Below, in pieces: positions 1 to 64,000 of a stretch of 64,000 nucleotides of DNA. How positions within the stretch are numbered: the stretch's first letter is position 1; the number at the start of each line of letters is the position of its first letter. The stretch is from a virus. The position numbers and the translations under genes were made by a program. The notes below the pieces were generated by a model, which worked only from the letters and a program-made list of their open reading frames with translations, had not been told where the DNA came from and searched no databases. The stretch is from positions 124,001-188,000 of the IMG/VR virus record IMGVR_UViG_3300025030_000003. One strand, written 5' to 3'.

Positions 1-1396
1 TATCTGGAAGTGAATCACATTTAGACAACTTATCTATATAGGAATTCAACTGCTTCTCCAAAGAACTCAGTTCTATTAATTCCTTAACTATAGGATGCTG
101 ACTAGCTACCTGTAACAGGGCATCCTTGGCTGTACTCATACAACCAGTTTCAGTCCTAACTCCTGTATCTATCCCCAGAGACATTAAGGCTGCTGGTAAT
201 TCCTTAGTCCTAGAACGAATGTTAAAAGGATACCCCACTGTCTGAAAGATACTCATCTCTAATTCTTCTATCCTTTTTAAGATAGTATCTTTATATTCAC
301 TCATAACAAGTTTATCTATATACAAAGGATTTTCTACATAGTAATCAGCAAATGCCTTGACAAGTTTATTATCTAAGGATAATATTTTCTCACAACCTTC
401 TCTCTTTAAGGTTGGATAGAGAACCTGAAATAACCCAAAGGTATTTCCCGTGTCAGCAGAAGCATAAAAAGCACAAGAAGAGGGGTCAACATCTTTAAGA
501 GTTTTATTAGTGCCTAATACTTCTTTAAACTTGGTAGCTCGTCTTCCTAAGAAATGTTCAGTTGCTGGTTTCAACCCCATCATGCCTTTAGCATTAGTAT
601 CAGAATTATAAGTCAATACCATAGTATCGAATATATTTATCTTTGAGGTCTCATAACCTTCTTTCTTCAGCATCGTCATATCAAACGTAGCGTTGTGGCA
701 TAATGTTAATTTAGATTTACACAGGGCATCATAGATTATATCTAAACAATTCTTAGGATTTAGGTTCTTTTCGCTCTCCTGATATTTCTTAACTTTAATC
801 TTTTTCATGGAAGGTTCTAATGTATAAAAATTCTCTTGAATAATCTTAAGAGACTCTGGGAAGTGTTCTTCTAAGTCAAGAGGATAGATACAAGTAGCTT
901 CCTCTATCTTCTCCTTTATTATTTCTATATAGTCTTTGTCAAAAGACTTAGCTTCCATTAAGGATTCTAAAAATATATTAGGATAATCTATTACACTATC
1001 ATCGTCTGGAGAAAATCCTTCAATGCTTTCATTAGCCTTGATTAATTTTTTAAGAATCTTATCCTGAGTAGGTTTCTTAAAATGAATTAATCCAGTATCT
1101 TCATACCTCTTCTCTTCTTTACCTTCTTCGTCCCACGAAAGAACATGTCTAATAGGAATATAATATCCAGACCAAGCATCAAAACTAAAGGAGAATCCTA
1201 TCATCTCATTTCTTCTATAGTCTAATCCATCCGTTTCACAGTCATAAGCCATCACTCTTCCAGTACAATCTCCCAACAAATCTTTTAGTTCTTGTTCTGA
1301 TTCTATTAACTTATATTTAAATTTGTCTTCCCAATTAAAATCTAATGGCACTGGGTCAAAATAATGTTTATAATCTATCTTATTACTTATTGACAT
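1..1396 (-). CDS. DNA polymerase I (family A), 3'-5' exonuclease domain and start of polymerase domain; cut by window edge
   Basis: The replicative polymerase of the phage. The frame is open from an ATG at 1396 to the left edge, so about 465 N-terminal residues are seen and the C-terminal polymerase core lies outside. The exonuclease motifs are visible: Exo I with D52 and E54 (YDCETDGLD), Exo II as CHNATFDMT, and Exo III as YASADTGNTFGL. The last part (FNIRS, then TGCMSTAKDALL and HPIVKEL) matches the start of the Pol I thumb/polymerase domain. An AGGAGG ribosome site precedes the ATG. It is the last visible gene of the leftward replication operon, just after the primase zinc domain. Family A polymerase in a phage with T4-type virion genes is a mosaic feature. 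Confidence 0.93.
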   Translation of the reverse strand, partial: MSISNKIDYKHYFDPVPLDFNWEDKFKYKLIESEQELKDLLGDCTGRVMAYDCETDGLDYRRNEMIGFSFSFDAWSGYYIPIRHVLSWDEEGKEEKRYEDTGLIHFKKPTQDKILKKLIKANESIEGFSPDDDSVIDYPNIFLESLMEAKSFDKDYIEIIKEKIEEATCIYPLDLEEHFPESLKIIQENFYTLEPSMKKIKVKKYQESEKNLNPKNCLDIIYDALCKSKLTLCHNATFDMTMLKKEGYETSKINIFDTMVLTYNSDTNAKGMMGLKPATEHFLGRRATKFKEVLGTNKTLKDVDPSSCAFYASADTGNTFGLFQVLYPTLKREGCEKILSLDNKLVKAFADYYVENPLYIDKLVMSEYKDTILKRIEELEMSIFQTVGYPFNIRSRTKELPAALMSLGIDTGVRTETGCMSTAKDALLQVASQHPIVKELIELSSLEKQLNSYIDKLSKCDSLPD

Positions 1397-1411
1397 GAAT
1401 TATATTCCTCC

Positions 1412-1861
1412 TCAATTAACTTCATCTAATTTATAACCATGATATAAATTATCTAAAAATACATCTATCCGTTCAAAACTATCTACCCAAGTATTATTTA
1501 CTTTTAAGACTATCTCCTCATCTCGTAGTCCATTATTTTTTAACAGTCCTAAGTCCTTTATAAGTTTACTATAATCTTTTATCTCCTTATCCGAAAAATT
1601 ATCTTTCAAGTATTTACAAGGATTTATATTTAATTTTAACTTTAGATAATCATAGGAAGTAAAAAATCTATGTTCCCCCCAACAATGTAATCTTATTATA
1701 CCGTCATCATCAAAATAAAATCTAGCAGATTTAGATTTACTGTATCTAGGGTCTTCGTGAAAAGGACAAAAAACATTTCCATATCCCACATCTACCAAAG
1801 AATCAAAAGGAACCAACTTCTCTATGAGTACCCTAACCTCTCTCTCACTTAGATTCGTCAT
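1412..1861 (-). CDS. DnaG-type primase, zinc-binding domain only
   Basis: A 149-residue protein with a CHC2-like zinc finger: C32-P-F-H35 and C60-W-G-E-H64. Between them is the KSKSARFYFDDDG segment typical of the DnaG zinc domain, and SYDYLKL follows. It has no RNA polymerase or TOPRIM domain. The TOPRIM part is probably the separate gene at 46.6-47.3 kb. The start overlaps the end of the helicase gene, which implies translational coupling and fits a helicase-primase partnership. The zinc domain normally helps DnaG recognise the template start site. That role is inferred from the family. Confidence 0.8.
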   Translation of the reverse strand: MTNLSEREVRVLIEKLVPFDSLVDVGYGNVFCPFHEDPRYSKSKSARFYFDDDGIIRLHCWGEHRFFTSYDYLKLKLNINPCKYLKDNFSDKEIKDYSKLIKDLGLLKNNGLRDEEIVLKVNNTWVDSFERIDVFLDNLYHGYKLDEVN

Positions 1862-3437
1862 TAGATTCTCCCATTAAATCATCTAATGTTATAATGTCTT
1901 CTATGTTTGGAAGAACTACATCCTCAGTCTTAGAGGATTCTTCAGTCTGGGTAACATCTAAAGTAGTATTATCCATATCTATGGCAATATCCTCTATATC
2001 TCCAATAACAAAGTCATCCGCTAAAGAACCTATATCTTGGGTTGAAGTTATAACATTGTTATTGAACGAGGGAGATAGAACAGAACAAGTACTAAAGTTA
2101 CTCCCCTGAGTACCAAAGACAAAGAACTCTGGCATAATAGGAGAAGGTATGGGCTTGTCGGGAGATTCAAAATCCCTATTTTTTACTATATGTATATTTA
2201 CTATCTTGGCATTTCTCATGGCGGTGGTACAATGAAATATCATAGCAGTCATCGCAGTTCTTCCTAAAGCGTTGGCTTCAGCAAAGTAGGTAGAAGATGC
2301 TAGTTTAGTGTTAGAGGAAGGAGTTCCACTCTTCTCCGCTTTCTCTACGATAGCCTCCAACTTATCTATAGCCTCTGTTTTTAGCTGGGCTAACAGTACT
2401 ACTATCAAATTATGCTTTACTGCTATCTCTTGTAGAGTATCCACATAATAATTTAAAGCTTGGTACTGGTCTAATTTTAATTTCGGAGGTATCTTATTCT
2501 TAAAAAGATTTAAATAATCTACATAGACTAAATCTAAACCACCCATCTCGTCTCTCATTCTAAGTATGAAAGCTTCTATGTATTCCATAGAGTATTCTTC
2601 TAAGTCATTAACCCCAGCTATCCTCAAATCCCCTTTACAAGTTTGAAGAAAATTATCTTTTACTTCTTTAAACTTTTCCTTGGAGTCTTCTAACAGTAAA
2701 GTCTTTTTCAAATCTACTGCTGGTATAGCTCCTTGTTTCCCATACATCTCGTATGAATGTCTTGACACAATATTATATAAAACATTTCTAGGAACAACCT
2801 CTAGGGTTATAAATAAAACTTTCTTACCTTCTCTATAAGCAGCGGTGTAGGCTGTGGATATAGCAAACGTAGTTTTAAAAGATTGGGGAGGAGCACCTAT
2901 TACATTAAGAGTGCCGTAGTCCAGCCCTTTTAAGTAATGGTCCACTTCGGGGATACCTATCATAACTCCTCTTGGCATTAACTCTTGACGTTCATATACG
3001 TCAAAGATGTCCTCCATACCAAGAAGTTTTGGTTTAGTTACATCCACATCCTGTCTAAGTATATCTCTTACTTTAGATATATCATTCTTATCGATAGCGT
3101 TTTTTACTTCGCTAATCTGTTTATGTCTTATTAGCTCCTTCTTAAGTTTTATAACAATGTCTAAGCTAAAAGGACAATCCTTCTTATGAACTAATATATT
3201 ATGTAAAGATATGATATAATTTATATCAGGAAATCTTTTATTGTCCGCATAAAACTTTTTACAATCCTGAAGTACCTTAGAGTATAATTTAATCCCGTCT
3301 GGGCTAAATTCTATTAATTCTATCAATTCATCTATAGATGAGATATCTGTTATCTTATCTAAATGATTTAATAGTATAATAATATAATCGCTTAGTTCTT
3401 CCGAATCCATTGGATTTACTAATTCATTATTAGCCAA
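1845..3437 (-). CDS. DnaB-like replicative DNA helicase
   Basis: A 530-residue RecA-fold helicase. The P-loop is GAPPQSFKTT (residues 181-190); it has F where the usual second glycine stands, a form I know from some phage DnaB-like proteins. Downstream are a Walker B-like LDLVYVDYLNLF, then QYQALNYYVDTLQEIA and VVLLAQLKTEA (motif H3/H4 region). The N-terminal 140 residues are helical, like the DnaB N-domain, and the C-terminal tail is acidic. It starts with TTG, seven bases after AAGGGG. It lies between an unknown protein and the primase zinc domain in the replication operon. Confidence 0.88.
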   Translation of the reverse strand: MANNELVNPMDSEELSDYIIILLNHLDKITDISSIDELIELIEFSPDGIKLYSKVLQDCKKFYADNKRFPDINYIISLHNILVHKKDCPFSLDIVIKLKKELIRHKQISEVKNAIDKNDISKVRDILRQDVDVTKPKLLGMEDIFDVYERQELMPRGVMIGIPEVDHYLKGLDYGTLNVIGAPPQSFKTTFAISTAYTAAYREGKKVLFITLEVVPRNVLYNIVSRHSYEMYGKQGAIPAVDLKKTLLLEDSKEKFKEVKDNFLQTCKGDLRIAGVNDLEEYSMEYIEAFILRMRDEMGGLDLVYVDYLNLFKNKIPPKLKLDQYQALNYYVDTLQEIAVKHNLIVVLLAQLKTEAIDKLEAIVEKAEKSGTPSSNTKLASSTYFAEANALGRTAMTAMIFHCTTAMRNAKIVNIHIVKNRDFESPDKPIPSPIMPEFFVFGTQGSNFSTCSVLSPSFNNNVITSTQDIGSLADDFVIGDIEDIAIDMDNTTLDVTQTEESSKTEDVVLPNIEDIITLDDLMGESNDESK

Positions 3438-3449
3438 AACTTTTCCCCT

Positions 3450-4052
3450 TTAAAAATTTTCAGATGTTCCTTTAGATTTAGTTTTAGTGCTATCTGACAC
3501 TTTAACAGTCTTGTCCTGTAATAAGTTGATATCCTTATATATTAAACTTCTATCAGAAGTCATATCAGATATTTTAAGATGTTCTTTTAAATTTGGATTA
3601 GTAGTCAATATTAAATTGATATATCCCTCACTATCCCTAGCTGAAATTATAGGAGATAGGCACTGTACTATCTTATCAAAGCTATACATGTCCCGTGGAA
3701 AATACAACATTAAGATATCATTTTCTTTAGCATTTTCATATTCATAATTCTTTGACATCATATCATCCATAAGCTTTTTATAATGCCTAAAAGAAAATCC
3801 TTTAAAATTGGGATATCCAGTATTCCCGATATAATAAACATTCTTATGTACAATAAAAGAAGCAACTTGCATGAGGGTATCTGTACTGTTAGATTTTATG
3901 AAATAGTTATTTCCTTTAGATATTAAGCTATCAAGAGTCTCAAACTTTTTAGGATTGGAAGTAACTTTCAAGAAATGCTTCATCAAAAATCCCATTCCAG
4001 AAATATAAGCATTCCTATATTGTTCGTTAGTAATATCATTATCGAACGGCAT
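3450..4052 (-). CDS. Unknown protein next to helicase
   Basis: A 200-residue protein I do not recognise. It is mostly soluble, with a helical N-terminal half, a hydrophobic strand pattern (YINLILTT) around residue 143, and a basic, Ser/Thr-rich tail (TKTKSKG) that looks disordered. It is the first gene after a sigma70-type promoter and lies 12 bases before the helicase gene. A helicase loader or single-strand DNA binding role would suit the position. Nothing in the sequence proves either. Confidence 0.75.
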   Translation of the reverse strand: MPFDNDITNEQYRNAYISGMGFLMKHFLKVTSNPKKFETLDSLISKGNNYFIKSNSTDTLMQVASFIVHKNVYYIGNTGYPNFKGFSFRHYKKLMDDMMSKNYEYENAKENDILMLYFPRDMYSFDKIVQCLSPIISARDSEGYINLILTTNPNLKEHLKISDMTSDRSLIYKDINLLQDKTVKVSDSTKTKSKGTSENF

Positions 4053-4080
4053 AGATAATATTTTCCTCCTCTTGAGATAT

Positions 4081-4109
4081 ATTATACCATAAATATCTCT
4101 TTTTGTAAA
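4081..4109 (-). promoter_or_regulatory. Sigma70-type promoter for the unknown-helicase-primase-polymerase genes
   Basis: Read on the minus strand: TTTACA, a 17-bp spacer ending in TGG, then TATAAT. It lies about 30 bases before the ATG at 4052, with an AGGAGG site between. It is an internal promoter of the replication operon. Confidence 0.75.
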
Positions 4110-4113
4110 GTGT

Positions 4114-5529
4114 TCACTTCTTTCTCTTGTAAACCCATAACATGTTTTCTTTTAATTTCATTATTAACTTACGATTAAATGAGGTCAATTCCGCTTTAGG
4201 CACTTCTTTAGCATTGAATACTTTTTCGGTTATTTCTCCATAAGAAGATATAAGTTCATGTTTATACCTATCAACTGTACCAGTTATCTTTCCTTCTATT
4301 TCAACATCAGTTAATATAAAATGAATTTTAAAATTAGTATGTTTACTAAACAATCTTTCTATTCTTCCTTTAGCCTGACTGAATGCTCCAAAACCAAAAG
4401 GTATATTATAAAAGAACATATTGTTTACGGATTGGAGATTTAGACTCTGAGAACCCGCACTTGAGATTAACAATACCTTTTTAGCTGGGTCTGAGTTAAA
4501 CCATTGTTTAATCTCTCTTCTTTCCTTAATACTAACATTTCCACTAATGACTCTATAGTCTATCCCTATCCTATCGAATATGTTAGATAAAGTATCTATC
4601 GTTTCCCTAAAGTGGCAATAAGTTATAAGACCCTCACTAAGAACGGGCTTAATAGACATAAGATATAATTTAAGTTTATTCTCATCCTTGTCTACTACCT
4701 GCTGTAAATCTATTAATCGGGTAGCATGTATCTTAGTATCCTTTGTCTTAAACAATCCTTCTGAAGCTTCCATATAAGAGTCTATATCTTTTATCTTAAT
4801 AGAATGTTCTATATATTGTGTATCCTGTTCTGGATAGTATTGAAAACAAACAGGAGCTATTAGTTCCCTTAAAAGTTCTAAATTTTTATATCCTGTTATC
4901 TCTGGATACTGATGACCTGTTTGCCAATTCTTAATCATTTTAATTTCTACGAAGGTATTAGTGAAAACTGTTTTGTTCTTAAAAATATTCTTGTCTAGTA
5001 TATGTACAATATAGAATAAGTCCATCAATGAAGTTGTTAGAGGAGTAGCCGTTAGGAAGATAAGATGTTTAAATCCTCTTCTAATTGCAACCATACTTCT
5101 AGTCAACATAGCTTTTGGTGTTTTAAGTTTATGAGCTTCGTCTGCATAACAAGCAGTCTTAAATTTGGTTAAGAATCTAAATAATTTACTTAAATCTATC
5201 TTATTAAAGTTTTCATATTGAAGTAAAGCTATCTTAGAATTTCCCCTAAAGAAATCTTCTATATCAATATCTGTTATTAAAATACTAGGTCTACAGTTAG
5301 TCTTACCATTAAAATCATCTTGGACTTCCAACAATGCCGATTTAGTACACAAGACTAAAACTTTATCACATAAATTATTATTTATTAAATCCATAGAAGA
5401 TTTAATAATAACTAAACTTTTTCCAGTGCCTGTCTTCATGCTCATCAGAGAAGCTGGTCTGGACGTAGAAAAATCCACAGCCTGTACCTGATAGTCCTTT
5501 AAGACTATATCATCGTTTAGTTTTAACAA
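4114..5529 (-). CDS. SNF2/UvsW-like superfamily 2 helicase
   Basis: A 471-residue two-lobe SF2 ATPase. Visible motifs are the Q-like LKDYQVQAV at residue 10, Walker A MKTGTGKS (31-38), the DEAHKLK box, FLTATPL (motif III), LLISSAGSQSLNLQ (motif V) and QAKGRIERLF (motif VI). The last resembles the QaxGRxxRxGQ motif of SNF2/Rad54-like translocases. Such phage proteins remodel replication forks or recombination intermediates, as T4 UvsW does. It begins with TTG. It lies in the replication operon between the HAD phosphatase and the promoter at 4.1 kb. Confidence 0.85.
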   Translation of the reverse strand: MLKLNDDIVLKDYQVQAVDFSTSRPASLMSMKTGTGKSLVIIKSSMDLINNNLCDKVLVLCTKSALLEVQDDFNGKTNCRPSILITDIDIEDFFRGNSKIALLQYENFNKIDLSKLFRFLTKFKTACYADEAHKLKTPKAMLTRSMVAIRRGFKHLIFLTATPLTTSLMDLFYIVHILDKNIFKNKTVFTNTFVEIKMIKNWQTGHQYPEITGYKNLELLRELIAPVCFQYYPEQDTQYIEHSIKIKDIDSYMEASEGLFKTKDTKIHATRLIDLQQVVDKDENKLKLYLMSIKPVLSEGLITYCHFRETIDTLSNIFDRIGIDYRVISGNVSIKERREIKQWFNSDPAKKVLLISSAGSQSLNLQSVNNMFFYNIPFGFGAFSQAKGRIERLFSKHTNFKIHFILTDVEIEGKITGTVDRYKHELISSYGEITEKVFNAKEVPKAELTSFNRKLIMKLKENMLWVYKRKK

Positions 5530-5547
5530 ACCCTATCCCTTTACATA

Positions 5548-5982
5548 TTAATATCCGTTACCACATTGAAACACATACAGTCCCGAGTTCCTAAAACTCT
5601 GAACGCAAGAGCTACGGTCATCTATACAAAATACTATTTCTCCATACTTCTCGGGTATCTTTTTAATTAGATTTACTTTTATATCACAATCTTCTTCTGT
5701 AGCATTATCTGGTTTAAGAATCAAGTCGTCATGGTATATGTTATATTTATCTAACCACTCTTCAGTTTCTTTCCTACTTCTCTCACTTCTAGCGGAGAGT
5801 ATCACAATGTTGTGGTCGTTCTTAAATCTTTCTATTATCTCCACAACTGGTTTACTGGGAACATCAGAGAAAGAAGCAGCTATGTAGGCATCCCAATCTA
5901 TACTTCTCAAGTGGTCTCTAAAAGTATAATCTGCAATGGTACCATCAAAATCTAAAACGACACACTTGTTCTTTTTACCCAT
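5548..5982 (-). CDS. HAD-family phosphatase (polynucleotide 3'-phosphatase / nucleotidase-like)
   Basis: A 144-residue HAD protein. The nucleophile motif is LDFDGT (D11, D13), motif II is ILSARSE, and the acidic motif is CIDDRSSCV near residue 120. The size and motif spacing match the phosphatase half of T4 Pnkp and related phage nucleotidases. The substrate could be a 3'-phosphate end or a (deoxy)nucleotide; the sequence does not decide. Its ATG overlaps the end of the dNMP kinase gene, which suggests coupled expression in nucleic acid repair or nucleotide metabolism. Confidence 0.8.
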   Translation of the reverse strand: MGKKNKCVVLDFDGTIADYTFRDHLRSIDWDAYIAASFSDVPSKPVVEIIERFKNDHNIVILSARSERSRKETEEWLDKYNIYHDDLILKPDNATEEDCDIKVNLIKKIPEKYGEIVFCIDDRSSCVQSFRNSGLYVFQCGNGY

Positions 5983-6532
5983 AAACTATTCCCCAATCTT
6001 TACATACTATATTCTCTATCTGTTCATGTAAATCTTCTATAGAGCCATCATTCATGATTACATGGTCAAAGGAGTAATCATCTAATTTACCTTCAGATAT
6101 ACTTTCCACTAAGGGTATCCTAGGATTTATAACTCTTATTATTTTAAATCCTTTTTCTCGTAAATGCTCTGCCTCATTAAGAAGTCGTACATCTTCACAT
6201 ACGTATCTTAGATTGGGGTCTAAATTTCCCAAAGCTATCTTAATCCACATGTCATCATTAATCATTCCCCGTCCCCATTTACTCCCTAAAGTAACAAGTA
6301 AAAATCTGGGGGTAACTCCTAGTTCGGGTATAACAAGTTCCTTCAAGTTTCCATAAAGCATCTCATATATCTTGTCTTCTCCATAGCCTAACCCTTTTAA
6401 TACTACCCCAATCATATCCTTCATGGGTTCTGCGAAAGTAAGCATATTATACTTATATTCTTTAACAAAATATTTAGCAGTCTCTGATTTACCCATCCTC
6501 ATTGCGGAAGAATAAATACCAACATTAAACAT
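5975..6532 (-). CDS. Deoxynucleoside monophosphate kinase (T4 gp1-like)
   Basis: A 185-residue P-loop kinase. The N-terminal SSAMRMGKSETAK is a shortened Walker A. TPRFLLVTLGSKWGR followed by DDMWIK, and CEDVRLLNEAEHL, match the pattern of phage dNMP kinases. These convert dNMPs to dNDPs to supply replication. It overlaps the flap nuclease gene upstream (6525-6532) and the HAD gene downstream, so all three are probably co-translated. Confidence 0.82.
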   Translation of the reverse strand: MFNVGIYSSAMRMGKSETAKYFVKEYKYNMLTFAEPMKDMIGVVLKGLGYGEDKIYEMLYGNLKELVIPELGVTPRFLLVTLGSKWGRGMINDDMWIKIALGNLDPNLRYVCEDVRLLNEAEHLREKGFKIIRVINPRIPLVESISEGKLDDYSFDHVIMNDGSIEDLHEQIENIVCKDWGIVYG

Positions 6533-7421
6533 TAATACTTGCCCTCTTAACTACATCGTATAAAAAAACTTCAAATTGTCGGAGTTCATAATAGGAAATC
6601 AAATCTCTGTTAGGGGTTCCCCTAAATAATCTATACTCTATTCTATTATCCTTTTTAGAATATTTACATAAATCCATCAACTCTAAATAATTATCTATTA
6701 CGTCTATGACATCTAAGTATTTCTTAGCCGTGGCTTCCCATTTAGTTCCCCCAAAAGAATTAACTGTTTCTAAAAACTTCTCAGGAGTAGTAGGATTCCA
6801 TGCTTCAGCAAACAATTTTTTAAACTCTGTTTTTACAAAAGGAACAGGAGCTTTGAGATTGTCAGACTTATCCCCATCTAATATTCTAAAAGCTAATAAG
6901 TTATCAATACCTACACCAAATTTACTAAAGACTAAATTATTATCTACCAATTTAAATCCTTTATCATAATCGTTGGATACTTTAAAATCCCCGCATAACT
7001 GGAAGAAGTCTTTATCTCCTGAATATATTATTATCTCCTCATTACCCTTCTCTTTTAATTCAAAAGCTATACTGGCTATAACATCATCGGCTTCATGCTC
7101 TTCACTCTTAGCAAAAGCCACATGTTCTAAATTAGATAATATGTTTATAATATGGGAGGTATCTATATATACTTTAGTTTTATCCTTATCTCTATTAGCT
7201 TTGTAGTCTTCATTTATTTCTTTTTTTGCACACTTACCATCCAAAACAAAAATAATTTTATGTTCTGGATATTTTTTATAAAGCCTCTCCACCAAAAAAG
7301 AAAAACCTTTCAAACTTCCTACGAATAAATTTTCTCCGTCTTTTTTAATATAATGGTCCTTGAAGCCAAAATGGAAACGGTTTAAACACCACGAAAAATC
7401 TACTATAATAAACTTCCCCAA
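6525..7421 (-). CDS. 5'-3' exonuclease / flap endonuclease (T4 RNase H, T5 FEN family)
   Basis: A 298-residue FEN-family nuclease. The acidic metal-binding clusters are present: VDFSW at the N-terminus, FVLDGK, EEHEADDVIASIA, IYSGDKDFFQL and ILDGDKSDNL (H3TH region). It removes RNA primers and 5' flaps during lagging-strand synthesis. The start is TTG after a perfect AGGAGG. It is the second gene of the operon fired from 7.82 kb. Confidence 0.9.
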   Translation of the reverse strand: MGKFIIVDFSWCLNRFHFGFKDHYIKKDGENLFVGSLKGFSFLVERLYKKYPEHKIIFVLDGKCAKKEINEDYKANRDKDKTKVYIDTSHIINILSNLEHVAFAKSEEHEADDVIASIAFELKEKGNEEIIIYSGDKDFFQLCGDFKVSNDYDKGFKLVDNNLVFSKFGVGIDNLLAFRILDGDKSDNLKAPVPFVKTEFKKLFAEAWNPTTPEKFLETVNSFGGTKWEATAKKYLDVIDVIDNYLELMDLCKYSKKDNRIEYRLFRGTPNRDLISYYELRQFEVFLYDVVKRASINV

Positions 7422-7442
7422 AATTCCTCCTCTTAAAATAAA

Positions 7443-7775
7443 TTAAATTAAAGTCATAAGCACCTTTGCATTATTAGGATTTATCTGATTGTATCCAATT
7501 ATACCTAATATTAAAAGTTCCTTAGATACAGCACCTGATACTAAATCAGTAAACAAGTGTGATAATATTCTTAAATCAAATTCAATATCAGTTTTGTCTT
7601 TATCCTTAAACATTGGATTATCATAAATTATATCTATCAATCTATCAAATCGATACTCATTTAATTTAAAATAAGTGGTACCACTTTTCTTATGGGGATA
7701 TTCCCCCATAAAAATATCTTCTTCCTTTAAATACTCTATATCCTCTGGTTCAAAAATAAAATCTGGTATTAACAT
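7443..7775 (-). CDS. Unknown 110-residue protein, first gene of replication operon
   Basis: I do not recognise this protein. It has an acidic N-terminal third (EPEDIEYLKEED), a mixed central part and a hydrophobic C-terminus. It has no cysteine clusters or membrane segment. It starts about 30 bases after a near-consensus sigma70 promoter and heads the leftward replication operon, so early expression is likely. Confidence 0.7.
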   Translation of the reverse strand: MLIPDFIFEPEDIEYLKEEDIFMGEYPHKKSGTTYFKLNEYRFDRLIDIIYDNPMFKDKDKTDIEFDLRILSHLFTDLVSGAVSKELLILGIIGYNQINPNNAKVLMTLI

Positions 7776-7804
7776 AATTCTACCTATTATTACTATTTAA
7801 TACC

Positions 7805-7833
7805 ATTTTACCATAAGAGATTATAAATGTCAA
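7805..7833 (-). promoter_or_regulatory. Sigma70-type promoter of the replication operon
   Basis: Minus-strand TTGACA, a 17-bp spacer ending TGG, then TAAAAT. It lies about 30 bases upstream of the first replication-operon gene, just after the terminator that ends the lysis/tail-fibre unit. Confidence 0.8.
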
Positions 7834-7842
7834 TACCAACAT

Positions 7843-7874
7843 AAAAGAAAAGAGCTATGAAAAAATCACAGCTC
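7843..7874 (-). terminator. Intrinsic terminator after M15 peptidase gene
   Basis: Minus-strand hairpin with GAGCT and AGCTC arms around an A/T-rich loop, followed by TTTTCTTTT. It separates the late tail/lysis unit from the early replication operon. Confidence 0.7.
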
Positions 7875-7902
7875 ATAAAAGGGTTGTCGGAGGTGGATTC
7901 TA

Positions 7903-8391
7903 TTAAATCTTTTTGACATTAGAATATATTGGTTTTCCTTCTTTATTAAAAGTAGCTTTCATTTTTTGTTTTCTGGGAACACCATTACATCTCCCTATGT
8001 GCACCCAAGGATTAGCTGGATTTTCAAATATAACTTGGTCTACTATATCCATCAAAGGTTTTCCGTTAGATTGTTTAATATTCCCTAAAGCTATATCATT
8101 AAATAATTGTTGTAAGGATATCCCTATCACATGAAAATCAGTAGCATTCCCTCCCATGTGTTTAGAAGGAGGAGTTATAGAACCACCAACTGCTTTATTA
8201 ACTTCAGGACTTCTGTATCCAGATGTTATTATCAAAGGTTTATTATAATAAGCTCTTATGATATCCAAGTAATTCTCACATAAGATTATAGCATTATTTT
8301 TAATAGTACCCACAGGAAGTGAATTATTAACTCCTCTAACTTGAGTTACAGTAAATTCACTTTCAGATATATATTTACTTAACATACTCAT
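7903..8391 (-). CDS. M15-family peptidase (endolysin-type L,D/D,D-peptidase)
   Basis: A 162-residue Peptidase_M15_3-type domain: TSGYRSPEVN at residue 56, the zinc motif SKHMGGNATD with H78 and D85, and the third ligand in WVHIG (H131). It probably cleaves peptidoglycan cross-bridges or stem peptides. There is no signal peptide or wall-binding domain, so it could be a small endolysin needing a holin or a virion-associated lysin. It is the last gene of the fibre/gpI unit, directly before a terminator. Confidence 0.82.
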   Translation of the reverse strand: MSMLSKYISESEFTVTQVRGVNNSLPVGTIKNNAIILCENYLDIIRAYYNKPLIITSGYRSPEVNKAVGGSITPPSKHMGGNATDFHVIGISLQQLFNDIALGNIKQSNGKPLMDIVDQVIFENPANPWVHIGRCNGVPRKQKMKATFNKEGKPIYSNVKKI

Positions 8392-8406
8392 ATCGTATCT
8401 CCTATA

Positions 8407-9480
8407 TTAATGTCCAATTGCAAACCAATAGAATCCGTTTGGATTTCCAGAACCTCCCCCAGAAGGGTGTTGAGCAAATAGAGTGGCTCCCGTGGTTGAC
8501 AAGGATACTATTTGTAGAATCATGTCAGCAGTAACATCGGCTATACTGTTACTTAAAGTTCCTGTAATATTTAAACAGGCTGTAGGAAATGCCTGTGGGA
8601 AAGTTATCGGATAAGAACCTTCTGATATAGTACCAGAGTTAAATCCCCATTGCATTATTAAACCATTAGGCAAAGTACAATATCCGTCTGTTGTGAAAGA
8701 ACTAGGGAATTGACTTATATTAACTACTTGTTTTCCAGTAGCTCCATCAGAGGCACTAAAAGATTGAGTAGACAATCCTGCTATTCCCGCATAAGTTCCA
8801 TCTGCATATCCTTTAGTCATAGCATCTTGAGGATTAGATGGATTATTAATATTTATTATATTGTTATTGTTAAGATTTAAATTTCCTGCCATAGCTACGG
8901 AACCGTCCGTTAGTATAACGGGTTCTGCTAACATATTGGAGGGAAGAAGACCTTGAACTTCCGCTCCAGAGGTTAATAATATTTTAGTAGGATTAAGCCC
9001 CGAAGCATTGTGTTTATGTATTTGTAAGTCGTCCTGAGTTACATAAACAGTAGAAGCACTTAAATTTATTGTTACCTCTGGTAAATTTACTATCTCTATT
9101 AATAATTTTTCCCTAAAATCATAAACAGCTCCCTCACTCGGTATATTTTTATATACTTCTGGATGTGCTGCTACACAGAACAATTCATTATTGTCTGTAA
9201 ATATCCCTACCTCTCTTATATAAAAACCCCCAACACTGGCTGGAACTATGGTTAAAATCTCTAACCATATAGCCACATTGCTGTTAATATACAAAGACGT
9301 TATACTCTGCCTATATACTTCATTTACTAAGTTCTGTTGAGACTGACTAGGATTTACATTGAATCCTCCTCCATCTCCCCAAGCAAAATATTTTAAATTA
9401 ATAGGAGTTCCGTGAGCCAAACTCTCTAAAACCAAGTTCTGCCCTACAGTAGTAAGTATCGGGTTATAAATAGTAACCAT
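8407..9480 (-). CDS. Tail fibre / collar protein with DUF3751-like N-terminus
   Basis: A 357-residue fibre. The N-terminal 150 residues (GQNLVLESLAHGTPINLKYFAWGDG, with REVGIF following) match the P2 gpH-type N-terminus that attaches a fibre to the baseplate. The middle has the AMTKGYADGTYA segment common in fibre shafts. The C-terminus (LPNGLIMQWGF, ITFPQAFPTA, GFYWFAIGH) is the widespread fibre tip domain in which a WG...FP...FAIGH pattern recurs. The tip probably binds the host surface. It follows the gpI-like gene and precedes the lysin. Confidence 0.88.
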   Translation of the reverse strand: MVTIYNPILTTVGQNLVLESLAHGTPINLKYFAWGDGGGFNVNPSQSQQNLVNEVYRQSITSLYINSNVAIWLEILTIVPASVGGFYIREVGIFTDNNELFCVAAHPEVYKNIPSEGAVYDFREKLLIEIVNLPEVTINLSASTVYVTQDDLQIHKHNASGLNPTKILLTSGAEVQGLLPSNMLAEPVILTDGSVAMAGNLNLNNNNIININNPSNPQDAMTKGYADGTYAGIAGLSTQSFSASDGATGKQVVNISQFPSSFTTDGYCTLPNGLIMQWGFNSGTISEGSYPITFPQAFPTACLNITGTLSNSIADVTADMILQIVSLSTTGATLFAQHPSGGGSGNPNGFYWFAIGH

Positions 9481-9537
9481 AAAATATATCCTCTATTTGT
9501 AAATATTATTTATACTTTAAGTATAAAGAACCATTAA

Positions 9538-10245
9538 TTAAAAATTCCATTTTGATTCATCAAAATTAGAAACATCCCATATCATGAAGTCTATCCCAAA
9601 ATACCACTTCTTCTCATCCCAGTTAAATACGTCCCATATAAGGTATTCAGTGTCTGGGTAGGCAGTGTACATTAATGTACCTTGGCTTGCTATACCTATA
9701 TAATAAGTAGACTTGTCTAAAGCAAATTCCAAGGTAAGTTTATTTATGATAGGATAAATATAATTTCTAGCAAAATTAACTATCTTATCAACAACTTCAA
9801 AACCTCTAACTTTAGTAGGACTGAAAGATACTAAATCCAAGGAAACAGTATGGGGTTCTCCTACTGGAGTTTGTTCGTACCAATCCGACAATTCAAAATC
9901 TATATCTAAAAGTTTTAAGGCAAACTCAAAACCTTTCCTACTTCCTTTATTAATATGTATGAAGTTTATAAAAGATAAGAATGTCCTTACGGATTCCTCC
10001 TCTAGGTAAAGAGTATCAATTATATATCCATAACCAAACTCGTTCACCAAAGAATACACGTCCTCTAATGGTATATCTTTCAAACTTTTATACTTACTTT
10101 TAACAGAATAAAATCTTTGGGCTAATTTATCAGAATACGGATAATCAACACTAAGAAGCCAATCCACAGAATCTGCAAATTGTTGCATAGTTTCTTCTTC
10201 TCTTCTATTTTCGGGTATCCATTTTCTTATTGAATGATTAAACAT
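9538..10245 (-). CDS. Baseplate protein, P2 gpI-like
   Basis: A 235-residue protein. FINFIHINKGSRKGFEFALKLL followed by DIDFELSDWYEQ matches the P2 tail protein I family (helical bundle, then a W-rich segment). It links the baseplate wedge to fibres. The last 40 residues carry two similar units, LIWDVFNWDEKKW and MIWDVSNFDESKW, an internal duplication that may be the fibre-binding tail. A late promoter and a terminator lie just upstream. Confidence 0.75.
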   Translation of the reverse strand: MFNHSIRKWIPENRREEETMQQFADSVDWLLSVDYPYSDKLAQRFYSVKSKYKSLKDIPLEDVYSLVNEFGYGYIIDTLYLEEESVRTFLSFINFIHINKGSRKGFEFALKLLDIDFELSDWYEQTPVGEPHTVSLDLVSFSPTKVRGFEVVDKIVNFARNYIYPIINKLTLEFALDKSTYYIGIASQGTLMYTAYPDTEYLIWDVFNWDEKKWYFGIDFMIWDVSNFDESKWNF

Positions 10246-10279
10246 ATCTTTATAAAATCCACCCTACCGAATTCCTACC

Positions 10280-10290
10280 TATAATATAAA
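10280..10290 (-). promoter_or_regulatory. Putative late promoter
   Basis: Exact minus-strand TTTATATTATA followed by GGTAGG, about 35 bases before the gpI-like start. Its upstream T run is shared with the terminator. Confidence 0.6.
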
Positions 10291-10321
10291 TAAAAAACCG
10301 TTGATTGAGGGTTCAACGGTT
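10290..10321 (-). terminator. Terminator after gp6-like gene, fused to late promoter
   Basis: Minus-strand AACCGTTGA arm, short loop, TCAACGGTT arm, then TTTTTTATTT running directly into the late promoter motif. Confidence 0.75.
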
Positions 10322-10356
10322 AAAACCTTTATACATCCTTTACCCTTGGTAAAGGA

Positions 10357-12468
10357 CTAGACTATGGCTACATTAGTTTTAATTTTTATATACTCATTCC
10401 AATTATATTGAAATAGTATATTATCCATGTCATAGTACTTCCAAAGTATTCCTCCATCTTTAGTAAGAGTATCTTCCATAACTAAATCTCCTCCCACGTT
10501 ACTTGTGGGTATTGGATTAGATACTTGTACTACAGTGTTACCGCTGGATATAGTAGATGAAACAACGTTATAGTATCCGTCATTACCACTAGAACTTTGA
10601 ACTCTTACTACATCGTTAGGTAAAAAATGAGATGTTTTATCTCCAGAAACAGTAAAAGTATATGGGCTAGAATTATTAACGGCTATTATTGAATACCTGT
10701 CTGTTGTTTTAAATAGAGGTATAGAACTGTTGGAAGAATCCAAAAATCCCACACACTCGTAAGAAAAGTTTCCAGATAATACAGAATTGCCTATTTGATA
10801 ATGATGGTTAGCTTGCCAATTAGGGTCTCCCTCCACTTTAGTCTTACATACCCATATTATATCGTTATCCTCTGAAAAATCCCCTAGAGTAGTAGTAAAC
10901 GTGGGAAGAGAAGAACCAGAGTACTTAATTATATCCACAAGTTCAAACATAACATCTATTGATAAAGCGTTTATCAAAGTACCCTGAACTAAATCTCCCA
11001 GCTTATAATATCTGTTAGGATACCAAGTAGGAATCAACTTACCATATCTTTGTATGCACTTCCAAATCATTCCATTATCTATAATCAAATCCCCATCTAC
11101 GTAAGACCAAGCTGGTTCTGTGGCTCCAGACTGTTGTATAAAATCAGAAGCCATATATATTTTTCCATTATCGGGGGATAAGGTTATAAAATCTCCCAAT
11201 CTATATTCAATACTATTACCTCTAACTGTAGTATTAACAGTTACCCTAGTTCTTTTTATATAAGAAAAATTATCCATATCATGTTCTAGTTGTTCTAAAT
11301 CAAATTGGGTACTCAAGGATTTCTCATAAGCAGACATCAAGGAATCCACATCACTTTCCACATCTGTTATGGCTATTACATTATTAAGATACTTCCTTAA
11401 ATTAAAATTCAACTCTAATTTAAAATGCCTTGGGTCAGATATTCTAGGCATAGGAACTCCCATAGCTCTCCTTATGTCTAAAGAATTAAGAACACTAGAC
11501 TTTTCATCATCTGTCATTATAGTATAATCATTTTTAATATAAGTAAGATTTACTATGGCAGGAGAAAAATCAGTACTATTTGTATCAGCAAAGTTATACC
11601 CTAAATTTCTAAATTCTTTTAAATAGTCATTTCTAGCTCTTATAAGTACCTGTGTCTCGTGATATAACGGTGCATTAACTCTTATACTGTCATTGCTCTC
11701 TGGGGATATATAAGGGAAAACACTGGTTACTGAAGTTATAGAACCGAAGTCAAATTTAATATCGGATAAAGAGTAAGTTACTGTAGCTAATTCTATATAT
11801 TGAAGTGTTAATACATCAGAAGGAGAATATTTATAGTTACCTTCTTGTATATATGAAACATCAACAGCTCCCAAAGGGTTGGACAGGGCTACGTACATAT
11901 CGTTAAATAAATCTTTAAGATTACTACTAAGAGGAACTATAGTCCCATTTAACAGTATTCTTACATAATCACTTACATTTTCAGAAATAAATCTGAAAAC
12001 TTTTAACTTATCAGTATCTACCATTAAGTCTTCTGTTTTTAAACTACCTATATAAACTTTAATAGTAGAAGCAACATTTTTATTTAACTGAGTTTTTTCT
12101 ACTGTTATTATTTCTAAATTTTGTACAGTTCCCACTTGAGTATACTCTGGAATGAATCCAGTAGTGTTAGGTATTATATTTAATTCTATTATTTCATTCT
12201 TACCTCGTATCACTGAATACCCTAAATTCTGAGATATTCCTATCAAAGAAGTTCTATTCTGTGCATAAGTAATATAATTCTCTCGTCTAGCTATAGTAAC
12301 TAGATAAGATATAAACGAAGCAAAAGCGGATAATAGTCTTATTAATAATCTTCCTGTAGAAGATTCATAGAAGTCTTTCCACTTCTGAGATTGTGCTTGA
12401 CTATTATAATATTCAGTCAAACTATCAAATATTTGAGAAAAAGATAATGAATCTAATTTAATAACCAT
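10357..12468 (-). CDS. Baseplate wedge protein, T4 gp6 / P2 gpJ-like, with C-terminal added domains
   Basis: A 703-residue protein. The N-terminal half (FYESSTGRLLIRLLSAFASF, RRENYITYAQNRTSLIGI, LRIPxx-like SDPRHFKLELNFNL) has the layout of baseplate J/gp6 proteins, which form the inner wedge ring. After residue 440 come W-rich repeats with the pattern IWKCI...W...Y..GD.V. The segment at about 592-666 (SSSGNDGYYNVVSS) is the same beta-domain found in the sheath and in the protein at 23.7 kb. These extra parts probably decorate the baseplate surface. It lies between gp25-like and gpI-like genes, the usual order. Confidence 0.85.
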   Translation of the reverse strand: MVIKLDSLSFSQIFDSLTEYYNSQAQSQKWKDFYESSTGRLLIRLLSAFASFISYLVTIARRENYITYAQNRTSLIGISQNLGYSVIRGKNEIIELNIIPNTTGFIPEYTQVGTVQNLEIITVEKTQLNKNVASTIKVYIGSLKTEDLMVDTDKLKVFRFISENVSDYVRILLNGTIVPLSSNLKDLFNDMYVALSNPLGAVDVSYIQEGNYKYSPSDVLTLQYIELATVTYSLSDIKFDFGSITSVTSVFPYISPESNDSIRVNAPLYHETQVLIRARNDYLKEFRNLGYNFADTNSTDFSPAIVNLTYIKNDYTIMTDDEKSSVLNSLDIRRAMGVPMPRISDPRHFKLELNFNLRKYLNNVIAITDVESDVDSLMSAYEKSLSTQFDLEQLEHDMDNFSYIKRTRVTVNTTVRGNSIEYRLGDFITLSPDNGKIYMASDFIQQSGATEPAWSYVDGDLIIDNGMIWKCIQRYGKLIPTWYPNRYYKLGDLVQGTLINALSIDVMFELVDIIKYSGSSLPTFTTTLGDFSEDNDIIWVCKTKVEGDPNWQANHHYQIGNSVLSGNFSYECVGFLDSSNSSIPLFKTTDRYSIIAVNNSSPYTFTVSGDKTSHFLPNDVVRVQSSSGNDGYYNVVSSTISSGNTVVQVSNPIPTSNVGGDLVMEDTLTKDGGILWKYYDMDNILFQYNWNEYIKIKTNVAIV

Positions 12469-12477
12469 TTTATATAT

Positions 12478-12840
12478 CTAACCCCTAACTGTTTCTATAA
12501 CTGAAAATCTTTCAGTAAACCCTTTTATCTTAAAATAAATAAAAGCTTTATAAGCGTTATTATCTATATCTGTAACAACCTTAGACATGTTCATATCTAA
12601 TAATACTCTATCATCCCAAAAAGTTATATTATTAACTATATCCTGAAAAAGTATTATAGCATTCGTATCATCTATGATATCAAAAAGATAATCGTCCCTT
12701 TCAAATCCAAAATCTGGAAGATATAATACTTCTGTCTTTCTAGTTTTTATTATACTACTAATACTCTGAATTACAGAATCTAGGTCTATAACTTCAGGTC
12801 TTTTATAAGAGTCATTAGTATTTATATCAGAGTATAACAT
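12478..12840 (-). CDS. Baseplate wedge protein, T4 gp25-like
   Basis: A 120-residue protein of the gp25/GPW family: TRKTEVLYLPDFGFERDDYLF in the centre is the family signature (E-x-x-x-x-P-x-F-G), followed by a conserved strand and helix region. gp25 initiates the baseplate wedge core and contacts the sheath. It sits directly before the gp6-like gene and after the spike, with its own late promoter. Confidence 0.85.
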   Translation of the reverse strand: MLYSDINTNDSYKRPEVIDLDSVIQSISSIIKTRKTEVLYLPDFGFERDDYLFDIIDDTNAIILFQDIVNNITFWDDRVLLDMNMSKVVTDIDNNAYKAFIYFKIKGFTERFSVIETVRG

Positions 12841-12868
12841 TTATCTTCTCTTTCATTAAACTTCTACA

Positions 12869-12879
12869 TATAATATAAA
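12869..12879 (-). promoter_or_regulatory. Putative late promoter
   Basis: Exact minus-strand TTTATATTATA followed by TGTAG, about 30 bases before the gp25-like start and immediately after the spike gene stop codon. Confidence 0.6.
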
Positions 12880-12880
12880 T

Positions 12881-13597
12881 CTATAGAGGAGGCGAAGTTG
12901 TACCACCTTGAGGGTCGCTATGCGTATGACTTTTTCCAGATTTACCACTAGAAATATTATCGTTAGCTGTAACAGTACCAACAACATTAACAACTCCGCC
13001 TATATTAACATCTCCTGATATATTAGTAGTGGTAGCTGTTATATTATATACAGTGGTTATTAAGTCGGTGGTTCCGTCGGGATTCATTCTCAGGATATTC
13101 CCAGAAGCTTGGAAAATATCTATTGTAGTATCTTGATGAATTTTAATATAATTTCCAGAAGGATGTAAAAATTCCCAAGTTTGTTTTTGTTTGTTGATTC
13201 TAAAAGTGGTTCCCGTAGGGTCTACAAATCCATAGGAATGTGGGTAGTCTTCATCAAATGCAGTTGTTCTAGTTTCTAGGGAAGTAACTCCTCCTTTATA
13301 ATATCCAAAGTAGGGGTCTGAGGTAGGATACTCTACAGTTACTTTAGTCCCAATATCAGGTACAGAAAACATTCCAGAGTTAGTGCTATTACCTAAAAAT
13401 GAAGAAGGTCTTTGATTTATCCAAGGAAGGTCAACATCTGGGATGTACTCAGATGTTCCTACAAATCCATGATACTGAGGAACTCTAACTCTAACCCTTC
13501 CTAATTTTAAAGGGTCATTGTTATCTGTTATGGTTCCCTCAAAGGAAGATGTCTTCCTATTCTTGTCCCTTAGCCATATCAGTGGTTTAGCTAACAT
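12881..13597 (-). CDS. Baseplate central spike, gp5/gpV-like with OB-fold and metal-binding tip
   Basis: A 238-residue spike. The N-terminal OB-fold has FEGTITDNNDPLKLGRVRVR then LPWINQRP, and GTKVTVEYPTSDPYFGYYKGG, as in gp5 N-domains. Beta-helix repeats follow (INISGDVNIGGVVNVVGTV type). The tip ends GKSHTHSDPQGG with TSPP, the HxH iron-site motif known from P2 gpV. There is no lysozyme domain as in T4 gp5. It pierces the outer envelope or wall on contraction. It is adjacent to the hub gene. Confidence 0.87.
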   Translation of the reverse strand: MLAKPLIWLRDKNRKTSSFEGTITDNNDPLKLGRVRVRVPQYHGFVGTSEYIPDVDLPWINQRPSSFLGNSTNSGMFSVPDIGTKVTVEYPTSDPYFGYYKGGVTSLETRTTAFDEDYPHSYGFVDPTGTTFRINKQKQTWEFLHPSGNYIKIHQDTTIDIFQASGNILRMNPDGTTDLITTVYNITATTTNISGDVNIGGVVNVVGTVTANDNISSGKSGKSHTHSDPQGGTTSPPL

Positions 13598-13599
13598 CC

Positions 13600-15654
13600 C
13601 TAAATTACCTCCAAAGTAATTTTATTTGAAAATTTAACATTACTACGATATATTATATAGTCATAATACTTATTATTTATTTTTATACTCTTGTAATTAA
13701 CTTTAAAACTTTTTTTGTCCACAATATCCTCATCAGGAAGATAAACTTTATAATCTTCCCCGTCGATTCTAACAATTCCTACTTCCATATAAGATGGATA
13801 AGCTATGTATATATATCCTTTAGGTACAAATATCTTATGTACATATCTTCTTATACTTTCATCACTATACAGTTGTTTTAACTCGTCCTCATTAATATTA
13901 ATATCATCGTAGGAACCCCAGTATCTTCTAAATACCGCTGAGTCTTGTTGATTTATTATAGCACCATTTACGAGATAAGCTAATGTTTCTAATAAAAGAT
14001 TATTTAAATCTGTATTGCCTGTCTCTACATTGTCTGTCAATTTATCTTGTACATACCATCCAAATGTACTAGAAGTGTACTCTGTAGCTTTTAAAGAGGT
14101 AGCTCCTATATTAGGTATAACCAAATAACCCATATCAATAAAACTATCATAAGTTCCAGAAGTCAGTTCTGTCATAATAGTACTATCCTCTGAGAGGTAT
14201 ACAGTTTCTCCCCTAGTAGATAAATACTCAAAGGTAGTTTTAAGTATATCGAATACTAAACTATCGGCAATAGAACTTAGAACGTGCTCTAACTTAATCC
14301 AAATTCCATTATCATCAAATCCAAATAATGTGGAAGTTATGCTTTCTAGTTCTTGAGCAAGTATTCTTATATTTGGTAAATTTAATTTTAACCCCTTTAA
14401 AGTCAATAAGTTCTTTACTTGATTCATTATATCATTTATTTTAGCTATGGCTTGTGTATAATCATTATTCTCCTGTATTTCTAAAGACACGCTATTCACC
14501 TCCCTAGTGTAATCAATTAATTCATTAAAAGATTCTCTGGTAAGAACTAAATGAGTTTGAAAATTCTTATTCTCTCCTATAGTTCTAACAACCTTAGATA
14601 CCAAATACTTTCCAGAGTACAATCCCTCTGTTACATTAATATTACTTTCAGTACCTTCTAAGTACTCTACTATATCTAAAACATGTAAATCTTCTATATA
14701 CTTACCTATAAATGATACTGTTAATCTGGCAGTAGATAAATTAATTAGACTTGATATATTATGTAGATAATTATCCCAATACCCAGAAAAAACATTGTCA
14801 TTGGAAAAGAAATCATACCCGTCTTTTCTTTCCACATTAAAAGAATCCAAATCTGAGGTCATGGCTATAATAGGAGATTGAGTAAACTTTACTTCTTGAT
14901 AACCTCCTTTAATCATATCATAAACTCTATTTATTTTATTTTGAACCATACTATTAACAGCTCCAGCATCGTTAGTTACTTCTGGCTTACCATTTATCTG
15001 TATGTCATTTGAGTTAGTTGCAGGTCTATTACTTAGTCTATATTTAGGTTTACTCTTTACTTGAGTATCAGAATTAAATAACCTAAAGGCTCCGTTCTTA
15101 GTAATAGCTACAAGAGGAATAGCTTTATTAGATAATCCCATTCTGTACCATATATCAGTTATAAACTCTCTATAACTTTTTCTACAGCATAACCATTTTT
15201 GTAACCCAGAATCTTCTCCGTCTATATTTGTTTCAAAAGTAAAAAACCTAGACACTACCTGTCTTATAGCTCCAAATCCAGACACTTCCGTATTTGAATC
15301 AGAAGTAACAGATTCTGTATGACTTCCTTTCATATACCCTAAAGCATCATAGAATCCAGATATCTCTATGTAGAATCTATTTTGTCCATAGTTTTGTAAA
15401 TCTTTTTTAAATATTCTAAGAGGTATAGAAACTTTATCCTCATCAGAACTTCCTATAGTTATCCTTATAACATTATTTTCTATTAAATAACTTCTTAATT
15501 CTGGCAGAGAAAAACGAAATTTCAAATCAAAACTAGGAAGAGTATTCCCCGCTTCCTCTATTAAAGTGAATTCTACGAGGTCTCGAGATTCTATAAAATC
15601 TTTATAGTTTCCTACCTCCATGTCGAAAATATAGGAACCTTCTATTTTTATCAT
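13600..15654 (-). CDS. Baseplate hub protein, gp27/gpD-like (large)
   Basis: A 684-residue protein directly before the spike. It has no obvious catalytic motif. Its position (hub, then spike) and beta-rich composition suggest the gp27-like trimeric hub that holds the spike. The segments VRITIGSSDEDK, YIEISGFYDALGYMKGS and FIGKYIEDLHVLDIVEY resemble hub tube-like domains. It is longer than T4 gp27 (about 390 residues), so it carries an extra C-terminal part of about 300 residues. Assignment is mainly by context. Confidence 0.6.
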   Translation of the reverse strand: MIKIEGSYIFDMEVGNYKDFIESRDLVEFTLIEEAGNTLPSFDLKFRFSLPELRSYLIENNVIRITIGSSDEDKVSIPLRIFKKDLQNYGQNRFYIEISGFYDALGYMKGSHTESVTSDSNTEVSGFGAIRQVVSRFFTFETNIDGEDSGLQKWLCCRKSYREFITDIWYRMGLSNKAIPLVAITKNGAFRLFNSDTQVKSKPKYRLSNRPATNSNDIQINGKPEVTNDAGAVNSMVQNKINRVYDMIKGGYQEVKFTQSPIIAMTSDLDSFNVERKDGYDFFSNDNVFSGYWDNYLHNISSLINLSTARLTVSFIGKYIEDLHVLDIVEYLEGTESNINVTEGLYSGKYLVSKVVRTIGENKNFQTHLVLTRESFNELIDYTREVNSVSLEIQENNDYTQAIAKINDIMNQVKNLLTLKGLKLNLPNIRILAQELESITSTLFGFDDNGIWIKLEHVLSSIADSLVFDILKTTFEYLSTRGETVYLSEDSTIMTELTSGTYDSFIDMGYLVIPNIGATSLKATEYTSSTFGWYVQDKLTDNVETGNTDLNNLLLETLAYLVNGAIINQQDSAVFRRYWGSYDDININEDELKQLYSDESIRRYVHKIFVPKGYIYIAYPSYMEVGIVRIDGEDYKVYLPDEDIVDKKSFKVNYKSIKINNKYYDYIIYRSNVKFSNKITLEVI

Positions 15655-15662
15655 AACTTATC

Positions 15663-15995
15663 CTACTGAAGACTTTTTAAACTATAATACAAAGATTCTA
15701 AATCTGATACACTAAAATAATTTAACAATCTTCCTGTTTTTAATTCAGATAAATCTAATATATCATTGTATAACATTATTAAATGGGTGTATATAACAGT
15801 ATCATATATTTTATATGATATTAAATCGGGTCTTTCTTCTTCTACCGTTATAGTAAAAACTCCTTTTACTGAGAGATTCTTAAAATTTTCTAAAAAATAA
15901 GAATCCAATACATCAAAGTTATCTTCTTTCCAAGGAAGAAGTTTCCCCAAATCATATCTTTCTTTACTTATATATTCTGGATTAACAAAAAACAT
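15663..15995 (-). CDS. Small baseplate protein of unknown fold
   Basis: A 110-residue protein between hub and tube-initiator-type genes. It is rich in aromatic residues, without cysteine clusters or membrane segments. The gene overlaps its upstream neighbour by one base and leads directly into the hub gene, so it belongs to the baseplate assembly set. I cannot name its function. Confidence 0.7.
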   Translation of the reverse strand: MFFVNPEYISKERYDLGKLLPWKEDNFDVLDSYFLENFKNLSVKGVFTITVEEERPDLISYKIYDTVIYTHLIMLYNDILDLSELKTGRLLNYFSVSDLESLYYSLKSLQ

Positions 15996-16678
15996 TATTG
16001 TATCTCCATATTGGGTGTTTGTAAAAACATAGACTGCATCTCATCATAGTATGGAAGTCTTGTAGGACTTAAAGTAACTGTAATCTTAGTCCAATAAGGT
16101 TGACCATCTGGAGTAAGGGTAGTGGAGTACTCAGGTCTAAATCCTTTAATTAAAAGATTCATAGCTCTGAACCATTGACCTATAGTTAATATTACAGTTC
16201 CTTTCATGGGTTTTCTGTTGATACCTATATTATTACCATACTGAGCTAAGTTGACGGGTTGATATCCCCAATGATACTTTACAGCTACTGGTACTCCCAA
16301 CATAGGAGAGTTTTCTGGATAAATAGCTTGATACAATTTATTAACTATCTCAGTTGGTTTAATAGTACTGTTAGTTGCTATGATATAAAAACTTAGGTTA
16401 AATACTGGAATGTTAGCACCCGTCCATTGTTGGGTAGTATCTAAATGGTTTAAAATCTGTATATCACTACCAAGCCTAGCTAACCACTGATTAGCCTTAG
16501 TAGAGTACTCTCTCCCAAATAATTGGTCAGACCAATTAGCCTCATTCTGAAAATCAAAAGGTCCCTCAAGATATCCCAAAATAACATTACCTTGGTCTGG
16601 TTCTCCCCCAGTTTGTTTGGGTAATATTAATTTTACTTTTAACCTATCATCATTTATAACTCTATCAAAAATATTCAT
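15995..16678 (-). CDS. Probable baseplate/tail-tube junction protein
   Basis: A 227-residue protein. It is beta-rich with recognisable stretches LPYYDEMQSMF and WGYQPVNLAQYG, but I do not recognise a named family with certainty. Its position between the tape measure and the hub suits a tube initiator or hub cap (T4 gp48/gp54 role). The gene overlaps the tape-measure stop codon by one base. Confidence 0.55.
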   Translation of the reverse strand: MNIFDRVINDDRLKVKLILPKQTGGEPDQGNVILGYLEGPFDFQNEANWSDQLFGREYSTKANQWLARLGSDIQILNHLDTTQQWTGANIPVFNLSFYIIATNSTIKPTEIVNKLYQAIYPENSPMLGVPVAVKYHWGYQPVNLAQYGNNIGINRKPMKGTVILTIGQWFRAMNLLIKGFRPEYSTTLTPDGQPYWTKITVTLSPTRLPYYDEMQSMFLQTPNMEIQ

Positions 16679-18852
16679 TATGCTATGTCTCCGTAATCTA
16701 TATGATGATTAAGTAATTCGTTATCAGATTTTAATTTTCTATCTGATTTTTCTTTTGATGGCTGAGGGATAGGTATCATTTGAGCTTTATTATCTGCAAT
16801 GTTTCCTACTGGCTGGGACATAGATTTTTGTTCGGGCATAGTAGCCACCTCATTACCTATATTAGAAAACTCAGCGGGATTCTTTACCCACTTATTTTGT
16901 CCTCCGACATTATAAGTTAGTACATCAGATGCGTTTAAATTTTTCATTTCCCCCGTAGTTTTATCTGAGGCTAGAACTTTATAATTTCCTTCTTTATCTT
17001 GGGTTATATTTTTGATATTATATTTATTTTTAAAGTTATCATAGTTAGTTGTATCCACTACTCCCCCCTTATTTGCTAAGGCTAACTTAGTAGTATCTAC
17101 ATTACTAGCATCTTTCATGAACTTCTGTTGTTGCTCCCAAATAGAAGGAGTTCCTACAGCAGATATCTTATTACCAACACTTTTATTATATTGTTCCGTT
17201 GCTTTAATTGGGTCTATGATGTTCCCCTTTGTATCTCTAACTTTTCTATGAACAACAGATTGTCCTTGTCCTACTCCTCTAACTCTTCCCGTGGTTCCAG
17301 AACTTCCTAGAACTCCCCCCACGGGAACCACGTCCCCCACTTTTAAATTGGTGCCACTTAAATGTGCTACAGATTCTGTAGTCCCTTTAGGATTTTTCAC
17401 TTTTACAAACTTACCTGATATTCCCTTTCCCAGAGAATCTACAGAAACCACTGTTCCTCCTCCAAGTGCCGACTTTACTGGAGTTCCGTAGGGTTGAGCT
17501 ACATCGATAGCACCATGTTTTATGGGTTTACCACTTTTATCATAGCCTCTAATGCTACTAAAAGTATCTGTAAGAGAAGAACCTTTAGGAAAAATATTTT
17601 TTAAGGATTGAAAAAGACCTTTACCTATTCCAGTATACTCTCCTTCTACTTGTTTTGGGGTCTTCCCTTCTCTTTTAGCCATTGCATCTATGCCTTTACT
17701 AGCACTATTGGTAGCATTTCCTAGAGCTATCCCTCCTCCTACCACTAAGGCTCCTCCTGCTAAATACGGAAGTAAGGGGGCTAAAGCTCCCGCTGCTGCT
17801 GTTAGTTTTGGTAAATCCGAAGCAGGATTGAAATTTTTTACTATATCCCCAACTCCCTTACCCATCATTTCCGAAGCAGAAAAAACAGCAGGACTAGCTC
17901 CTCTGAGCATAGGATTCTCTGCCATACCCAAAGCAGCGGTCTTTCCTGTCATAACAACTGCAAAATCTGCTAAGTCTGCTGTAGTTTTTTTAAGTTCCCT
18001 AGCTAAATGGGATACGGCTCCGTTTTCGTCGCCCTTACCTTTTCCTTTACCTCCTTGGTCAGATTGGTCTTCTAAGAAACCTTCTATCTTATCGTTACTT
18101 CTTTGATTTTCCGTAAGAAGTTTAACTACTTCTTCTAAAGATACATTAGCTTCCTGAAGTTCATTATCTAATTTCTTATAAGGTGCAAAAGTAGCAGTCT
18201 TGAAATCCTTCTCATTTTCTGCATAATATTCAAGATTCTTATCTAACTCTACTAATATATTAACTATTTTCTCGTCATTAAGTTTACCTGATTTTAAAGT
18301 GTTATCCAATAATTCTTTCAATTGTTTACTTAGTGCTAAGTCTTCATCAGAATAATCTTTTAAGAAACTAAATAAATCCATTTTAAAATCATTACTTACT
18401 TTCTCATCTTTAACTATTTTCTTAAAATTATTCAATATATCTTTTATAGGAACTCCTATCTGTTCTTGACTATCGGATAAAGCATCCTTCATAGTTTGTA
18501 CAAACTTAGCAAGTTCTTTTTTCTCGTCTAATTGTAATCTTTGTCCAGCCACATATCTATCTAAAGTTTTTTTAAAGTTTCCATCAATCTTAGTCATTAA
18601 GTCTATTAATTTTAAAAAACCTTTGTCATCATTTAAACTTTCTTCTCTTCCTTTTTTACTGGAAACTTTATCCTTATTATAAGAATCCTCTAAAAGTTTA
18701 TAATAAAGAACCATCTGTTTTACAAGTTTATCCAATTTATCATTAGTAGCTTTTTCCCTTTGCTCCATACCAGAAAACATCTTCTTCATAGAAGATGTTA
18801 AATCCAAAAAAGGATTATTTTTTATTGGTTCTTTTGGGTCATTCGTAGCCAT
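16678..18852 (-). CDS. Tail tape measure protein with embedded M23-type domain
   Basis: A 724-residue protein in the tape-measure position, after the chaperone gene. Residues 1-265 are charged helices and coiled coil. Residues 350-380 are an Ala/Gly-rich hydrophobic segment (LPYLAGGALVVGGG). Residues 440-550 form an M23/LytM fold: H446 and D450 in KHGAIDVA, AHLSG with H497, GxxxGSSGTTGR, and H535. In the usual HxH motif the first histidine is replaced by V533, so zinc ligands remain but the catalytic histidine appears lost. Such domains help local wall degradation during DNA entry. This one may be only structural. Confidence 0.75.
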   Translation of the reverse strand: MATNDPKEPIKNNPFLDLTSSMKKMFSGMEQREKATNDKLDKLVKQMVLYYKLLEDSYNKDKVSSKKGREESLNDDKGFLKLIDLMTKIDGNFKKTLDRYVAGQRLQLDEKKELAKFVQTMKDALSDSQEQIGVPIKDILNNFKKIVKDEKVSNDFKMDLFSFLKDYSDEDLALSKQLKELLDNTLKSGKLNDEKIVNILVELDKNLEYYAENEKDFKTATFAPYKKLDNELQEANVSLEEVVKLLTENQRSNDKIEGFLEDQSDQGGKGKGKGDENGAVSHLARELKKTTADLADFAVVMTGKTAALGMAENPMLRGASPAVFSASEMMGKGVGDIVKNFNPASDLPKLTAAAGALAPLLPYLAGGALVVGGGIALGNATNSASKGIDAMAKREGKTPKQVEGEYTGIGKGLFQSLKNIFPKGSSLTDTFSSIRGYDKSGKPIKHGAIDVAQPYGTPVKSALGGGTVVSVDSLGKGISGKFVKVKNPKGTTESVAHLSGTNLKVGDVVPVGGVLGSSGTTGRVRGVGQGQSVVHRKVRDTKGNIIDPIKATEQYNKSVGNKISAVGTPSIWEQQQKFMKDASNVDTTKLALANKGGVVDTTNYDNFKNKYNIKNITQDKEGNYKVLASDKTTGEMKNLNASDVLTYNVGGQNKWVKNPAEFSNIGNEVATMPEQKSMSQPVGNIADNKAQMIPIPQPSKEKSDRKLKSDNELLNHHIDYGDIA

Positions 18853-18858
18853 AATTAT

Positions 18859-18972
18859 TTATTTTTTCTTTTCTTTTACTAAAGATTCCCACATGTATAG
18901 TATTTCCGAGTAAGGTATATCCATGATATTTACAATATCAGCTACTTCATTTCTAGCCAAATGATATTTCAT
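18859..18972 (-). CDS. Small overlapping protein, possible tail assembly chaperone part
   Basis: A 37-residue frame starting MKYHLARNEVADIV and ending MWESLVKEKKK. It starts inside the last codons of the 241-residue gene in another frame and ends two codons before the tape measure. A helix with M..(E/D)IL.MWE is reminiscent of the second part of tail-assembly chaperones, which often overlap their partner and precede the tape measure. It could be made by re-initiation or by frameshift. Evidence is position and composition only. Confidence 0.5.
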   Translation of the reverse strand: MKYHLARNEVADIVNIMDIPYSEILYMWESLVKEKKK

Positions 18973-19678
18973 TTCTAATATCATATTCCTGTCCACGAAA
19001 GGGTCTGGTTATTTCTGCCTCCGCATAATTCGCAGGATTAACAAGATACTCAAAATCACAATCAGAACATTTGAATGGTATCTTTGATAATCCATGATAA
19101 AGTAATTTATTAATATATTCTACTTTTTCTATGTCGTCTCCAACTAAACTATATATTAAATTGTAAGCTTCCCCAAAAGGTAAATTATCAACATGTTTAG
19201 CAAAAACATAGATAACATCTTTAACCTTATCCAATTTTAGTATATCTAAATAATCCCTAATAGTTAGAAACTTAAAAGAAACTTCTACTTCTTTTATTCT
19301 AATTCTTATAGGCATCTTGGGTACTTCTGTATCTTCAAAATCCATATCTTTAAGTTCTAGTGTTCTTGAATTTTTCAAATCACAGTTAGGACAAAAAGCT
19401 TGCATCTGAAACAAAGGAGTTCCTAAACTAGCTATCTTCCTTAACCACCCAATATAAACAACATCGTAGAAAGTCAATTCATTTTTATCCATTCCAGTAG
19501 ACCTAACACCCTGTAACAGATATTCGTATAATTGTACAGCATCCATATTAGAGTTATTTATCTTTTGTAAATCCCCAAGAGTATAAGGATTATAATAAAT
19601 CCTAGTAGCCTCTGGATAAGATAGTTTCTTAGAAGGGAGATTTTTAATCTCGACCTCTGGTAAAAATTTGTTTTCCAT
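18953..19678 (-). CDS. T4 baseplate-hub assembly/tail chaperone-like protein with two CxxC pairs
   Basis: A 241-residue protein resembling the T4_baseplate family (gp26/gp51 type). It has YLLQGVRSTG near residue 53, then a split zinc site: FCPNCDL around residue 104 and FKCSDCDFEY around 205. The C-terminus is ITRPFRGQEYD. Members help assemble the hub or act as tail chaperones. The gene lies between a tube-like protein and the tape measure, and its end overlaps a small frame. Confidence 0.65.
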   Translation of the reverse strand: MENKFLPEVEIKNLPSKKLSYPEATRIYYNPYTLGDLQKINNSNMDAVQLYEYLLQGVRSTGMDKNELTFYDVVYIGWLRKIASLGTPLFQMQAFCPNCDLKNSRTLELKDMDFEDTEVPKMPIRIRIKEVEVSFKFLTIRDYLDILKLDKVKDVIYVFAKHVDNLPFGEAYNLIYSLVGDDIEKVEYINKLLYHGLSKIPFKCSDCDFEYLVNPANYAEAEITRPFRGQEYDIRNEISFG

Positions 19679-19694
19679 CCAACAACCTCTCCTG

Positions 19695-20363
19695 TTATCC
19701 TAAGTAATCAATTACTAAAAAATTTACTGTCAGCTCCCTAGCAGATGAATCCCTAGAGGACATTTCTATCTTAACATCCCCTCTAGGAATAACTTTGTAT
19801 TTAGTTTCTAATACAATATTTCGTTCAAAATTTAATTTATATATCGATAAATCTCTGTAAGAATCCTCTAAATAATTACAAGTAACTCCATCGTGTGTTT
19901 CTAAAAACCAAGCACGTAATGATTTTTCTATAATACATTCTTCTGTATCGTATATCGTCATGCTAATTTCTGGTATTCCTTTCTGTGAAGGAATCCTGAA
20001 ATTATTATAATTAGGTAACGCTATATCTTGAGTGGCTATCTCTGGTAGGTTTTCCGTAACGGTACTAGCAGGTATAATATAATTATCTAAGGGACTATTT
20101 ATGCCCCCCTGAAGTCTTACCATAAATAGATATTTCGCACCCCACGTAATATCAAAAACAGTAGACAGGTCGTCCCTTGAAGAATTATTAATAACTCCAG
20201 AACTGAGAAGTCTTTGAATATCTCCCACTTTATCTGATAAGGCTCCTAGGGAAGATATTTTTCCTAAGCTAGTCTTAGCGTTTTGTATTCCTTCCCTAGC
20301 CACAGAATCTGCTGTTTGTTGTACAGCTCCCGTCAATAGTTTAGGAGTATATTTATCAACCAT
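19695..20363 (-). CDS. Tail-tube-like protein (possible baseplate tube paralogue)
   Basis: A 222-residue protein. From residue 70 on it has the strand layout of gp19-like tubes (FDITWGAKYLFMVRL, PEISMTIYDTEECIIEKSLRAWF, MSSRDSSARELTVNFLVIDY). The N-terminal 65 residues are a helical extension. In T4, gp54 is a tube paralogue that starts tube growth. This gene, near the chaperone and separate from the main tube gene, may do the same. Confidence 0.55.
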   Translation of the reverse strand: MVDKYTPKLLTGAVQQTADSVAREGIQNAKTSLGKISSLGALSDKVGDIQRLLSSGVINNSSRDDLSTVFDITWGAKYLFMVRLQGGINSPLDNYIIPASTVTENLPEIATQDIALPNYNNFRIPSQKGIPEISMTIYDTEECIIEKSLRAWFLETHDGVTCNYLEDSYRDLSIYKLNFERNIVLETKYKVIPRGDVKIEMSSRDSSARELTVNFLVIDYLG

Positions 20364-20388
20364 AATTAAATCCTACCTCATTCCTATT

Positions 20389-20399
20389 TATAATATAAA
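20389..20399 (-). promoter_or_regulatory. Putative late promoter
   Basis: Exact minus-strand TTTATATTATA followed by AATAGG, 26 bases before the tube-like gene start. Confidence 0.6.
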
Positions 20400-20424
20400 T
20401 TATCCGAGGGTAGGATTTTTAAAT

Positions 20425-20799
20425 TTAAACTCTGTATATAGCTAGAATACGTTCTATGGAAGGGTCGCTTTTAGCTAAAGCACTAGCTTCATTAACACAA
20501 GTAGCATAAATGAATTTCTTAGATTGAGCAAAACCTTTAATCTTACAGTCTATTCTATATTGATAATAGTTATCTCCATAAGGATTACTATTATTAGATA
20601 TTTCTTTATTTTCTATAAGGGAGTAAGTTACTGAAGGAGTATTAAACATAACCCAAATAACAAAACCTATCATAGCAAATATTAAAAGGGTAACAGGATT
20701 CATTATCATAACTAATAAAACACCTATAACAAGAGTTCCTATCAATATGTTAGATAGGAAATTATCTTCTTTAGTTTCATATCTTTCTAAATTAATCAT
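20425..20799 (-). CDS. Small membrane protein with two transmembrane segments
   Basis: A 124-residue protein. Residues 15-60 contain one long or two adjacent hydrophobic helices (ILIGTLVIGVLLVMI, LLIFAMIGFVIWVMF). The C-terminal half is soluble (YQYRIDCKIKGFAQSKKFIYATCVNEASALA). A holin role is conceivable, but the long soluble tail is atypical. It has its own late promoter within the tail region. Confidence 0.7.
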   Translation of the reverse strand: MINLERYETKEDNFLSNILIGTLVIGVLLVMIMNPVTLLIFAMIGFVIWVMFNTPSVTYSLIENKEISNNSNPYGDNYYQYRIDCKIKGFAQSKKFIYATCVNEASALAKSDPSIERILAIYRV

Positions 20800-20834
20800 A
20801 TTCTTGTTCCTTTATCTTAACCTTATACTATTAG

Positions 20835-20845
20835 TATAATATAAA
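20835..20845 (-). promoter_or_regulatory. Putative late promoter
   Basis: Exact minus-strand TTTATATTATA followed by CTAATAG, about 36 bases before the membrane-protein start and directly after the hairpin that ends the tube gene. Confidence 0.6.
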
Positions 20846-20866
20846 AGAGGGTTGCTGTCAACCCCC
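20841..20866 (-). terminator. Terminator after tail tube gene, fused to late promoter
   Basis: Minus-strand GGGTTG, ACAG loop, CAACCC, then TCTTTTAT that merges with the late promoter. Confidence 0.7.
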
Positions 20867-20896
20867 TTTAAACGTATTATGAATTTTTGTAACGAA

Positions 20897-21433
20897 TTAT
20901 ACTTTCTGACCGTCTGCTAAGAAATAATCGAACCTCAAAGTAATCTCTGGATTTATTGTTTGGTTAGCATCTCCCGCAGGACTACCTATTGTATGAGATT
21001 GCATCCAACAATTTTTAAGAGTGTATTCAAATATTTTAGCATTCTCACTAGCTAAAGGTCTAAGTACTATAGTGGGACAAACATACTCAGGTTTTCTTTT
21101 TTGAGTACCAGCCCCTGGTTTCCAAAGTAACTCTCCCCAATCCCTAATGAATCTTTCAATAATACCATTATCACTTTCTACGAATGTTAAAGTGATTGGG
21201 TCATAAGTTCTTAACCCAGCTTGGTATACTTTGTGCCCATGAATACCCACTTCTATTTCTTCGTTAGAAAATTTAGGATATTCTGAGGAAAGAGCACGAG
21301 CGTTTAAAGAATCGCTATTGTAGTTTCCAGCATTAGCTATAGCTGATGGAAGAGTAGGAATAATTACCTCCCAACGATAAAGGACAGCAAAATCCTGATT
21401 GTTTATAATTTGAATTATGTCTGGTCTAGTCAT
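20897..21433 (-). CDS. Tail tube protein, gp19-like
   Basis: A 178-residue protein in the canonical place directly after the sheath. YRWEVIIPTLP near residue 20, GHKVYQAGLRTYDPITLTFVE, IIERFIRDWGELLW and NQTINPEITLRFDYF match the gp19/Hcp-like beta-barrel layout of contractile-tail tubes. Hexamers stack to make the inner DNA conduit. A terminator follows. Confidence 0.82.
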   Translation of the reverse strand: MTRPDIIQIINNQDFAVLYRWEVIIPTLPSAIANAGNYNSDSLNARALSSEYPKFSNEEIEVGIHGHKVYQAGLRTYDPITLTFVESDNGIIERFIRDWGELLWKPGAGTQKRKPEYVCPTIVLRPLASENAKIFEYTLKNCWMQSHTIGSPAGDANQTINPEITLRFDYFLADGQKV

Positions 21434-21453
21434 CTAAAAGACTCCTATCTATA

Positions 21454-23511
21454 TTATCCTAGTAAGTTCTGAGCTAAATTTAAATCGAATCCAGTTCTTG
21501 TAATAACAACTGAAAGAGTAATAAACTCTGCGGTTTTAGTTGGTTGTACAAATAACCACACATTCATTATATTGTTATCTATATCGACTGGAGTGTTGTT
21601 TGTCTCATCACAAACAACTTTATAATCGTAGACACCTTTTCTGGATTTTATGTTATCCATGTAAGATTCCATACCAGTTCTTATTAACAATCTTGTAAAA
21701 TCATCGTTAAATTCAAATAGATAATCTTCTAAGAAAGCTGCTAAAGCTGGTTCTATAGTAATTAAAAGTAATCTTACATTTAACCTGTCTAATGCGGAAG
21801 GTCTAGCAGATAAAGTTTTCTGACCCCAGATAGCTATCCCTTTTCCAACAGAAAATTTAATAGGGTTAATTCCTGAATCATAAAGTAAATCCAGTTCCCC
21901 TTCAGTAAATCTTCTTTTAGTATCAAGTACGTTAATCATACCTCTTTTAAAACCTGCTGGAGCAAACCATATTTCATAATTAGAAGAAGTATCTGAAATA
22001 GCTGCTGCTGCATACCCATCAGGTGCTACAAATATATCCCTGTCATTAAACCTATCTCTTATTTTAACGTGAGGTGTATATAGAGCAGAGTATGAGGAAT
22101 TAAGATTAAGAGTAGTTTTTCTATAAGCTACTATATCTGTCATATAACTACTTGAATCTTCAGTATAGTATGGAGTAGATAGGATACCGACACAATCTTT
22201 TCTACTTTGGCACAGGCTATCTATGGCTTGTTGATATGCTATTGTAGCCCATCCCCCATCCATTATTACTGTTAAAGGTATTTCTGCTTTATTGTTTAAT
22301 GTGTTAAGAGCATTAATCATATTAGTATCGGTAACTGATAATCCATCTAATGCTCCCGCTAATGTTAAAAAGGTAGTTTGTTCTTTTATTGTTTCTGTAC
22401 TAGCATGAGAAGTATTATCTATTGCTCTAATGTAACTGGAACCTAATAAAACGTCTTCTATGTAAATGTTTTTACCATATCCATCTTTAGCATTTACATC
22501 TCTTGAACAAGTAAACACTTCCAGTGTTTCACCAGTAGATTGTTTATAAACTTGAATCTGAAACGCATTTGGTTCTTTTACTACGTCTGGACTATTGACA
22601 TAAGTAAATAATTTAACTTCAATATCATTAGCCCAAGAACCTTGATTAGCCCCTGTTATAAGGAATAAGTCATCAGATTGGAATTCGTAAGTTTGTGGAT
22701 TTACTAAACTGTTTCTAAATATAGTACCATCTGCTATGTTACTAGCCAATGTTTCAGATACTATTACTTCAGTATTTCCCGATACTAGAGTAGCACTAAC
22801 TACAGTATAAACTCCATCGTTACCAGTAGAACCTTGAACTCTTACTTTATCTCCTACATGGCAAAAGGCTGTTAAATCTCCAGCTAGTGTGAATTTTTTA
22901 TTTGGTTGGTCTACCGCTGTAATAGCTCCTATTTCTACTGAAGTTAATTGGATATTGGTATTAACAGTAGATACTTCTTTATAAATACTACCATCTACTG
23001 TAGCATCTGGAACAACTTCAGATACTATTACTTCAGTATTTCCCGATACTAGAGTAGCACTAACTACAGTATAAACTCCATCGTTACCAGTAGAACCTTG
23101 GATATTTATAGAAGTAACACCTGTGAAAGAAGCTGTTAAATCTCCAGCTAGTGTGAATTTTTTATTTGGTTGGTCTACCGCTGTGATAGCTCCTATTAAA
23201 GTATTTACCAATATAGGAGTTTTTCTTACAACTAAACCACCATAAGTAGAACCATTATCGGCTCTGACAACCCACAATCTGTTAGCTTTAGATAAATAAG
23301 CTAAAGCTGAGTAAAAAGCCATGTTATAACCAACTTCTACTTTCTGATTAGGTGTAAAATAATTTAATAAATCAGTATCAGAAGTTACAAATATAGGCTT
23401 ATTAATATCACCCTTTGGTGCTGGTATAGTTATAGCTGCATAGGTTCCTAAAGAACTTGGAACCCTTGTAGAGATATCAATCTCTTTTACATTTATGCGA
23501 GGTGCTGTCAT
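21454..23511 (-). CDS. Tail sheath protein with two inserted, duplicated beta-domains
   Basis: A 685-residue contractile sheath, gp18-like. The N-terminus (RINVKEIDIS, then APKGDINKPIFVTS) and the C-terminal half (IRDRFNDRDIFVAPDGYAA, INPIKFSVGKGIAIWGQKTL, VRLLLITIEPALAAFLEDYLFE) are typical. Residues 107-178 and 195-266 are two near-identical copies of a domain containing GSTGNDGVYTVVSATLVSG; similar domains occur in two other virion proteins of this window. They probably protrude from the sheath surface. The small gene at 23.5 kb lies just upstream. Confidence 0.92.
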   Translation of the reverse strand: MTAPRINVKEIDISTRVPSSLGTYAAITIPAPKGDINKPIFVTSDTDLLNYFTPNQKVEVGYNMAFYSALAYLSKANRLWVVRADNGSTYGGLVVRKTPILVNTLIGAITAVDQPNKKFTLAGDLTASFTGVTSINIQGSTGNDGVYTVVSATLVSGNTEVIVSEVVPDATVDGSIYKEVSTVNTNIQLTSVEIGAITAVDQPNKKFTLAGDLTAFCHVGDKVRVQGSTGNDGVYTVVSATLVSGNTEVIVSETLASNIADGTIFRNSLVNPQTYEFQSDDLFLITGANQGSWANDIEVKLFTYVNSPDVVKEPNAFQIQVYKQSTGETLEVFTCSRDVNAKDGYGKNIYIEDVLLGSSYIRAIDNTSHASTETIKEQTTFLTLAGALDGLSVTDTNMINALNTLNNKAEIPLTVIMDGGWATIAYQQAIDSLCQSRKDCVGILSTPYYTEDSSSYMTDIVAYRKTTLNLNSSYSALYTPHVKIRDRFNDRDIFVAPDGYAAAAISDTSSNYEIWFAPAGFKRGMINVLDTKRRFTEGELDLLYDSGINPIKFSVGKGIAIWGQKTLSARPSALDRLNVRLLLITIEPALAAFLEDYLFEFNDDFTRLLIRTGMESYMDNIKSRKGVYDYKVVCDETNNTPVDIDNNIMNVWLFVQPTKTAEFITLSVVITRTGFDLNLAQNLLG
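22714..22929 (-). repeat. Sheath-gene internal duplication, copy B
   Basis: Encodes sheath residues 195-266. It shares long identical nucleotide stretches with copy A, including about 80 bases without difference around 22754-22833, so the duplication is recent. Confidence 0.9.
22978..23193 (-). repeat. Sheath-gene internal duplication, copy A
   Basis: Encodes sheath residues 107-178. It differs from copy B mainly in the middle, where copy A reads SFTGVTSINI and copy B reads FCHVGDKVRV. Confidence 0.9.
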
Positions 23512-23532
23512 TATTAATTCTCCCGTATCAAA

Positions 23533-23694
23533 TTATATTAATTTTTGTACTTTTAATAAAGGATTAAGAGTCCCTTCTATATCGGAGATTTTCTCAACAA
23601 AGAAACTTTCTCTAGGAGATACTACTTTAGGTTCTCCCTTAAGAACTATATTTATAGGGTAATCTGCTCTGGAAACGATTTTTGCTTCAAACAT
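23533..23694 (-). CDS. Small 53-residue protein upstream of sheath
   Basis: A short gene starting MFEAKIVSRADYPINIVLKG and ending LLKVQKLI, with AGGAGT nine bases before the ATG. The pattern of an N-terminal strand pair followed by PRESFFVEKI resembles the first 50 residues of the protein at 34.2-35.0 kb. It sits between the late promoter at 23.73 kb and the sheath gene, so it is probably a small virion protein. Function unknown. Confidence 0.7.
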   Translation of the reverse strand: MFEAKIVSRADYPINIVLKGEPKVVSPRESFFVEKISDIEGTLNPLLKVQKLI

Positions 23695-23730
23695 TTTATT
23701 ATAACTCCTAATTCATACTTCAATCCTATT

Positions 23731-23741
23731 TATAATATAAA
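23731..23741 (-). promoter_or_regulatory. Putative late promoter for small protein and sheath
   Basis: Exact minus-strand TTTATATTATA followed by AATAGG, about 40 bases before the ATG at 23694. Confidence 0.65.
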
Positions 23742-23744
23742 CTA

Positions 23745-24677
23745 TCAACCATCTATATTTATTTCCTCGTAGGGTTGGTTCATAATTAAATTTCCCATAT
23801 CTGGAACATTCTTTATTTTTAATGATATATGCTTTATTAATTTCGAACTCGCAATTCCAGAAGGACCTCCAGAAGCATTTTCTTTCTTTATAACAGGATA
23901 TTCTAAATTAAATGAATTAACTAAGAAAGTTATTTCTCCCCTTGACTGGTCGTTATAATTTTCAAATGAATTTGATTCTATGTCTTTTAGAAATATAGTA
24001 GCTGGAACTTCCATTATGGTATTCTGTTTAATCATTAATCCATCTGCTATAGAGGAATTTATAGACTCATTAACTATAATCTCAGTAGTTCCAGAAACTA
24101 TAATGGAACTTACCACAGTATAAGAACCGTTATTTCCAGTAGAATTTATAAGAAGAAGGGAGTTTTGAGGTTCTAAAGTAACTTCTGAATTTAAAATAAA
24201 CTTTTTAAGTCCTTGATTTACTGATATTACTGTATCTAAATCTAAATAATCTGTGGGTATCTGATAAATAGTTTGATAATGTTTAGTCCTATCATAAGCC
24301 ATTAAAAAGTATTCTTCAAATTCCATTAAGTACGTAGGGTCATTGGATATCCAACAAATATTTGTTTGAGCCTGTACATTTTTAACAGTATATAAATCCG
24401 CTGATAAAGCTCCTACATTTCTATGAGAAGCTTTAAGTTGTCTAGGTTGCGTGGGAACTGCATTTAATACTCCCCTATTATACATAGCAAATATAAAAGG
24501 CTGTTCTCTATCTTCGTATACAAACTGAGAAAGTCTCTTATATACTTTATCCTCAAAGCTAAAATTCATATTATAAAAATGAGATTTATTACCTATATCT
24601 GGAAACTCCAAAAAGTTAAAGCCAGAGTGTGCTTTAATATCTATAAAAAATCTTTGTATAGCGAAATGGTAAAACAT
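23745..24677 (-). CDS. Neck or tail-completion protein with inserted GNxGxYTVVS domain
   Basis: A 310-residue protein. Flanking parts (FVYEDREQPFIFAMYNRG, ICWISNDPTYLMEFEEYF, and GEITFLVNSFNLEYPV near the end) look like a phage head-tail joining or tail-terminator protein, but I cannot place it in a named family. Residues about 150-220 (INSTGNNGSYTVVSSIIVSG) are the beta-domain also found twice in the sheath and once in the gp6-like protein. It lies in the neck-to-sheath interval, where T4 has gp13-gp15. Confidence 0.6.
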   Translation of the reverse strand: MFYHFAIQRFFIDIKAHSGFNFLEFPDIGNKSHFYNMNFSFEDKVYKRLSQFVYEDREQPFIFAMYNRGVLNAVPTQPRQLKASHRNVGALSADLYTVKNVQAQTNICWISNDPTYLMEFEEYFLMAYDRTKHYQTIYQIPTDYLDLDTVISVNQGLKKFILNSEVTLEPQNSLLLINSTGNNGSYTVVSSIIVSGTTEIIVNESINSSIADGLMIKQNTIMEVPATIFLKDIESNSFENYNDQSRGEITFLVNSFNLEYPVIKKENASGGPSGIASSKLIKHISLKIKNVPDMGNLIMNQPYEEINIDG

Positions 24678-24686
24678 ATTTTCCCT

Positions 24687-25151
24687 CTAAGTAAGTGGAC
24701 GTAAGTATTGTTTAATCATGATAGTACTGTGGTCTCCCGTAATAATTCCTGTATCTGGGTCAGTAGCCAAAGCACCTGTAACTACTCTATCTATTTCTGT
24801 TTGGAAAGACATCTTAGCTCCTCCCAAAAAAGCATCTATCCTAGCTCTTGGTGGTATTCTTTTCTGTTCGTGGGTTATTATGTAAGGTCTTTCATCCCCA
24901 AAAAAACTTTCAAACTGAGTTAAATTACCTCTCATGGCATCAGGCTTAATAAAATTAACTATAAGTATCTTTCTGTTAGTATATTCTGGAGTAGCCTTGT
25001 ATCTCACTTTACCAAAATCATCAAACATGTCATCTAGCTTATCTGCTAAATACACATTACATGGAAGCCCAAACAAATCTTCATATATATCTAAGATATC
25101 GGGAGTCAAATCTGTAAAAATTTGAAGTAAATCTGTAAGAATTGATGACAT
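24687..25151 (-). CDS. Probable neck/head-completion protein
   Basis: A 154-residue protein between the internal-protein cluster and the sheath region. A helical N-terminus (LTDLLQIFTDLTPDILDIYED) is followed by beta-rich sequence ending in STIMIKQYLRPLT. No named motif is recognisable. Position before the tail-completion-like gene suggests a neck role (T4 gp13/14 zone). Starts shortly after a late promoter. Confidence 0.55.
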   Translation of the reverse strand: MSSILTDLLQIFTDLTPDILDIYEDLFGLPCNVYLADKLDDMFDDFGKVRYKATPEYTNRKILIVNFIKPDAMRGNLTQFESFFGDERPYIITHEQKRIPPRARIDAFLGGAKMSFQTEIDRVVTGALATDPDTGIITGDHSTIMIKQYLRPLT

Positions 25152-25173
25152 ATTATTCCCCTCTCAATCTAAA

Positions 25174-25184
25174 TATAATATAAA
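25174..25184 (-). promoter_or_regulatory. Putative late promoter
   Basis: Exact minus-strand TTTATATTATA followed by TTTAGA, 23 bases before the neck-protein start and directly after a hairpin. Confidence 0.6.
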
Positions 25185-25216
25185 ACAAAAATGGGATAGA
25201 CCTTTCGGTTATCCCT
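25182..25216 (-). terminator. Terminator-like hairpin between two late promoters
   Basis: Minus-strand GGGATA, 11-base loop, TATCCC, then ATTTTTGTTTT running into the late promoter at 25174. A second late promoter lies upstream at 25224. Confidence 0.7.
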
Positions 25217-25223
25217 TAGTAAT

Positions 25224-25234
25224 TATAATATAAA
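25224..25234 (-). promoter_or_regulatory. Putative late promoter upstream of hairpin
   Basis: Exact minus-strand TTTATATTATA followed by ATTACTAAG. Its expected transcript would begin at or just before the GGGATA hairpin. Confidence 0.5.
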
Positions 25235-25240
25235 AATGAA

Positions 25241-25819
25241 TTATTCTCGTTCTTTAATAAGACTATCTAAATTTTTATTAAAATGTGAAAGAACTTCTCT
25301 CTTATCTGATTCAGTAGCATGATGATAATCTTGTATTTTTTTCTTAATCTCCTCCTTATCTAAGTCTTTCCACCTATTAGCTATATTATGTTCTATATTT
25401 TTTATAGTTCCCCTATAGCTTGTATCGGGTCCTCCTCCGAAGTCCCCAATACCCTCATGTTTCTTTTTCTTCTTAGAAGATTTCATTTTCTTAGAAGCCC
25501 CAGCACCCGCTAGATTATAATTTTGACCTCTAGCATCGACAACACTTAAAGGGAGTTTAGGGAGTGCTCCCAAGTCAGCGACAGTTCCATCTTCTTGTAT
25601 TTTATTCCTTCCTATATTAAGAGCCTCTATTAAATGTTCTTTTACTTGCTTGGCTCTTTCCACTATATCGTCAGATGCTCCATAAGACATGCCCTCATCT
25701 TTTATAATGCTATCTAACGTTTCAAGAGAGTTGTGTATATCGTCAAGAGTACTTTGTAGAGTATCCTCATATATATCATAGTTCTCATCTATAACTTTTT
25801 TTATTCTCTTAAAAGACAT
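25241..25819 (-). CDS. Putative virion-internal protein with basic N-terminal helix
   Basis: A 192-residue protein, taking the ATG at 25819 that follows the stop of the upstream gene at 25821. It begins MSFKRIKKVIDENYDIYED, the short basic/hydrophobic pattern shared with several neighbours. The middle is helical, then a lysine tract (KKMKSSKKKKKHEG) and a helical tail. No enzymatic motif is seen. I infer a packaged core or internal protein because of the shared N-terminus and late context. Confidence 0.6.
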   Translation of the reverse strand: MSFKRIKKVIDENYDIYEDTLQSTLDDIHNSLETLDSIIKDEGMSYGASDDIVERAKQVKEHLIEALNIGRNKIQEDGTVADLGALPKLPLSVVDARGQNYNLAGAGASKKMKSSKKKKKHEGIGDFGGGPDTSYRGTIKNIEHNIANRWKDLDKEEIKKKIQDYHHATESDKREVLSHFNKNLDSLIKERE

Positions 25820-25820
25820 T

Positions 25821-26057
25821 TTATAACCATCCATCTTCTTCATTGTCATAATCGTCATAGCTGTTCTCTTCAGACTGTTCAAAATGGATACAACCAAAAT
25901 TCATACCAACCATGTGTTCTCCTTCTTCGAGATAAACACCAGCTCCATCTACGTTTAATTCATTATACTCATTGACATCTTCACTGGTACATTCTCCCAT
26001 TAATCTGGAAGATTCATTCTCTTTATAAAATTTACACTCGTGGCAATATCCAGTCAT
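25821..26057 (-). CDS. Small cysteine-containing acidic protein
   Basis: A 78-residue protein with CHECKFY at residues 5-11, GECTS near 22, and GMNFGCIHFE near 56. The four cysteines could bind a metal. The C-terminus is strongly acidic (DDYDNEEDGW). It overlaps the upstream gene end by one base (ATG at 26057). Function unknown. Confidence 0.7.
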   Translation of the reverse strand: MTGYCHECKFYKENESSRLMGECTSEDVNEYNELNVDGAGVYLEEGEHMVGMNFGCIHFEQSEENSYDDYDNEEDGWL

Positions 26058-27190
26058 TACTCTTCCTCTTCCCCAGAAAGTCTTTTATGTAATTGTACGT
26101 AATGGTCATAGTTATCTAAATCTGCTTTAGACACAGAACCTACTCCCATACGTTTTCCTTCTTTTTGAGCTTGCATAGCTTTTACTTTAGCTATAAATTT
26201 AGCTTTCTCTATTTGTTCTGGGGTACCCGCTCCCACGGCTCCGCCCTTTCCTCCTTGAATATCCATAGCATGAAGTTTAGGAATATTAGCGTGTATGTTA
26301 TCCATGAAACCTTCACTCTTTTCGGGTCTAAATTTTTCTTTTAACTTATCCATAAGAGCATCCGCTTTATTTCCTATTTCGGGTTCTTCAGATTTATGCC
26401 AAACTTTAATATTGTTTAAAGCTCTAATAACTTTAGCATAACCTTTTTTCTCTACTAAATCTACGTAGTGTTTAAAAGGAATTTGCCAGAAATTTTTGTC
26501 CTCTGGAATTTCTAATAAATCACTATGTTTAACTTTAATTTTAACTTTGGCTTTTTCGTCGAGTTTTAAGGAATCAATCAATTGATTTATTCTTCCAAAA
26601 TTATTACTCTCCATCTTATTTTCTCCGTTATCTTCATTATCTGTTTTATTTTTAATATCCTCTTCTCCGCCTCTATCCTCTCCAGATAATTGATTCCATT
26701 TCTTATTTACATATTCATCATCGAAAAAGGGTATCACGAATTTCACTCCTTTATAAGAAGAATAGTTTTCTTCAGCTTTATCCCTAAAAACAAAAGTTCT
26801 TCTTACTTGAGTACTATTATAATTTCCATCGTCATCTACTTCCATATAATGGAATACCATATTATCATCAATACCGTTACCATATATGAAAGAAAGCTGT
26901 CCAAATTCTTTAGCTAATTCCTCTAACTCATCCAAAGATAGCCCAGTAACAAGATAGGAATTTTCTAAAACCCCTTCAAAGTTTCCCTGTAAAGGAAAAA
27001 CTCTAGTATTAGGATGAGTTTTAAATTTCTTTAAAAGGGTATAATTTCTTTTATTATTAATAGAATCAGGTAATCTTTTACCCATACTATTTTCCGCAGT
27101 GATAATACCGATACTTAAATTCTTTCCAGACTTTCCTCTTAGTACCTTTTCCACATCAGAAAAAATAGTTCTTTGCTCTGGGGTTAGCAT
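26057..27190 (-). CDS. Phage protein with DUF3293-like N-terminal domain
   Basis: A 377-residue protein. Residues 25-170 (IGIITAENSMGK, LQGNFEGVLENSYLVTGLS, AKEFGQLSFIYGNG) match the pattern of a DUF3293-like domain that I associate with phage virion proteins (an 'ITAxN' start and 'fgQ..viyg' end). The C-terminal half is charged and helical with a Gly/Lys stretch near 310. It is in the virion-internal cluster with its own late promoter. The domain's biochemical role is unknown to me. Confidence 0.6.
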   Translation of the reverse strand: MLTPEQRTIFSDVEKVLRGKSGKNLSIGIITAENSMGKRLPDSINNKRNYTLLKKFKTHPNTRVFPLQGNFEGVLENSYLVTGLSLDELEELAKEFGQLSFIYGNGIDDNMVFHYMEVDDDGNYNSTQVRRTFVFRDKAEENYSSYKGVKFVIPFFDDEYVNKKWNQLSGEDRGGEEDIKNKTDNEDNGENKMESNNFGRINQLIDSLKLDEKAKVKIKVKHSDLLEIPEDKNFWQIPFKHYVDLVEKKGYAKVIRALNNIKVWHKSEEPEIGNKADALMDKLKEKFRPEKSEGFMDNIHANIPKLHAMDIQGGKGGAVGAGTPEQIEKAKFIAKVKAMQAQKEGKRMGVGSVSKADLDNYDHYVQLHKRLSGEEEE

Positions 27191-27219
27191 CTTTAATCTC
27201 CGAATTTAGTTTTCCTAAA

Positions 27220-27230
27220 TATAATATAAA
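27220..27230 (-). promoter_or_regulatory. Putative late promoter
   Basis: Exact minus-strand TTTATATTATA followed by TTTAGG, 30 bases before the ATG at 27190. It lies directly after the small zinc gene's stop. Confidence 0.6.
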
Positions 27231-27232
27231 TA

Positions 27233-27403
27233 TTACAACCTTGTTTTTCTAAACTCAAATTTCTTATCATTTATTAATCCATATATTATAATGGATTCCT
27301 CACTACAATCACAAGAAGTTTCCTTACCTCCTAACTCTAAATCGTTAGATACTAATTTTATGTTTCCACAAGAATGACATTCTAAGATAGAATATGTATT
27401 CAT
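27233..27403 (-). CDS. Small zinc-ribbon-like protein
   Basis: A 56-residue gene. It starts MNTYSILECHSCGN and has a second cysteine pair, CDC, at residues 31-33, so it may bind zinc through CxxC and CxC. GGAG lies eight bases before the ATG. It is one of five very small cysteine-rich proteins in the window. Function unknown. Confidence 0.65.
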   Translation of the reverse strand: MNTYSILECHSCGNIKLVSNDLELGGKETSCDCSEESIIIYGLINDKKFEFRKTRL

Positions 27404-27405
27404 AA

Positions 27406-27615
27406 TTAAACTCCTAACTCATTCCACACTTGCAACACCGTATCATAGCAAACATACTCTCTTCCTATCTTATTTCCATCCTTAGTTAAATTCATAACAT
27501 CTATTAAGATAGAAAAGGGCAATTGTTTTATTTGAACTTTATAAGAGAGTTGTTTTAATAATCTTATTTTATCTTTTTTATTTAAACTTATTGACCCGTC
27601 TTTTAATATTCTCAT
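27406..27615 (-). CDS. Small unknown protein
   Basis: A 69-residue protein starting MRILKDGSISLNKKDKI, chosen because AAAGGAG lies six bases before this ATG. Mixed helix, no cysteine pair, no membrane segment. It overlaps nothing and is followed three bases later by the small zinc protein gene. Not recognised. Confidence 0.65.
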   Translation of the reverse strand: MRILKDGSISLNKKDKIRLLKQLSYKVQIKQLPFSILIDVMNLTKDGNKIGREYVCYDTVLQVWNELGV

Positions 27616-27706
27616 AGTATCTCCTTTAGTTTTATAATTAAATGATAACAAAAAGAAGACTATATTTCAAGTCTTCTTCTATTACTTTGTTACAATTATT
27701 TACAGA

Positions 27707-27916
27707 CTATTTTTCCTCTGTTCTCATAAATTCACAAACTTCCCAAGACATATCTTCGATACTACAAGGAGTTTTAGTTTTACTACAATTTCCATTAGTC
27801 TGTTTCTGGGGACAATGTAAAATAGTTCCTAAACTGAAACCACAAGAATCACAAACATCTTCTTTTATATCCACTTTTCCACAACTAGGACAAAAAGCTT
27901 TTTCACAATCTGGCAT
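27707..27916 (-). CDS. Small cysteine-rich zinc protein
   Basis: A 69-residue protein with CPSCGK (residues 9-14) and CDSCGF (22-27), a classic zinc ribbon pair, followed by four more cysteines (HCPQK, NCSK, PCSI, VCEF). It follows the J-domain gene by one base. A DnaJ-like neighbour plus zinc ribbon suggests a small chaperone-like or adapter function, but this is only positional. Confidence 0.75.
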   Translation of the reverse strand: MPDCEKAFCPSCGKVDIKEDVCDSCGFSLGTILHCPQKQTNGNCSKTKTPCSIEDMSWEVCEFMRTEEK

Positions 27917-27917
27917 A

Positions 27918-28571
27918 CTACCCTCCCATCAATACTCTATCTAAAAAATTTATTAAAGCTCTGTTCATATTACTTATAGGTATTCTAGCACCATACTTTA
28001 TCTTATTTAAGCTTAACTTACCTATTTGATAAATTATATAGTCGGTTTCTAAATCCACTACTTCTATCCAAAAATTACCTTTATGTTCGGGGCATTTTAT
28101 TATAAATTGAAAATGACTGTCTTCAAAAAGTAATAATCCTTTAACTCTCATAACAGGGTATACATAACAATTAGTTAAATCTATATTCTTAAGATTTAAA
28201 TTAAAAGTATAAACAACATTCGAAAAAGAATCTGGTTTTCTTTTGATATCTAAAAATTCTATTCCTTTAACAACTACGTTTCTCGGTTCTATTATTACTG
28301 GGGCGGGTTTAGCCTCATAAGTATCTTTTTTGTATACTTGAGTGTATATATTTCTACTATTTATTATATTTACTAATGACCTATCATATAGCATTCTCAG
28401 AGTATCGTCATAGAGATTATCGTATGCTATCTTTATCTTCTTAAAGACATCTGAGGCTTCTGGAGATTTATTAATATCTGGATGAAATTCCACAGCCTTC
28501 TTACGATATGCTTTCTTAATATCGTTTTTAGAAGCCCTACTGTCTATCCCCAGAAGTTGATAATAGTTCAT
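27918..28571 (-). CDS. J-domain (DnaJ-like) protein
   Basis: A 217-residue protein with an N-terminal J-domain: YYQLLGIDSRASKNDIKKAYR, then HPD at residues 30-32, and KIKIAYDNLYDD. It should stimulate a DnaK-type ATPase through HPD. The C-terminal 150 residues are beta-rich and not like DnaJ substrate domains. In phages such proteins may recruit host Hsp70 for assembly. It sits in the late virion cluster, right after the SWIM-like protein. Confidence 0.85.
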   Translation of the reverse strand: MNYYQLLGIDSRASKNDIKKAYRKKAVEFHPDINKSPEASDVFKKIKIAYDNLYDDTLRMLYDRSLVNIINSRNIYTQVYKKDTYEAKPAPVIIEPRNVVVKGIEFLDIKRKPDSFSNVVYTFNLNLKNIDLTNCYVYPVMRVKGLLLFEDSHFQFIIKCPEHKGNFWIEVVDLETDYIIYQIGKLSLNKIKYGARIPISNMNRALINFLDRVLMGG

Positions 28572-28574
28572 ATA

Positions 28575-29219
28575 CTATAAGGATAATCCATTATTTTGTA
28601 ACATAGATGCGAATTGTGCCAAATGTTTGCAAAGTCCCCAATATTTTCTTGGGTCTGGATTCCTTGGTGCGTGGGTCTTAGTCTTTCTAACATAAGGCTT
28701 AAACCTACCCCCAAACTGAATTTGATTAATTAAATTAGACCAACTCCAAGTAAAATAGTAATCACTACAAGAACAACGTACAAGTACAGGTTGTCTTTTC
28801 ATATCAAATTTCTTTATCCGATAGAATTTATTTTGGTACTGTATTCTAAAATGAGTATTGGGGTCATAAGAAGGATTAACGTTAGTATTAACTATTGGTT
28901 TTCTATTAGGTATCTTTGGTTTTTCGGAATCAATAATAGTGGGTTCTTGAGTCTCCTCTGGTTCCTGTACGGGCTCTTCTATTTCTTCTATTATCTCACA
29001 ACCCATAAATAAAATATTAGATAAGTGAACAGATTTCTCAGTTAAGCCCCAGAATGAAGCAGATATTAAAACTGTCTTTGTTCCGAGAAAAGGAACTATT
29101 TGATTTATTTGTCTCTTAGGAGACTGGGAATAATTACGTCTCCACACAGCGGGGTTTCCCTTAGCATCTGGGAGAGTAGTCGCATTTATCCATATTTGTT
29201 CCAAAGTAAGTCTAGCCAT
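28575..29219 (-). CDS. Protein with SWIM-like zinc finger
   Basis: A 214-residue protein. The C-terminal part has CxCx(n)CxH: C149-S-C151 and C197-K-H199, with WGLCKHLAQF, a SWIM-type zinc finger. A proline/glutamate linker (around residues 80-110) separates it from an N-terminal domain (WRRNYSQSPKRQINQIVPFLG). I know related proteins as unassigned virion-associated proteins of large myophages. The zinc site suggests nucleic acid or protein binding. Expressed from a sigma70-type promoter. Confidence 0.65.
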   Translation of the reverse strand: MARLTLEQIWINATTLPDAKGNPAVWRRNYSQSPKRQINQIVPFLGTKTVLISASFWGLTEKSVHLSNILFMGCEIIEEIEEPVQEPEETQEPTIIDSEKPKIPNRKPIVNTNVNPSYDPNTHFRIQYQNKFYRIKKFDMKRQPVLVRCSCSDYYFTWSWSNLINQIQFGGRFKPYVRKTKTHAPRNPDPRKYWGLCKHLAQFASMLQNNGLSL

Positions 29220-29250
29220 TTAATTTTCTCCGACAACTGTAATTATTAAT

Positions 29251-29279
29251 ATTATACCATGAATTTAATTAAATATCAA
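29251..29279 (-). promoter_or_regulatory. Sigma70-type promoter for SWIM/J-domain genes
   Basis: Minus-strand TTGATA, 17-bp spacer ending TGG, TATAAT, about 30 bases before the ATG at 29219. Confidence 0.7.
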
Positions 29280-29563
29280 TAGTCTTCTCGACTACGTATT
29301 AAATTTATAATATCTACGTTATTATTTAATAAATCCTTTTTATCTATTGAAATAGAATTTATTCTTTCTTTATTTTTAAATACATCTAATAAAAACTTAT
29401 AGGGGTATTCTTTAACAATCCTTATATCATAGCCTTTACTTTTAGCTAACTCAATCTCTCTGTCCAATTCATAATTTGGGGTAGGTTTAGAATATGTATT
29501 TAATATATCCATTTCTTCAGGACTTAAGACACTCTCTACTAATTTTAATATCTTTTTCATCAT
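29276..29563 (-). CDS. Small putative virion-internal protein
   Basis: A 95-residue protein starting at an ATG (29563) that overlaps the stop of the upstream gene. N-terminus MMKKILKLVESVLSPEE has the same short basic/hydrophobic helix as neighbours, followed by LVE, which fits the (L/I)xE cleavage pattern known for T4 gp21. The rest is charged and helical. Function unknown. Confidence 0.6.
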   Translation of the reverse strand: MMKKILKLVESVLSPEEMDILNTYSKPTPNYELDREIELAKSKGYDIRIVKEYPYKFLLDVFKNKERINSISIDKKDLLNNNVDIINLIRSREDY

Positions 29564-30141
29564 TGTTTTAATTCCCACAACTCACTTAAATATTCTACAA
29601 CAAAACTAGCCTCGTCTTCTGTATCCATATTTTCTAACCATGCAACAGGAATAGGAAACACTCTAGGGTTTCTTTTAGTATCTAGTATAGGCTTCCTGTT
29701 GGGTAATATAAATAATTGAGCTAAATAAAAACTAGGACTTCTAAGTTTACCGTTGACTTGAACCAAGTATCCTTTTTTATTAAAAGCAGGTAATAACAAT
29801 TTATTAACCTTATCAACTACATCGTAAGTAATAGGTAATCTAGGTAACTCTCTATAATATAATTTATTTCCATAGTACCAGTTTTTTATCTCGGTTCTAT
29901 CTCTTTCGTGTATCTTCTCTATGAAGGATTTAGATATTGTTTTTCCTATCATATCAGAAAAAGCACTTACCAGAGGAATAGGAACAGCTCTTAAAAATCC
30001 AGTAGCCAAACCTCCCAGAACATCAGCTAATTCATTTCCTATAGTAGATAAAGCACTCTTACCTATATCCCCCAACAGGGAAAGAGCAGGGTTTTGTTCG
30101 TTTATTATATTACTTAATCGTATTATTTTATTTAACTTCAT
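29560..30141 (-). CDS. Putative virion-internal protein with hydrophobic segment
   Basis: A 193-residue protein from the ATG at 30141, preceded by AAGG. It starts MKLNKIIRLSNIINEQNP, again the shared N-terminal pattern followed by INE. Residues 25-75 are hydrophobic and Gly/Ala-rich (LADVLGGLATGFLRAVPIPLVSA), which may insert in membrane or pack in the core. The C-terminal half is soluble (YGNKLYYRELPRLPITYDVV). Overlaps neighbours at both ends, so it belongs to the same translational unit as the ADP-ribosyltransferase-like protein. Confidence 0.6.
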   Translation of the reverse strand: MKLNKIIRLSNIINEQNPALSLLGDIGKSALSTIGNELADVLGGLATGFLRAVPIPLVSAFSDMIGKTISKSFIEKIHERDRTEIKNWYYGNKLYYRELPRLPITYDVVDKVNKLLLPAFNKKGYLVQVNGKLRSPSFYLAQLFILPNRKPILDTKRNPRVFPIPVAWLENMDTEDEASFVVEYLSELWELKQ

Positions 30142-32212
30142 TACCGCTAACCTTACTATTATTAATAAATTCATTAAAAATATCGAATAAAGGGACTTTC
30201 CTGTCCCCCAATTCCAAAACTCTAGTTCTGAAATATTCTCCCAAAGTTATTTCTTTATATCCCTCATTAATGATAGTATCCTCATTAAACATCTTCTCAA
30301 GCAATTTTCTAAATTGCTCTATCTGAGGTTCATTAAAAGATACTCTTTCCTGCAAGTATTTATCATAATGATATTTATCATCACTAGCCATTTTTATACC
30401 ATTTAAAGTTTCCGTAAATAATTGATTACTATAGGGCTTTTCTTCGGTAGCAAAATGAACTCTAATAAACAATAAATAGAGTAAGAACAGAGTAGGTTTA
30501 TCGTTAGTAGGGGTAAAAGAAAATCCATAATGTACACATAAATCAATAATTGATTTTAATTGTGTTTCAAACCACTGTACTAATTGGTTTATTCTAGTTT
30601 CACTTCTAGCTACTTCTTCTTTATTTAGATAAGATTGTTGGTTCTCTGGTCTAAAGTCTGGGTTATTAGGAGACGTATCCCAATCCATAGCTATTTGTCT
30701 AGCTATCTCCTCAAAAGTAGTTTCCTTAGAAAAGGTAGTAGTTAAAAATATCTTCTCTGCATATATTATAATCTTAGGTTTATGGTAATCAGACCACTTA
30801 TTTTCTTTATGTGTCTTTTCTCCCCAAGATTTATTTTGATAATAACTATCGTCTACATCAAACTTAATAGCTATCCTTCTACCTTTATTAGTCCAGTACA
30901 CACTATATCCATTTTGATTAGTTCTTAAAGCTTCTTGAGATAATAATTTATCTCCATCTATTCTATCGAGTATCAAGGAAGCTAATTTTCTGGACAACCT
31001 TTCTTCATCTTGAGAAGACATACTTCCAGCTATATAATCCTTTTCTCCTCCTCTAAGTTCATAAATATCTATAATTTTAAATGAATCCCTAGTTAAAAAT
31101 ATAGTTTGTTGAGGTTCTCTAGGATTAATAACCGCACTCTTTTGATTCTTAGCGTTGTCTATTATACAATCAAAACCTGCTTTTAAGAACAAAGATGTCT
31201 GTTCTTTTCCAGAACGCATCTCCAATTTTACTTTTTCATCACTACTCCAAAAAGGTTTCTTTCCAGATAATTCATTTACATTTTTTATTTGAACTACGGA
31301 CATAAACGATTTTCTCATAGCGTTAGAGCCAGTATATCCAAAATATTTCTTAGCTCTCTTCAATAAATCTTCAACTTGGGAAGGTTTAAATCCCATGTCA
31401 TTTAAAATTATTTCTATCTGCCTATCTGTCATCTCTGTTATATATAAAGGATTTTTAGAAGTGTCTTGTATAACTCTAAGATACTTAGCATTTCTACCAT
31501 ACCATATATCAGCAGGGTAATCTATCACATATTTTAACGGATATCCATAGACACCTACGGGGTCTGAGTGGTTCGGGTCATCGTAAGGATTCTTATCTAC
31601 AGTATTGTCGTTAAAATTTGAAAAATTAACATATATCCTATAGTCGTCTTTCTTTTTAGTATAGTCTTTTCTAAATTTAATAAAGTCCTTTGGATATAAA
31701 TCAGTCCAAGATATCTCATTTATAATATCTTTTATATTTTTTAAACATTTATTTTCGTTTTTAGGAAAAGTTCCAAATAAATCTATAGAAGATAAATCTA
31801 GTACTACCACTTCCATAATATGGTTGTCTTCATCCTTAGTTATTACAGAGTTGTATCCCTGCCTCATAATTCTTTTAGCCAGTATCTTCCCATTAGTAGT
31901 CTTATACTTTTCATGAAGGTAGTCTTTCCAAAATTTACCATCAATGTAGAATCCTAATTCTAAAGGTTTAGCTTTATGGTTAAACTTAGCATATACAGTA
32001 GCAGTGTTGCCTAACCCTTTCCAAGATAAATTTTCTTCATCATAAGGCTCTGTGGTTGTAGAAAAACTTATACCATATAAATCTTTTTTATAATTCATTC
32101 CCCAAACTTTGGAGGTTTCCCCAAATCTATTTAAATGAAAGCCACTTCCTATTATATTAGTTTTGGCTTCCTTAGTAGTGTTATGTGCAAGTATCATATT
32201 ATTATAGTTCAT
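30128..32212 (-). CDS. Large putative ADP-ribosyltransferase-like virion protein
   Basis: A 694-residue protein. The N-terminal 150 residues (LAHNTTKEAKTNIIGSGF, GISFSTTTEP, NTATVYAKFN, MRQGYNSVITKD) resemble the ART/PARP fold: a first strand with H, a later S-T-T, and a final acidic region. A second segment from residue 215 (VGVYGYPLKYVIDYPADIW) to 400 (AGFDCIIDNAKN, VINPREPQQTIFL) matches a domain I know from large virion proteins of myophages. The C-terminus is helical. T4 packages Alt, an injected ADP-ribosyltransferase, so an injected effector is plausible. Catalytic residues are not proven. Confidence 0.5.
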   Translation of the reverse strand: MNYNNMILAHNTTKEAKTNIIGSGFHLNRFGETSKVWGMNYKKDLYGISFSTTTEPYDEENLSWKGLGNTATVYAKFNHKAKPLELGFYIDGKFWKDYLHEKYKTTNGKILAKRIMRQGYNSVITKDEDNHIMEVVVLDLSSIDLFGTFPKNENKCLKNIKDIINEISWTDLYPKDFIKFRKDYTKKKDDYRIYVNFSNFNDNTVDKNPYDDPNHSDPVGVYGYPLKYVIDYPADIWYGRNAKYLRVIQDTSKNPLYITEMTDRQIEIILNDMGFKPSQVEDLLKRAKKYFGYTGSNAMRKSFMSVVQIKNVNELSGKKPFWSSDEKVKLEMRSGKEQTSLFLKAGFDCIIDNAKNQKSAVINPREPQQTIFLTRDSFKIIDIYELRGGEKDYIAGSMSSQDEERLSRKLASLILDRIDGDKLLSQEALRTNQNGYSVYWTNKGRRIAIKFDVDDSYYQNKSWGEKTHKENKWSDYHKPKIIIYAEKIFLTTTFSKETTFEEIARQIAMDWDTSPNNPDFRPENQQSYLNKEEVARSETRINQLVQWFETQLKSIIDLCVHYGFSFTPTNDKPTLFLLYLLFIRVHFATEEKPYSNQLFTETLNGIKMASDDKYHYDKYLQERVSFNEPQIEQFRKLLEKMFNEDTIINEGYKEITLGEYFRTRVLELGDRKVPLFDIFNEFINNSKVSGNEVK

Positions 32213-32832
32213 TATTTGATAACCTCATATCTAATGTGGTTATCGTTTAGATATTTCATAAAAGCTTCATAAAATTGATTAGCTATTTGAATATTAGGAG
32301 CATCGAGTTCCCCATTCTCAATATTTAAACCAAGCTCATCCCTTAAGTCTCTTCTTTCAGACCTAAGCATTCCCCCCACTCTCATCTCTTGAAGAAATTT
32401 ATCTTTGTACACTATGATATCTGTTACATAGTTCAAAAAATTAGGTATCTCCATACCTTCTACAGCATAAATACCCTTACCTACCACTCTTTCCTCAGCT
32501 TCTACTCGTTCTGGGTTACTTTTACTAGCATAATTATAATAATTAAAGGGTTCTATTTTAAATCTATTAGATAATTTATCTCCATCTACTATAAAAACTA
32601 TTGCTGTTCCAGATATGCTTCCTCGTGGTATCTTATTGAAATTCTTATCCCTAGTAAAAGATATATAACCATAACCGCCATAGCCATTATCTGGTTGTCT
32701 CCTACTAGATTTTAGAGAATTATCTTTAAGAATATGTATAAATTTATCGGCATTAGTAAAATGGTAAAGAGTTCCTACCTGTTTACCCTCATCCAGTTCC
32801 TCTATTATCTTTTTAATTCTCTTAATGGACAT
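32212..32832 (-). CDS. Putative small ADP-ribosyltransferase-like protein
   Basis: A 206-residue protein starting MSIKRIKKIIEELDEG, the shared N-terminal pattern. From residue 20 it reads GTLYHFTNADKFIHILKDNSL, then YISFTRDKNF and NPERVEAEERV, an order (H-F-T, S-F-T, E-x-x-E) that recalls ART/DarT-like enzymes, whose active site uses H or R, S-T-S and E-x-E/Q-x-E. It overlaps the large ART-like gene by one base. AGGTGG precedes the ATG. Activity is an inference. Confidence 0.5.
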   Translation of the reverse strand: MSIKRIKKIIEELDEGKQVGTLYHFTNADKFIHILKDNSLKSSRRQPDNGYGGYGYISFTRDKNFNKIPRGSISGTAIVFIVDGDKLSNRFKIEPFNYYNYASKSNPERVEAEERVVGKGIYAVEGMEIPNFLNYVTDIIVYKDKFLQEMRVGGMLRSERRDLRDELGLNIENGELDAPNIQIANQFYEAFMKYLNDNHIRYEVIK

Positions 32833-32839
32833 AATCCAC

Positions 32840-33271
32840 CTAATATACTAACTTACCTATAGGAACTCCATGAATTAATTTTTGCCTCAATAAGTTATCG
32901 TGGAAATCCTTATCTAAAACATTCATTATTTTACTACTCTCTACTTCAGGGTAAACTCTCTCTGGAGTTTTAACTTTGAAAAATTCAATATAATCAGGAT
33001 TATAATAAACACCTTTAACTTTATAGTTCTTTTTAAGTTGATTAGCTACTTCTTCGTGTTCAGCATCATCAAAAGCCCATACATAAAAATCACCATTAAG
33101 TGCTATAAAAAATCTAACAGGAGTTTTACCTCCCCTAGTCATTTTTAATATTTCTCCCTTACTGGGATTAACAAAAACATCTATAAGAGCATCTTTCTTC
33201 CAACTGGTTTTTACAGAGCCAGCCCATTCTTCCCTAACATTATTGCATAATTTTAATATCTTTTTAAACAT
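32840..33271 (-). CDS. Small putative virion-internal protein
   Basis: A 143-residue protein from ATG 33271, starting MFKKILKLCNNVREEWAGS. The middle has FVNPSKGEILKM, TPVRFFIALNGDFYVW, and AEHEEVANQL, a pattern I associate with unassigned phage proteins beside ART-like genes. It has the shared N-terminal helix. The gene precedes the ART-like pair and follows the connector-type gene, so I place it in the packaged set. Confidence 0.55.
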   Translation of the reverse strand: MFKKILKLCNNVREEWAGSVKTSWKKDALIDVFVNPSKGEILKMTRGGKTPVRFFIALNGDFYVWAFDDAEHEEVANQLKKNYKVKGVYYNPDYIEFFKVKTPERVYPEVESSKIMNVLDKDFHDNLLRQKLIHGVPIGKLVY

Positions 33272-33297
33272 ATTTCTTAATACCAAAAATGTATTTT

Positions 33298-34170
33298 CTA
33301 ATACCCGAATTCATACCATTTATCATTGTTGTTAAGCATTGTTTGTAATTGGTCTTCTAATACTCTAGCACGGTCTAGCATTGTATCCGCCTGTAGACTG
33401 AATGGTAGCCCAGCAGATGGGTCTAAAGTTGCCTGATATTTAAGAGAACCAAAAGACCTTAGTACAGCTACAGTAAAAGCTAACATAAAAGGTCTGTTAC
33501 TTATATCAAAATCTCTTATAGCTTTTCTTTTATTGTACATAGTAACAGTTATATTACCAGCACTTGTATCAGTAAGAACCATATTTACTTTTAGAGTACT
33601 TAAATCTATAGTTCCAGAACCAAGAGTACCCCCCAATGTAACAATATTACCACTACGTGATACTTCTATGGCAGTATGTTTAACGTTATGTATATCTGTC
33701 TTAGATATCTCTAAACTACCTTGTTTATAATTACATCTTAAAAAGAAATCTATTGCAGATTCCCCCTCAATAGTATAGGTAGGAGTATCACTTATCTGAA
33801 AATTACCTATAGTAAACTCTCGGAGATACACTACGTTGAAAGTAGACGAAAAAATACACTTCAATATCCTACTGGCTGGGTCAAACCACCATAAATTACG
33901 AGCAATAGGAGCACTATTTCTATCTAAATTAGGATATAGGGGGTATTTTAAAGCTAAAACAGACAAAGCATTGGGTATATGAACACCGTTTTGATTGACA
34001 TTTACATTCAAAATATCCCTGACAGGTCTCTTATTCTGTAGTTGTTTAGCTGTGTATATGAACAATTGTTCTAAATTATCATCGTCAAGCCTTAAAGCCT
34101 GTAAAGGTATTAGAAGTTGTCCTTCACTTATCTTAACTTGCTTTATAGCTTCTTCAAAAGTCAAAACCAT
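33298..34170 (-). CDS. Probable neck/connector virion protein
   Basis: A 290-residue protein. It opens with a helix (MVLTFEEAIKQVKISEGQ) and is then beta-rich. Residues about 170-210 (GNIVTLGGTLGSGTIDLST) resemble a segment of the major capsid protein (GNIVPVGGALGTGTINYST), so the two share a beta-module. Position after capsid and an acidic protein suggests a head-tail connector. It has its own late promoter variant. Named family not recognised. Confidence 0.55.
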   Translation of the reverse strand: MVLTFEEAIKQVKISEGQLLIPLQALRLDDDNLEQLFIYTAKQLQNKRPVRDILNVNVNQNGVHIPNALSVLALKYPLYPNLDRNSAPIARNLWWFDPASRILKCIFSSTFNVVYLREFTIGNFQISDTPTYTIEGESAIDFFLRCNYKQGSLEISKTDIHNVKHTAIEVSRSGNIVTLGGTLGSGTIDLSTLKVNMVLTDTSAGNITVTMYNKRKAIRDFDISNRPFMLAFTVAVLRSFGSLKYQATLDPSAGLPFSLQADTMLDRARVLEDQLQTMLNNNDKWYEFGY

Positions 34171-34201
34171 ATAAATACTCCAAAGATAGTTTTATCCTAC
34201 T

Positions 34202-34212
34202 TAAAATATAAA
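34202..34212 (-). promoter_or_regulatory. Putative late promoter (one mismatch)
   Basis: Minus-strand TTTATATTTTA followed by AGTAGG, about 30 bases before the ATG at 34170. Confidence 0.5.
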
Positions 34213-34230
34213 CTATCTTTGTTAAAAATG

Positions 34231-34983
34231 TTATGGTTTAGGAGTATTCTTCTTAGAACCTTTTTTCTTAGCGGGAATAGTTTTATCAACTTCTATATCC
34301 TCTAAGTTAGGGTCTACTGTAATATCTCCTACTAACTCTTCGTCCTCTGGATAATTAGTTTCTGATAATTCATCTGCATCTAATATAGAAACATCATCAT
34401 GATTAAAATCTTTAAGTTTATCCAAAAGTTCTATATTCTTCCTACTGAATTCTAATTCAGTATATATGCTATCAACTATAGATAGATTAGGTTCATTGTC
34501 TTCAAAATTAAATCTGCCTTTTAAATCATCTAGTAGTTCTTCTTTAGATAAAGATAATAACTCTGATTTATCCTCGTTCTTAATAATATCCGTTTTCAGA
34601 GAAACATACAATTCGTTTAATCCTTCGTCTACATTTTTATTTATATTTATTTCAGTATCTCCTACTTTTATTTCAGTAATAGGTATTATATCTCCCTCAT
34701 CGGTAACTTTATTAAACAAAGAAATTTCTTCTCCGCTATAAAATTCAGGTTGAAGTTCTTGAGATAGTCTAGTATGTTCGTCAAGTAAATCCTTTTGAGA
34801 TAATTCTTCTAAAACTACATCCCCTTTAAAAATTTTTATAGTTTCAGTAAGGTGGTTAATATAATAATTATCTAACAATATCTCTTCACCCTCTGGAGGA
34901 ATATTAAATACTTGCTCCATACCAGCTACACTAACACCAATAACTCTATTAGATTTATTTATTAATTTATATTTCTTATCCAT
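34231..34983 (-). CDS. Acidic protein of unknown function after capsid gene
   Basis: A 250-residue, strongly acidic protein. The N-terminal 60 residues form a small beta-domain (MDKKYKLINKSNRVIGVSV, FNIPPEGEEILL); similar domains occur in other virion proteins. The remainder is Asp/Glu/Leu-rich and probably disordered or helical, ending in a lysine-proline tail. It is transcribed from a sigma70-type promoter right after the capsid terminator, unlike its late neighbours. Confidence 0.65.
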   Translation of the reverse strand: MDKKYKLINKSNRVIGVSVAGMEQVFNIPPEGEEILLDNYYINHLTETIKIFKGDVVLEELSQKDLLDEHTRLSQELQPEFYSGEEISLFNKVTDEGDIIPITEIKVGDTEININKNVDEGLNELYVSLKTDIIKNEDKSELLSLSKEELLDDLKGRFNFEDNEPNLSIVDSIYTELEFSRKNIELLDKLKDFNHDDVSILDADELSETNYPEDEELVGDITVDPNLEDIEVDKTIPAKKKGSKKNTPKP

Positions 34984-35011
34984 AAAAAACTCCTTATTAA
35001 TCTACTAATTT

Positions 35012-35040
35012 ATTATAGCATAGATGTTTTAAAAAGTCAA
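35012..35040 (-). promoter_or_regulatory. Sigma70-type promoter after capsid terminator
   Basis: Minus-strand TTGACT, 17-bp spacer ending TGC, TATAAT, 29 bases before the ATG at 34983. The -35 box sits directly after the capsid-gene terminator. Confidence 0.75.
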
Positions 35041-35042
35041 TA

Positions 35043-35072
35043 TAAAAAATAGAGATGGTTTAAACCATCTCT
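35043..35072 (-). terminator. Terminator after major capsid gene
   Basis: Minus-strand AGAGATGG, TTTAAA loop, CCATCTCT, then ATTTTTTAT. Perfect 8-bp stem. Confidence 0.85.
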
Positions 35073-35100
35073 ATTATTGAGTATTGAATTATCTCTAAGA

Positions 35101-36513
35101 TTATATTAAGTTTTGAACATCAATCTTAGTGATGAATCTGTTTACAATGACTTTCATTGCTGACCAGACCAACGCATACCCTTGGGTTTTCAATACGTTG
35201 TTTAATACTGGTAAACTTCCGTTTACAACTAAAGGCATATATGGACAGTAAACAGCAGGAGCATCGAAGTTGCCTGTACCTTTGTAGATACAATATACAG
35301 CACTGTCGTCTATTACGTCTATAGCTCTGATTACTGGAATATTTTTGTTATACATACCGTATAATGTAGGTCCTGAAGAAGCAAATCCAGTTCTTTCGAA
35401 TAATGTTCCTAATTGGTCAAACAAAGCTGCTGCTTTAACACCACAGATAATAGCTGTTACTTCACCACGACCTGCGTTTTGAGCGATGTGGGATGAAGCT
35501 TCTGCGATTCTGTTTCTAAAAGCAAGTTTGTGTTCAACTTCTGAGGTTCCTGCTGGAGCTGCTGAATCCCATACGATAGGGGTTCCGAAAGAGGCATTAG
35601 CTATTCTGCTAATAAGTGTATTTCCTAACTCAGCGTTTATTTCCATTGTAAGGTCATTAATCATTTCTGTTTCTGCATCCTTACCGAAAGTTTGTTTTAA
35701 TTCAAACGCTTTTAAACTACCCATTTCACTTCTTAATGCGAACACTTCGGCTCTAACATCAGCGGAATCGAAACTTGATTGAATTGTAGGAAGGTTTCCG
35801 TTTTCTTCGTATTCTGTACCGAACTCAGCTCTAGCAACTTCAACACCTGTAATAGGAGTAATGAAATCGATAGTTACTAAACCTGTTGAATAGTTGATAG
35901 TACCTGTACCTAATGCTCCACCAACTGGAACAATATTTCCATTACCATCGTCTATTAAGGTTTGAGTTGTTGTTGAAAGACTGATTGTTAATTGTCTTTC
36001 TCTAACAGGTGCTGGGGTCAAGTTGAATGTATAACTTTGTTGACCGTTGATTAATGTTCCTAAGTTTTGGTAAACTTTTTCACCAGCGAAACCTACTGCT
36101 TGTGTTTGAGGTTTAGCAATAGCATTTCTAAGGATGTCGTTTTCGTGAACGTTTCCTCTGGTTGTTCTAGCTTTGATTTGTTTGAAATAAACAATACCTT
36201 GTTGCCCTTTAATAGGTTGAACTGAAGCTAACAAAGGAAGAATGGAAGCTGCATAGTTAGCTGTGATAACATCATAAGCATATTTAGGTAATTGACCTAA
36301 ATCCTTTAATGTACCAAATGTTTCACTTACCATTTTTTTGTAGTTTTCAAACTGTCTAAATTGTTTTCCTAGGATTACATAATCCATAGGGGAAATAGCT
36401 CTTACTCTTGCAAGTGGTGATTCTTCCAAGGATTCCATGTAAGGCTTGTAGGTAGGGTTCTTTAAGAAGTATTCCGCACCTCTTAATACTTTTTCATTTT
36501 GAGTCATCTTCAT
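35101..36513 (-). CDS. Major capsid protein, gp23-like
   Basis: A 470-residue protein in the canonical position after the protease-scaffold gene, with a strong terminator behind it. The N-terminal 50 residues look like a helical propeptide (GAEYFLKNPTYKPYMESLEE). The core (PLLASVQPIKGQQGIVYFKQI, LTMEINAELGNTLISRI, NAGRGEVTAIICG) and the C-terminus (VYCPYMPLVVN, GYALVWSAMKVI) fit HK97-fold myophage capsids of gp23 type. Residues about 185-240 hold an inserted beta-module also seen in the protein at 33.3 kb. Codon use here is less AT-rich than its neighbours, as expected of a highly expressed gene. Confidence 0.85.
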   Translation of the reverse strand: MKMTQNEKVLRGAEYFLKNPTYKPYMESLEESPLARVRAISPMDYVILGKQFRQFENYKKMVSETFGTLKDLGQLPKYAYDVITANYAASILPLLASVQPIKGQQGIVYFKQIKARTTRGNVHENDILRNAIAKPQTQAVGFAGEKVYQNLGTLINGQQSYTFNLTPAPVRERQLTISLSTTTQTLIDDGNGNIVPVGGALGTGTINYSTGLVTIDFITPITGVEVARAEFGTEYEENGNLPTIQSSFDSADVRAEVFALRSEMGSLKAFELKQTFGKDAETEMINDLTMEINAELGNTLISRIANASFGTPIVWDSAAPAGTSEVEHKLAFRNRIAEASSHIAQNAGRGEVTAIICGVKAAALFDQLGTLFERTGFASSGPTLYGMYNKNIPVIRAIDVIDDSAVYCIYKGTGNFDAPAVYCPYMPLVVNGSLPVLNNVLKTQGYALVWSAMKVIVNRFITKIDVQNLI

Positions 36514-36580
36514 AATTTTAAATCACTCCTGTGGTCTGACGTTACTTATATCTTACAAACTATCTAACAATACATCTATA

Positions 36581-36591
36581 TATAATATAAA
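36581..36591 (-). promoter_or_regulatory. Putative late promoter for capsid gene
   Basis: Exact minus-strand TTTATATTATA followed by TATAG, about 65 bases before the capsid ATG. Confidence 0.65.
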
Positions 36592-36594
36592 GAA

Positions 36595-38022
36595 CTATTT
36601 TGTTTTTTCATTTTTGTACTGTCTGAACAAATTATAGACTGGTGGTTTGTCTTCTTTTAAAGACTGTTGTTGCTTCTTCTCAACGACTTTCTTTTCTTCT
36701 ATTCTAACTTCTTCTTTAACTATCTTTTTATTTTTAAGATTAAGTGATTGAAGAATACCTACTGTTTGAACTTCTCCTAATGTTTCCAACATACTTCTTA
36801 CGTTTTCTATAGGAGCATTGTATTCTCTTGAAATAGAAAGAACTAAATTTTCATTTTGTTTTGTTTGTTCTTCGTTTACTAGATGTTCTGCTCTTGAAAT
36901 AATTTCTTTTACTTCACTAAGAGGAATACCTAAATTAACAGTTTCTTCAAGAACATATTCAATAACAGGGATAGCTTCCACGATAGAATCTAATTCACCA
37001 AGTTCTGACCATTTTTCATTTTCTTCGGATAACTTTTTAACTTTTCTTTCGATTTGTTCAGGTCTTCCCAATTTAGCATAAGCTTCTAATAGGGAACCAG
37101 ATTTTTCTAAATCTTCTTTAAGAGTAGTAATATCTTCTATCTCACATTCTTTCAAATGATTTTTGATAGTTGTCAACTCTTCTGAGATTTGGTTTTTTTC
37201 TACTTCTGATTCTTTTGATTTAGCTAATTCTTCTGTAAGACTAGCTATCTCAGCATTTTTCTTAATAACTTCTTCGTCTAATTGTTTTGCTTTAGCTTCA
37301 GAAATAGCTTTCTCTTCTCTAAGCTTCATAACTTCTTCGTTAAGAGAATTCTTTTCTGTTCTTAAGTCTTCATAAATTTTTTGGGTAAATTCCATCTCTA
37401 GTCTCCTCATGTCTTCTTTTATCTTTTTGATATTTTCTTTAATCAAAGGATTAGTTTCAGTAAAACCTGGATTTAATACAAAGTCAAAAGTTTCCAAATA
37501 ATAACTATTCTCGTCAACTATTGGCATACCTTCGTGAGTTTCATTAGACTTATAATCTCCAGATGCCCTAGAAGATACTTTTATTCTTGAACCTGCCTTC
37601 ATAACAACATAAAGATTTCTTCCAGCAGGGGTGCCTAAAATATAAGCCTCTCCCATACCCATCTTAGTTTCTTCGTCAATCCATAGTTTAGTAACAATAT
37701 GAGAAACTTTACCATCAGTTATATCAGATTCGGTTATTCCTCTGTCTTCATGACCTATACAACCAAACATAACTTTGTCATCCAATCTTCTTCTTAAGTC
37801 TGGATGTCCTATAATAGTTTCCCAAAATATTTTAGGATAGTATCTTTCGTTTCTTGAAACACCGTCTGGAACAAAGAAAACACCTTGAACTACTGCCAAA
37901 ATATTTCTACCGTCTGCAACAGACTTATTAGAAGATTCGTTTAAGTAGTCTTCCTTTAACTCCCATTTATTATTAGGGATGTCCCAAAGTTCATATTGAA
38001 AATTTTTACTCATTACCTTCAT
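36595..38022 (-). CDS. Prohead protease fused to scaffold
   Basis: About 475 residues from ATG 38022 (a TTG nine bases earlier is also possible). Residues 40-190 form a gp21-type prohead protease: GVSRNERYY, FGCIGHEDRG with H91, IKVSSRASGDY with S150-S151, and FDFVLNPGF. From residue 200 to about 340 there is a long charged coiled coil (EEVMKLREEKAISEAKAKQL), then a helical tail, as in scaffolding proteins. In T4 these are two genes (21 and 22). The protease matures capsid and packaged proteins and the scaffold directs shell assembly. It directly precedes the capsid gene. Confidence 0.8.
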   Translation of the reverse strand: MKVMSKNFQYELWDIPNNKWELKEDYLNESSNKSVADGRNILAVVQGVFFVPDGVSRNERYYPKIFWETIIGHPDLRRRLDDKVMFGCIGHEDRGITESDITDGKVSHIVTKLWIDEETKMGMGEAYILGTPAGRNLYVVMKAGSRIKVSSRASGDYKSNETHEGMPIVDENSYYLETFDFVLNPGFTETNPLIKENIKKIKEDMRRLEMEFTQKIYEDLRTEKNSLNEEVMKLREEKAISEAKAKQLDEEVIKKNAEIASLTEELAKSKESEVEKNQISEELTTIKNHLKECEIEDITTLKEDLEKSGSLLEAYAKLGRPEQIERKVKKLSEENEKWSELGELDSIVEAIPVIEYVLEETVNLGIPLSEVKEIISRAEHLVNEEQTKQNENLVLSISREYNAPIENVRSMLETLGEVQTVGILQSLNLKNKKIVKEEVRIEEKKVVEKKQQQSLKEDKPPVYNLFRQYKNEKTK

Positions 38023-38431
38023 ACTCTCCAAAATTTATTGTTTTTGAATAGATGACCTGATTAGTTGTTTCTGTTTTTTTCCAAGTTGCTATGTTATATA
38101 AATTTTTAATTCGTTTATTGTGAGGCTCAAATTGTTGAAGAGCATGTACTAAATCTGAAAAACTCTCATTATTCTTAATTGATTTTAGTACGTATTCTTC
38201 TATCTCTGTATCCTCATCCATAGCTCTTTTATCGATTGTTATTTTTACTTTTATTGTTTTATTCTGATTTTCAGAAGTTATGTCCCAAATAAGAGGTGCC
38301 GTAGTAGAATTTAAATCGTATTTAAAGTGTCTTAAACTCAGGGATACTAAAGGACTTTCTATATTTACATCTCTAGGTATTCCTATCTTTTCAGTCAGCT
38401 TTAATACTTTTTGTAATTTACCGTTCACCAT
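38006..38431 (-). CDS. Putative prohead core protein
   Basis: A 141-residue protein starting MVNGKLQKVLKLTEKIGIP, with the shared N-terminal pattern and an LTE site. The rest is mixed alpha/beta (LVSLSLRHFKYDL, VKITIDKRAMDEDTEIEEYVL). It overlaps the genes on both sides and lies between portal and protease in the region where T4 has small core proteins gp67 and gp68. Function inferred from place only. Confidence 0.6.
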   Translation of the reverse strand: MVNGKLQKVLKLTEKIGIPRDVNIESPLVSLSLRHFKYDLNSTTAPLIWDITSENQNKTIKVKITIDKRAMDEDTEIEEYVLKSIKNNESFSDLVHALQQFEPHNKRIKNLYNIATWKKTETTNQVIYSKTINFGEYEGNE

Positions 38432-38750
38432 CTACTTTCCTTCTTCTTATTAATAATGAATGTTTTTTAGCTAACTTTGCTTGGGGTGTTCTTGACTTTA
38501 ATCTAGCTTTCACTAAAGTAGCATTATTATGTAAATCATCTACTTTTTCCACATCCCCCAGTTTATTCCTAACATCCTTAACTTTACCGTGTTCTACTTT
38601 TTTAGTGAAAAGTTCCTCCTTTAACTCGTCCTCCTCGTCTTCAGAGTCGGTCTCTTCACCATCATGGCGACGTGGTGATTCTGTTATCTCCACAGCAGCC
38701 CCACCACCTTCGCAAATTATTCTAACTAATTCATTAATTCTTTTAAACAT
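38418..38750 (-). CDS. Putative prohead core protein (gp68-like position)
   Basis: A 110-residue protein starting MFKRINELVRIICEGGG. The N-terminal helix followed by ICE and glycine fits the cleavage pattern (L/I)xE. The middle is very acidic (DSEDEEDELKEE), the C-terminus very basic (SLLIRRRKVD). Such bipolar charge is typical of small prohead core proteins. It lies between the acidic core protein and the next core-like gene. Confidence 0.65.
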   Translation of the reverse strand: MFKRINELVRIICEGGGAAVEITESPRRHDGEETDSEDEEDELKEELFTKKVEHGKVKDVRNKLGDVEKVDDLHNNATLVKARLKSRTPQAKLAKKHSLLIRRRKVDGER

Positions 38751-38752
38751 TA

Positions 38753-39415
38753 TTAATCCATTAAATCAAACATATCGTAATCGTCTGCTACTATAGATTC
38801 ATTTGTAAAATAGGTACCCCTATTAGATTCAAATTGTTCTACATCAGCTAATGATTCGTATAATTCATTTTTAAATTCACTATACTCTTCGTCTTCTTCG
38901 CTCACTGATTCGTTTGGTTCTTCTTCGTCTTCCTCAGTATTTTCTTCGCCTTCTTCGTCTTCTTGACCATACATATCATCTTCGTTGTCGAAGCCTTCTC
39001 CGTCATCTTCGTAATCTTCTTCTTCGTCTTCCTCTTCTCCTTCATCAACATCATCTATGAATTGTTGAAGAGTATCGATGTCCACATTAGTGTCTATCAT
39101 AATTCTAGTAAACATTATCAAAGCATGCTGAACTTCTTCAGGCGAAGATTCAAAGGCATTAGTTAATTTAGATAGAGCATGAACATTGTCTTCGTCTCCG
39201 TCCCCATCAACATCTTCCCCTTCTTCGTCTTCTTCCTCATGGTCTGAATGTTCTTCATCATCCAAACTTTGACTATCTAAAGACTCTTCTTCGTCTTCTT
39301 CTGGTTCTGCTATTGCTCTAACAGATAAATCTTCTAACTCGTCTTCTTCTCTTTCATATTTAAAACTAGGAGTTAGCTCTCTAAGATTCTCTAAAAGTGA
39401 TTTTTTCTTATCCAT
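38753..39415 (-). CDS. Highly acidic prohead core protein (gp67-like position)
   Basis: A 220-residue protein from ATG 39415 (GGAG nine bases before). It starts MDKKKSLLENLRELTPSF, which has LLE and LRE. Most of residues 15-175 is Asp/Glu, in runs such as DEEDEEGEDVDGDGDED. T4 gp67, the core protein after the portal gene, is likewise small and acidic; this one is longer. It likely fills the prohead core and is degraded during maturation. Confidence 0.7.
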   Translation of the reverse strand: MDKKKSLLENLRELTPSFKYEREEDELEDLSVRAIAEPEEDEEESLDSQSLDDEEHSDHEEEDEEGEDVDGDGDEDNVHALSKLTNAFESSPEEVQHALIMFTRIMIDTNVDIDTLQQFIDDVDEGEEEDEEEDYEDDGEGFDNEDDMYGQEDEEGEENTEEDEEEPNESVSEEDEEYSEFKNELYESLADVEQFESNRGTYFTNESIVADDYDMFDLMD

Positions 39416-39467
39416 CTTCAATTCTCCAAACTTATATAATATACATAATATGTATTAAGCCTCTAAT

Positions 39468-39478
39468 TATAATATAAA
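39468..39478 (-). promoter_or_regulatory. Putative late promoter for head-core/protease genes
   Basis: Exact minus-strand TTTATATTATA followed by ATTAGA, about 53 bases before the ATG at 39415. Confidence 0.6.
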
Positions 39479-39500
39479 TTAGACTCAATTAATTATAAAA

Positions 39501-41225
39501 TTAAAACGTATCTGCTACATTAACACTACCGCCCCTAGGGGTTTCTGGAGGTGTTGGAGCTTCTGCTGTTATAGTCGGAGTTTCTCCTGTGGGAGTCGTA
39601 GAAGTACTGGGTGCTCCTTGAGGAGCTTGAGTAGATAATTGAGGACCTTGGAAAGAAGTATTTCCCCTATTAGAAACTCCAGAAGGGGTCATAGGCTCCC
39701 CGCCTCTATCAGGTAACATCGGTCTGCCTTTTCCATCAGCATATAATTTTAAAACTTTTTGCATTTTAGGGAAAGCAGCAGTATACATTTTAAAGAATTC
39801 TAATAATTCTTTACTATCTACTTCTAAGGCTATCTGGTCGGAAGAAGAAATCTCATTAAGTAAAGCTACAAAATCTTTAAGAGTAGTCATTACTGCTACT
39901 ATTACTTCCATATCATCCATCAAATCCACGTTAGTAACAGATTTAAATTTAACTTTTATATCATTTTTTTCTACATAATATCCTTTATGAAATAGATGTT
40001 TCCACATTATATCTTTGATACCGTTACCATAGCATGTTTGTATATTCACTAATTTAGTAGAATATGCAGAATAAACTTTTAACATATCTGTTTTACCCAG
40101 CAATTGGTCTCCGTATGCCAAATAGAAAGAAGGAACTCCCATAGCTAAAGCTATATTTTTTCTAACATCGTTTATTCTATTGTTTAAATCAGAACTATCA
40201 AAGTTAAATTGTATCTGTTCTATCCCACCCTTACCATCAGAAAACCTAGGAATAACTTTAAATCTTGAAGCTGTCTGAAGTATATCTCCTACGTTTAAAT
40301 TCTCCATATTTAAAGCTTCTGTATTCATACTATTAAGTATATTCTCATATCTATCTATCGCTTCAGAGGTATTAGTATTATCCATATCAGCATTCATATC
40401 TACGGATACTATAATAGGAGCTAAAACTCTTTTTAACTCTGAAGCCAATGCAGTAGTCTCTAATACGCTCAATTTCTTAACAGATGATAATACTGGATAG
40501 ATTACCGATGTTCCAACTCTCACAGATTCTGGAACATCTATTATATCAGTATCAGTTTCTACCTTCACTCTTAATCTATTATTATTCAAGCAGAAATGTA
40601 CTATCTCATCTTTATCAATAAGTTCAAATTTAGAAGCTTTTCTATTAAATCTAAAGAATGAGTCTATATCTCTCCCTTTGTAAATAGCCAAATAATCATC
40701 TAAATCACAATTATCTGTTATTTCTACCACTCCAACACCCTTAACTATCTTTGTTTTAAGAAAATATTCTCCCATTAACATAAAATCTGGAATAATATCA
40801 GAAGAAAGACCAGCTAAATCATGTTGGTCTACGAATCCGTCCATTATTTTTTGTATATCTTCATCTGTCTTATATCTTTTTTCTCTATTAGGAGAATATT
40901 CTATAGATATAAATTTATCGTCAGATACACTGCTAAAAGCATCATTATATAAAGAAGTTAGCAAAGTCTGTACAAGTTCATTATCTCGTACAGTCATTAA
41001 ATTTTTTATTAAATCCTCCCTAGATTTAAAACTGGCTCCCATCTGTTTCATTATCTGACCGATAACATTACTTCTGGAATAGTCCCCGTAAGAATCTATG
41101 GGTAAATTATACCTATTCGTTAAATCAAACGTCTTAGTACTATCAGGTTTTAAATCGTAATGACCTGTTAGTCCTCTAAATATATTCATTGCTTGACTTA
41201 ATTCAAAACCACCACCAAAAGGCAT
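39501..41225 (-). CDS. Portal protein, gp20-like
   Basis: A 574-residue portal between terminase and core proteins. FKSREDLIKNLMTVRDNELVQTLL near residue 70, LGKTDMLKVYSAYSTKLVNIQ near 375 and the downstream helix pattern fit myophage portals. The last 70 residues are Pro/Thr/Gly-rich and probably disordered. The portal forms the dodecameric DNA channel and docks terminase. Confidence 0.82.
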   Translation of the reverse strand: MPFGGGFELSQAMNIFRGLTGHYDLKPDSTKTFDLTNRYNLPIDSYGDYSRSNVIGQIMKQMGASFKSREDLIKNLMTVRDNELVQTLLTSLYNDAFSSVSDDKFISIEYSPNREKRYKTDEDIQKIMDGFVDQHDLAGLSSDIIPDFMLMGEYFLKTKIVKGVGVVEITDNCDLDDYLAIYKGRDIDSFFRFNRKASKFELIDKDEIVHFCLNNNRLRVKVETDTDIIDVPESVRVGTSVIYPVLSSVKKLSVLETTALASELKRVLAPIIVSVDMNADMDNTNTSEAIDRYENILNSMNTEALNMENLNVGDILQTASRFKVIPRFSDGKGGIEQIQFNFDSSDLNNRINDVRKNIALAMGVPSFYLAYGDQLLGKTDMLKVYSAYSTKLVNIQTCYGNGIKDIMWKHLFHKGYYVEKNDIKVKFKSVTNVDLMDDMEVIVAVMTTLKDFVALLNEISSSDQIALEVDSKELLEFFKMYTAAFPKMQKVLKLYADGKGRPMLPDRGGEPMTPSGVSNRGNTSFQGPQLSTQAPQGAPSTSTTPTGETPTITAEAPTPPETPRGGSVNVADTF

Positions 41226-41250
41226 ATAAAAACCTCCGAATAAACCTACT

Positions 41251-41261
41251 TATAATATAAA
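41251..41261 (-). promoter_or_regulatory. Putative late promoter for portal
   Basis: Exact minus-strand TTTATATTATA followed by AGTAGG, 26 bases before the portal ATG, abutting the terminase stop codon. Confidence 0.65.
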
Positions 41262-44186
41262 TTATTTAAAGTTCCATGTTTTATTTATTTGTTCTTTTTG
41301 TTGTTGTGTTCTAGCCTGTCTCATTAATTGAGATAATCCAAGTCCCAAATCAGGACTACCTCCATCTTTGTTAGATAAATCCATATAAACTTGATTTCTG
41401 TTCATATAATCTTTAGAATTAATACATTTCCAAATACCACCACATACAGAGTCGGCAATATCCTTAGAATTATTAGATATGTGGTCTATCTTTTTATCCA
41501 AATCCCTAAGACCTAATAATTCTGTTATTAACAATTCATTTTTAACACCTATTATTTTATTAGTGTAAACTAACTCTCTCAGAGTATAGTAAGGGTCTTT
41601 AGTTCTGTCCACGGATAAGTAATCAGTTTCCACATTACTTGTTCTCAAGAACTGTCTTGTAACATCCCCTTGAAACATGTCAGTAGTTATTACTTTTATA
41701 GGATATCCCATTTTTATTAGTAAGAATAAAAAGTCTATTACTTTTATTATGTTTATTTCTTCTCCCTTTTTAGCCTCTATGCCTATAGCAAAATCTACAT
41801 AGAACATTCTCTCTCTTCTTTTTGCCCTAGGTATCTCTGGATTTTCTATAGTAGGTACTAATTCAAACTCTTCTAAGGTGCTATAGACAGAAGATAATCC
41901 AAATCTATCCTTTTTAGTAGCTATATCTAAGTGTACAAATCTAAAACTGTCTTGATGTAGAGGTCTTTTGAAGTATTCGAGATTAGTAACATAGTTTTCT
42001 AATTTATCGGAAGGGTCGCTAAAACTCATACTGATAGTATCGCTAACAAATCGGTTAGGATTCACAAATAAACTTCTAATAAGTTGTCTTGATTTAAATA
42101 AAGATACATCTGCATGAACTCTACGTCCCGCTATATCTCTTATGTTTCTTATTAAGGCTTCTTTAAACTCAGTATAATAATTATAAGGAACATCTATTAT
42201 ACTCTCTTCCATATCTGGAGTAGTTTTTTCATCATCTTCTATTACTTTAGGGTCTCTCTTAGCATCTCCCAAGAAAACTTTAAAAGTATCCTTAGTAAAA
42301 GCTCCCTTTACCTGCCAAGCCGAAAGATTATCTCGGTAGTTACCAAAAGGGTTAGATTTTACAGTCTCTATAGCAGAATTCAAGTAGTCCTGCTCATCTA
42401 CAGGAGAACTTACCAACCATAAAATACCAGGCATGAAATCGCTAAATTTATCAAACCTAGATTTTCTTCTTGTTTTAAAGAGTTGGTGAATATCTTCAGC
42501 CTTTTTAATAGCCTCTTTACCTAAATAGTAAGATACTTCGTCCATTAAACAACTAAAATTCATCTTACCTAACAAGTGGTTTATGTTAGAACCAATATTT
42601 ACTAGGATTATATCATTAATAATTACACCTTCATCGGAGGCTGTGGTTCTAGCTTTAGGGGTAGCTTTCTTCTCTATAAAATAGGGAGATGTATTTACCA
42701 TACCTAGGAATTTAGAGAAAGCAACAGAACTTCCCTGAGCTTTATCAGGTGTCATAATAGTAAAAGCAAAAGGGTCTAACTTCTTAGTCTGTAAATAATA
42801 TGTGTACGGGTCTTTTAAACACATTAATTTATACATCTCATATACCATAGATGCTATAGCTATGGTTGTGTTATGAGTAACAGTAAAATCTCCTAACATA
42901 TAAAGATGATTACCGTCTAATTCAAATCCATAATAGTCCCCCTCCCCCAAAGATTCCACTTTGAATCCTGTTTTAAGAGGGTCTTTGTTTAATTCTCTAT
43001 TGCTCATCTTTTTTCTTAATAGCACTGTGGGAATATCACACAAAGTGCCAGATATATAGACATTATAATAAGTGTCTTTAAAATTAATTTTTTTAATAGT
43101 TTTAACAGATTCTTTTAAGGAAGATTGCATCCCTAAAGACCTTGCTAAATAAACATAGTCCTCAGCTAAATCTTTATATTTAGTAGTTATGGTAATCTGC
43201 CCCCCATTATGATTCACATAGCCGTCAGAGTCTACTATCCCCGCTAATAATTTTAACCTAGATTCTTCAGAATTTTGTAAATACTCGGGTAATATTCTCT
43301 TATGCCCCGATTTAGTAGAATTTTTAATGACATTCAGAAATATATTTCTACCCGCCTTACCCGAAGTCTTTCCAGTAGTTAGTCTATATGTAGAAGACTT
43401 ATTACCCTCCTGAGAATATTTGTGTACTTCTAAACCTATAGCTTTACCGTAGTTACACCAGATATCCTCTATCTCTTTATCAGCAGTAGTAAGATAAGAA
43501 CCTTCAGTAGCACCATCTCCTATCCAAAGACCATATATGTAAGGGTCTATCTTTAATTCCTTCTTATTAAAAGAAACTTCTTTTCTGTATAATTTATATA
43601 GATTCTTAAAGTTACTACTTTTATTTATATAATCCCTCATAGATATATTCTCTATTTCATTAACTCTATCAGTTCTGCCATCGTTAGTTCTTTTTAGACT
43701 TAGTATATGGGATTCATTACATGTGAAAGACTCCCCTCCCCTATTAGGTATGATTCTATACATGTTTTCTCTACCCCTAGCAAGAGATAATACGTTTCTA
43801 GGAGTAGAATCATCCCCCATTAATTTATCTCCAACTACTACATCTTCCACATTCTTAATAGAACCGTCATACATAAGTATCTTGGTACCTAGTCCATGAC
43901 ACTTACCTACACCTATGGCGGTAGAAAGTATAAACTCGTTATACATGTTTATACAAGGATGAGGATGTATCTCTTGTAATAATTCTAACCAATAATCATA
44001 AATCTCGTCGCCTAGAGAATTTCCTAAGTAATAAGGGTCTTTTATAAAAGTAACAATATCTACAGGTTTTTCTATATAGGAATCTTCCTCAGCATAATAA
44101 ATAGCCTCTCCCTTATCCCAGATTGAGAGGTCTTTATAATTAGTGAAAACATCCTCAGTATAGTTAATTCTCTGGAGGTAAGTCAT
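41262..44186 (-). CDS. Terminase large subunit with intein in the ATPase P-loop
   Basis: A 974-residue precursor: 630 residues of terminase plus a 344-residue intein (C96 to N439). Once joined, the extein P-loop reads AIGVGK-TTIAIAS. Walker B is FSCLMDEVSYY with D549 and E550 of the precursor. A nuclease-like region with RFVHLDIATKKDRFG and VITTDMFQGD follows. It packages DNA into the prohead through the portal. It overlaps the 148-residue gene upstream, a possible small subunit. Confidence 0.9.
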   Translation of the reverse strand: MTYLQRINYTEDVFTNYKDLSIWDKGEAIYYAEEDSYIEKPVDIVTFIKDPYYLGNSLGDEIYDYWLELLQEIHPHPCINMYNEFILSTAIGVGKCHGLGTKILMYDGSIKNVEDVVVGDKLMGDDSTPRNVLSLARGRENMYRIIPNRGGESFTCNESHILSLKRTNDGRTDRVNEIENISMRDYINKSSNFKNLYKLYRKEVSFNKKELKIDPYIYGLWIGDGATEGSYLTTADKEIEDIWCNYGKAIGLEVHKYSQEGNKSSTYRLTTGKTSGKAGRNIFLNVIKNSTKSGHKRILPEYLQNSEESRLKLLAGIVDSDGYVNHNGGQITITTKYKDLAEDYVYLARSLGMQSSLKESVKTIKKINFKDTYYNVYISGTLCDIPTVLLRKKMSNRELNKDPLKTGFKVESLGEGDYYGFELDGNHLYMLGDFTVTHNTTIAIASMVYEMYKLMCLKDPYTYYLQTKKLDPFAFTIMTPDKAQGSSVAFSKFLGMVNTSPYFIEKKATPKARTTASDEGVIINDIILVNIGSNINHLLGKMNFSCLMDEVSYYLGKEAIKKAEDIHQLFKTRRKSRFDKFSDFMPGILWLVSSPVDEQDYLNSAIETVKSNPFGNYRDNLSAWQVKGAFTKDTFKVFLGDAKRDPKVIEDDEKTTPDMEESIIDVPYNYYTEFKEALIRNIRDIAGRRVHADVSLFKSRQLIRSLFVNPNRFVSDTISMSFSDPSDKLENYVTNLEYFKRPLHQDSFRFVHLDIATKKDRFGLSSVYSTLEEFELVPTIENPEIPRAKRRERMFYVDFAIGIEAKKGEEINIIKVIDFLFLLIKMGYPIKVITTDMFQGDVTRQFLRTSNVETDYLSVDRTKDPYYTLRELVYTNKIIGVKNELLITELLGLRDLDKKIDHISNNSKDIADSVCGGIWKCINSKDYMNRNQVYMDLSNKDGGSPDLGLGLSQLMRQARTQQQKEQINKTWNFK
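42870..43901 (-). mobile_element. Intein with LAGLIDADG homing endonuclease, inside terminase
   Basis: Encodes precursor residues 96-439. It begins with C96 in CHGLGTKILMYDG (splicing block A), has CNESHILSL (block B, with the conserved H), two LAGLIDADG dodecapeptides YIYGLWIGDGA and LKLLAGIVDSDGY, and ends YGFELDGNHLYMLGDFTVTHN (blocks F and G), followed by T440 as the +1 residue. All splicing residues are present, so it should be active. Insertion is between K and T of the Walker A motif. Confidence 0.93.
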
Positions 44187-44610
44187 TGTTCTCTCTAGCT
44201 CTTCTCTTCATCTCATTAACAAATTCTCTTATCTTAGCATCTTGGGCTATGCTTCCAGACTTGTGAGACGGAAGCTCTTGAAAATAAGCTCGGAGTATTT
44301 CATTCTTAGTAGAGATATCATATAGCTTAGTTAAAAAACCTAAACTGGCATATTTGGATTTTACAACACTATTTAACAACTGTATTAAATCTTTGGGTTC
44401 TAAAGCAAAAATAAATTCATCAGAGCATAGGTACTTTTCTATCTTCCTAATAATTCTATTACACTTTCTAACACAACCCATTTCATTTGAAACTAACCCC
44501 ATGAACTTATCAGGGGTTAGATTCTTTTTTATCCTGTTCTTAGTATTTACTAAGGTTTTTACTTCCGCAGTAATATCTATTATCTTATCTTTATTATCAT
44601 CAGAATCCAT
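44164..44610 (-). CDS. Possible terminase small subunit
   Basis: A 148-residue helical protein from the ATG at 44610, which lies right after the upstream stop codon. It contains MGLVSNEMGCVRKCNRIIRKI and ends with a charged helix (KIREFVNEMKRRARENN). Its end overlaps the terminase start by 23 bases, the classic place of a small subunit. No helix-turn-helix is obvious, so the call rests on position. Confidence 0.5.
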   Translation of the reverse strand: MDSDDNKDKIIDITAEVKTLVNTKNRIKKNLTPDKFMGLVSNEMGCVRKCNRIIRKIEKYLCSDEFIFALEPKDLIQLLNSVVKSKYASLGFLTKLYDISTKNEILRAYFQELPSHKSGSIAQDAKIREFVNEMKRRARENNDLPPEN

Positions 44611-44611
44611 A

Positions 44612-44959
44612 TTACAAAATAATCTCCATAGAATCATTATCAATAATTTCTATAAATTCTTGGTAGATGTCTAAAGTTTTAGCTTTATCTATTTTCTTTT
44701 TAGGATTAACAGTAACCTTAGAAAATATTTCCTCGGCTTCTTGTATGAACCCGTAAAGTTTTTCCTCTTTCGGAAAACTTACTTTTTTACCAGCACACAT
44801 AAAAAAGAATTTGAAGATATCCACTCCCACATCTTTGTATATAGAATATAAAGTGGGAAAGTCTAAATTCATATTCCTACTAATATAGAACAGGATGCAA
44901 GTGGTTCTATTCACTGGTATTTTTAACGATGGTTGAATTGTTGTTTCAGCATGTTCCAT
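44612..44959 (-). CDS. Unknown protein in sigma-terminase operon
   Basis: A 115-residue protein. It contains CILFYISRNMNLDFPTLYSIYKDVGVDIFKFFF, a helical stretch with some resemblance to DNA-binding or sigma-associated proteins, but I cannot name a family. It overlaps the sigma factor gene by 37 bases and is followed by the putative small terminase. Conserved coupling with the sigma gene may mean a late-transcription co-factor; that is speculation. Confidence 0.65.
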   Translation of the reverse strand: MEHAETTIQPSLKIPVNRTTCILFYISRNMNLDFPTLYSIYKDVGVDIFKFFFMCAGKKVSFPKEEKLYGFIQEAEEIFSKVTVNPKKKIDKAKTLDIYQEFIEIIDNDSMEIIL

Positions 44960-45519
44960 AATAAATCTTTCCTCACCGCATCTAACTTATGTAACTCATT
45001 TATATCCACATTTTCAAGCTCTTTTAACTTTTCGTATTGTTTGACAATATCACAATAATACTCTATATCATCATAAGCATCGTCGTATTTTAATTTGCTA
45101 CAGTAATTCTCCACGTTATCTAAATTATCATCTTCTATCTCTTCATCTTCTAAAGAGTCATTTGAGAATAATCTTAATTCATCTTTATTTATGTACTCAA
45201 AATCTAAAGATATAGGATTTTGATTATTTATTAAACGATAATTGACTTTAGTACAATAATTTCTAACTATTGTATGAATGAAAGTTCCCAGACATCCCTT
45301 ATTAACATCATAGTTTTTTAAAACTTTTTCATAGATAACTACGAAACAATCATTAATGTTATCTTCATTAAACTGTTTCTGTAATAAGTATTTATTTAAA
45401 AGTCTTTTAACATAAGCAATTATTTGAAAATAAAATTCTTTACTACAAAGACCTTCTCTGTCATAGATATCTTGTATTTTTTTATAATTACCATATAATT
45501 TTTTTGGTGTTTCAGACAT
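44923..45519 (-). CDS. Putative phage late sigma factor (gp55-like region 2)
   Basis: A 198-residue protein. Residues about 72-100 (YDVNKGCLGTFIHTIVRNYCTKVNYR) have the sigma region 2 pattern 'fd..kG.f.tfi...vrN', which binds RNA polymerase and melts the -10 element. Upstream helices (ILxx YVKRLLNKYLLQKQFNEDNIND) fit region 1.2/2.1. A clear region 4 is missing and the C-terminus is acidic, as in T4 gp55, which recognises only a -10 box. About 20 extended -10-like motifs in the window are good candidates for its sites. Transcribed from the sigma70-type promoter at 47.37 kb through the TOPRIM gene. Confidence 0.7.
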   Translation of the reverse strand: MSETPKKLYGNYKKIQDIYDREGLCSKEFYFQIIAYVKRLLNKYLLQKQFNEDNINDCFVVIYEKVLKNYDVNKGCLGTFIHTIVRNYCTKVNYRLINNQNPISLDFEYINKDELRLFSNDSLEDEEIEDDNLDNVENYCSKLKYDDAYDDIEYYCDIVKQYEKLKELENVDINELHKLDAVRKDLLWNMLKQQFNHR

Positions 45520-45528
45520 ATAGTTTCC

Positions 45529-45690
45529 TTAATCATTCAAATTGAAGTTATGTGAATTATCTATATTATCATTTAAATTCATCTTCTTACTATCTGTTTT
45601 ATCTTCTGTTTGAGGTTCTTCTTGAACTACTTTTAACTTACATTTGCAGTTCGGACATTCTAAATCAATACATTTACAGTTCTCACACAT
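45529..45690 (-). CDS. Small zinc-binding protein
   Basis: A 53-residue protein with MCENCKCIDLECPNCKCK at the start: two CxxCxC units that should bind zinc or another metal. The remainder is polar and probably disordered. AGGAGGG lies eight bases before the ATG, and the gene starts two bases after the upstream gene ends. It lies just before the sigma factor. Function unknown; a partner for the sigma factor or RNA polymerase is possible. Confidence 0.75.
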   Translation of the reverse strand: MCENCKCIDLECPNCKCKLKVVQEEPQTEDKTDSKKMNLNDNIDNSHNFNLND

Positions 45691-45691
45691 A

Positions 45692-46627
45692 TTAGTAACC
45701 CTCCTGAAAGTCTTGTATAAAATCTACATTAGGTAATTTATTATGTTTTAATAAAATAGCATGGATAATATCATGTTTAAATTTAAATTTAGAACTATAA
45801 GTTTTAAGATTAGGTATAAATAAATTAGTAGTTTCAACAAGTTCTAAAAGATTAACTATCTGTAACTCTTCTTTTTCAATATATTTTCTTATTTTCTTAC
45901 TTTGAGATTTATTTATTAATTTATCTTTCTCAAAAGATAATAATAAATTAATACAAGATTCAGAATCCACACTAATATTTTGTAAGTGTTGAATTGTTTT
46001 ATCTATATTAACTTTTTTAACATTATCAATAAGGTCTAAAAAATATCTATTATGGTCTGTTTCTGGAAGAATTTCATTTTTTAATCTTATCTTAGTATGG
46101 GGAATTAATATTTCTGAATTTTTTTCAGAATCTACAGAACTTACTTTGTAGAAGCCGACATTAACTACCATGGGTTTAGAAAATAATATAGGATAGTCTA
46201 TAAAAGTTCCTAACATATAAGAATCATTTACTATTTTATCGGTAGTCAGGAAATATCTTTGATACCCAGATTTTAAATCCTCTTCAATAAAAATCCAATC
46301 TTTACTAATAGGTACCCTGTCTCCCAACTCATTAAAATATTCGGAATCTAGCATGGTAACAAATTCTATAGTATCGTTTCTTTTTAAAACTATGAGTTCC
46401 TTATCTTGGGGAGTGAATAATTGTTTTTGATTTAACAACAATTCCATCTGAGTTTCTACAGGTTGTTTTATAAAATAGCTTACGGGAATTTTTAAACTTT
46501 TAAGAAAAGTCTCAGTACCCGAGTTAGACATTTTAAAAGGATAGTTATCTTCAAAAAATTTATCTATCTCCTTAACACTTAAAGTATATATCTCACCACT
46601 TAAAAATTTGTCTCTAATTAACTTCAT
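45692..46627 (-). CDS. Unknown 311-residue protein
   Basis: A soluble alpha/beta protein. Stretches FKMSNSGTETFLKSLKIPVSYF and LITxx-like YFLTTDKIVNDSYMLGTF recall DUF932/phage-type proteins, but the match is weak. No catalytic motif is seen. It overlaps the TOPRIM gene by 14 bases and leads to the small zinc protein and sigma factor. Expression from the 47.37 kb promoter is likely. Confidence 0.65.
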   Translation of the reverse strand: MKLIRDKFLSGEIYTLSVKEIDKFFEDNYPFKMSNSGTETFLKSLKIPVSYFIKQPVETQMELLLNQKQLFTPQDKELIVLKRNDTIEFVTMLDSEYFNELGDRVPISKDWIFIEEDLKSGYQRYFLTTDKIVNDSYMLGTFIDYPILFSKPMVVNVGFYKVSSVDSEKNSEILIPHTKIRLKNEILPETDHNRYFLDLIDNVKKVNIDKTIQHLQNISVDSESCINLLLSFEKDKLINKSQSKKIRKYIEKEELQIVNLLELVETTNLFIPNLKTYSSKFKFKHDIIHAILLKHNKLPNVDFIQDFQEGY

Positions 46628-47345
46628 AAACTCCTCCTAAATCTTCTATAGCAAATTTTAGTTTATTTAAAAATTTATCCAATCCATTAGGATTGTTCAA
46701 GAACATAGCACAGTCTTTGTGTTCTGGGGTAATAACTTTATGTTGAACATGCCAATCTGTGGATGTAGTAAGTATCGTGTGTATCCTATTCTCTTCCTTG
46801 TTAGTAGATTTTTTACCTACATTTTTTTCTTTATCTTTGTCATTATCATAGCATAAAACTATTTTAGAAATAACATTCTTAAAAATCTCTAAATTGCTAA
46901 TGGTTATCTCAGAACCATTCAAGGCTAAACAATATTTATAATACTGTTTTAACCAAATAGCATCTTTAACACCTTCGCAGATAACTACAGGTTTGTCATA
47001 ACTAAAATCTGAAAAATCTTCCCATCCAAAGATAGGGGGAACACTGTCTTTGTAATTAAACACAGTTCTGTATTCTTTTTGGTCATATCCTCTTAACACG
47101 AATCCTATTATTTTTTTGCTAGGAGTGGCTAAAGGAATCATCCAGAAACAAGGATTTTCTTCAAAGTACTTCCAGAAGGTTTTAATAGGGTATTGATATT
47201 TTATAGTATCTTTAACTATAACCATACTTACAGGAAGACCAGTTTTAAGTTGAAAACATTTAAAGTTTTCGTTCTCCTCTGGAACTAACCCACTTATAGG
47301 AATAGAATTCTTATAAAGTTTTATAAAATCCTTTAACAAACCCAA
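46614..47345 (-). CDS. Primase TOPRIM-domain protein (separate from zinc domain)
   Basis: A 243-residue protein. Residues 120-190 show a DnaG-type TOPRIM: PVVICEGVKDAIWL with the catalytic E, LALNGSEIT, and LCYDNDKDK with the D-x-D pair, and a conserved KDCAMFL near residue 213. The N-terminal part resembles the primase RNA polymerase subdomain only loosely. The zinc-binding part is a different gene at 1.4 kb, so primase activity needs both. The start is TTG; the one at 47339 has better spacing from GAGGA than that at 47345. Confidence 0.8.
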   Translation of the reverse strand: MGLLKDFIKLYKNSIPISGLVPEENENFKCFQLKTGLPVSMVIVKDTIKYQYPIKTFWKYFEENPCFWMIPLATPSKKIIGFVLRGYDQKEYRTVFNYKDSVPPIFGWEDFSDFSYDKPVVICEGVKDAIWLKQYYKYCLALNGSEITISNLEIFKNVISKIVLCYDNDKDKEKNVGKKSTNKEENRIHTILTTSTDWHVQHKVITPEHKDCAMFLNNPNGLDKFLNKLKFAIEDLGGVYEVN

Positions 47346-47369
47346 TCCTCAATATTCACCCATAACAAT

Positions 47370-47398
47370 ATTATAACACAACGCAAAGGATATGTCAA
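47370..47398 (-). promoter_or_regulatory. Sigma70-type promoter for TOPRIM-sigma-terminase operon
   Basis: Minus-strand TTGACA, 17-bp spacer ending TGT, TATAAT. The expected start is at or next to an ATG-GGT-GAA-TAT-TGA mini-frame directly before the TOPRIM start. Confidence 0.8.
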
Positions 47399-47399
47399 T

Positions 47400-47871
47400 A
47401 CTACATAAATATATTTAATTTTAATTAGAATGAGGCAAATATTACAAAGATGCTAATATGACAGAGTGTGGTCAATGTGCAAAGGTAATTAAGCCTAGAT
47501 TCAATGATAGCAAGATACAATTACTACTATGTAAGTTTGTATAGTTTCGTTTCTTGTTATTAAGATTAATGGTACGGGATTTCCATATACAATCAAAGTT
47601 TACTCTTCTTAACAGGGTTAAATTACCCCATTCTCCTCAAAGAGAGGTAACTATGAACGTGCTTTTTAACCTATTAGGGTAACAGGTCTGGGCTTTAAAA
47701 GAACAACTGTATGGGAAACTTCTGTAACTATTTAAGTGAGATTGCTTTTTTATCAGCGTTTCACTCAGTACATTCACTCTATTAGAGTGGTTTAACAATT
47801 TATTTACAGGGAGACTTCGTTGTTGCATACAGAAGAGTATAAACTAATTTCTTCAGCAATTTACCCATCTG
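47400..47871 (-). ncRNA. Putative large structured non-coding RNA
   Basis: This is the only gene-free stretch over 300 bases. On the minus strand a near-consensus promoter (47877-47905) starts a transcript near 47870. Complementary segments support folding: AGAAGAGTATAAAC at 47831-47844 (plus-strand reading) against GTTTACTCTTCT at 47598-47609, a 12-bp helix with a 2-base bulge that closes about 220 bases. Inside are a 6-bp helix (47804-47809 with 47722-47727), a 6-bp hairpin (47775-47789), a 5-bp arm (47735-47739 with 47761-47765), and a competing 7-bp pairing (47826-47832 with 47707-47713) that could form a pseudoknot. The 63-codon frame within it looks like a by-product. The 3' end is not defined. 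Large phage RNAs such as ROOL or GOLLD are candidates to test. Confidence 0.5.
47511..47570. repeat. 60-bp exact direct repeat, copy 1
   Basis: Identical over 60 bases to 47930-47989. Lies in the 3' part of the putative RNA. Minus-strand pairing CAAG...ATACAA with TTGTAT-CTTG gives a bulged hairpin. Confidence 0.95.
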
Positions 47872-47876
47872 ATAAC

Positions 47877-47905
47877 ATTTTAGCATATTATTATTATTAT
47901 GTCAA
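47877..47905 (-). promoter_or_regulatory. Sigma70-type promoter of the putative structured RNA
   Basis: Minus-strand TTGACA, 17-bp spacer (TAA repeats, ending TGC), TAAAAT. No ribosome site or plausible start follows, consistent with a non-coding transcript. Confidence 0.75.
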
Positions 47906-47929
47906 GATTTTTAATTCCTTCAGTTTTGA

Positions 47930-47989
47930 CAAGATACAATTACTACTATGTAAGTTTGTATAGTTTCGTTTCTTGTTATTAAGATTAAT
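47930..47989. repeat. 60-bp exact direct repeat, copy 2
   Basis: Second copy of the repeat, 419 bases from copy 1. It lies downstream of the gene at 48.03-48.43 kb and just upstream of the RNA promoter. Confidence 0.95.
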
Positions 47990-48029
47990 TCTCTAAAGAG
48001 AAAAGAAATATAAATATATTTATATAATA

Positions 48030-48431
48030 TTAAACTCTATAATAAGGAGTTTTATAAACTCCCATATCTCCAAATAAGTCTAATTTATAGTTTCTCTTAT
48101 CTGCTATTCTTTTTTTAAAATTATTACTGATGTTTAATTCTGCTAATTCATTAAAAAGGTTCTGAATAAATTCAGAGTTGAACAAATTATGTAACCTATC
48201 TGTCTTTTTAAGATTGTTGAAACTCACTATTAAACATATTGAATTACCATCTCTATGGTAATCGAATTTTGCTTTATACAATTTTCCTAAAGCTTCTTCT
48301 TTTTTATACCTATCTAATATTTTCATAACATCATATATATCTGATTTAGATATTTCTTCTTCCTCGAAAGATTCCTCTTCTTTTTCGGAATCTAGCTTAT
48401 CCATTATCTGTTTTATAAAATCTAAAGACAT
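48030..48431 (-). CDS. Unknown protein with shared N-terminal helix
   Basis: A 133-residue protein starting MSLDFIKQIMDKLDSEKEEE. The first helix resembles those of the putative packaged proteins, though less basic. A charged linker (ESFEEEEISKSD) follows, then an alpha/beta domain (FDYHRDGNSICLIVSFNNL). It has its own terminator-coupled late promoter. Function unknown. Confidence 0.65.
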   Translation of the reverse strand: MSLDFIKQIMDKLDSEKEEESFEEEEISKSDIYDVMKILDRYKKEEALGKLYKAKFDYHRDGNSICLIVSFNNLKKTDRLHNLFNSEFIQNLFNELAELNISNNFKKRIADKRNYKLDLFGDMGVYKTPYYRV

Positions 48432-48462
48432 AAATCCACCCTGACATATTATGTTTTCTAAA

Positions 48463-48473
48463 TATAATATAAA
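48463..48473 (-). promoter_or_regulatory. Putative late promoter
   Basis: Exact minus-strand TTTATATTATA followed by TTTAGAAA, about 30 bases before the ATG at 48431, fused to a terminator. Confidence 0.6.
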
Positions 48474-48503
48474 AAATATCCGTCGATTTAAGGTCGACGG
48501 ATA
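48471..48503 (-). terminator. Terminator fused to late promoter
   Basis: Minus-strand 10-bp stem TATCCGTCGA with TCGACGGATA, 7-base loop, then TTTTTTAT that runs into the late promoter. It ends the 172-residue gene. Confidence 0.85.
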
Positions 48504-48526
48504 AAACTTATTACTATCTTTACAGA

Positions 48527-49045
48527 TTATACACTAGGCTTGATTGAAGGATTTCCTCCAGATTGTACATTTTTATCCACTTTATCAGCAGTGCTTTTTC
48601 TTGTAATGATACCCATAATGTTATCAATATACTGTTGAAGTTGTGGGTCCATTTGACCACCCATAGCTGATTTAAGATACTCAGCAACTCCTAAAGCACC
48701 CTCTTTTCCAGTAGAGTTAGGATTCATGATTTTTTCTAAGGCACTAAGCATCAAAATATTTTCATTAATCAATTCTTCTGATTTAGCTTTTGTTTTACCT
48801 TCTCCAGATATATTTTTAGGGACAGTATGTTCAATATCTGGGGCTTTATCATTTTTTGATTTAGCGGGTTTAGCCTTATCCACTCTTTTTTTAACTCTTT
48901 TCAGGTCTACTTTTTGGGTAGTTCCTTCCCCAGATATATCGCTAGGGGTAGTATGCTGTATCTCTACTTCTTTAGCTGATTCTTGCATCTTTCTTAATTG
49001 TAGTCTAGCTATAAAGTCATAAGAACTTTCAAATCTTTCGTTCAT
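48527..49045 (-). CDS. Charged repeat-containing virion-type protein
   Basis: A 172-residue protein with two similar units, IQHTTPSDISGEGTTQK and IEHTVPKNISGEGKTKA, separated by a lysine-rich linker. The C-terminal part is helical (NILMLSALEKIMNPN, AEYLKSAMGGQMDPQLQQYI). The N-terminus (MNERFESSYDFIARLQLRK) is helical. The low-complexity basic composition fits a DNA- or capsid-associated protein. It shares a late promoter at 49.32 kb with the small gene before it. Confidence 0.65.
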   Translation of the reverse strand: MNERFESSYDFIARLQLRKMQESAKEVEIQHTTPSDISGEGTTQKVDLKRVKKRVDKAKPAKSKNDKAPDIEHTVPKNISGEGKTKAKSEELINENILMLSALEKIMNPNSTGKEGALGVAEYLKSAMGGQMDPQLQQYIDNIMGIITRKSTADKVDKNVQSGGNPSIKPSV

Positions 49046-49059
49046 TTTAATACTCCCAT

Positions 49060-49290
49060 TTAATAATTATAACTTTTGTCTTTGTTTTTTAAAACCCTTT
49101 TTAGTTCCTGCTCTAATTCCATATTATCTATCACTTCAAGAGCTTTAGATAAAGTAATTAAAGTGGGGTCAAATTTTCTAGCAAAGTTTATAATGTCCTG
49201 TACTTTATAGTTATCTCCATAAACATTACAAGTCTCTTTTTCATTGATAACGCTACAAAATTCTATTATTTTTTGAAATCTACTAATCAT
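49060..49290 (-). CDS. Small protein with shared N-terminal helix
   Basis: A 76-residue protein starting MISRFQKIIEFCSVINEKETC, including IIE and INE. The remainder is helical (VQDIINFARKFDPTLITLSKALEVIDNM). It follows a late promoter by about 25 bases and precedes the 172-residue repeat protein. Possibly packaged; function unknown. Confidence 0.65.
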   Translation of the reverse strand: MISRFQKIIEFCSVINEKETCNVYGDNYKVQDIINFARKFDPTLITLSKALEVIDNMELEQELKRVLKNKDKSYNY

Positions 49291-49316
49291 AGTGAGTTCC
49301 TTATAATATATCTAAT

Positions 49317-49327
49317 TATAATATAAA
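49317..49327 (-). promoter_or_regulatory. Putative late promoter
   Basis: Exact minus-strand TTTATATTATA followed by ATTAGA, 27 bases before the ATG at 49290. Confidence 0.6.
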
Positions 49328-49337
49328 CTAATGTCTT

Positions 49338-50117
49338 TCATAGTTTATACTCCTTTATATATTTTATTTTTTTACTAGATATCCTACTCTCTGAGTGTTT
49401 AAATTCATTGAGGCACTCAATACACTTGATAATTTTTGAAGTTACTATTATCTCAAAACAAGTTATCTTACACTTATTTTCTAAAACATCTATTTTTTTA
49501 TCTATTGTTTCCTTTATATTTTTAGTTATTGTTCTAAAAGTTAAGTTACTTTTACATTTAGGACACTTATGAACATAAGTATCTTTTAGCCTTTGTGTTA
49601 GCTTATTGGAAACTTCTTCTAGGGTTATTTTACCTATCAATTGGTTTATTAAAGTTTCTTTTAGTAAGTTATTTATTTTTAAATTTTTACTTTTGCACAA
49701 ATCTAATAAATCTTCTTGTTTTAAATTTCTTAACTTGCTATGCAGTTTATTTATTTTATCATTTATAAGAGCTTCTCTGCTTATCTCAAAAGATAAATCG
49801 TCCTTAACTGACACAATCCCTACTTTATTTAATTTATACCTCTTAAGAACGCTACAAACTTCTTCAAAATGTTTGTGATGTACAATTAAATAAATATAAT
49901 CAAAAAATTTAAGGTATGTTTTTAGCTGAGGAATAAATCTTTTTAAATTATCTGCTTCTGATTTTATTTCATATCCTATAAAATATCCATCCCTGAACAG
50001 AGCAAAATCTACTCTATTTTTCCCATTTATGTCATATTCATTAATAAATATTCCTTGATTGAAAAATTCTTTATTTTCTAGGAGGTATTTTAATCTTATA
50101 TCTTTATCTTTAATCAT
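49338..50117 (-). CDS. PD-(D/E)XK-type nuclease-like protein (sce7726-like) with SAP-like motif and zinc ribbon
   Basis: A 259-residue protein. The N-terminal 110 residues carry RVDFALFRDGYFIGYEIKSE, then LKRFIPQLKTYLKFFDYIYLIV, the pattern of sce7726/restriction-endonuclease-like folds with D and E-x-K. Residues 130-165 (LRNLKQEDLLDLCKSKNLKIN) resemble a SAP DNA-binding motif. Residues 185-240 have CPKCKS and CIECLNEF, a zinc ribbon. A DNA nuclease is likely; target unknown. It has its own late promoter. Confidence 0.65.
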   Translation of the reverse strand: MIKDKDIRLKYLLENKEFFNQGIFINEYDINGKNRVDFALFRDGYFIGYEIKSEADNLKRFIPQLKTYLKFFDYIYLIVHHKHFEEVCSVLKRYKLNKVGIVSVKDDLSFEISREALINDKINKLHSKLRNLKQEDLLDLCKSKNLKINNLLKETLINQLIGKITLEEVSNKLTQRLKDTYVHKCPKCKSNLTFRTITKNIKETIDKKIDVLENKCKITCFEIIVTSKIIKCIECLNEFKHSESRISSKKIKYIKEYKL

Positions 50118-50146
50118 ATTCTTATACTTAGTTGGTTAAATCTAAA

Positions 50147-50157
50147 TATAATATAAA
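50147..50157 (-). promoter_or_regulatory. Putative late promoter for nuclease gene
   Basis: Exact minus-strand TTTATATTATA followed by TTTAGA, 30 bases before the ATG at 50117. Confidence 0.6.
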
Positions 50158-50159
50158 TC

Positions 50160-50495
50160 TTACTTAGATACAAAATACTCGTAAACTATATAATCTTTTT
50201 CATATCTTTTCCAATTTGTTGGATTAAAAAATCCTTTAAAAAAAGAACCTGAATCTTGTGTAAACTTATAGTTATTTAATAATTTTTTCAATATTCCTCC
50301 TAATTTAGAACTGTTTCTCTTATCTTGGAAGAATTTTCTAAAATTGTTATCGAGTAAATCGCTTTCTTTTTTAATATACAACTTAAAAGAGATTTTATTC
50401 TTATCGTAGTATTTAATTTCTACTACTCTTCTGGGATTATAATAATTAGTTAAGTTCTTATTCCAGTAAGTTATTTGATAATCCAAATCGTTCAT
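50160..50495 (-). CDS. Unknown basic protein
   Basis: A 111-residue protein, ATG at 50495 chosen because AAGGAGTT lies seven bases before it. It begins MNDLDYQITYWNKNLTNYY and is rich in Lys, Asn and Tyr. Not recognised. A sigma70-type promoter, divergent from the plus-strand pair, lies upstream, so it is probably early. Confidence 0.7.
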   Translation of the reverse strand: MNDLDYQITYWNKNLTNYYNPRRVVEIKYYDKNKISFKLYIKKESDLLDNNFRKFFQDKRNSSKLGGILKKLLNNYKFTQDSGSFFKGFFNPTNWKRYEKDYIVYEYFVSK

Positions 50496-50517
50496 AATCA
50501 ACTCCTTAATAGTGTAT

Positions 50518-50546
50518 ATAATACCACTAATAATCAATTATATCAA
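50518..50546 (-). promoter_or_regulatory. Sigma70-type promoter, leftward half of a divergent pair
   Basis: Minus-strand TTGATA, 17-bp spacer ending TGG, TATTAT, about 20 bases before the 50495 ATG. Confidence 0.7.
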
Positions 50547-50552
50547 TACATC

Positions 50553-50581
50553 TTGACAAAACATTAACAATATGTTACAAT
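50553..50581 (+). promoter_or_regulatory. Sigma70-type promoter, rightward half of a divergent pair
   Basis: Plus-strand TTGACA, 17-bp spacer ending TGT, TACAAT. Starts the plus-strand island. Confidence 0.8.
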
Positions 50582-50613
50582 GTATATATAAGAAATAAGG
50601 AAACTTTAAATTT

Positions 50614-51270
50614 ATGATTTATTTTTTAGATAGTAATCCAGAATTAGCAGGAATATACCTATCAGACAAGCATTTATCCTGTCAGTTGGGTAGTGCATGT
50701 ACTGTTATTTGCACAGTATTAGAAAATTATACTGATTCTTCCATGCCCCAAAAAGTAATAAATAAAAGTAATGCCGTAGTTAGCTGGGCTAGTATTTCTA
50801 AATCTAATTTTGAGTGGTTAGTAGAGTACGCTAAGTCAGTACAACGTCATTTCTATACTATTTATGGTAAATATCATAATACTACCATAGACCTATCCTC
50901 CATAACAGTTCCAGAATTGCCTAAAGGAGGACTTATGGAATTTCCTCAGTTACTTCCAGATAGATATAAAATGGAAGGGGATTCTGTAGAAGCATATAGA
51001 AATTATTACGTTATGGAAAAAGCTAAAATATCTAACTATAGACAAAAAGCTCCCGACTGGTTTATGGCTAAACTAGACGAGACCCAAAGAACACTATATA
51101 TGGATTATTTTGAACATATAGGAACTAACTTAAGAATATACAGGGATAGTGATACTGGAATAGTTATACAAAAAAAATTAGAGGGTAGTTGGGTATCGTT
51201 GGGTAGCTTAACCCTAGAAGAACAGATATTGATTGAGAGGATACTAGATAATGGGTTTAGGGAAGGATAG
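50614..51270 (+). CDS. Phage protein of a widespread unassigned family (YFLD...YRxYYxxEK type)
   Basis: A 218-residue protein. The N-terminus (IYFLDSNPELAGIYLSDKH) and the middle (FPQLLPDRYKMEGDSVEAYRNYYVMEKAK, read in two parts) match a family I recall from many phage genomes as a conserved hypothetical; it typically has an N-terminal 'D-P-xx-aA-x-L-x-D-K-H' and a C-terminal 'YRxYY' motif. No function is established to my knowledge. AAGGAAAC precedes the ATG. It is one of only three plus-strand genes and is probably early. Confidence 0.6.
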   Translation: MIYFLDSNPELAGIYLSDKHLSCQLGSACTVICTVLENYTDSSMPQKVINKSNAVVSWASISKSNFEWLVEYAKSVQRHFYTIYGKYHNTTIDLSSITVPELPKGGLMEFPQLLPDRYKMEGDSVEAYRNYYVMEKAKISNYRQKAPDWFMAKLDETQRTLYMDYFEHIGTNLRIYRDSDTGIVIQKKLEGSWVSLGSLTLEEQILIERILDNGFREG

Positions 51271-51436
51271 CCTAGAGGAACTGGTTTTTGAACTTTACCA
51301 GTCGGGGGAAGATAGGGAAGAGTTATTGAAGTCTTTGATTTGTACTTTTATTAACTTATCAAATATAGATAAGAGTTCAGAAGTACAATTAACTGCAAAA
51401 AGTTTATTAGAGACAGCAAAAAATTTAATACTATAA
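51251..51436 (+). CDS. Small acidic helical protein
   Basis: A 61-residue protein overlapping the end of the previous gene by 20 bases. It starts MGLGKDSLEELVFELYQSGE and is helical and acidic. GAGAGG lies upstream of the ATG. It is probably co-translated with its neighbour. Function unknown. Confidence 0.65.
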   Translation: MGLGKDSLEELVFELYQSGEDREELLKSLICTFINLSNIDKSSEVQLTAKSLLETAKNLIL

Positions 51437-51447
51437 GAAAATTGTAT

Positions 51448-51458
51448 TTTATATTATA
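51448..51458 (+). promoter_or_regulatory. Late-promoter motif on the plus strand
   Basis: Exact TTTATATTATA followed by ATTGAA; the only copy I found in this orientation. It lies in the gap after the plus-strand genes, not before any gene, and flanking AAATTGTAT / ATACAATTT arms form an inverted repeat around it. Confidence 0.55.
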
Positions 51459-51464
51459 ATTGAA

Positions 51465-51530
51465 TACTATATACAATTTACTATGAAGTTTTTCTGAGCA
51501 GGTTTCCTCCTTTACTGCTCAGTTTTTATT
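51465..51530 (+). ncRNA. Putative small RNA displaying an anti-Shine-Dalgarno sequence
   Basis: Predicted transcript of about 65 bases from the plus-strand late motif to the hairpin terminator. The hairpin (CTGAGCAG / CTGCTCAG) has a 13-base loop containing CCTCCTTT at 51506-51513. This equals the conserved 3' end of Bacillota 16S rRNA, which pairs with Shine-Dalgarno sites. A loop with that sequence could bind AAAGGAGG sites in mRNA and block initiation. It has no useful frame (ATG-AAG-TTT-TTC-TGA only). The RNA may instead be just the 3' end of the plus-strand genes. Confidence 0.45.
51494..51527 (+). terminator. Intrinsic terminator with CCTCCTTT loop
   Basis: Plus-strand 8-bp stem CTGAGCAG / CTGCTCAG followed by TTTTTATTT. 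It ends the plus-strand island and the putative small RNA. The minus strand lacks a T run. Confidence 0.9.
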
Positions 51531-51552
51531 TGTTTTATTATATAATACTGAA

Positions 51553-51576
51553 ATAGTGCCTTTATAAAGGCACTAT
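51553..51576. terminator. Perfect 24-bp palindrome between convergent genes
   Basis: ATAGTGCCTTTA and its exact complement. It lies downstream of the leftward gene at 51.6-52.1 kb, with only a weak T run (ATTTCAGTATT) on the minus strand, so termination is likely but not certain. Confidence 0.5.
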
Positions 51577-51617
51577 AACGACTACGTATTTCGATTTATA
51601 TAGATGATATACGAGTA

Positions 51618-52073
51618 TTAGTCTGTTAATTTTAATAGTATCTGATTACAAGTATTTCTTATCTCTGATATAGAAATCTCTAGTTTTTCATTAGTCTTTG
51701 CTTGACTGTCCAAGAACATCTTAAACTCTTGTCTTAGTAAATATCTTTGGTCATTGTGTTCTAGGTTAGTATTTTTACATTTTATAGTATGGTTTTCTAT
51801 TAAATTTTCTGTTTCTTCTAATATCTCTTCTTTTAATTCTTTTTTTAATTCTTCTTTACAATCTTTAATCTTTTTATCTATCTCGGTACTTACCCCTTTT
51901 TGTAAATTTTCTTCATAATATTTTTTAATTATGTCTTCTATTACTTTTTTAAATATCCACTTACCTGCATATCTTATAATTAATACTATAATACCGATGC
52001 TACTAGCGTAGTAGGCAGGTATGCTTAAAAAGGACAAGCAATCTTTTAATGTTGTAGCACCCAAATCTATCAT
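51618..52073 (-). CDS. Single-span membrane protein with coiled coil
   Basis: A 151-residue protein. Residues 18-37 (AYYASSIGIIVLIIRYAGKW) are a likely transmembrane helix. Residues 50-105 form a charged coiled coil (KKIKDCKEELKKELKEEILEE). The order fits an N-out membrane anchor with a cytoplasmic coil. A holin, spanin-like or lysis regulator role is possible, as it has a late promoter near fibre genes. No specific family recognised. Confidence 0.7.
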   Translation of the reverse strand: MIDLGATTLKDCLSFLSIPAYYASSIGIIVLIIRYAGKWIFKKVIEDIIKKYYEENLQKGVSTEIDKKIKDCKEELKKELKEEILEETENLIENHTIKCKNTNLEHNDQRYLLRQEFKMFLDSQAKTNEKLEISISEIRNTCNQILLKLTD

Positions 52074-52107
52074 ATCTAATCTTCCTCACAAAATACCATT
52101 TCCTAAA

Positions 52108-52118
52108 TATAATATAAA
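52108..52118 (-). promoter_or_regulatory. Putative late promoter
   Basis: Exact minus-strand TTTATATTATA followed by TTTAGG, 35 bases before the ATG at 52073. Confidence 0.6.
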
Positions 52119-52124
52119 TCAGTT

Positions 52125-52160
52125 ATAATAAAAATAAGAGGGCTTTTTACACCCTCTTAT
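52125..52160 (-). terminator. Terminator after large fibre gene
   Basis: Minus-strand 9-bp stem ATAAGAGGG / CCCTCTTAT, 9-base loop, then TTTTTATTAT. It precedes the late promoter at 52108. Confidence 0.85.
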
Positions 52161-52183
52161 CTATTTATTTTTTAGATTTACTA

Positions 52184-54514
52184 TTATGCTAAAGGAGCTT
52201 CTACGTATTCTACTATAACTGTAGCAGAACCTATAACTGGAGAACCAGCTACTACAACTCTGGCAACACCTACGTTAGCTGCTGCAACTGTTGAGAATGG
52301 TCTTGATTCATATACGTTAGCTGTTTCTGCATCGTTGTCTCCTGTTGCTTGGATTTCTAAATCAGTAGCACCGTCTACTATAACTTGGAGAGTAGTACCT
52401 GCTGAATAAACAGAATTTATTATAGTTGTTACTGACTTTATAATAGCATTTTCAGGAATTGATGTAGTAGAACTTACGCTAGAAGTACTTACTGTTATTG
52501 CTATGTGTTTTGCTAAACCGTTAGCTGTAGCGATACCTGAAAGTAAATTAGCTCTTGTGATTTTTTTGTTAGCTCCAGCAGAAACATCATTGATTAATAA
52601 CTCATCACTATCATCAGGAGATGTAAGAGCTGTTAAGTTAGCTACGTCTACATAACTACCAGATACTTTACTGTCTTTAAGTAAAACACCGTCAATGGTA
52701 ACACCAGCAGCGGATGTTAATTCAGAGATAGTATCTACTTTTAAGGCACCAGAGAATGATTTGTCTCCTGTTACAGTTTCAGTACCAGCTAAGTGAACAA
52801 CTGCTGAATCTGTAGCTAATGTTGAAACGTCCATACCATCAACTAAACCGTCTTTGATAAGAACTCCATCAATTGTAACACCTGCGTTAAGAGTAGATTC
52901 AAGAATCTCGTCAGCTTTGATACCTCCAGAGAAGTCTTTTTGACCTGTTACTGTTTCAGCACCAGATAAGTGAACAACTGAGGAGTCAACTGCTAATGTT
53001 GAAACATCCATTCCATCTACTAAACCATCTTTTATAAGAACTGTTTCGATGGTAACACCAGCGTTAAGAGTAGATTCTAAAATATTATCTGATTTAAGGT
53101 CATCTTGGAAATCTTTTTGACCTGTTATTGCTTCAGCACCAGCTAAATGAACAACTGTTGAATCAACTGCTAAACCAGCGACTAAGTTAGATTTTTGCAT
53201 TTTTCTATAAGCTGTAGCAGAAGCATCATAAATAGGCAAGAAATCGCCATCTGCTATACTTGTTTCTTCTGTTAATGTGTTGAAGTCATCATCAGCAGGT
53301 CTTCCAGTTAAATCACTGTAAGCTCTTGTAGCTAAATCGCCCAAAGATGAACTTGTTTTATCAATTTTTGACCATTCAATAGCTGCTGTAGCGGATACTT
53401 CGTTATTTGTGATACCCCCAGCTTTAACTCTTAATGTGTCTGAGTTAATTTCGATAGTTGAAGCATCTACTTTAACTTCTAAAGAACCATCTACGTTTTG
53501 ACCTAAACCAGCACCCGCCACGTCAGCGTTTATTTTATCTTTATCTACTGAATCATTGGCTAATTTAGCGGTAGAAATACCACCGTCTTTGATTCTAAGA
53601 GTATCGGTACTTATTTCAATAGTGGTAGCATCTACGTTTACGTCAAGAGTATTCCCTGTTTTAGTTAATCCATTACCTGCTAATATCTGACCTGCTCCAG
53701 AGAACTGAGAAAATTCTAAAGCTGTGGTATCTATAGTAATTGGATTATTTGTAGATAATACAAAACCTGCATCTGCTAAGGTATTCCCTACTTCTACAAA
53801 GAAGAAAGAACCAGCTACTACTTCAGAAGCAGGACTTCCATCGAAGTCTGTTGCTCTTGTTAATATGAACGGATTAGAGACATCACCTACAGCGGTTACA
53901 ACATAAATACCGTTGTCTGCTCCAGCTACTTGGTTTTTGATTAAAATCCTATCTCCTATAACAACTGCAACACCATCAATAGATAAAGCACCGTTAGCAT
54001 CAGCAGTTAATGTTTTACCTACTTGAGAACCTGATGGAGTACATGCAGGTAGTACATCTGCGGTAGCTAATCTGACAGGAGAGTGAACTGTTAAACCTTG
54101 AGCAACAGAGTCAACGTAAGCTTTTGTGGCTGCATCTTGAGCTACCGTAGGGTCTGCTACGCTTGTTAGTTTAAAACCACCCATTGATTGAGCTGCTGTA
54201 AAAGCTACAGTACCGTCTTTTTTGATTACGGTAGAGTCAACTGCTAAAGTTGAAACATCCATTCCATCAACTAAACCGTCTTTAATAAGAACTGTTTCGA
54301 TGGTAACACCAGCATCTACTGTTTTTTCTGTAATAGTATCTGTTAAAACTGAAGTATTAGCTGTTAAGCTATCTACCGTAAGATTTTTTAAGGCAGAACC
54401 ATCAAAACTTCTAACTTCAAAACCGTTGGTTACTTTTCTAAGCATAATGCCTTTAGGACCACCGATTAAGAAATCAGTTTTCATAGTACCTAATAACACT
54501 GAAAATAAAGACAT
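52184..54514 (-). CDS. Large tail fibre or decoration protein with sequence repeats
   Basis: A 776-residue protein. The N-terminal region has QDAATKAYVDSVAQGL, a common fibre motif, then a domain (DNGIYVVTAVGDVSNPFILTRATDF) frequent in phage fibres. Residues about 420-610 contain three near-identical units with AGVTI.. VLIKDGLVDGMDVSTLA, and a fourth lies near the N-terminus. The C-terminal 100 residues form a beta-sandwich that resembles the end of the 201-residue protein at 54.6 kb. The gene is less AT-rich than the rest, typical of an abundant virion protein. It likely binds the host or decorates the particle. Confidence 0.8.
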   Translation of the reverse strand: MSLFSVLLGTMKTDFLIGGPKGIMLRKVTNGFEVRSFDGSALKNLTVDSLTANTSVLTDTITEKTVDAGVTIETVLIKDGLVDGMDVSTLAVDSTVIKKDGTVAFTAAQSMGGFKLTSVADPTVAQDAATKAYVDSVAQGLTVHSPVRLATADVLPACTPSGSQVGKTLTADANGALSIDGVAVVIGDRILIKNQVAGADNGIYVVTAVGDVSNPFILTRATDFDGSPASEVVAGSFFFVEVGNTLADAGFVLSTNNPITIDTTALEFSQFSGAGQILAGNGLTKTGNTLDVNVDATTIEISTDTLRIKDGGISTAKLANDSVDKDKINADVAGAGLGQNVDGSLEVKVDASTIEINSDTLRVKAGGITNNEVSATAAIEWSKIDKTSSSLGDLATRAYSDLTGRPADDDFNTLTEETSIADGDFLPIYDASATAYRKMQKSNLVAGLAVDSTVVHLAGAEAITGQKDFQDDLKSDNILESTLNAGVTIETVLIKDGLVDGMDVSTLAVDSSVVHLSGAETVTGQKDFSGGIKADEILESTLNAGVTIDGVLIKDGLVDGMDVSTLATDSAVVHLAGTETVTGDKSFSGALKVDTISELTSAAGVTIDGVLLKDSKVSGSYVDVANLTALTSPDDSDELLINDVSAGANKKITRANLLSGIATANGLAKHIAITVSTSSVSSTTSIPENAIIKSVTTIINSVYSAGTTLQVIVDGATDLEIQATGDNDAETANVYESRPFSTVAAANVGVARVVVAGSPVIGSATVIVEYVEAPLA
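52665..53172 (-). repeat. Tandem 177-bp repeat units in fibre gene
   Basis: Two adjacent units (59 codons) with very similar sequence around 52833 and 53010, plus a degenerate unit before them. A related unit lies at about 54260. They are likely to recombine. Confidence 0.75.
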
Positions 54515-54583
54515 TCTAATTCTCCTACTCTTTTTCTACTACGTATGTATAATTATATTAATTTTTGGCAACAAGCCTTCATA

Positions 54584-54594
54584 TATAATATAAA
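54584..54594 (-). promoter_or_regulatory. Putative late promoter for large fibre gene
   Basis: Exact minus-strand TTTATATTATA followed by TATGAAGG, about 70 bases before the ATG at 54514. Confidence 0.6.
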
Positions 54595-54608
54595 TTAAAA
54601 ATTTTATA

Positions 54609-55214
54609 CTAACTTGAAAATATAATAATTTTTCCAGAACCAGTTATAGGACTGCCAGTAAAATATATTCTAACTGTAGTATCTGCTGGATAGACATATT
54701 CACTTCCAACAATGTAGCTACTTGCATAACTTGTATCATTATCAGTAGATGTCATTAGCCTAGAATTATTACCCACATCTCCCACTGTTATTGTTCCTGT
54801 ATCAAAAGGATTATCTATTATGAGTTTTATCTCTTCTATGTTTAAATTAGCTTTTAATATTCCTATATCCAAAGAACCAGATACAAAATCAGAATATGTA
54901 AAATCTAACTCTATGGAAGGATTTCCTCCCGATAAAGCAACTTCAGCTTCATCTACTATATTATTTAAATTAGCATCGTAAACATCTTTAACCATGATAC
55001 CATCATGACCGAGTTGTTTTCCATCTAATATATCATCTTGGTTTACAATGTATCCATCTAATAAAATTAAATCTGGAAAAGGAGCTATTGCTTCTTTAAC
55101 TTGAGCTTCTGTGAATTGCAAAGGTACGTTCACAGTTGTATCTTCTGCTATCTTAAGGTTCCCTAACAGATATACATAAGCCGTATTTCTTAACGATTTA
55201 TTTTTAATTCTCAT
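54609..55214 (-). CDS. Virion decoration-type protein
   Basis: A 201-residue protein. Residues 1-50 (MRIKNKSLRNTAYVYLLG, with DTTVNVPLQFTEAQVKEAI) form an N-terminal strand-helix domain. The C-terminal 100 residues (LKLIIDNPFDTGTITV, TDNDTSYASSYIVGS, YFTGSPITGSGKIIIF) share an ordering of motifs with the end of the neighbouring large fibre (SPVIGSATVIVEY). It is probably a small decoration or fibre-associated protein with a tandem late promoter upstream. Confidence 0.65.
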   Translation of the reverse strand: MRIKNKSLRNTAYVYLLGNLKIAEDTTVNVPLQFTEAQVKEAIAPFPDLILLDGYIVNQDDILDGKQLGHDGIMVKDVYDANLNNIVDEAEVALSGGNPSIELDFTYSDFVSGSLDIGILKANLNIEEIKLIIDNPFDTGTITVGDVGNNSRLMTSTDNDTSYASSYIVGSEYVYPADTTVRIYFTGSPITGSGKIIIFSS

Positions 55215-55235
55215 TATTTATTCCTCTCTACTATT

Positions 55236-55246
55236 TATAATATAAA
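55236..55246 (-). promoter_or_regulatory. Putative late promoter, proximal of a tandem pair
   Basis: Exact minus-strand TTTATATTATA followed by AATAGTAG, about 22 bases before the ATG at 55214. Confidence 0.6.
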
Positions 55247-55268
55247 TCAAATAGAGTTAGTTCTCAAA

Positions 55269-55279
55269 TATAATATAAA
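55269..55279 (-). promoter_or_regulatory. Putative late promoter, distal, abutting a terminator stem
   Basis: Exact minus-strand TTTATATTATA followed by TTTGAG. The motif begins directly after the last base of the hairpin stem. Confidence 0.6.
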
Positions 55280-55300
55280 CCCAATCCTTTTGGGATTGGG
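55272..55300 (-). terminator. Hairpin terminator with U tract shared with late promoter
   Basis: Minus-strand CCCAATCC, CAAAA loop, GGATTGGG, then TTTATATT which is also the late promoter. Ends the 55.3-57.7 kb gene set. Confidence 0.75.
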
Positions 55301-55333
55301 TAGAAATAAATACGTATTTATGGCTGATAATTT

Positions 55334-55696
55334 TTAGTCTTTATATAATTTCATGGTGGTAAGCTGGGGTAATTTAGTACCTTGAGTCTGTTCAAGAAGA
55401 CCCTCTTTCAAAGTATATATCTTTTCTACGGATTCAAAATTATTTATATAGTATGGCTCTGGAAATAAAGCTCCCATAATTATTAAAAGTTCCTTATACA
55501 TATCTTTATATATGTTTTTTGATTCTTCGGAAGTATCTAAAATCATAGCGTATATAGAAAATATAGGAAGAATTCCTACTTCTCCTGTCAAATCTTCGGA
55601 ATCTAGTACTCTTTCAAAATTTAGATAAGCATTTACGGCTACTTTTTTATCTTCGGTAGATATAAGTATAGTATTTTTAACTACGTTTACTATCAT
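55334..55696 (-). CDS. Unknown 120-residue protein
   Basis: Starts MIVNVVKNTILISTEDKKVAVNAYLNFERVL. Alpha/beta composition, no cysteine cluster or membrane helix. It overlaps the previous gene by 20 bases and is last in the set before the terminator. Not recognised. Confidence 0.7.
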   Translation of the reverse strand: MIVNVVKNTILISTEDKKVAVNAYLNFERVLDSEDLTGEVGILPIFSIYAMILDTSEESKNIYKDMYKELLIIMGALFPEPYYINNFESVEKIYTLKEGLLEQTQGTKLPQLTTMKLYKD

Positions 55697-56111
55697 TTTT
55701 AATTCTCCACGATAAACTATTGTCTATATCAGGTAATATTTTTTTATTATTTAACTTTATGGAGGCTACATAAGATTCACATATAGTACCATCTGTTAAT
55801 TCTATCTCTGTTCTATCACAGATATGATGTATCTTATCTAAGTATAATAATACCTCTGAATTAACTTCATAAAGTTCTCCTTTTATAGGATAATCTGACG
55901 GTTCTAAATCAGACATTATTGGATAATCTCCTAAATCGTACATAGTATAATTGGATGTTGTAGTTCTTTCACCAAAGAAAAAACAATCGGGATTGTTAAA
56001 TATATCTGACTGATTAAACTCTGATTTAAGAAAATTATATATAAATATCTTAAACTTCTTATCTTTATTATTTTCTATGAATAATAAATCTTGGATATTA
56101 AGATTGTTCAT
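55677..56111 (-). CDS. Unknown protein
   Basis: A 144-residue protein from the ATG at 56111, which lies one base after the upstream stop. A start at 56138 is possible but has no ribosome site. The protein is acidic with YTMYDLGDYPIMSDLEPSDYP in the centre. Family not recognised. It overlaps its downstream neighbour. Confidence 0.65.
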   Translation of the reverse strand: MNNLNIQDLLFIENNKDKKFKIFIYNFLKSEFNQSDIFNNPDCFFFGERTTTSNYTMYDLGDYPIMSDLEPSDYPIKGELYEVNSEVLLYLDKIHHICDRTEIELTDGTICESYVASIKLNNKKILPDIDNSLSWRIKNDSKRS

Positions 56112-56112
56112 T

Positions 56113-56418
56113 TTATAAGAAAAACCTCGAATACTCATTTAAGTGCATAATGGTCTCAGATAAATCATCATCGGATAAACCGTCATAATGTTCTCTATCT
56201 TTATCTGTATAGGAGAAGAAATCTTCATCTACATTATCTAAAGCATATTGAACATCTTCTAAGCTTATAATACGTTCTGAAACTTCATCTTCCTTTTTAT
56301 TGTATAATAAAGTTTCACCTGTGTAGGAATTACGCACTATCCCATGTTCGTATAAACTTATTTCGGGAGAAGTATTTTCTACACAATCATCATAGTTGTA
56401 AAGTTGTTCGTTAATCAT
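56113..56418 (-). CDS. Unknown acidic protein
   Basis: A 101-residue, Asp/Glu/Tyr-rich protein (YNYDDCVENTSPEISLYEHG, DNVDEDFFSYTDKDREHYDG). It overlaps the upstream gene by eight bases. It is part of a run of small co-translated genes between the OB-fold-like protein and the terminator at 55.3 kb. Strong acidity is a feature of some phage anti-host and DNA-mimic proteins, but nothing here proves such a role. Confidence 0.65.
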   Translation of the reverse strand: MINEQLYNYDDCVENTSPEISLYEHGIVRNSYTGETLLYNKKEDEVSERIISLEDVQYALDNVDEDFFSYTDKDREHYDGLSDDDLSETIMHLNEYSRFFL

Positions 56419-56686
56419 TTTTAGGCTCTTCCTTCTTTTTGCTCTTTTTACTTTCTTTTTTTATTCTAATTTCTTCCGAAACGATGCCTTTTTTTATTTC
56501 TTGTAATTTTCTAATAACTAAGGCTACGGCATCTGAATCAAAAAATATAATATCTATCGCTTCTTCAGTTATTCTATCCTCTATCCTTAGAGCATTATTA
56601 ACTTTAGTTTTACAAATGCCTAAAGATACTTGCAACTCATTGATACCAAATAAAACTTGACTATTTTTTTCTACTCTTTTAATCAT
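56411..56686 (-). CDS. Small basic protein
   Basis: A 91-residue protein. The first half is helical (VSLGICKTKVNNALRIEDRI), and the C-terminus is Lys/Glu-rich (KKESKKSKKKEEPK). The TKVNNAL segment may be part of a DNA-binding helix. Overlaps the next gene. Family not recognised. Confidence 0.65.
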   Translation of the reverse strand: MIKRVEKNSQVLFGINELQVSLGICKTKVNNALRIEDRITEEAIDIIFFDSDAVALVIRKLQEIKKGIVSEEIRIKKESKKSKKKEEPKND

Positions 56687-56689
56687 TCT

Positions 56690-57742
56690 TTAAACTCCTA
56701 TTTCTACATTGCTTATTCTTGTTTGTTTATTATCTTTGTACATACTGTGTTCTTTTATTTTACCCTTTATAGGATAAAAACTACCAGATGTTAAATCTAA
56801 AAAAGTATTAGACATATATGTTAAGTCGTTACCGTCATGTTGAAATTTATAAATATTGCATAATCCAAACCTAGTTTCAGTTTGTATTCTAGTTAAAAAT
56901 TTTACAGTACCCTGAAATTCTTTACCAACCTCTCCTACAAATTTTTGATTATTTCTATCTAAAAAGTCTCTAACATTCTTATATAGAAAAGATACTGTAT
57001 TTATATCTTGGTAAGATACGAATTTTTTATCGGATAACAATTTTATACTAGCTAAAAATTCGGATACTTTTTCAGACATTATATTTGTGTTGTATATATT
57101 AATATACTTTTTAGCTTCTTCTATATATTCTTCATTAGGAATATCGTTTTTCATTAATTTATTCCATGCTACTATAGGTGTATTATTTGAAGTATCTTCT
57201 TTATTATAAGTCCATCCCCCAAAGGCATCTTCTTCTTCACATACCTGTATTATACTAGCTAAAAATATCTCTATAGGAAAATAGTTAGCAATACTATTTG
57301 TTCTATCTTGTAAATTATTTATCATCTTATCATCTAATATATTTACTTTAACTGTTTTTAAACAATCTTTACAGTAAAGAGCAGAAGTACATTTTTTCCT
57401 AGATACTTCATTTACTAAAGTATAGGATTTTTTAACTTCTTTTAGTCCACAACACATTTTTATTTCATTTACATCTAGTATATCATGTATTTTACCACCT
57501 GTTAAATCATAGTCTATTTTAAAATTTTTTAAATTTTCAAATTTAGATAACTTTGCCAAGATAACTAAATCTTTCTCTTTATTAGGAATTAATATGGGTT
57601 TGTTTTGTAGCATAACATCATAAATTTTTCTATATCTTTCACTGTTGAAATCTTTTTCATAATAGCTGTTTAATATATTATAGGATATATTAGATTCTTG
57701 TAATTCTATTAATTTATTTTTTGTTACAGCTATTTGAATCAT
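56690..57742 (-). CDS. Probable nucleic-acid-binding protein with zinc cysteines and OB-fold-like end
   Basis: A 350-residue protein. Residues 95-135 hold MCCGLK and CTSALYCKDCLK, a likely zinc site. The C-terminal 90 residues (FQGTVKFLTRIQTETRFG, YKFQHDGNDLTYMSNTF, YPIKGKIKEHSMYKDNKQTRISNV) follow the order of an OB-fold domain I know from phage and plasmid ssDNA-related proteins. The middle is helical. A role in DNA metabolism is possible. It heads the small-gene set after the MoxR terminator. Confidence 0.6.
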   Translation of the reverse strand: MIQIAVTKNKLIELQESNISYNILNSYYEKDFNSERYRKIYDVMLQNKPILIPNKEKDLVILAKLSKFENLKNFKIDYDLTGGKIHDILDVNEIKMCCGLKEVKKSYTLVNEVSRKKCTSALYCKDCLKTVKVNILDDKMINNLQDRTNSIANYFPIEIFLASIIQVCEEEDAFGGWTYNKEDTSNNTPIVAWNKLMKNDIPNEEYIEEAKKYINIYNTNIMSEKVSEFLASIKLLSDKKFVSYQDINTVSFLYKNVRDFLDRNNQKFVGEVGKEFQGTVKFLTRIQTETRFGLCNIYKFQHDGNDLTYMSNTFLDLTSGSFYPIKGKIKEHSMYKDNKQTRISNVEIGV

Positions 57743-57757
57743 TTCTATACTCCAAAT

Positions 57758-57789
57758 TTAAAATAGGGAAGGTAGGTTAATACCTTCCC
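57758..57789 (-). terminator. Terminator after MoxR-type gene
   Basis: Minus-strand GGGAAGGTA, TTAACC loop, TACCTTCCC, then TATTTTAAATTT. No late promoter follows directly. Confidence 0.8.
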
Positions 57790-57800
57790 ATATTTATATT

Positions 57801-58961
57801 TTATCCTCTAGTTGCTCCAAGAATGAATTTATATTTCTTACTGAAATCTAAGAATGTCTGAGTAGAAGCCATTATAGTTTGAATATTGGCATCTAGCCTT
57901 AAAATATCCCTAGCTAAAAGTACTGCATATTCTCCAACGAAACCATCTTGTAGGGTATATTTGAATATGTTTTCTAGTTGTTGTTTATCTGCTTTCAGTG
58001 CTTTAGCTGTTAGGCTTGAACATAGAGCAAACATAACATCGGGGGAATTAGGGATAGGGGCTTGTTTGAAATTACCTTCCAAAATATATTCTGGGTTAGG
58101 AAGTTTAGAATATAATTTAGTATATTGATAAAAATCGAAACTGTTTCCTTCTCCTATTAATCCAGAGATTAAAGGCATAGCATCTTCTACACTTAGATAG
58201 TTAAGAACTTCTGATACTTTTTCCCATGAGCGAGGGGTAGGAAATGCGTTATCGTCTGAATTTGCATCGAATTTATGTAACATAGAGTTTTGATAGTTAA
58301 GATAACCTACTACTTTTTCAGAAATTCCATTAGGTAAAGCCCAAGCTTTCCAATCATCTATTTCTACGGTTATTTTTAAATGGGCTAATCTGTTAGCTAA
58401 AGCTTTAGGCATCTTATAGGCTACCGACTTATCAGTTACCTCATTACCAGCACACATAACTAAACAATTATCTGGTAATTTATGTTCTCCTATTTGTCTA
58501 TCTAAGGTTATTTGGTAAGCTGCTGCTTGAACCGTAGGAGGTGCTGCTGATATTTCATCTAAGATTAAGAAATTCATATAATCATTAGAAGGGTTCATGT
58601 TAAATAATTGAGGTCTTAACCACTTAGCTACGGTTGGTTTTAGCTTGTCGATGTTCTCTTGGGTAGGATTATCTAAAATATCTTGGTCGTCTACGGAAGG
58701 AACTGGGATACCTCTTAAATCTACTGGATTGAATAATAATAATCTTACATCACTCGTATGGGTTTTCTTACTAAATTTTTTACCCAACTTTTCGACTACT
58801 TGACCCATTGCTTGAGATTTACCTATACCTGGGCTACCCCATAGCATAATAGGTTGTACTTTTTTAAATGAACCTGTTTTTGTGTAAACATTTCCTGCAT
58901 AATTAACCATAAGATTGATTAATTCGTTTACTTTTAGTTTTTGTCCTAAGTTTTCAGCCAT
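57801..58961 (-). CDS. MoxR-type AAA+ ATPase
   Basis: A 386-residue AAA+ protein. Walker A is GSPGIGKS (42-49), Walker B is FLILDEISAAPP, and sensor/arginine-finger areas include MPKALANRLAHLKI. PTPRSWEKVSEVL is the MoxR-like conserved end. MoxR ATPases usually act with a VWA-domain partner to remodel or activate protein complexes. Its partner is the next gene upstream (59.1-60.5 kb). It follows a promoter near 59.03 kb. Confidence 0.87.
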   Translation of the reverse strand: MAENLGQKLKVNELINLMVNYAGNVYTKTGSFKKVQPIMLWGSPGIGKSQAMGQVVEKLGKKFSKKTHTSDVRLLLFNPVDLRGIPVPSVDDQDILDNPTQENIDKLKPTVAKWLRPQLFNMNPSNDYMNFLILDEISAAPPTVQAAAYQITLDRQIGEHKLPDNCLVMCAGNEVTDKSVAYKMPKALANRLAHLKITVEIDDWKAWALPNGISEKVVGYLNYQNSMLHKFDANSDDNAFPTPRSWEKVSEVLNYLSVEDAMPLISGLIGEGNSFDFYQYTKLYSKLPNPEYILEGNFKQAPIPNSPDVMFALCSSLTAKALKADKQQLENIFKYTLQDGFVGEYAVLLARDILRLDANIQTIMASTQTFLDFSKKYKFILGATRG

Positions 58962-59016
58962 AAATACAGTTCTCCTTTTTAAATAAAATTTCTACTTGAA
59001 TTCTTTTCATATTATT

Positions 59017-59045
59017 ATACTAACAATATAATTTAGTTAAGTCAA
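59017..59045 (-). promoter_or_regulatory. Weak sigma70-type promoter for MoxR gene
   Basis: Minus-strand TTGACT, 17-bp spacer ending TGT, TAGTAT. A TATAAT lies three bases further but at a poor spacing of 20. Confidence 0.5.
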
Positions 59046-59080
59046 TACTTTTTCTTTTCGTATTAAGTTATTGTTACAAA

Positions 59081-60481
59081 CTAATTTTTCTTACCGTCAT
59101 TTAGATAGACACTTTGACCAAAAGGTGCGGGGGACATGTTATTTTGAGTCATAATCCAGAGAGTAGGAATCCCTTCTGAAAGCTCCTCGCAGTCATCATA
59201 GTAGCACTCTCCATCCGTAAGTAGGACAATACCTGCAATGTCTTCAGTTCTAAAATCATCTCTTTTATGGATAGCTTCAAAACATACCCTAAAGCATGTT
59301 CCTCCACCAGACCTAGGTTTATTCTGAAGTACATCTTGAACATCCTCAAACTTCTGTAAACTATGCACTGCTGTATCAAAATATCCCAACCAACCTGTCA
59401 TAGATGCAAATTGTTGAATAGCTCCTACAACTTCAGAATACACGTCTTCTATTTCTTTATCACTCATGGAACCCGAGATATCTATAAAGAATAATATATT
59501 TTTTACTTCATTCTCGGTATCATTAAAATCAGGAAGCATACAATCAGTTATAGAGTACAATCTTTTATCTGGAGGATTAAATGAATAGTCATTTACAATA
59601 GGGCTTACAAATTCATTTAGTAATTGTCTCCAGTCCTTTTTAGGAGGTTTTAATTTAATTAAAAGTTCCTGTAAGAAAGCTGGAAGATTACCACAAGATT
59701 TATCTTGATGTTGTTTAGCTGCACTAATCATGAGTTGTTCCCACTCTTGTTGAGACATTTCAACTTCTTCCATACCCTCACCAGAGATACATTGTTGTCC
59801 TTTATTTTTATCTTTTCCGTCTTTACTATCTTTATCGTCCCCCTGATTTTTATCTTTATCCCACATACCATGGTCGTCGAGAAGTTTCTCAGTTAATTTT
59901 TCTAACTTAGATTTACCGTTTCCGTCTTTATCTTGGTCTTGTTTATTTTGCTGATTTTGTTGGGACTTACCACTTTTACCGCCTTGACCTTGACCATCTC
60001 CTTGTCCTCCAGAAGATGAGGACATCTGTTGACATTGTTTTAATAGTATATCATAAATTTCTTCCGCTGACATTTTAGCGTATTTAGGGTCATATAATCC
60101 TTCATTTTTACCAGAAGGCATACGAAAATCACTATTTTCAAATTGTTTTAAAATATCATGTATTGCATAATCACAAGCTAAATTGAAAACCATAGCATTT
60201 CTTGAATCTCTTCTACGAATATGTCCATTCGATACGTGCATGATTTCATGAGCTATCAACCATTTTAATTCAGGTAATGAAAGCTGTTCTAAGAATTCTG
60301 GATTAAATATAATTTTGGAACCGTTAGTACCTGCTGTAGGAATTTCTTCATCAACTAAGTATTTAAATTTTAATGCAAGTATCCCAAAGAAAGGAAATTC
60401 TTTAATAAGTTTCCATTTACATAATGTTATTTTTTCTTTTAATTTTTCGATATCTACTTTTGATTTAGTCATAGATGTCAT
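59081..60481 (-). CDS. VWA-domain protein with N-terminal zinc metallopeptidase-like domain (DUF2201-like)
   Basis: A 466-residue protein. H78-E-I-M-H82 with H87 (HEIMHVSNGH) is a zinc-metalloprotease motif in the N-terminal domain. A Gln/Gly/Lys/Asp-rich linker spans residues 152-230. The C-terminal VWA domain has the metal-ion site D334-I-S336-G-S338. This is the layout of VWA-like metallopeptidase partners of MoxR ATPases, and the MoxR gene is next. GGAG lies six bases before the ATG. Substrate unknown; it may act on a host or virion complex. Confidence 0.85.
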   Translation of the reverse strand: MTSMTKSKVDIEKLKEKITLCKWKLIKEFPFFGILALKFKYLVDEEIPTAGTNGSKIIFNPEFLEQLSLPELKWLIAHEIMHVSNGHIRRRDSRNAMVFNLACDYAIHDILKQFENSDFRMPSGKNEGLYDPKYAKMSAEEIYDILLKQCQQMSSSSGGQGDGQGQGGKSGKSQQNQQNKQDQDKDGNGKSKLEKLTEKLLDDHGMWDKDKNQGDDKDSKDGKDKNKGQQCISGEGMEEVEMSQQEWEQLMISAAKQHQDKSCGNLPAFLQELLIKLKPPKKDWRQLLNEFVSPIVNDYSFNPPDKRLYSITDCMLPDFNDTENEVKNILFFIDISGSMSDKEIEDVYSEVVGAIQQFASMTGWLGYFDTAVHSLQKFEDVQDVLQNKPRSGGGTCFRVCFEAIHKRDDFRTEDIAGIVLLTDGECYYDDCEELSEGIPTLWIMTQNNMSPAPFGQSVYLNDGKKN

Positions 60482-60525
60482 CCTTAGCTCCTTGATTAAG
60501 TGTTATTAGTATGATTATTAATTTT

Positions 60526-60554
60526 ATTATTAACCCAATTTTGTTAAATGTCAA
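60526..60554 (-). promoter_or_regulatory. Sigma70-type promoter for the VWA gene
   Basis: Minus-strand TTGACA, 17-bp spacer, AATAAT, about 45 bases before the ATG at 60481. Confidence 0.65.
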
Positions 60555-60571
60555 CCCTTTGTAAAGAAATA

Positions 60572-60928
60572 TTAAATATTATCTGTAAGTTCTAGCATCA
60601 TTTTTATGCGGTCTATTATATCTTCATCTATAGTAGGTAGTTGATGTATGAATAAATAATACTCATATTTATCTACTTTTTTAACATCTATCTCATATAT
60701 TTTAAATATTCTGACTATTTCTTCTATAGTTAATATTTGATAAGTAAGAATTTGTTCTAAGTTAAAATACCCACTAAAAGTTTCTATCAAATCTAAAGGA
60801 AGTTTGTAATTTTCTACTAAAGATTTAAAATTTACTTTATATTGTAGACAAGCCAATAAATACCCATCTAAAGTTTTATAGTTATTCATGAATATATCAT
60901 TATATTCATTATTAAGAAAACCACTCAA
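60572..60928 (-). CDS. Unknown small protein
   Basis: A 118-residue protein, TTG start with AAAGGA eight bases before. Helical and acidic (FKSLVENYKLPLDLIETFSGY). Ends in a helix (IDRIKMMLELTDN). No motif recognised. Driven by an extended -10 promoter. Confidence 0.65.
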   Translation of the reverse strand: MSGFLNNEYNDIFMNNYKTLDGYLLACLQYKVNFKSLVENYKLPLDLIETFSGYFNLEQILTYQILTIEEIVRIFKIYEIDVKKVDKYEYYLFIHQLPTIDEDIIDRIKMMLELTDNI

Positions 60929-60959
60929 TACAAATTCCTTTAAATAATCTGATATTTAA

Positions 60960-60988
60960 AGAATAGCATAATAATTTAAATAATGCAA
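60960..60988 (-). promoter_or_regulatory. Sigma70-type promoter
   Basis: Minus-strand TTGCAT, 17-bp spacer ending TGC, TATTCT, about 30 bases before the TTG start at 60928. Confidence 0.65.
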
Positions 60989-61005
60989 GTCATTGTAAAG
61001 GGATA

Positions 61006-61395
61006 TTAAGATATTAATTCGTAAAAGGCTTGGAGTCTCAATTTAGCATTTAGAGCTAGTTTTTGGGTTTGTACTATTATGGGTATGTATTCTCTTAGTA
61101 AAACCATATTATCTATTAAAAATTTTTGAGGATAGCTATTTCTATCCATAACAGCAGGAATATTTAATTTATGCTTGAAATTAATTAAAATATCTTCAGT
61201 TATAATTCCTACTAAAGAGTAGGCTTCCCAGTGCATCTGATGCTCAAACTCTTTTAGAAAAGCTACAGATAATTTATGATTAGGATTCATGCTTATATTA
61301 AAGAAAGAAACATTAGCACTAAGAGCTTTTCTCTCTCTTTTGTTAAGTTTCTTCCAATTTTTTATAAAATATTCTTCTCTGGGATTTTTATACAT
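61006..61395 (-). CDS. Unknown 129-residue protein
   Basis: Starts MYKNPREEYFIKNWKKLNKRERKAL. Basic N-terminus, then a helical domain with HQMHWEAYSLVGIITEDILINF. Overlaps the small zinc-type gene by eight bases. A nucleic-acid-binding role would suit the basic start; not recognised. Confidence 0.65.
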   Translation of the reverse strand: MYKNPREEYFIKNWKKLNKRERKALSANVSFFNISMNPNHKLSVAFLKEFEHQMHWEAYSLVGIITEDILINFKHKLNIPAVMDRNSYPQKFLIDNMVLLREYIPIIVQTQKLALNAKLRLQAFYELIS

Positions 61396-61537
61396 TTTTC
61401 TTACTTAATATCTTTAAAGATACTTCCCCACATCGGAGACACTCTGAAAAACATACTAAGTCAAATCCCTTCTCGTTTTCCAACTTACGAGCATGTACTA
61501 TTATTTTTCTATGCTCCTCGCAATAATTTTTTTCCAT
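61388..61537 (-). CDS. Small cysteine-containing protein
   Basis: A 49-residue protein from ATG 61537 (a longer frame upstream overlaps the divergent promoters and a plus-strand gene, so I reject it). MEKNYCEEHRK and VCFSECLRCGEV give C-x2-H, C-x3-C and C-x2-C, a possible zinc site. Driven by the leftward member of a divergent promoter pair. Function unknown. Confidence 0.65.
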   Translation of the reverse strand: MEKNYCEEHRKIIVHARKLENEKGFDLVCFSECLRCGEVSLKILSKKNV

Positions 61538-61553
61538 AAAACCCCCATAGATT

Positions 61554-61582
61554 ATTATAACATATTTTAAAAAATTACGCAA
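61554..61582 (-). promoter_or_regulatory. Sigma70-type promoter, leftward half of divergent pair
   Basis: Minus-strand TTGCGT, 17-bp spacer ending TGT, TATAAT. Confidence 0.7.
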
Positions 61583-61589
61583 TAGGGTA

Positions 61590-61618
61590 TTGACAAAATT
61601 GTTACAAAATGATATAAT
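61590..61618 (+). promoter_or_regulatory. Sigma70-type promoter, rightward half of divergent pair
   Basis: Plus-strand TTGACA, 17-bp spacer ending TGA, TATAAT: both hexamers are consensus. Confidence 0.85.
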
Positions 61619-61661
61619 GGATATGTAAAGCGGTACATTTATAATTAAGGGGAGAAATTTA

Positions 61662-62576
61662 ATGTCAGATGACAAAAGACAAGAAATAATATTGATGGAT
61701 GAACGTGGAAATAACATTATAGAGGTAAATCCAGATAACATAGCTCGTAATTTAGTGTCTTTAACTACTAGAACCGATATAATGACTCCAGAGGACAAAA
61801 AATTCTTCATAGATAATACAGAGCGTTGGGGTATGGTACAACAAAATTGTCATATCTGGAGAACTAGTACTGAAAAACGTAGTATTTTATCTGAACTTCC
61901 AACAACTCATCTTAAATTTCATCAGGCTATATTAGAAAATAAAGTATTTGTTGATGAAACTGTCAGATTAGCCAAGGATGCAGAGATTCAAAAGTTGGAT
62001 GCAGAGGAATTATATGTTGATATAGAGAATATCAAAGAAGAAATATCTGAATTTACAAAACAAAGAGAAGATTATGAAGAAGATAGTTCTGAATATAAAC
62101 AACTTTCTTATAGAATAAGAAAGAAAGATATTGAGTTAAGAAAAAAGACAGTAGAACTTCAAGAAAAAGCTTATCAGATTCAACAATCTGCTATAGCTAT
62201 GAAATATAGAGTTGATGAATTAAAAGATTGGAAGCAATTCGAAGATGAAATGATAGAACAGATGAAGTCTGAAGGTTTTACTGATGAAGAAATATGGGAT
62301 AAAAATTCCGCTCAACTCTTTGGATATTTCTATTTGTTCTTAACTAAGTTCAATGCTGTTAAAAGTTCTACGGATTCAGGAGAAGTCCATAACTTGACCT
62401 ACTTAGCTAGATTCTCAGTAGAAGAAGCTATAAAATCAGGTGATTTTGAAAGTTGGGTAACAAGATGTGATAGAACTCAACTTCAATCTTTAGCAGACTT
62501 AGGTTATATAGGAATTAAAGAAGAAAACGGAAAGTTACAGATATTAATACCAGAGCAATTTAGAGTTAAAAAGTGA
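61662..62576 (+). CDS. Unknown protein with central coiled coil
   Basis: A 304-residue plus-strand protein. Residues 105-200 form a long charged coiled coil (EDSSEYKQLSYRIRKKDIELRKK). The ends are mixed alpha/beta. GGGGAG lies ten bases before the ATG. It is fired from a perfect consensus promoter and ends in a bidirectional terminator, so strong early expression is likely. Family not recognised. Confidence 0.75.
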   Translation: MSDDKRQEIILMDERGNNIIEVNPDNIARNLVSLTTRTDIMTPEDKKFFIDNTERWGMVQQNCHIWRTSTEKRSILSELPTTHLKFHQAILENKVFVDETVRLAKDAEIQKLDAEELYVDIENIKEEISEFTKQREDYEEDSSEYKQLSYRIRKKDIELRKKTVELQEKAYQIQQSAIAMKYRVDELKDWKQFEDEMIEQMKSEGFTDEEIWDKNSAQLFGYFYLFLTKFNAVKSSTDSGEVHNLTYLARFSVEEAIKSGDFESWVTRCDRTQLQSLADLGYIGIKEENGKLQILIPEQFRVKK

Positions 62577-62621
62577 ACTAGATAGATACGCTTTTATAAA
62601 AAGAACTAAATAAGTACATAA

Positions 62622-62647
62622 AAATCCCCTATAAATATAGGGGATTT
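62622..62647. terminator. Bidirectional terminator
   Basis: AAATCCCCTATA / TATAGGGGATTT with T runs on both strands. It serves the plus-strand gene and the leftward small gene that converge here. Confidence 0.85.
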
Positions 62648-62668
62648 ATTTTATTTGAGTTTATTCTA

Positions 62669-62938
62669 TTAAGCAGGAGGTAACTCTGCTTGTAATTCTT
62701 CTAATGTTTTAAGAACTACTGCGTTATCTACTACTTTAATAATAGAATTAATGAAGTTATTGGCTTGCATGAAGGTAGTTAGTTCTTCAGTAGGCTGAGG
62801 TATAGTATCGAAAGTAAAGTTACACCACATCCCTACATCATTGTAGTTATCTCCACCTTGATTTTCATCTATTCCTATACAAAGAATAGAACCATCTACT
62901 CCATTAGCTGTAACGCATCTGTAAATAGTATTTGACAT
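62669..62938 (-). CDS. Small virion-type protein after propeller gene
   Basis: An 89-residue protein (MSNTIYRCVTANGVDGSILCIG). A beta-rich first half and a helical second half. It follows a late promoter variant and the propeller protein. The late context suggests a small virion or fibre-assembly protein. Not recognised. Confidence 0.65.
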   Translation of the reverse strand: MSNTIYRCVTANGVDGSILCIGIDENQGGDNYNDVGMWCNFTFDTIPQPTEELTTFMQANNFINSIIKVVDNAVVLKTLEELQAELPPA

Positions 62939-62957
62939 TTTGTTTCTCCTATCTAAT

Positions 62958-62968
62958 TATAATTTAAA
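62958..62968 (-). promoter_or_regulatory. Putative late promoter (one mismatch)
   Basis: Minus-strand TTTAAATTATA followed by ATTAGA, 20 bases before the ATG at 62938; it overlaps the end of the propeller gene. Confidence 0.5.
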
Positions 62969-64000
62969 AATATGATATTTCTGCTATCTTAGTTGAAACT
63001 ACTGGTAATGTTATTTGGGTATTAAATTTTTCTGTAACAGCAGAAGTAGTGCTACCTCCAAAAGATAAGGCTGAGTTTTGAGTACCACATCCTGCTAATG
63101 ATTGTCTTGCGGTATTAAGTTTTCCAGTATTTGTCCAAGTGGAGCCATTAAATTTTTCAGATACTCCAGTAGCTCCAGCACCGTCATCACCCCCAAAAAC
63201 AGCCCCATTATTCTGGGTACCGCATGCTCCCATAAAACTTTTAACAGTACTCATAGAACCTGTGTTAGACCAAGTAGCCCCGTTAAATTTTTCAGTTGTT
63301 GAAACATAAGATAATTGTGCAATCCAACCACCAAAAGATAATCCAGAGTTCTGAGTACCACAACCAGACAATCTTTGTCTAGCAGAATTTAAACCTCCCG
63401 TATTAGTCCAAGTAGAACCATTAAACTTTTCTGTAGCACTTGTAACAGAATTACCTGTACCTGCGGGGGTACCTCCAAAAGACAAACCTGCTATTTGAGT
63501 ACCGCTTCCTGCTAAATAACACCTAGCATTATTCATGTTTCCAGTGTTAGCCCAAGTAGCTCCATTAAATTTCTCTGTTATAACAACAGATGTATTAGTC
63601 CAACCCCCGAAACTTAATCCAGAGTTTTGAGTACCGCAAGAGCCTATTCCGTATCTACCAGTGTTTAAGTTCCCTGAATTAGCCCAAGTAGAGCCGTTAA
63701 ATTTCTCTGTTACATTACTCCCTGCATTATTTCCCCCAAAACTTAATCCAGAGTTTTCAAATCCGCATCCAGACAATAAATCTCTACCTGTGTTTAAATT
63801 TCCGCTACTTGTCCATACTCCTCCAACAACGTCATCTAGGAATCCAAGAGTAGCTAAGTCATTTTGTTCTTCCTCAGTTAATCCATTACTTACAGGTCTT
63901 ACTTCTACTGAGAGATAACAAGGTGCTGTCATCTTTATATTTTTAGCATTAAAAGAAGTTATTTCTTTAAAGTCAGTATCGTTTTTTAAATTTATATATT
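62964..64000 (-). CDS. Kelch-type six-bladed beta-propeller virion protein, 5' end outside window
   Basis: The frame is open from the stop at 62964 to the right edge; an ATG at 63932 lacks a ribosome site and the frame continues upstream (KNDTDFKEITSFNAKNIKM), so the gene is probably cut by the edge. Six units of about 46 residues follow, each with W.NTG.LN.AR, then GCGTQNSGLSFGG, then TEKFNGSTW. This is a Kelch-like propeller. Such proteins occur in phage fibres and bind host surface sugars or proteins. Nearly identical repeats suggest recent expansion. Confidence 0.82.
   Translation of the reverse strand, partial: YINLKNDTDFKEITSFNAKNIKMTAPCYLSVEVRPVSNGLTEEEQNDLATLGFLDDVVGGVWTSSGNLNTGRDLLSGCGFENSGLSFGGNNAGSNVTEKFNGSTWANSGNLNTGRYGIGSCGTQNSGLSFGGWTNTSVVITEKFNGATWANTGNMNNARCYLAGSGTQIAGLSFGGTPAGTGNSVTSATEKFNGSTWTNTGGLNSARQRLSGCGTQNSGLSFGGWIAQLSYVSTTEKFNGATWSNTGSMSTVKSFMGACGTQNNGAVFGGDDGAGATGVSEKFNGSTWTNTGKLNTARQSLAGCGTQNSALSFGGSTTSAVTEKFNTQITLPVVSTKIAEISYF

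Follow-up and report, generated by a model that had tools for sequence, protein, structure and literature searches.

A predicted late small RNA with an anti-Shine-Dalgarno terminator loop in a large uncultured phage

The locus and its surroundings

The DNA analysed here (the window, 64,000 nt) is part of a 190,151-b record from a large, uncultured phage with T4-type head genes, in which 194 of the 200 long ORFs lie on the minus strand. The element under study sits between two converging gene blocks. On its upstream side, a sigma70-like early promoter (TTGACA-17-TACAAT with an extended TG; 50553–50581, plus strand), with 11 of 12 matches and the same sequence in the close relatives L002 and L003, precedes a pair of plus-strand genes. 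These encode a 218-aa protein of the phrog_624 family ('DNA binding protein'; 50614–51270), a neighbour that lies outside the small RNA, and a 61-aa ORF (51251–51436) that is the final gene ahead of the element and has a 63-aa counterpart in contig L028. From the other side the gene of a small 151-aa protein converges on the minus strand (51618–52073) with a late box of its own (52108–52118, minus strand), and between this gene and the element lies a palindromic hairpin, ATAGTGCCTTTATAAAGGCACTAT (51553–51576), in which changes between relatives are compensated.

The element opens with a late promoter box, TTTATATTATA (51448–51458, plus strand), an exact match that is invariant in the three genomes compared. 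A 9-bp inverted repeat flanks the box, with left arm AAATTGTAT (51439–51447, plus strand) and right arm ATACAATTT (51471–51479, plus strand); the left arm is retained apart from a single 1-nt deletion in L003, and the repeat may be a chance product of AT-rich DNA. If transcription starts about one helical turn past the box, as is the rule for T4 late promoters (PMC2988020), the small RNA would have a 5' leader at 51463–51493 (plus strand). The first-pass annotation had described a terminator shortly after the box with no gene between, and both points hold: starting 35 nt past the box there is a hairpin (51494–51522, plus strand) with a perfect 8-bp stem, whose arms are CTGAGCAG (51494–51501) and CTGCTCAG (51515–51522), and a 13-nt loop, GTTTCCTCCTTTA (51502–51514), while from box to terminator the plus strand has no ORF of at least 40 aa, the sole ORF in the gap between box and hairpin being one of four codons, ATG AAG TTT TTC TGA. 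The hairpin is followed by a U-rich tract, TTTTTATTTG (51523–51532, plus strand), which is the predicted 3' end.

Inside the loop lies the anti-Shine-Dalgarno (anti-SD) octamer CCTCCTTT (51506–51513, plus strand). It had been described as the 3' tail of Bacillota 16S rRNA; the octamer is indeed present, but it is not specific to that phylum, the same 16S tail being common to many phyla. Nor is a Bacillota host supported: the named phages that come closest in capsid and protease infect Proteobacteria, at only 31–37% identity; host-identification searches found no close named phage. By itself the octamer is not rare (5 seen versus 3.4 expected in the 64-kb window); naively, about 0.001 occurrences would be expected inside the roughly 27 terminator loops. 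CCTCC occurs at a single site in the element, with no additional CU-rich sites of the kind found in loop A and the linker of LhrC. The predicted fold is stable (MFE -13.2 kcal/mol, z -2.85) and leaves the entire loop unpaired, and a loop of 13 nt is unusual, since the loops of most other terminators identified in the record measure 3–8 nt.

Elsewhere in this phage, the gene of the large terminase subunit (window 41262–44186, minus strand) carries an apparent intein-like insertion of Hint and homing endonuclease type (Pfam Hom_end_hint, Hom_end and LAGLIDADG_3). The phage also encodes a permuted tmRNA (RF04321; 98.2 bits against a cut-off of 47). It lies at L016:11295–11496 (minus strand), which is record ~71295–71496 (minus strand) and thus outside the window, ends a cluster of 15 tRNAs and has the predicted tag GNNTVSLDFGRKMALVA. 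There is also a 71-nt direct repeat (window 47500–47570 and 47919–47989; 93% identical, 419 nt apart) in about 680 nt that hold no convincing gene; both copies are matched at 96–98% in a close relative, and the repeat had no match in Rfam.

Conservation of the element and its promoter

Conservation was assessed in an alignment of three genomes, namely the window and the IMG/VR contigs L002 and L003, all of them close relatives. In the stretch that opens immediately upstream of the box and closes with the U-tract, 1 of 95 columns varies, compared with 31 of 237 (about 13%) in the adjoining coding flank (P ~2.5e-5). Within the element, the hairpin is invariant (0/29 positions variable), including every one of the 13 loop positions, and the stretch at 51459–51493 has a single variable position in 35. 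Conservation stops sharply at the U-tract: the 31 nt past the terminator hold 10 variable columns and 2 gapped ones. Such constancy is not a general property of terminators, because five of six others in the window are changed in loop or stem in one relative, the sixth differing in its flanks, and because the palindrome at 51553–51576 has itself changed with compensation. The level reached is high, not unique, since equally conserved 95-nt stretches make up 1.2% of positions, and many of these stretches coincide with coding sequence or late promoters.

G004, a relative at greater distance (74% identity in the major capsid protein, 48% in the 218-aa gene), has the same genes converging across a gap of only 43 nt, from which the whole element is absent; nor was a terminator with such an anti-SD loop found anywhere in the G004 record. 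The element is thus confined to one lineage, either by gain there or by loss in G004. The first-pass annotation had named conservation of stem without loop as grounds for rejecting its reading; in the related phages, all close relatives, loop and stem are both invariant. This places loop conservation over a short evolutionary span, since the three genomes are close and the distant one lacks the element. As a pattern in aligned sequence, the joint conservation of predicted promoter, RNA and terminator as one unit is nevertheless strong evidence that the element is real.

The box had been called the only plus-strand copy of TTTATATTATA, which is true of the window and not of the whole record, where a second copy lies at record position 2750. 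Eighteen boxes preceding minus-strand genes define the late pattern TTTATATTATA-WWTAGR, against which the 51448 box scores 16.6 (training-set range 12.7–26.8); it matches the boxes that precede structural genes on the minus strand and lacks the usual downstream TAG, with ATTGAA in place of WWTAGR. In a simulated genome about one plus-strand site scoring as well is expected by chance, so that the promoter alone is weak evidence and the claim rests on its conservation. By match, score and conservation together, the proposed late promoter is credible as a prediction from sequence.

The phage box, TTTATATTATA, differs from the T4 late promoter consensus, TATAAATA, and the phage candidate for a late sigma is weakly recognised: it is a 198-aa, weakly sigma-like protein (44923–45519, minus strand; phrog_1740 RNA polymerase sigma factor, E=0.0052) that might read the box and for which tblastn gave no phage match. 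The listed upstream stretches of the late boxes show no -35-like element, and the positions immediately upstream of the box carry little information. In these respects the phage, which shares T4-type head genes, resembles T4, whose gp55-dependent late promoters have an AT-only box located roughly one helical turn upstream of the start and no conserved -35 (PMC2988020). At window 25190–25234 (minus strand) a second late-like box leads directly, without an intervening gene, into a hairpin and T-run, and another late box comes next.

Possible action and competing readings

With its own promoter, a short leader and a terminator bearing an anti-SD loop, the element has the layout of a small RNA, and the cassette is probably a small RNA gene. 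In the mechanism that we propose, the phage late RNA polymerase would start just past the box at 51448–51458, presumably late in infection, and would stop at the hairpin to yield a transcript of some 65 nt that runs approximately from 51464 to 51530. Its terminator loop, predicted by folding to show CCUCCUUU unpaired, would pair in trans with a limited number of mRNAs, host or phage early, at their purine-rich Shine-Dalgarno regions, and this pairing would block 30S binding and possibly expose these mRNAs to RNase. That a stand-alone late small RNA acts in this way, on selected mRNAs through its loop, is the reading that we favour, with the balance for and against it about even. If real, it would mean that a lytic T4-like phage controls late translation by a small RNA that borrows the recognition sequence of the ribosome; the mechanism is well known for bacterial small RNAs, and as a late phage function we found no description of it.

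The search for targets in the phage genome yielded no convincing conserved target among its start regions. The loop fits all phage start regions much as shuffled loops do, and complementarity of the whole RNA to the phage is below the shuffled mean. At the start of the DNA-ligase gene (record 120043) there is an 11-nt match, the query having no alignment in the close relative. Most AAAGGAGG sites drift between relatives; strongly loop-complementary sites are kept with at least 9 pairs in only two of nine aligned cases, 38622 (inside a minus-strand gene) and AAAGGAGGACTTATG (in the 218-aa gene). The best conserved complementary site, AAAGGAGGA, lies in the 218-aa gene at a distance of 570 nt upstream and is kept in the three genomes; here AAAGGAGG (50923–50930, plus strand), followed by ACTTATG, is a candidate target in cis or trans, with a loop complementarity of 10 bp in this phage and 9 bp in the relatives. 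Candidate targets at record positions 7405, 33624, 45061 and 138911 were rejected on drift in the relative. Avoidance of strong SD sequences was also discarded as a signature, usage being the same as in the relative without the element.

It is doubtful that the hairpin is a plain terminator containing CCTCCTTT by accident, behind a chance or noise promoter and with a loop devoid of function. In an AT-rich genome a plus-strand box this good arises about once by chance, the late-like box directly before a terminator at 25190–25234 (minus strand) shows that such juxtapositions occur, and in a bacterium (L128) a similar loop terminates an operon; yet all 13 loop bases are invariant and the leader is nearly so while other terminators drift, and the unit at 25190–25234 is less conserved than the element, its flanks and box region at 25232 varying. 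Distinctly improbable, in our judgement, is a role in transcription insulation, by which a short late transcript and its terminator would separate converging late and early transcription or serve as antisense to minus-strand read-through. The position of the element exactly between converging operons, the minus-strand gene having its own late promoter, would suit such a role; it would not require an invariant loop or leader, however, and G004 has the same genes converging 43 nt apart without any such element. A promoter and short transcript in an intergenic gap also recall T4 origins with short promoter transcripts, but a transcript-primed replication origin is very improbable, there being no GC-skew reversal around 51.4 kb, and T4 replication origins using middle rather than late promoters.

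The first-pass annotation suggested that the RNA titrates SD sites, shutting off host or early mRNAs, or mimics 16S rRNA. Taken as a global switch, in which an abundant late RNA would shut off host translation, this fares no better than insulation, even though the loop holds an exact anti-SD octamer. The phage itself would be partly spared, seldom using AAGGAGG (4 of 337 genes), and a betaproteobacterial small RNA family, whose Rfam consensus has CUCC-rich segments, is reported to be toxic to E. coli cells that receive it on a cloning vector (PMC4603805). General titration is nevertheless unlikely, because phage starts are not especially complementary to the loop and because the relative without the element is equally sparing of AAGGAGG (4 of 256), so that there is no matching adaptation. 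Moreover, an anti-SD copy would presumably have to compete with very many ribosomes, and nothing of 16S helix 45 is copied. What survives of the earlier claim is a unit conserved as a whole, whose anti-SD loop does not vary and is predicted to be unpaired, and whose late promoter is credible. The main rival, which we still regard as unlikely, is that the hairpin ends the early operon 50614–51436 transcribed from the 50553 promoter, and that its loop acts as a 3'-UTR element, in cis or trans, on AAAGGAGGACUUAUG in the 218-aa gene, much as the icaR 3'-UTR acts on its own SD (PMC3868564). A strong sigma70-like promoter does lie upstream, no other terminator was found to end that operon, and AAAGGAGGA is kept in 3/3 genomes while most such sites drift; the internal AAAGGAGG encodes Lys-Gly-Gly, however, so its conservation may be coding, and a near-invariant late box and 35-nt leader between stop codon and hairpin would go unexplained.

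Similar loops and known small-RNA systems

The exact core of the element was not found in bacterial genomes, where a relaxed pattern gave 10 matches, about the number estimated by chance, including one real terminator, that of L128. In viral contigs, the box and CCTCCTTT at flexible distance occur together at 64 loci, among which only the two known relatives have a comparable terminator hairpin, L112 having a weak 6-bp one. A scan of viral contigs for TTTCCTCCTTT shortly before T6 gave at least 120 contigs; among the 120 listed, 7 hold the motif in a terminator hairpin versus 0.9 expected from shuffled upstream arms, and these 7, among the matches listed, fall into about four lineages. The count comes from the anti-SD loop scan alone, and conservation of the loop among the 7 proves nothing, because they were found by loop sequence. 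One of the lineages has its terminator between genes that resemble gp32 and uvsX of T4-like phages, names given by reading the sequences rather than by family search. In L142, L170, L138 and L247, terminators with the loops TTTCCTCCTTTTT or TTTCCTCCTTTT follow the gp32-like gene and directly precede the SD of the uvsX-like one, and their stems differ between contigs with pairing kept. Another viral contig, L122 (3964–4033, minus strand), has two CCTC-type hairpins with weak matches to RF02278 (31.6 bits, cut-off 50) and ar14 (26.0 bits).

It is conceivable, though we think it rather unlikely, that terminators with anti-SD loops of about 13 nt are a recurrent translational switch of phages, as short RNAs or as 3' ends, that arose several times in unrelated phages: under a late promoter here, between gene 32-like and uvsX-like genes in T4-like phages, and in a form resembling cuckoo or toxic RNAs in L122. 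Further such terminators in unrelated viral contigs would make this a searchable and testable class.

No Rfam family matched at the element. Its best Rfam small-RNA alignment, on the plus strand, is to LhrC (RF00616; 16.8 bits, E=1.5), far short of the gathering cut-off of 110, and ar14 (RF02344) and RF02278 stayed without a match when E values up to 10 were admitted. RsaE/RoxS, FsrA, CsfG and RsaA of Gram-positive bacteria are longer than the element; they share a C-rich motif with it but are chromosomal, with a UCCC-type motif, and none of them has a Rfam match at the element. RepG of Helicobacter acts through a C/U-rich terminator loop. RoxS, FsrA and RsaA act on target mRNAs via the C-rich motif (PMC8216469, PMC3961350), the apical C-rich loops of Xanthomonas sX13 act against G-rich motifs near starts (PMC3771888), and RepG targets a G-repeat in the leader of tlpB (PMC8295292). 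Unlike the element, sX13 and RepG target G-repeats rather than AAAGGAGG, and neither is from a phage. The alphaproteobacterial ar14 or 'cuckoo' RNAs (NfeR1; RF02344) likewise have an anti-SD motif, CCUCCUCCC, in unpaired hairpin regions (PMC10746234), but with three hairpins and a different, longer motif, while the betaproteobacterial toxic RNA (RF02278) is also short, with a CUCC-rich hairpin and a terminator, and differs in having two hairpins.

As in the functional class of small RNAs that block SD sites with C-rich loops, the element has its own promoter and terminator, both predicted and conserved, and a conserved anti-SD motif that the predicted fold leaves accessible. Its closest working counterpart is LhrC of Listeria, whose CU-rich terminator loop binds lapB mRNA near the SD and whose binding is weakened by loop mutations (PMC4132741); ar14, RsaE/RoxS and sX13 follow the same working principle, none being a family match. 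LhrC and the element have in common a terminator hairpin, a loop of about 13 nt and a pyrimidine anti-SD motif, whereas LhrC is chromosomal, about 111 nt long and has three CU-rich sites, and the element, from a phage, would offer a single site in an RNA of about 65 nt.
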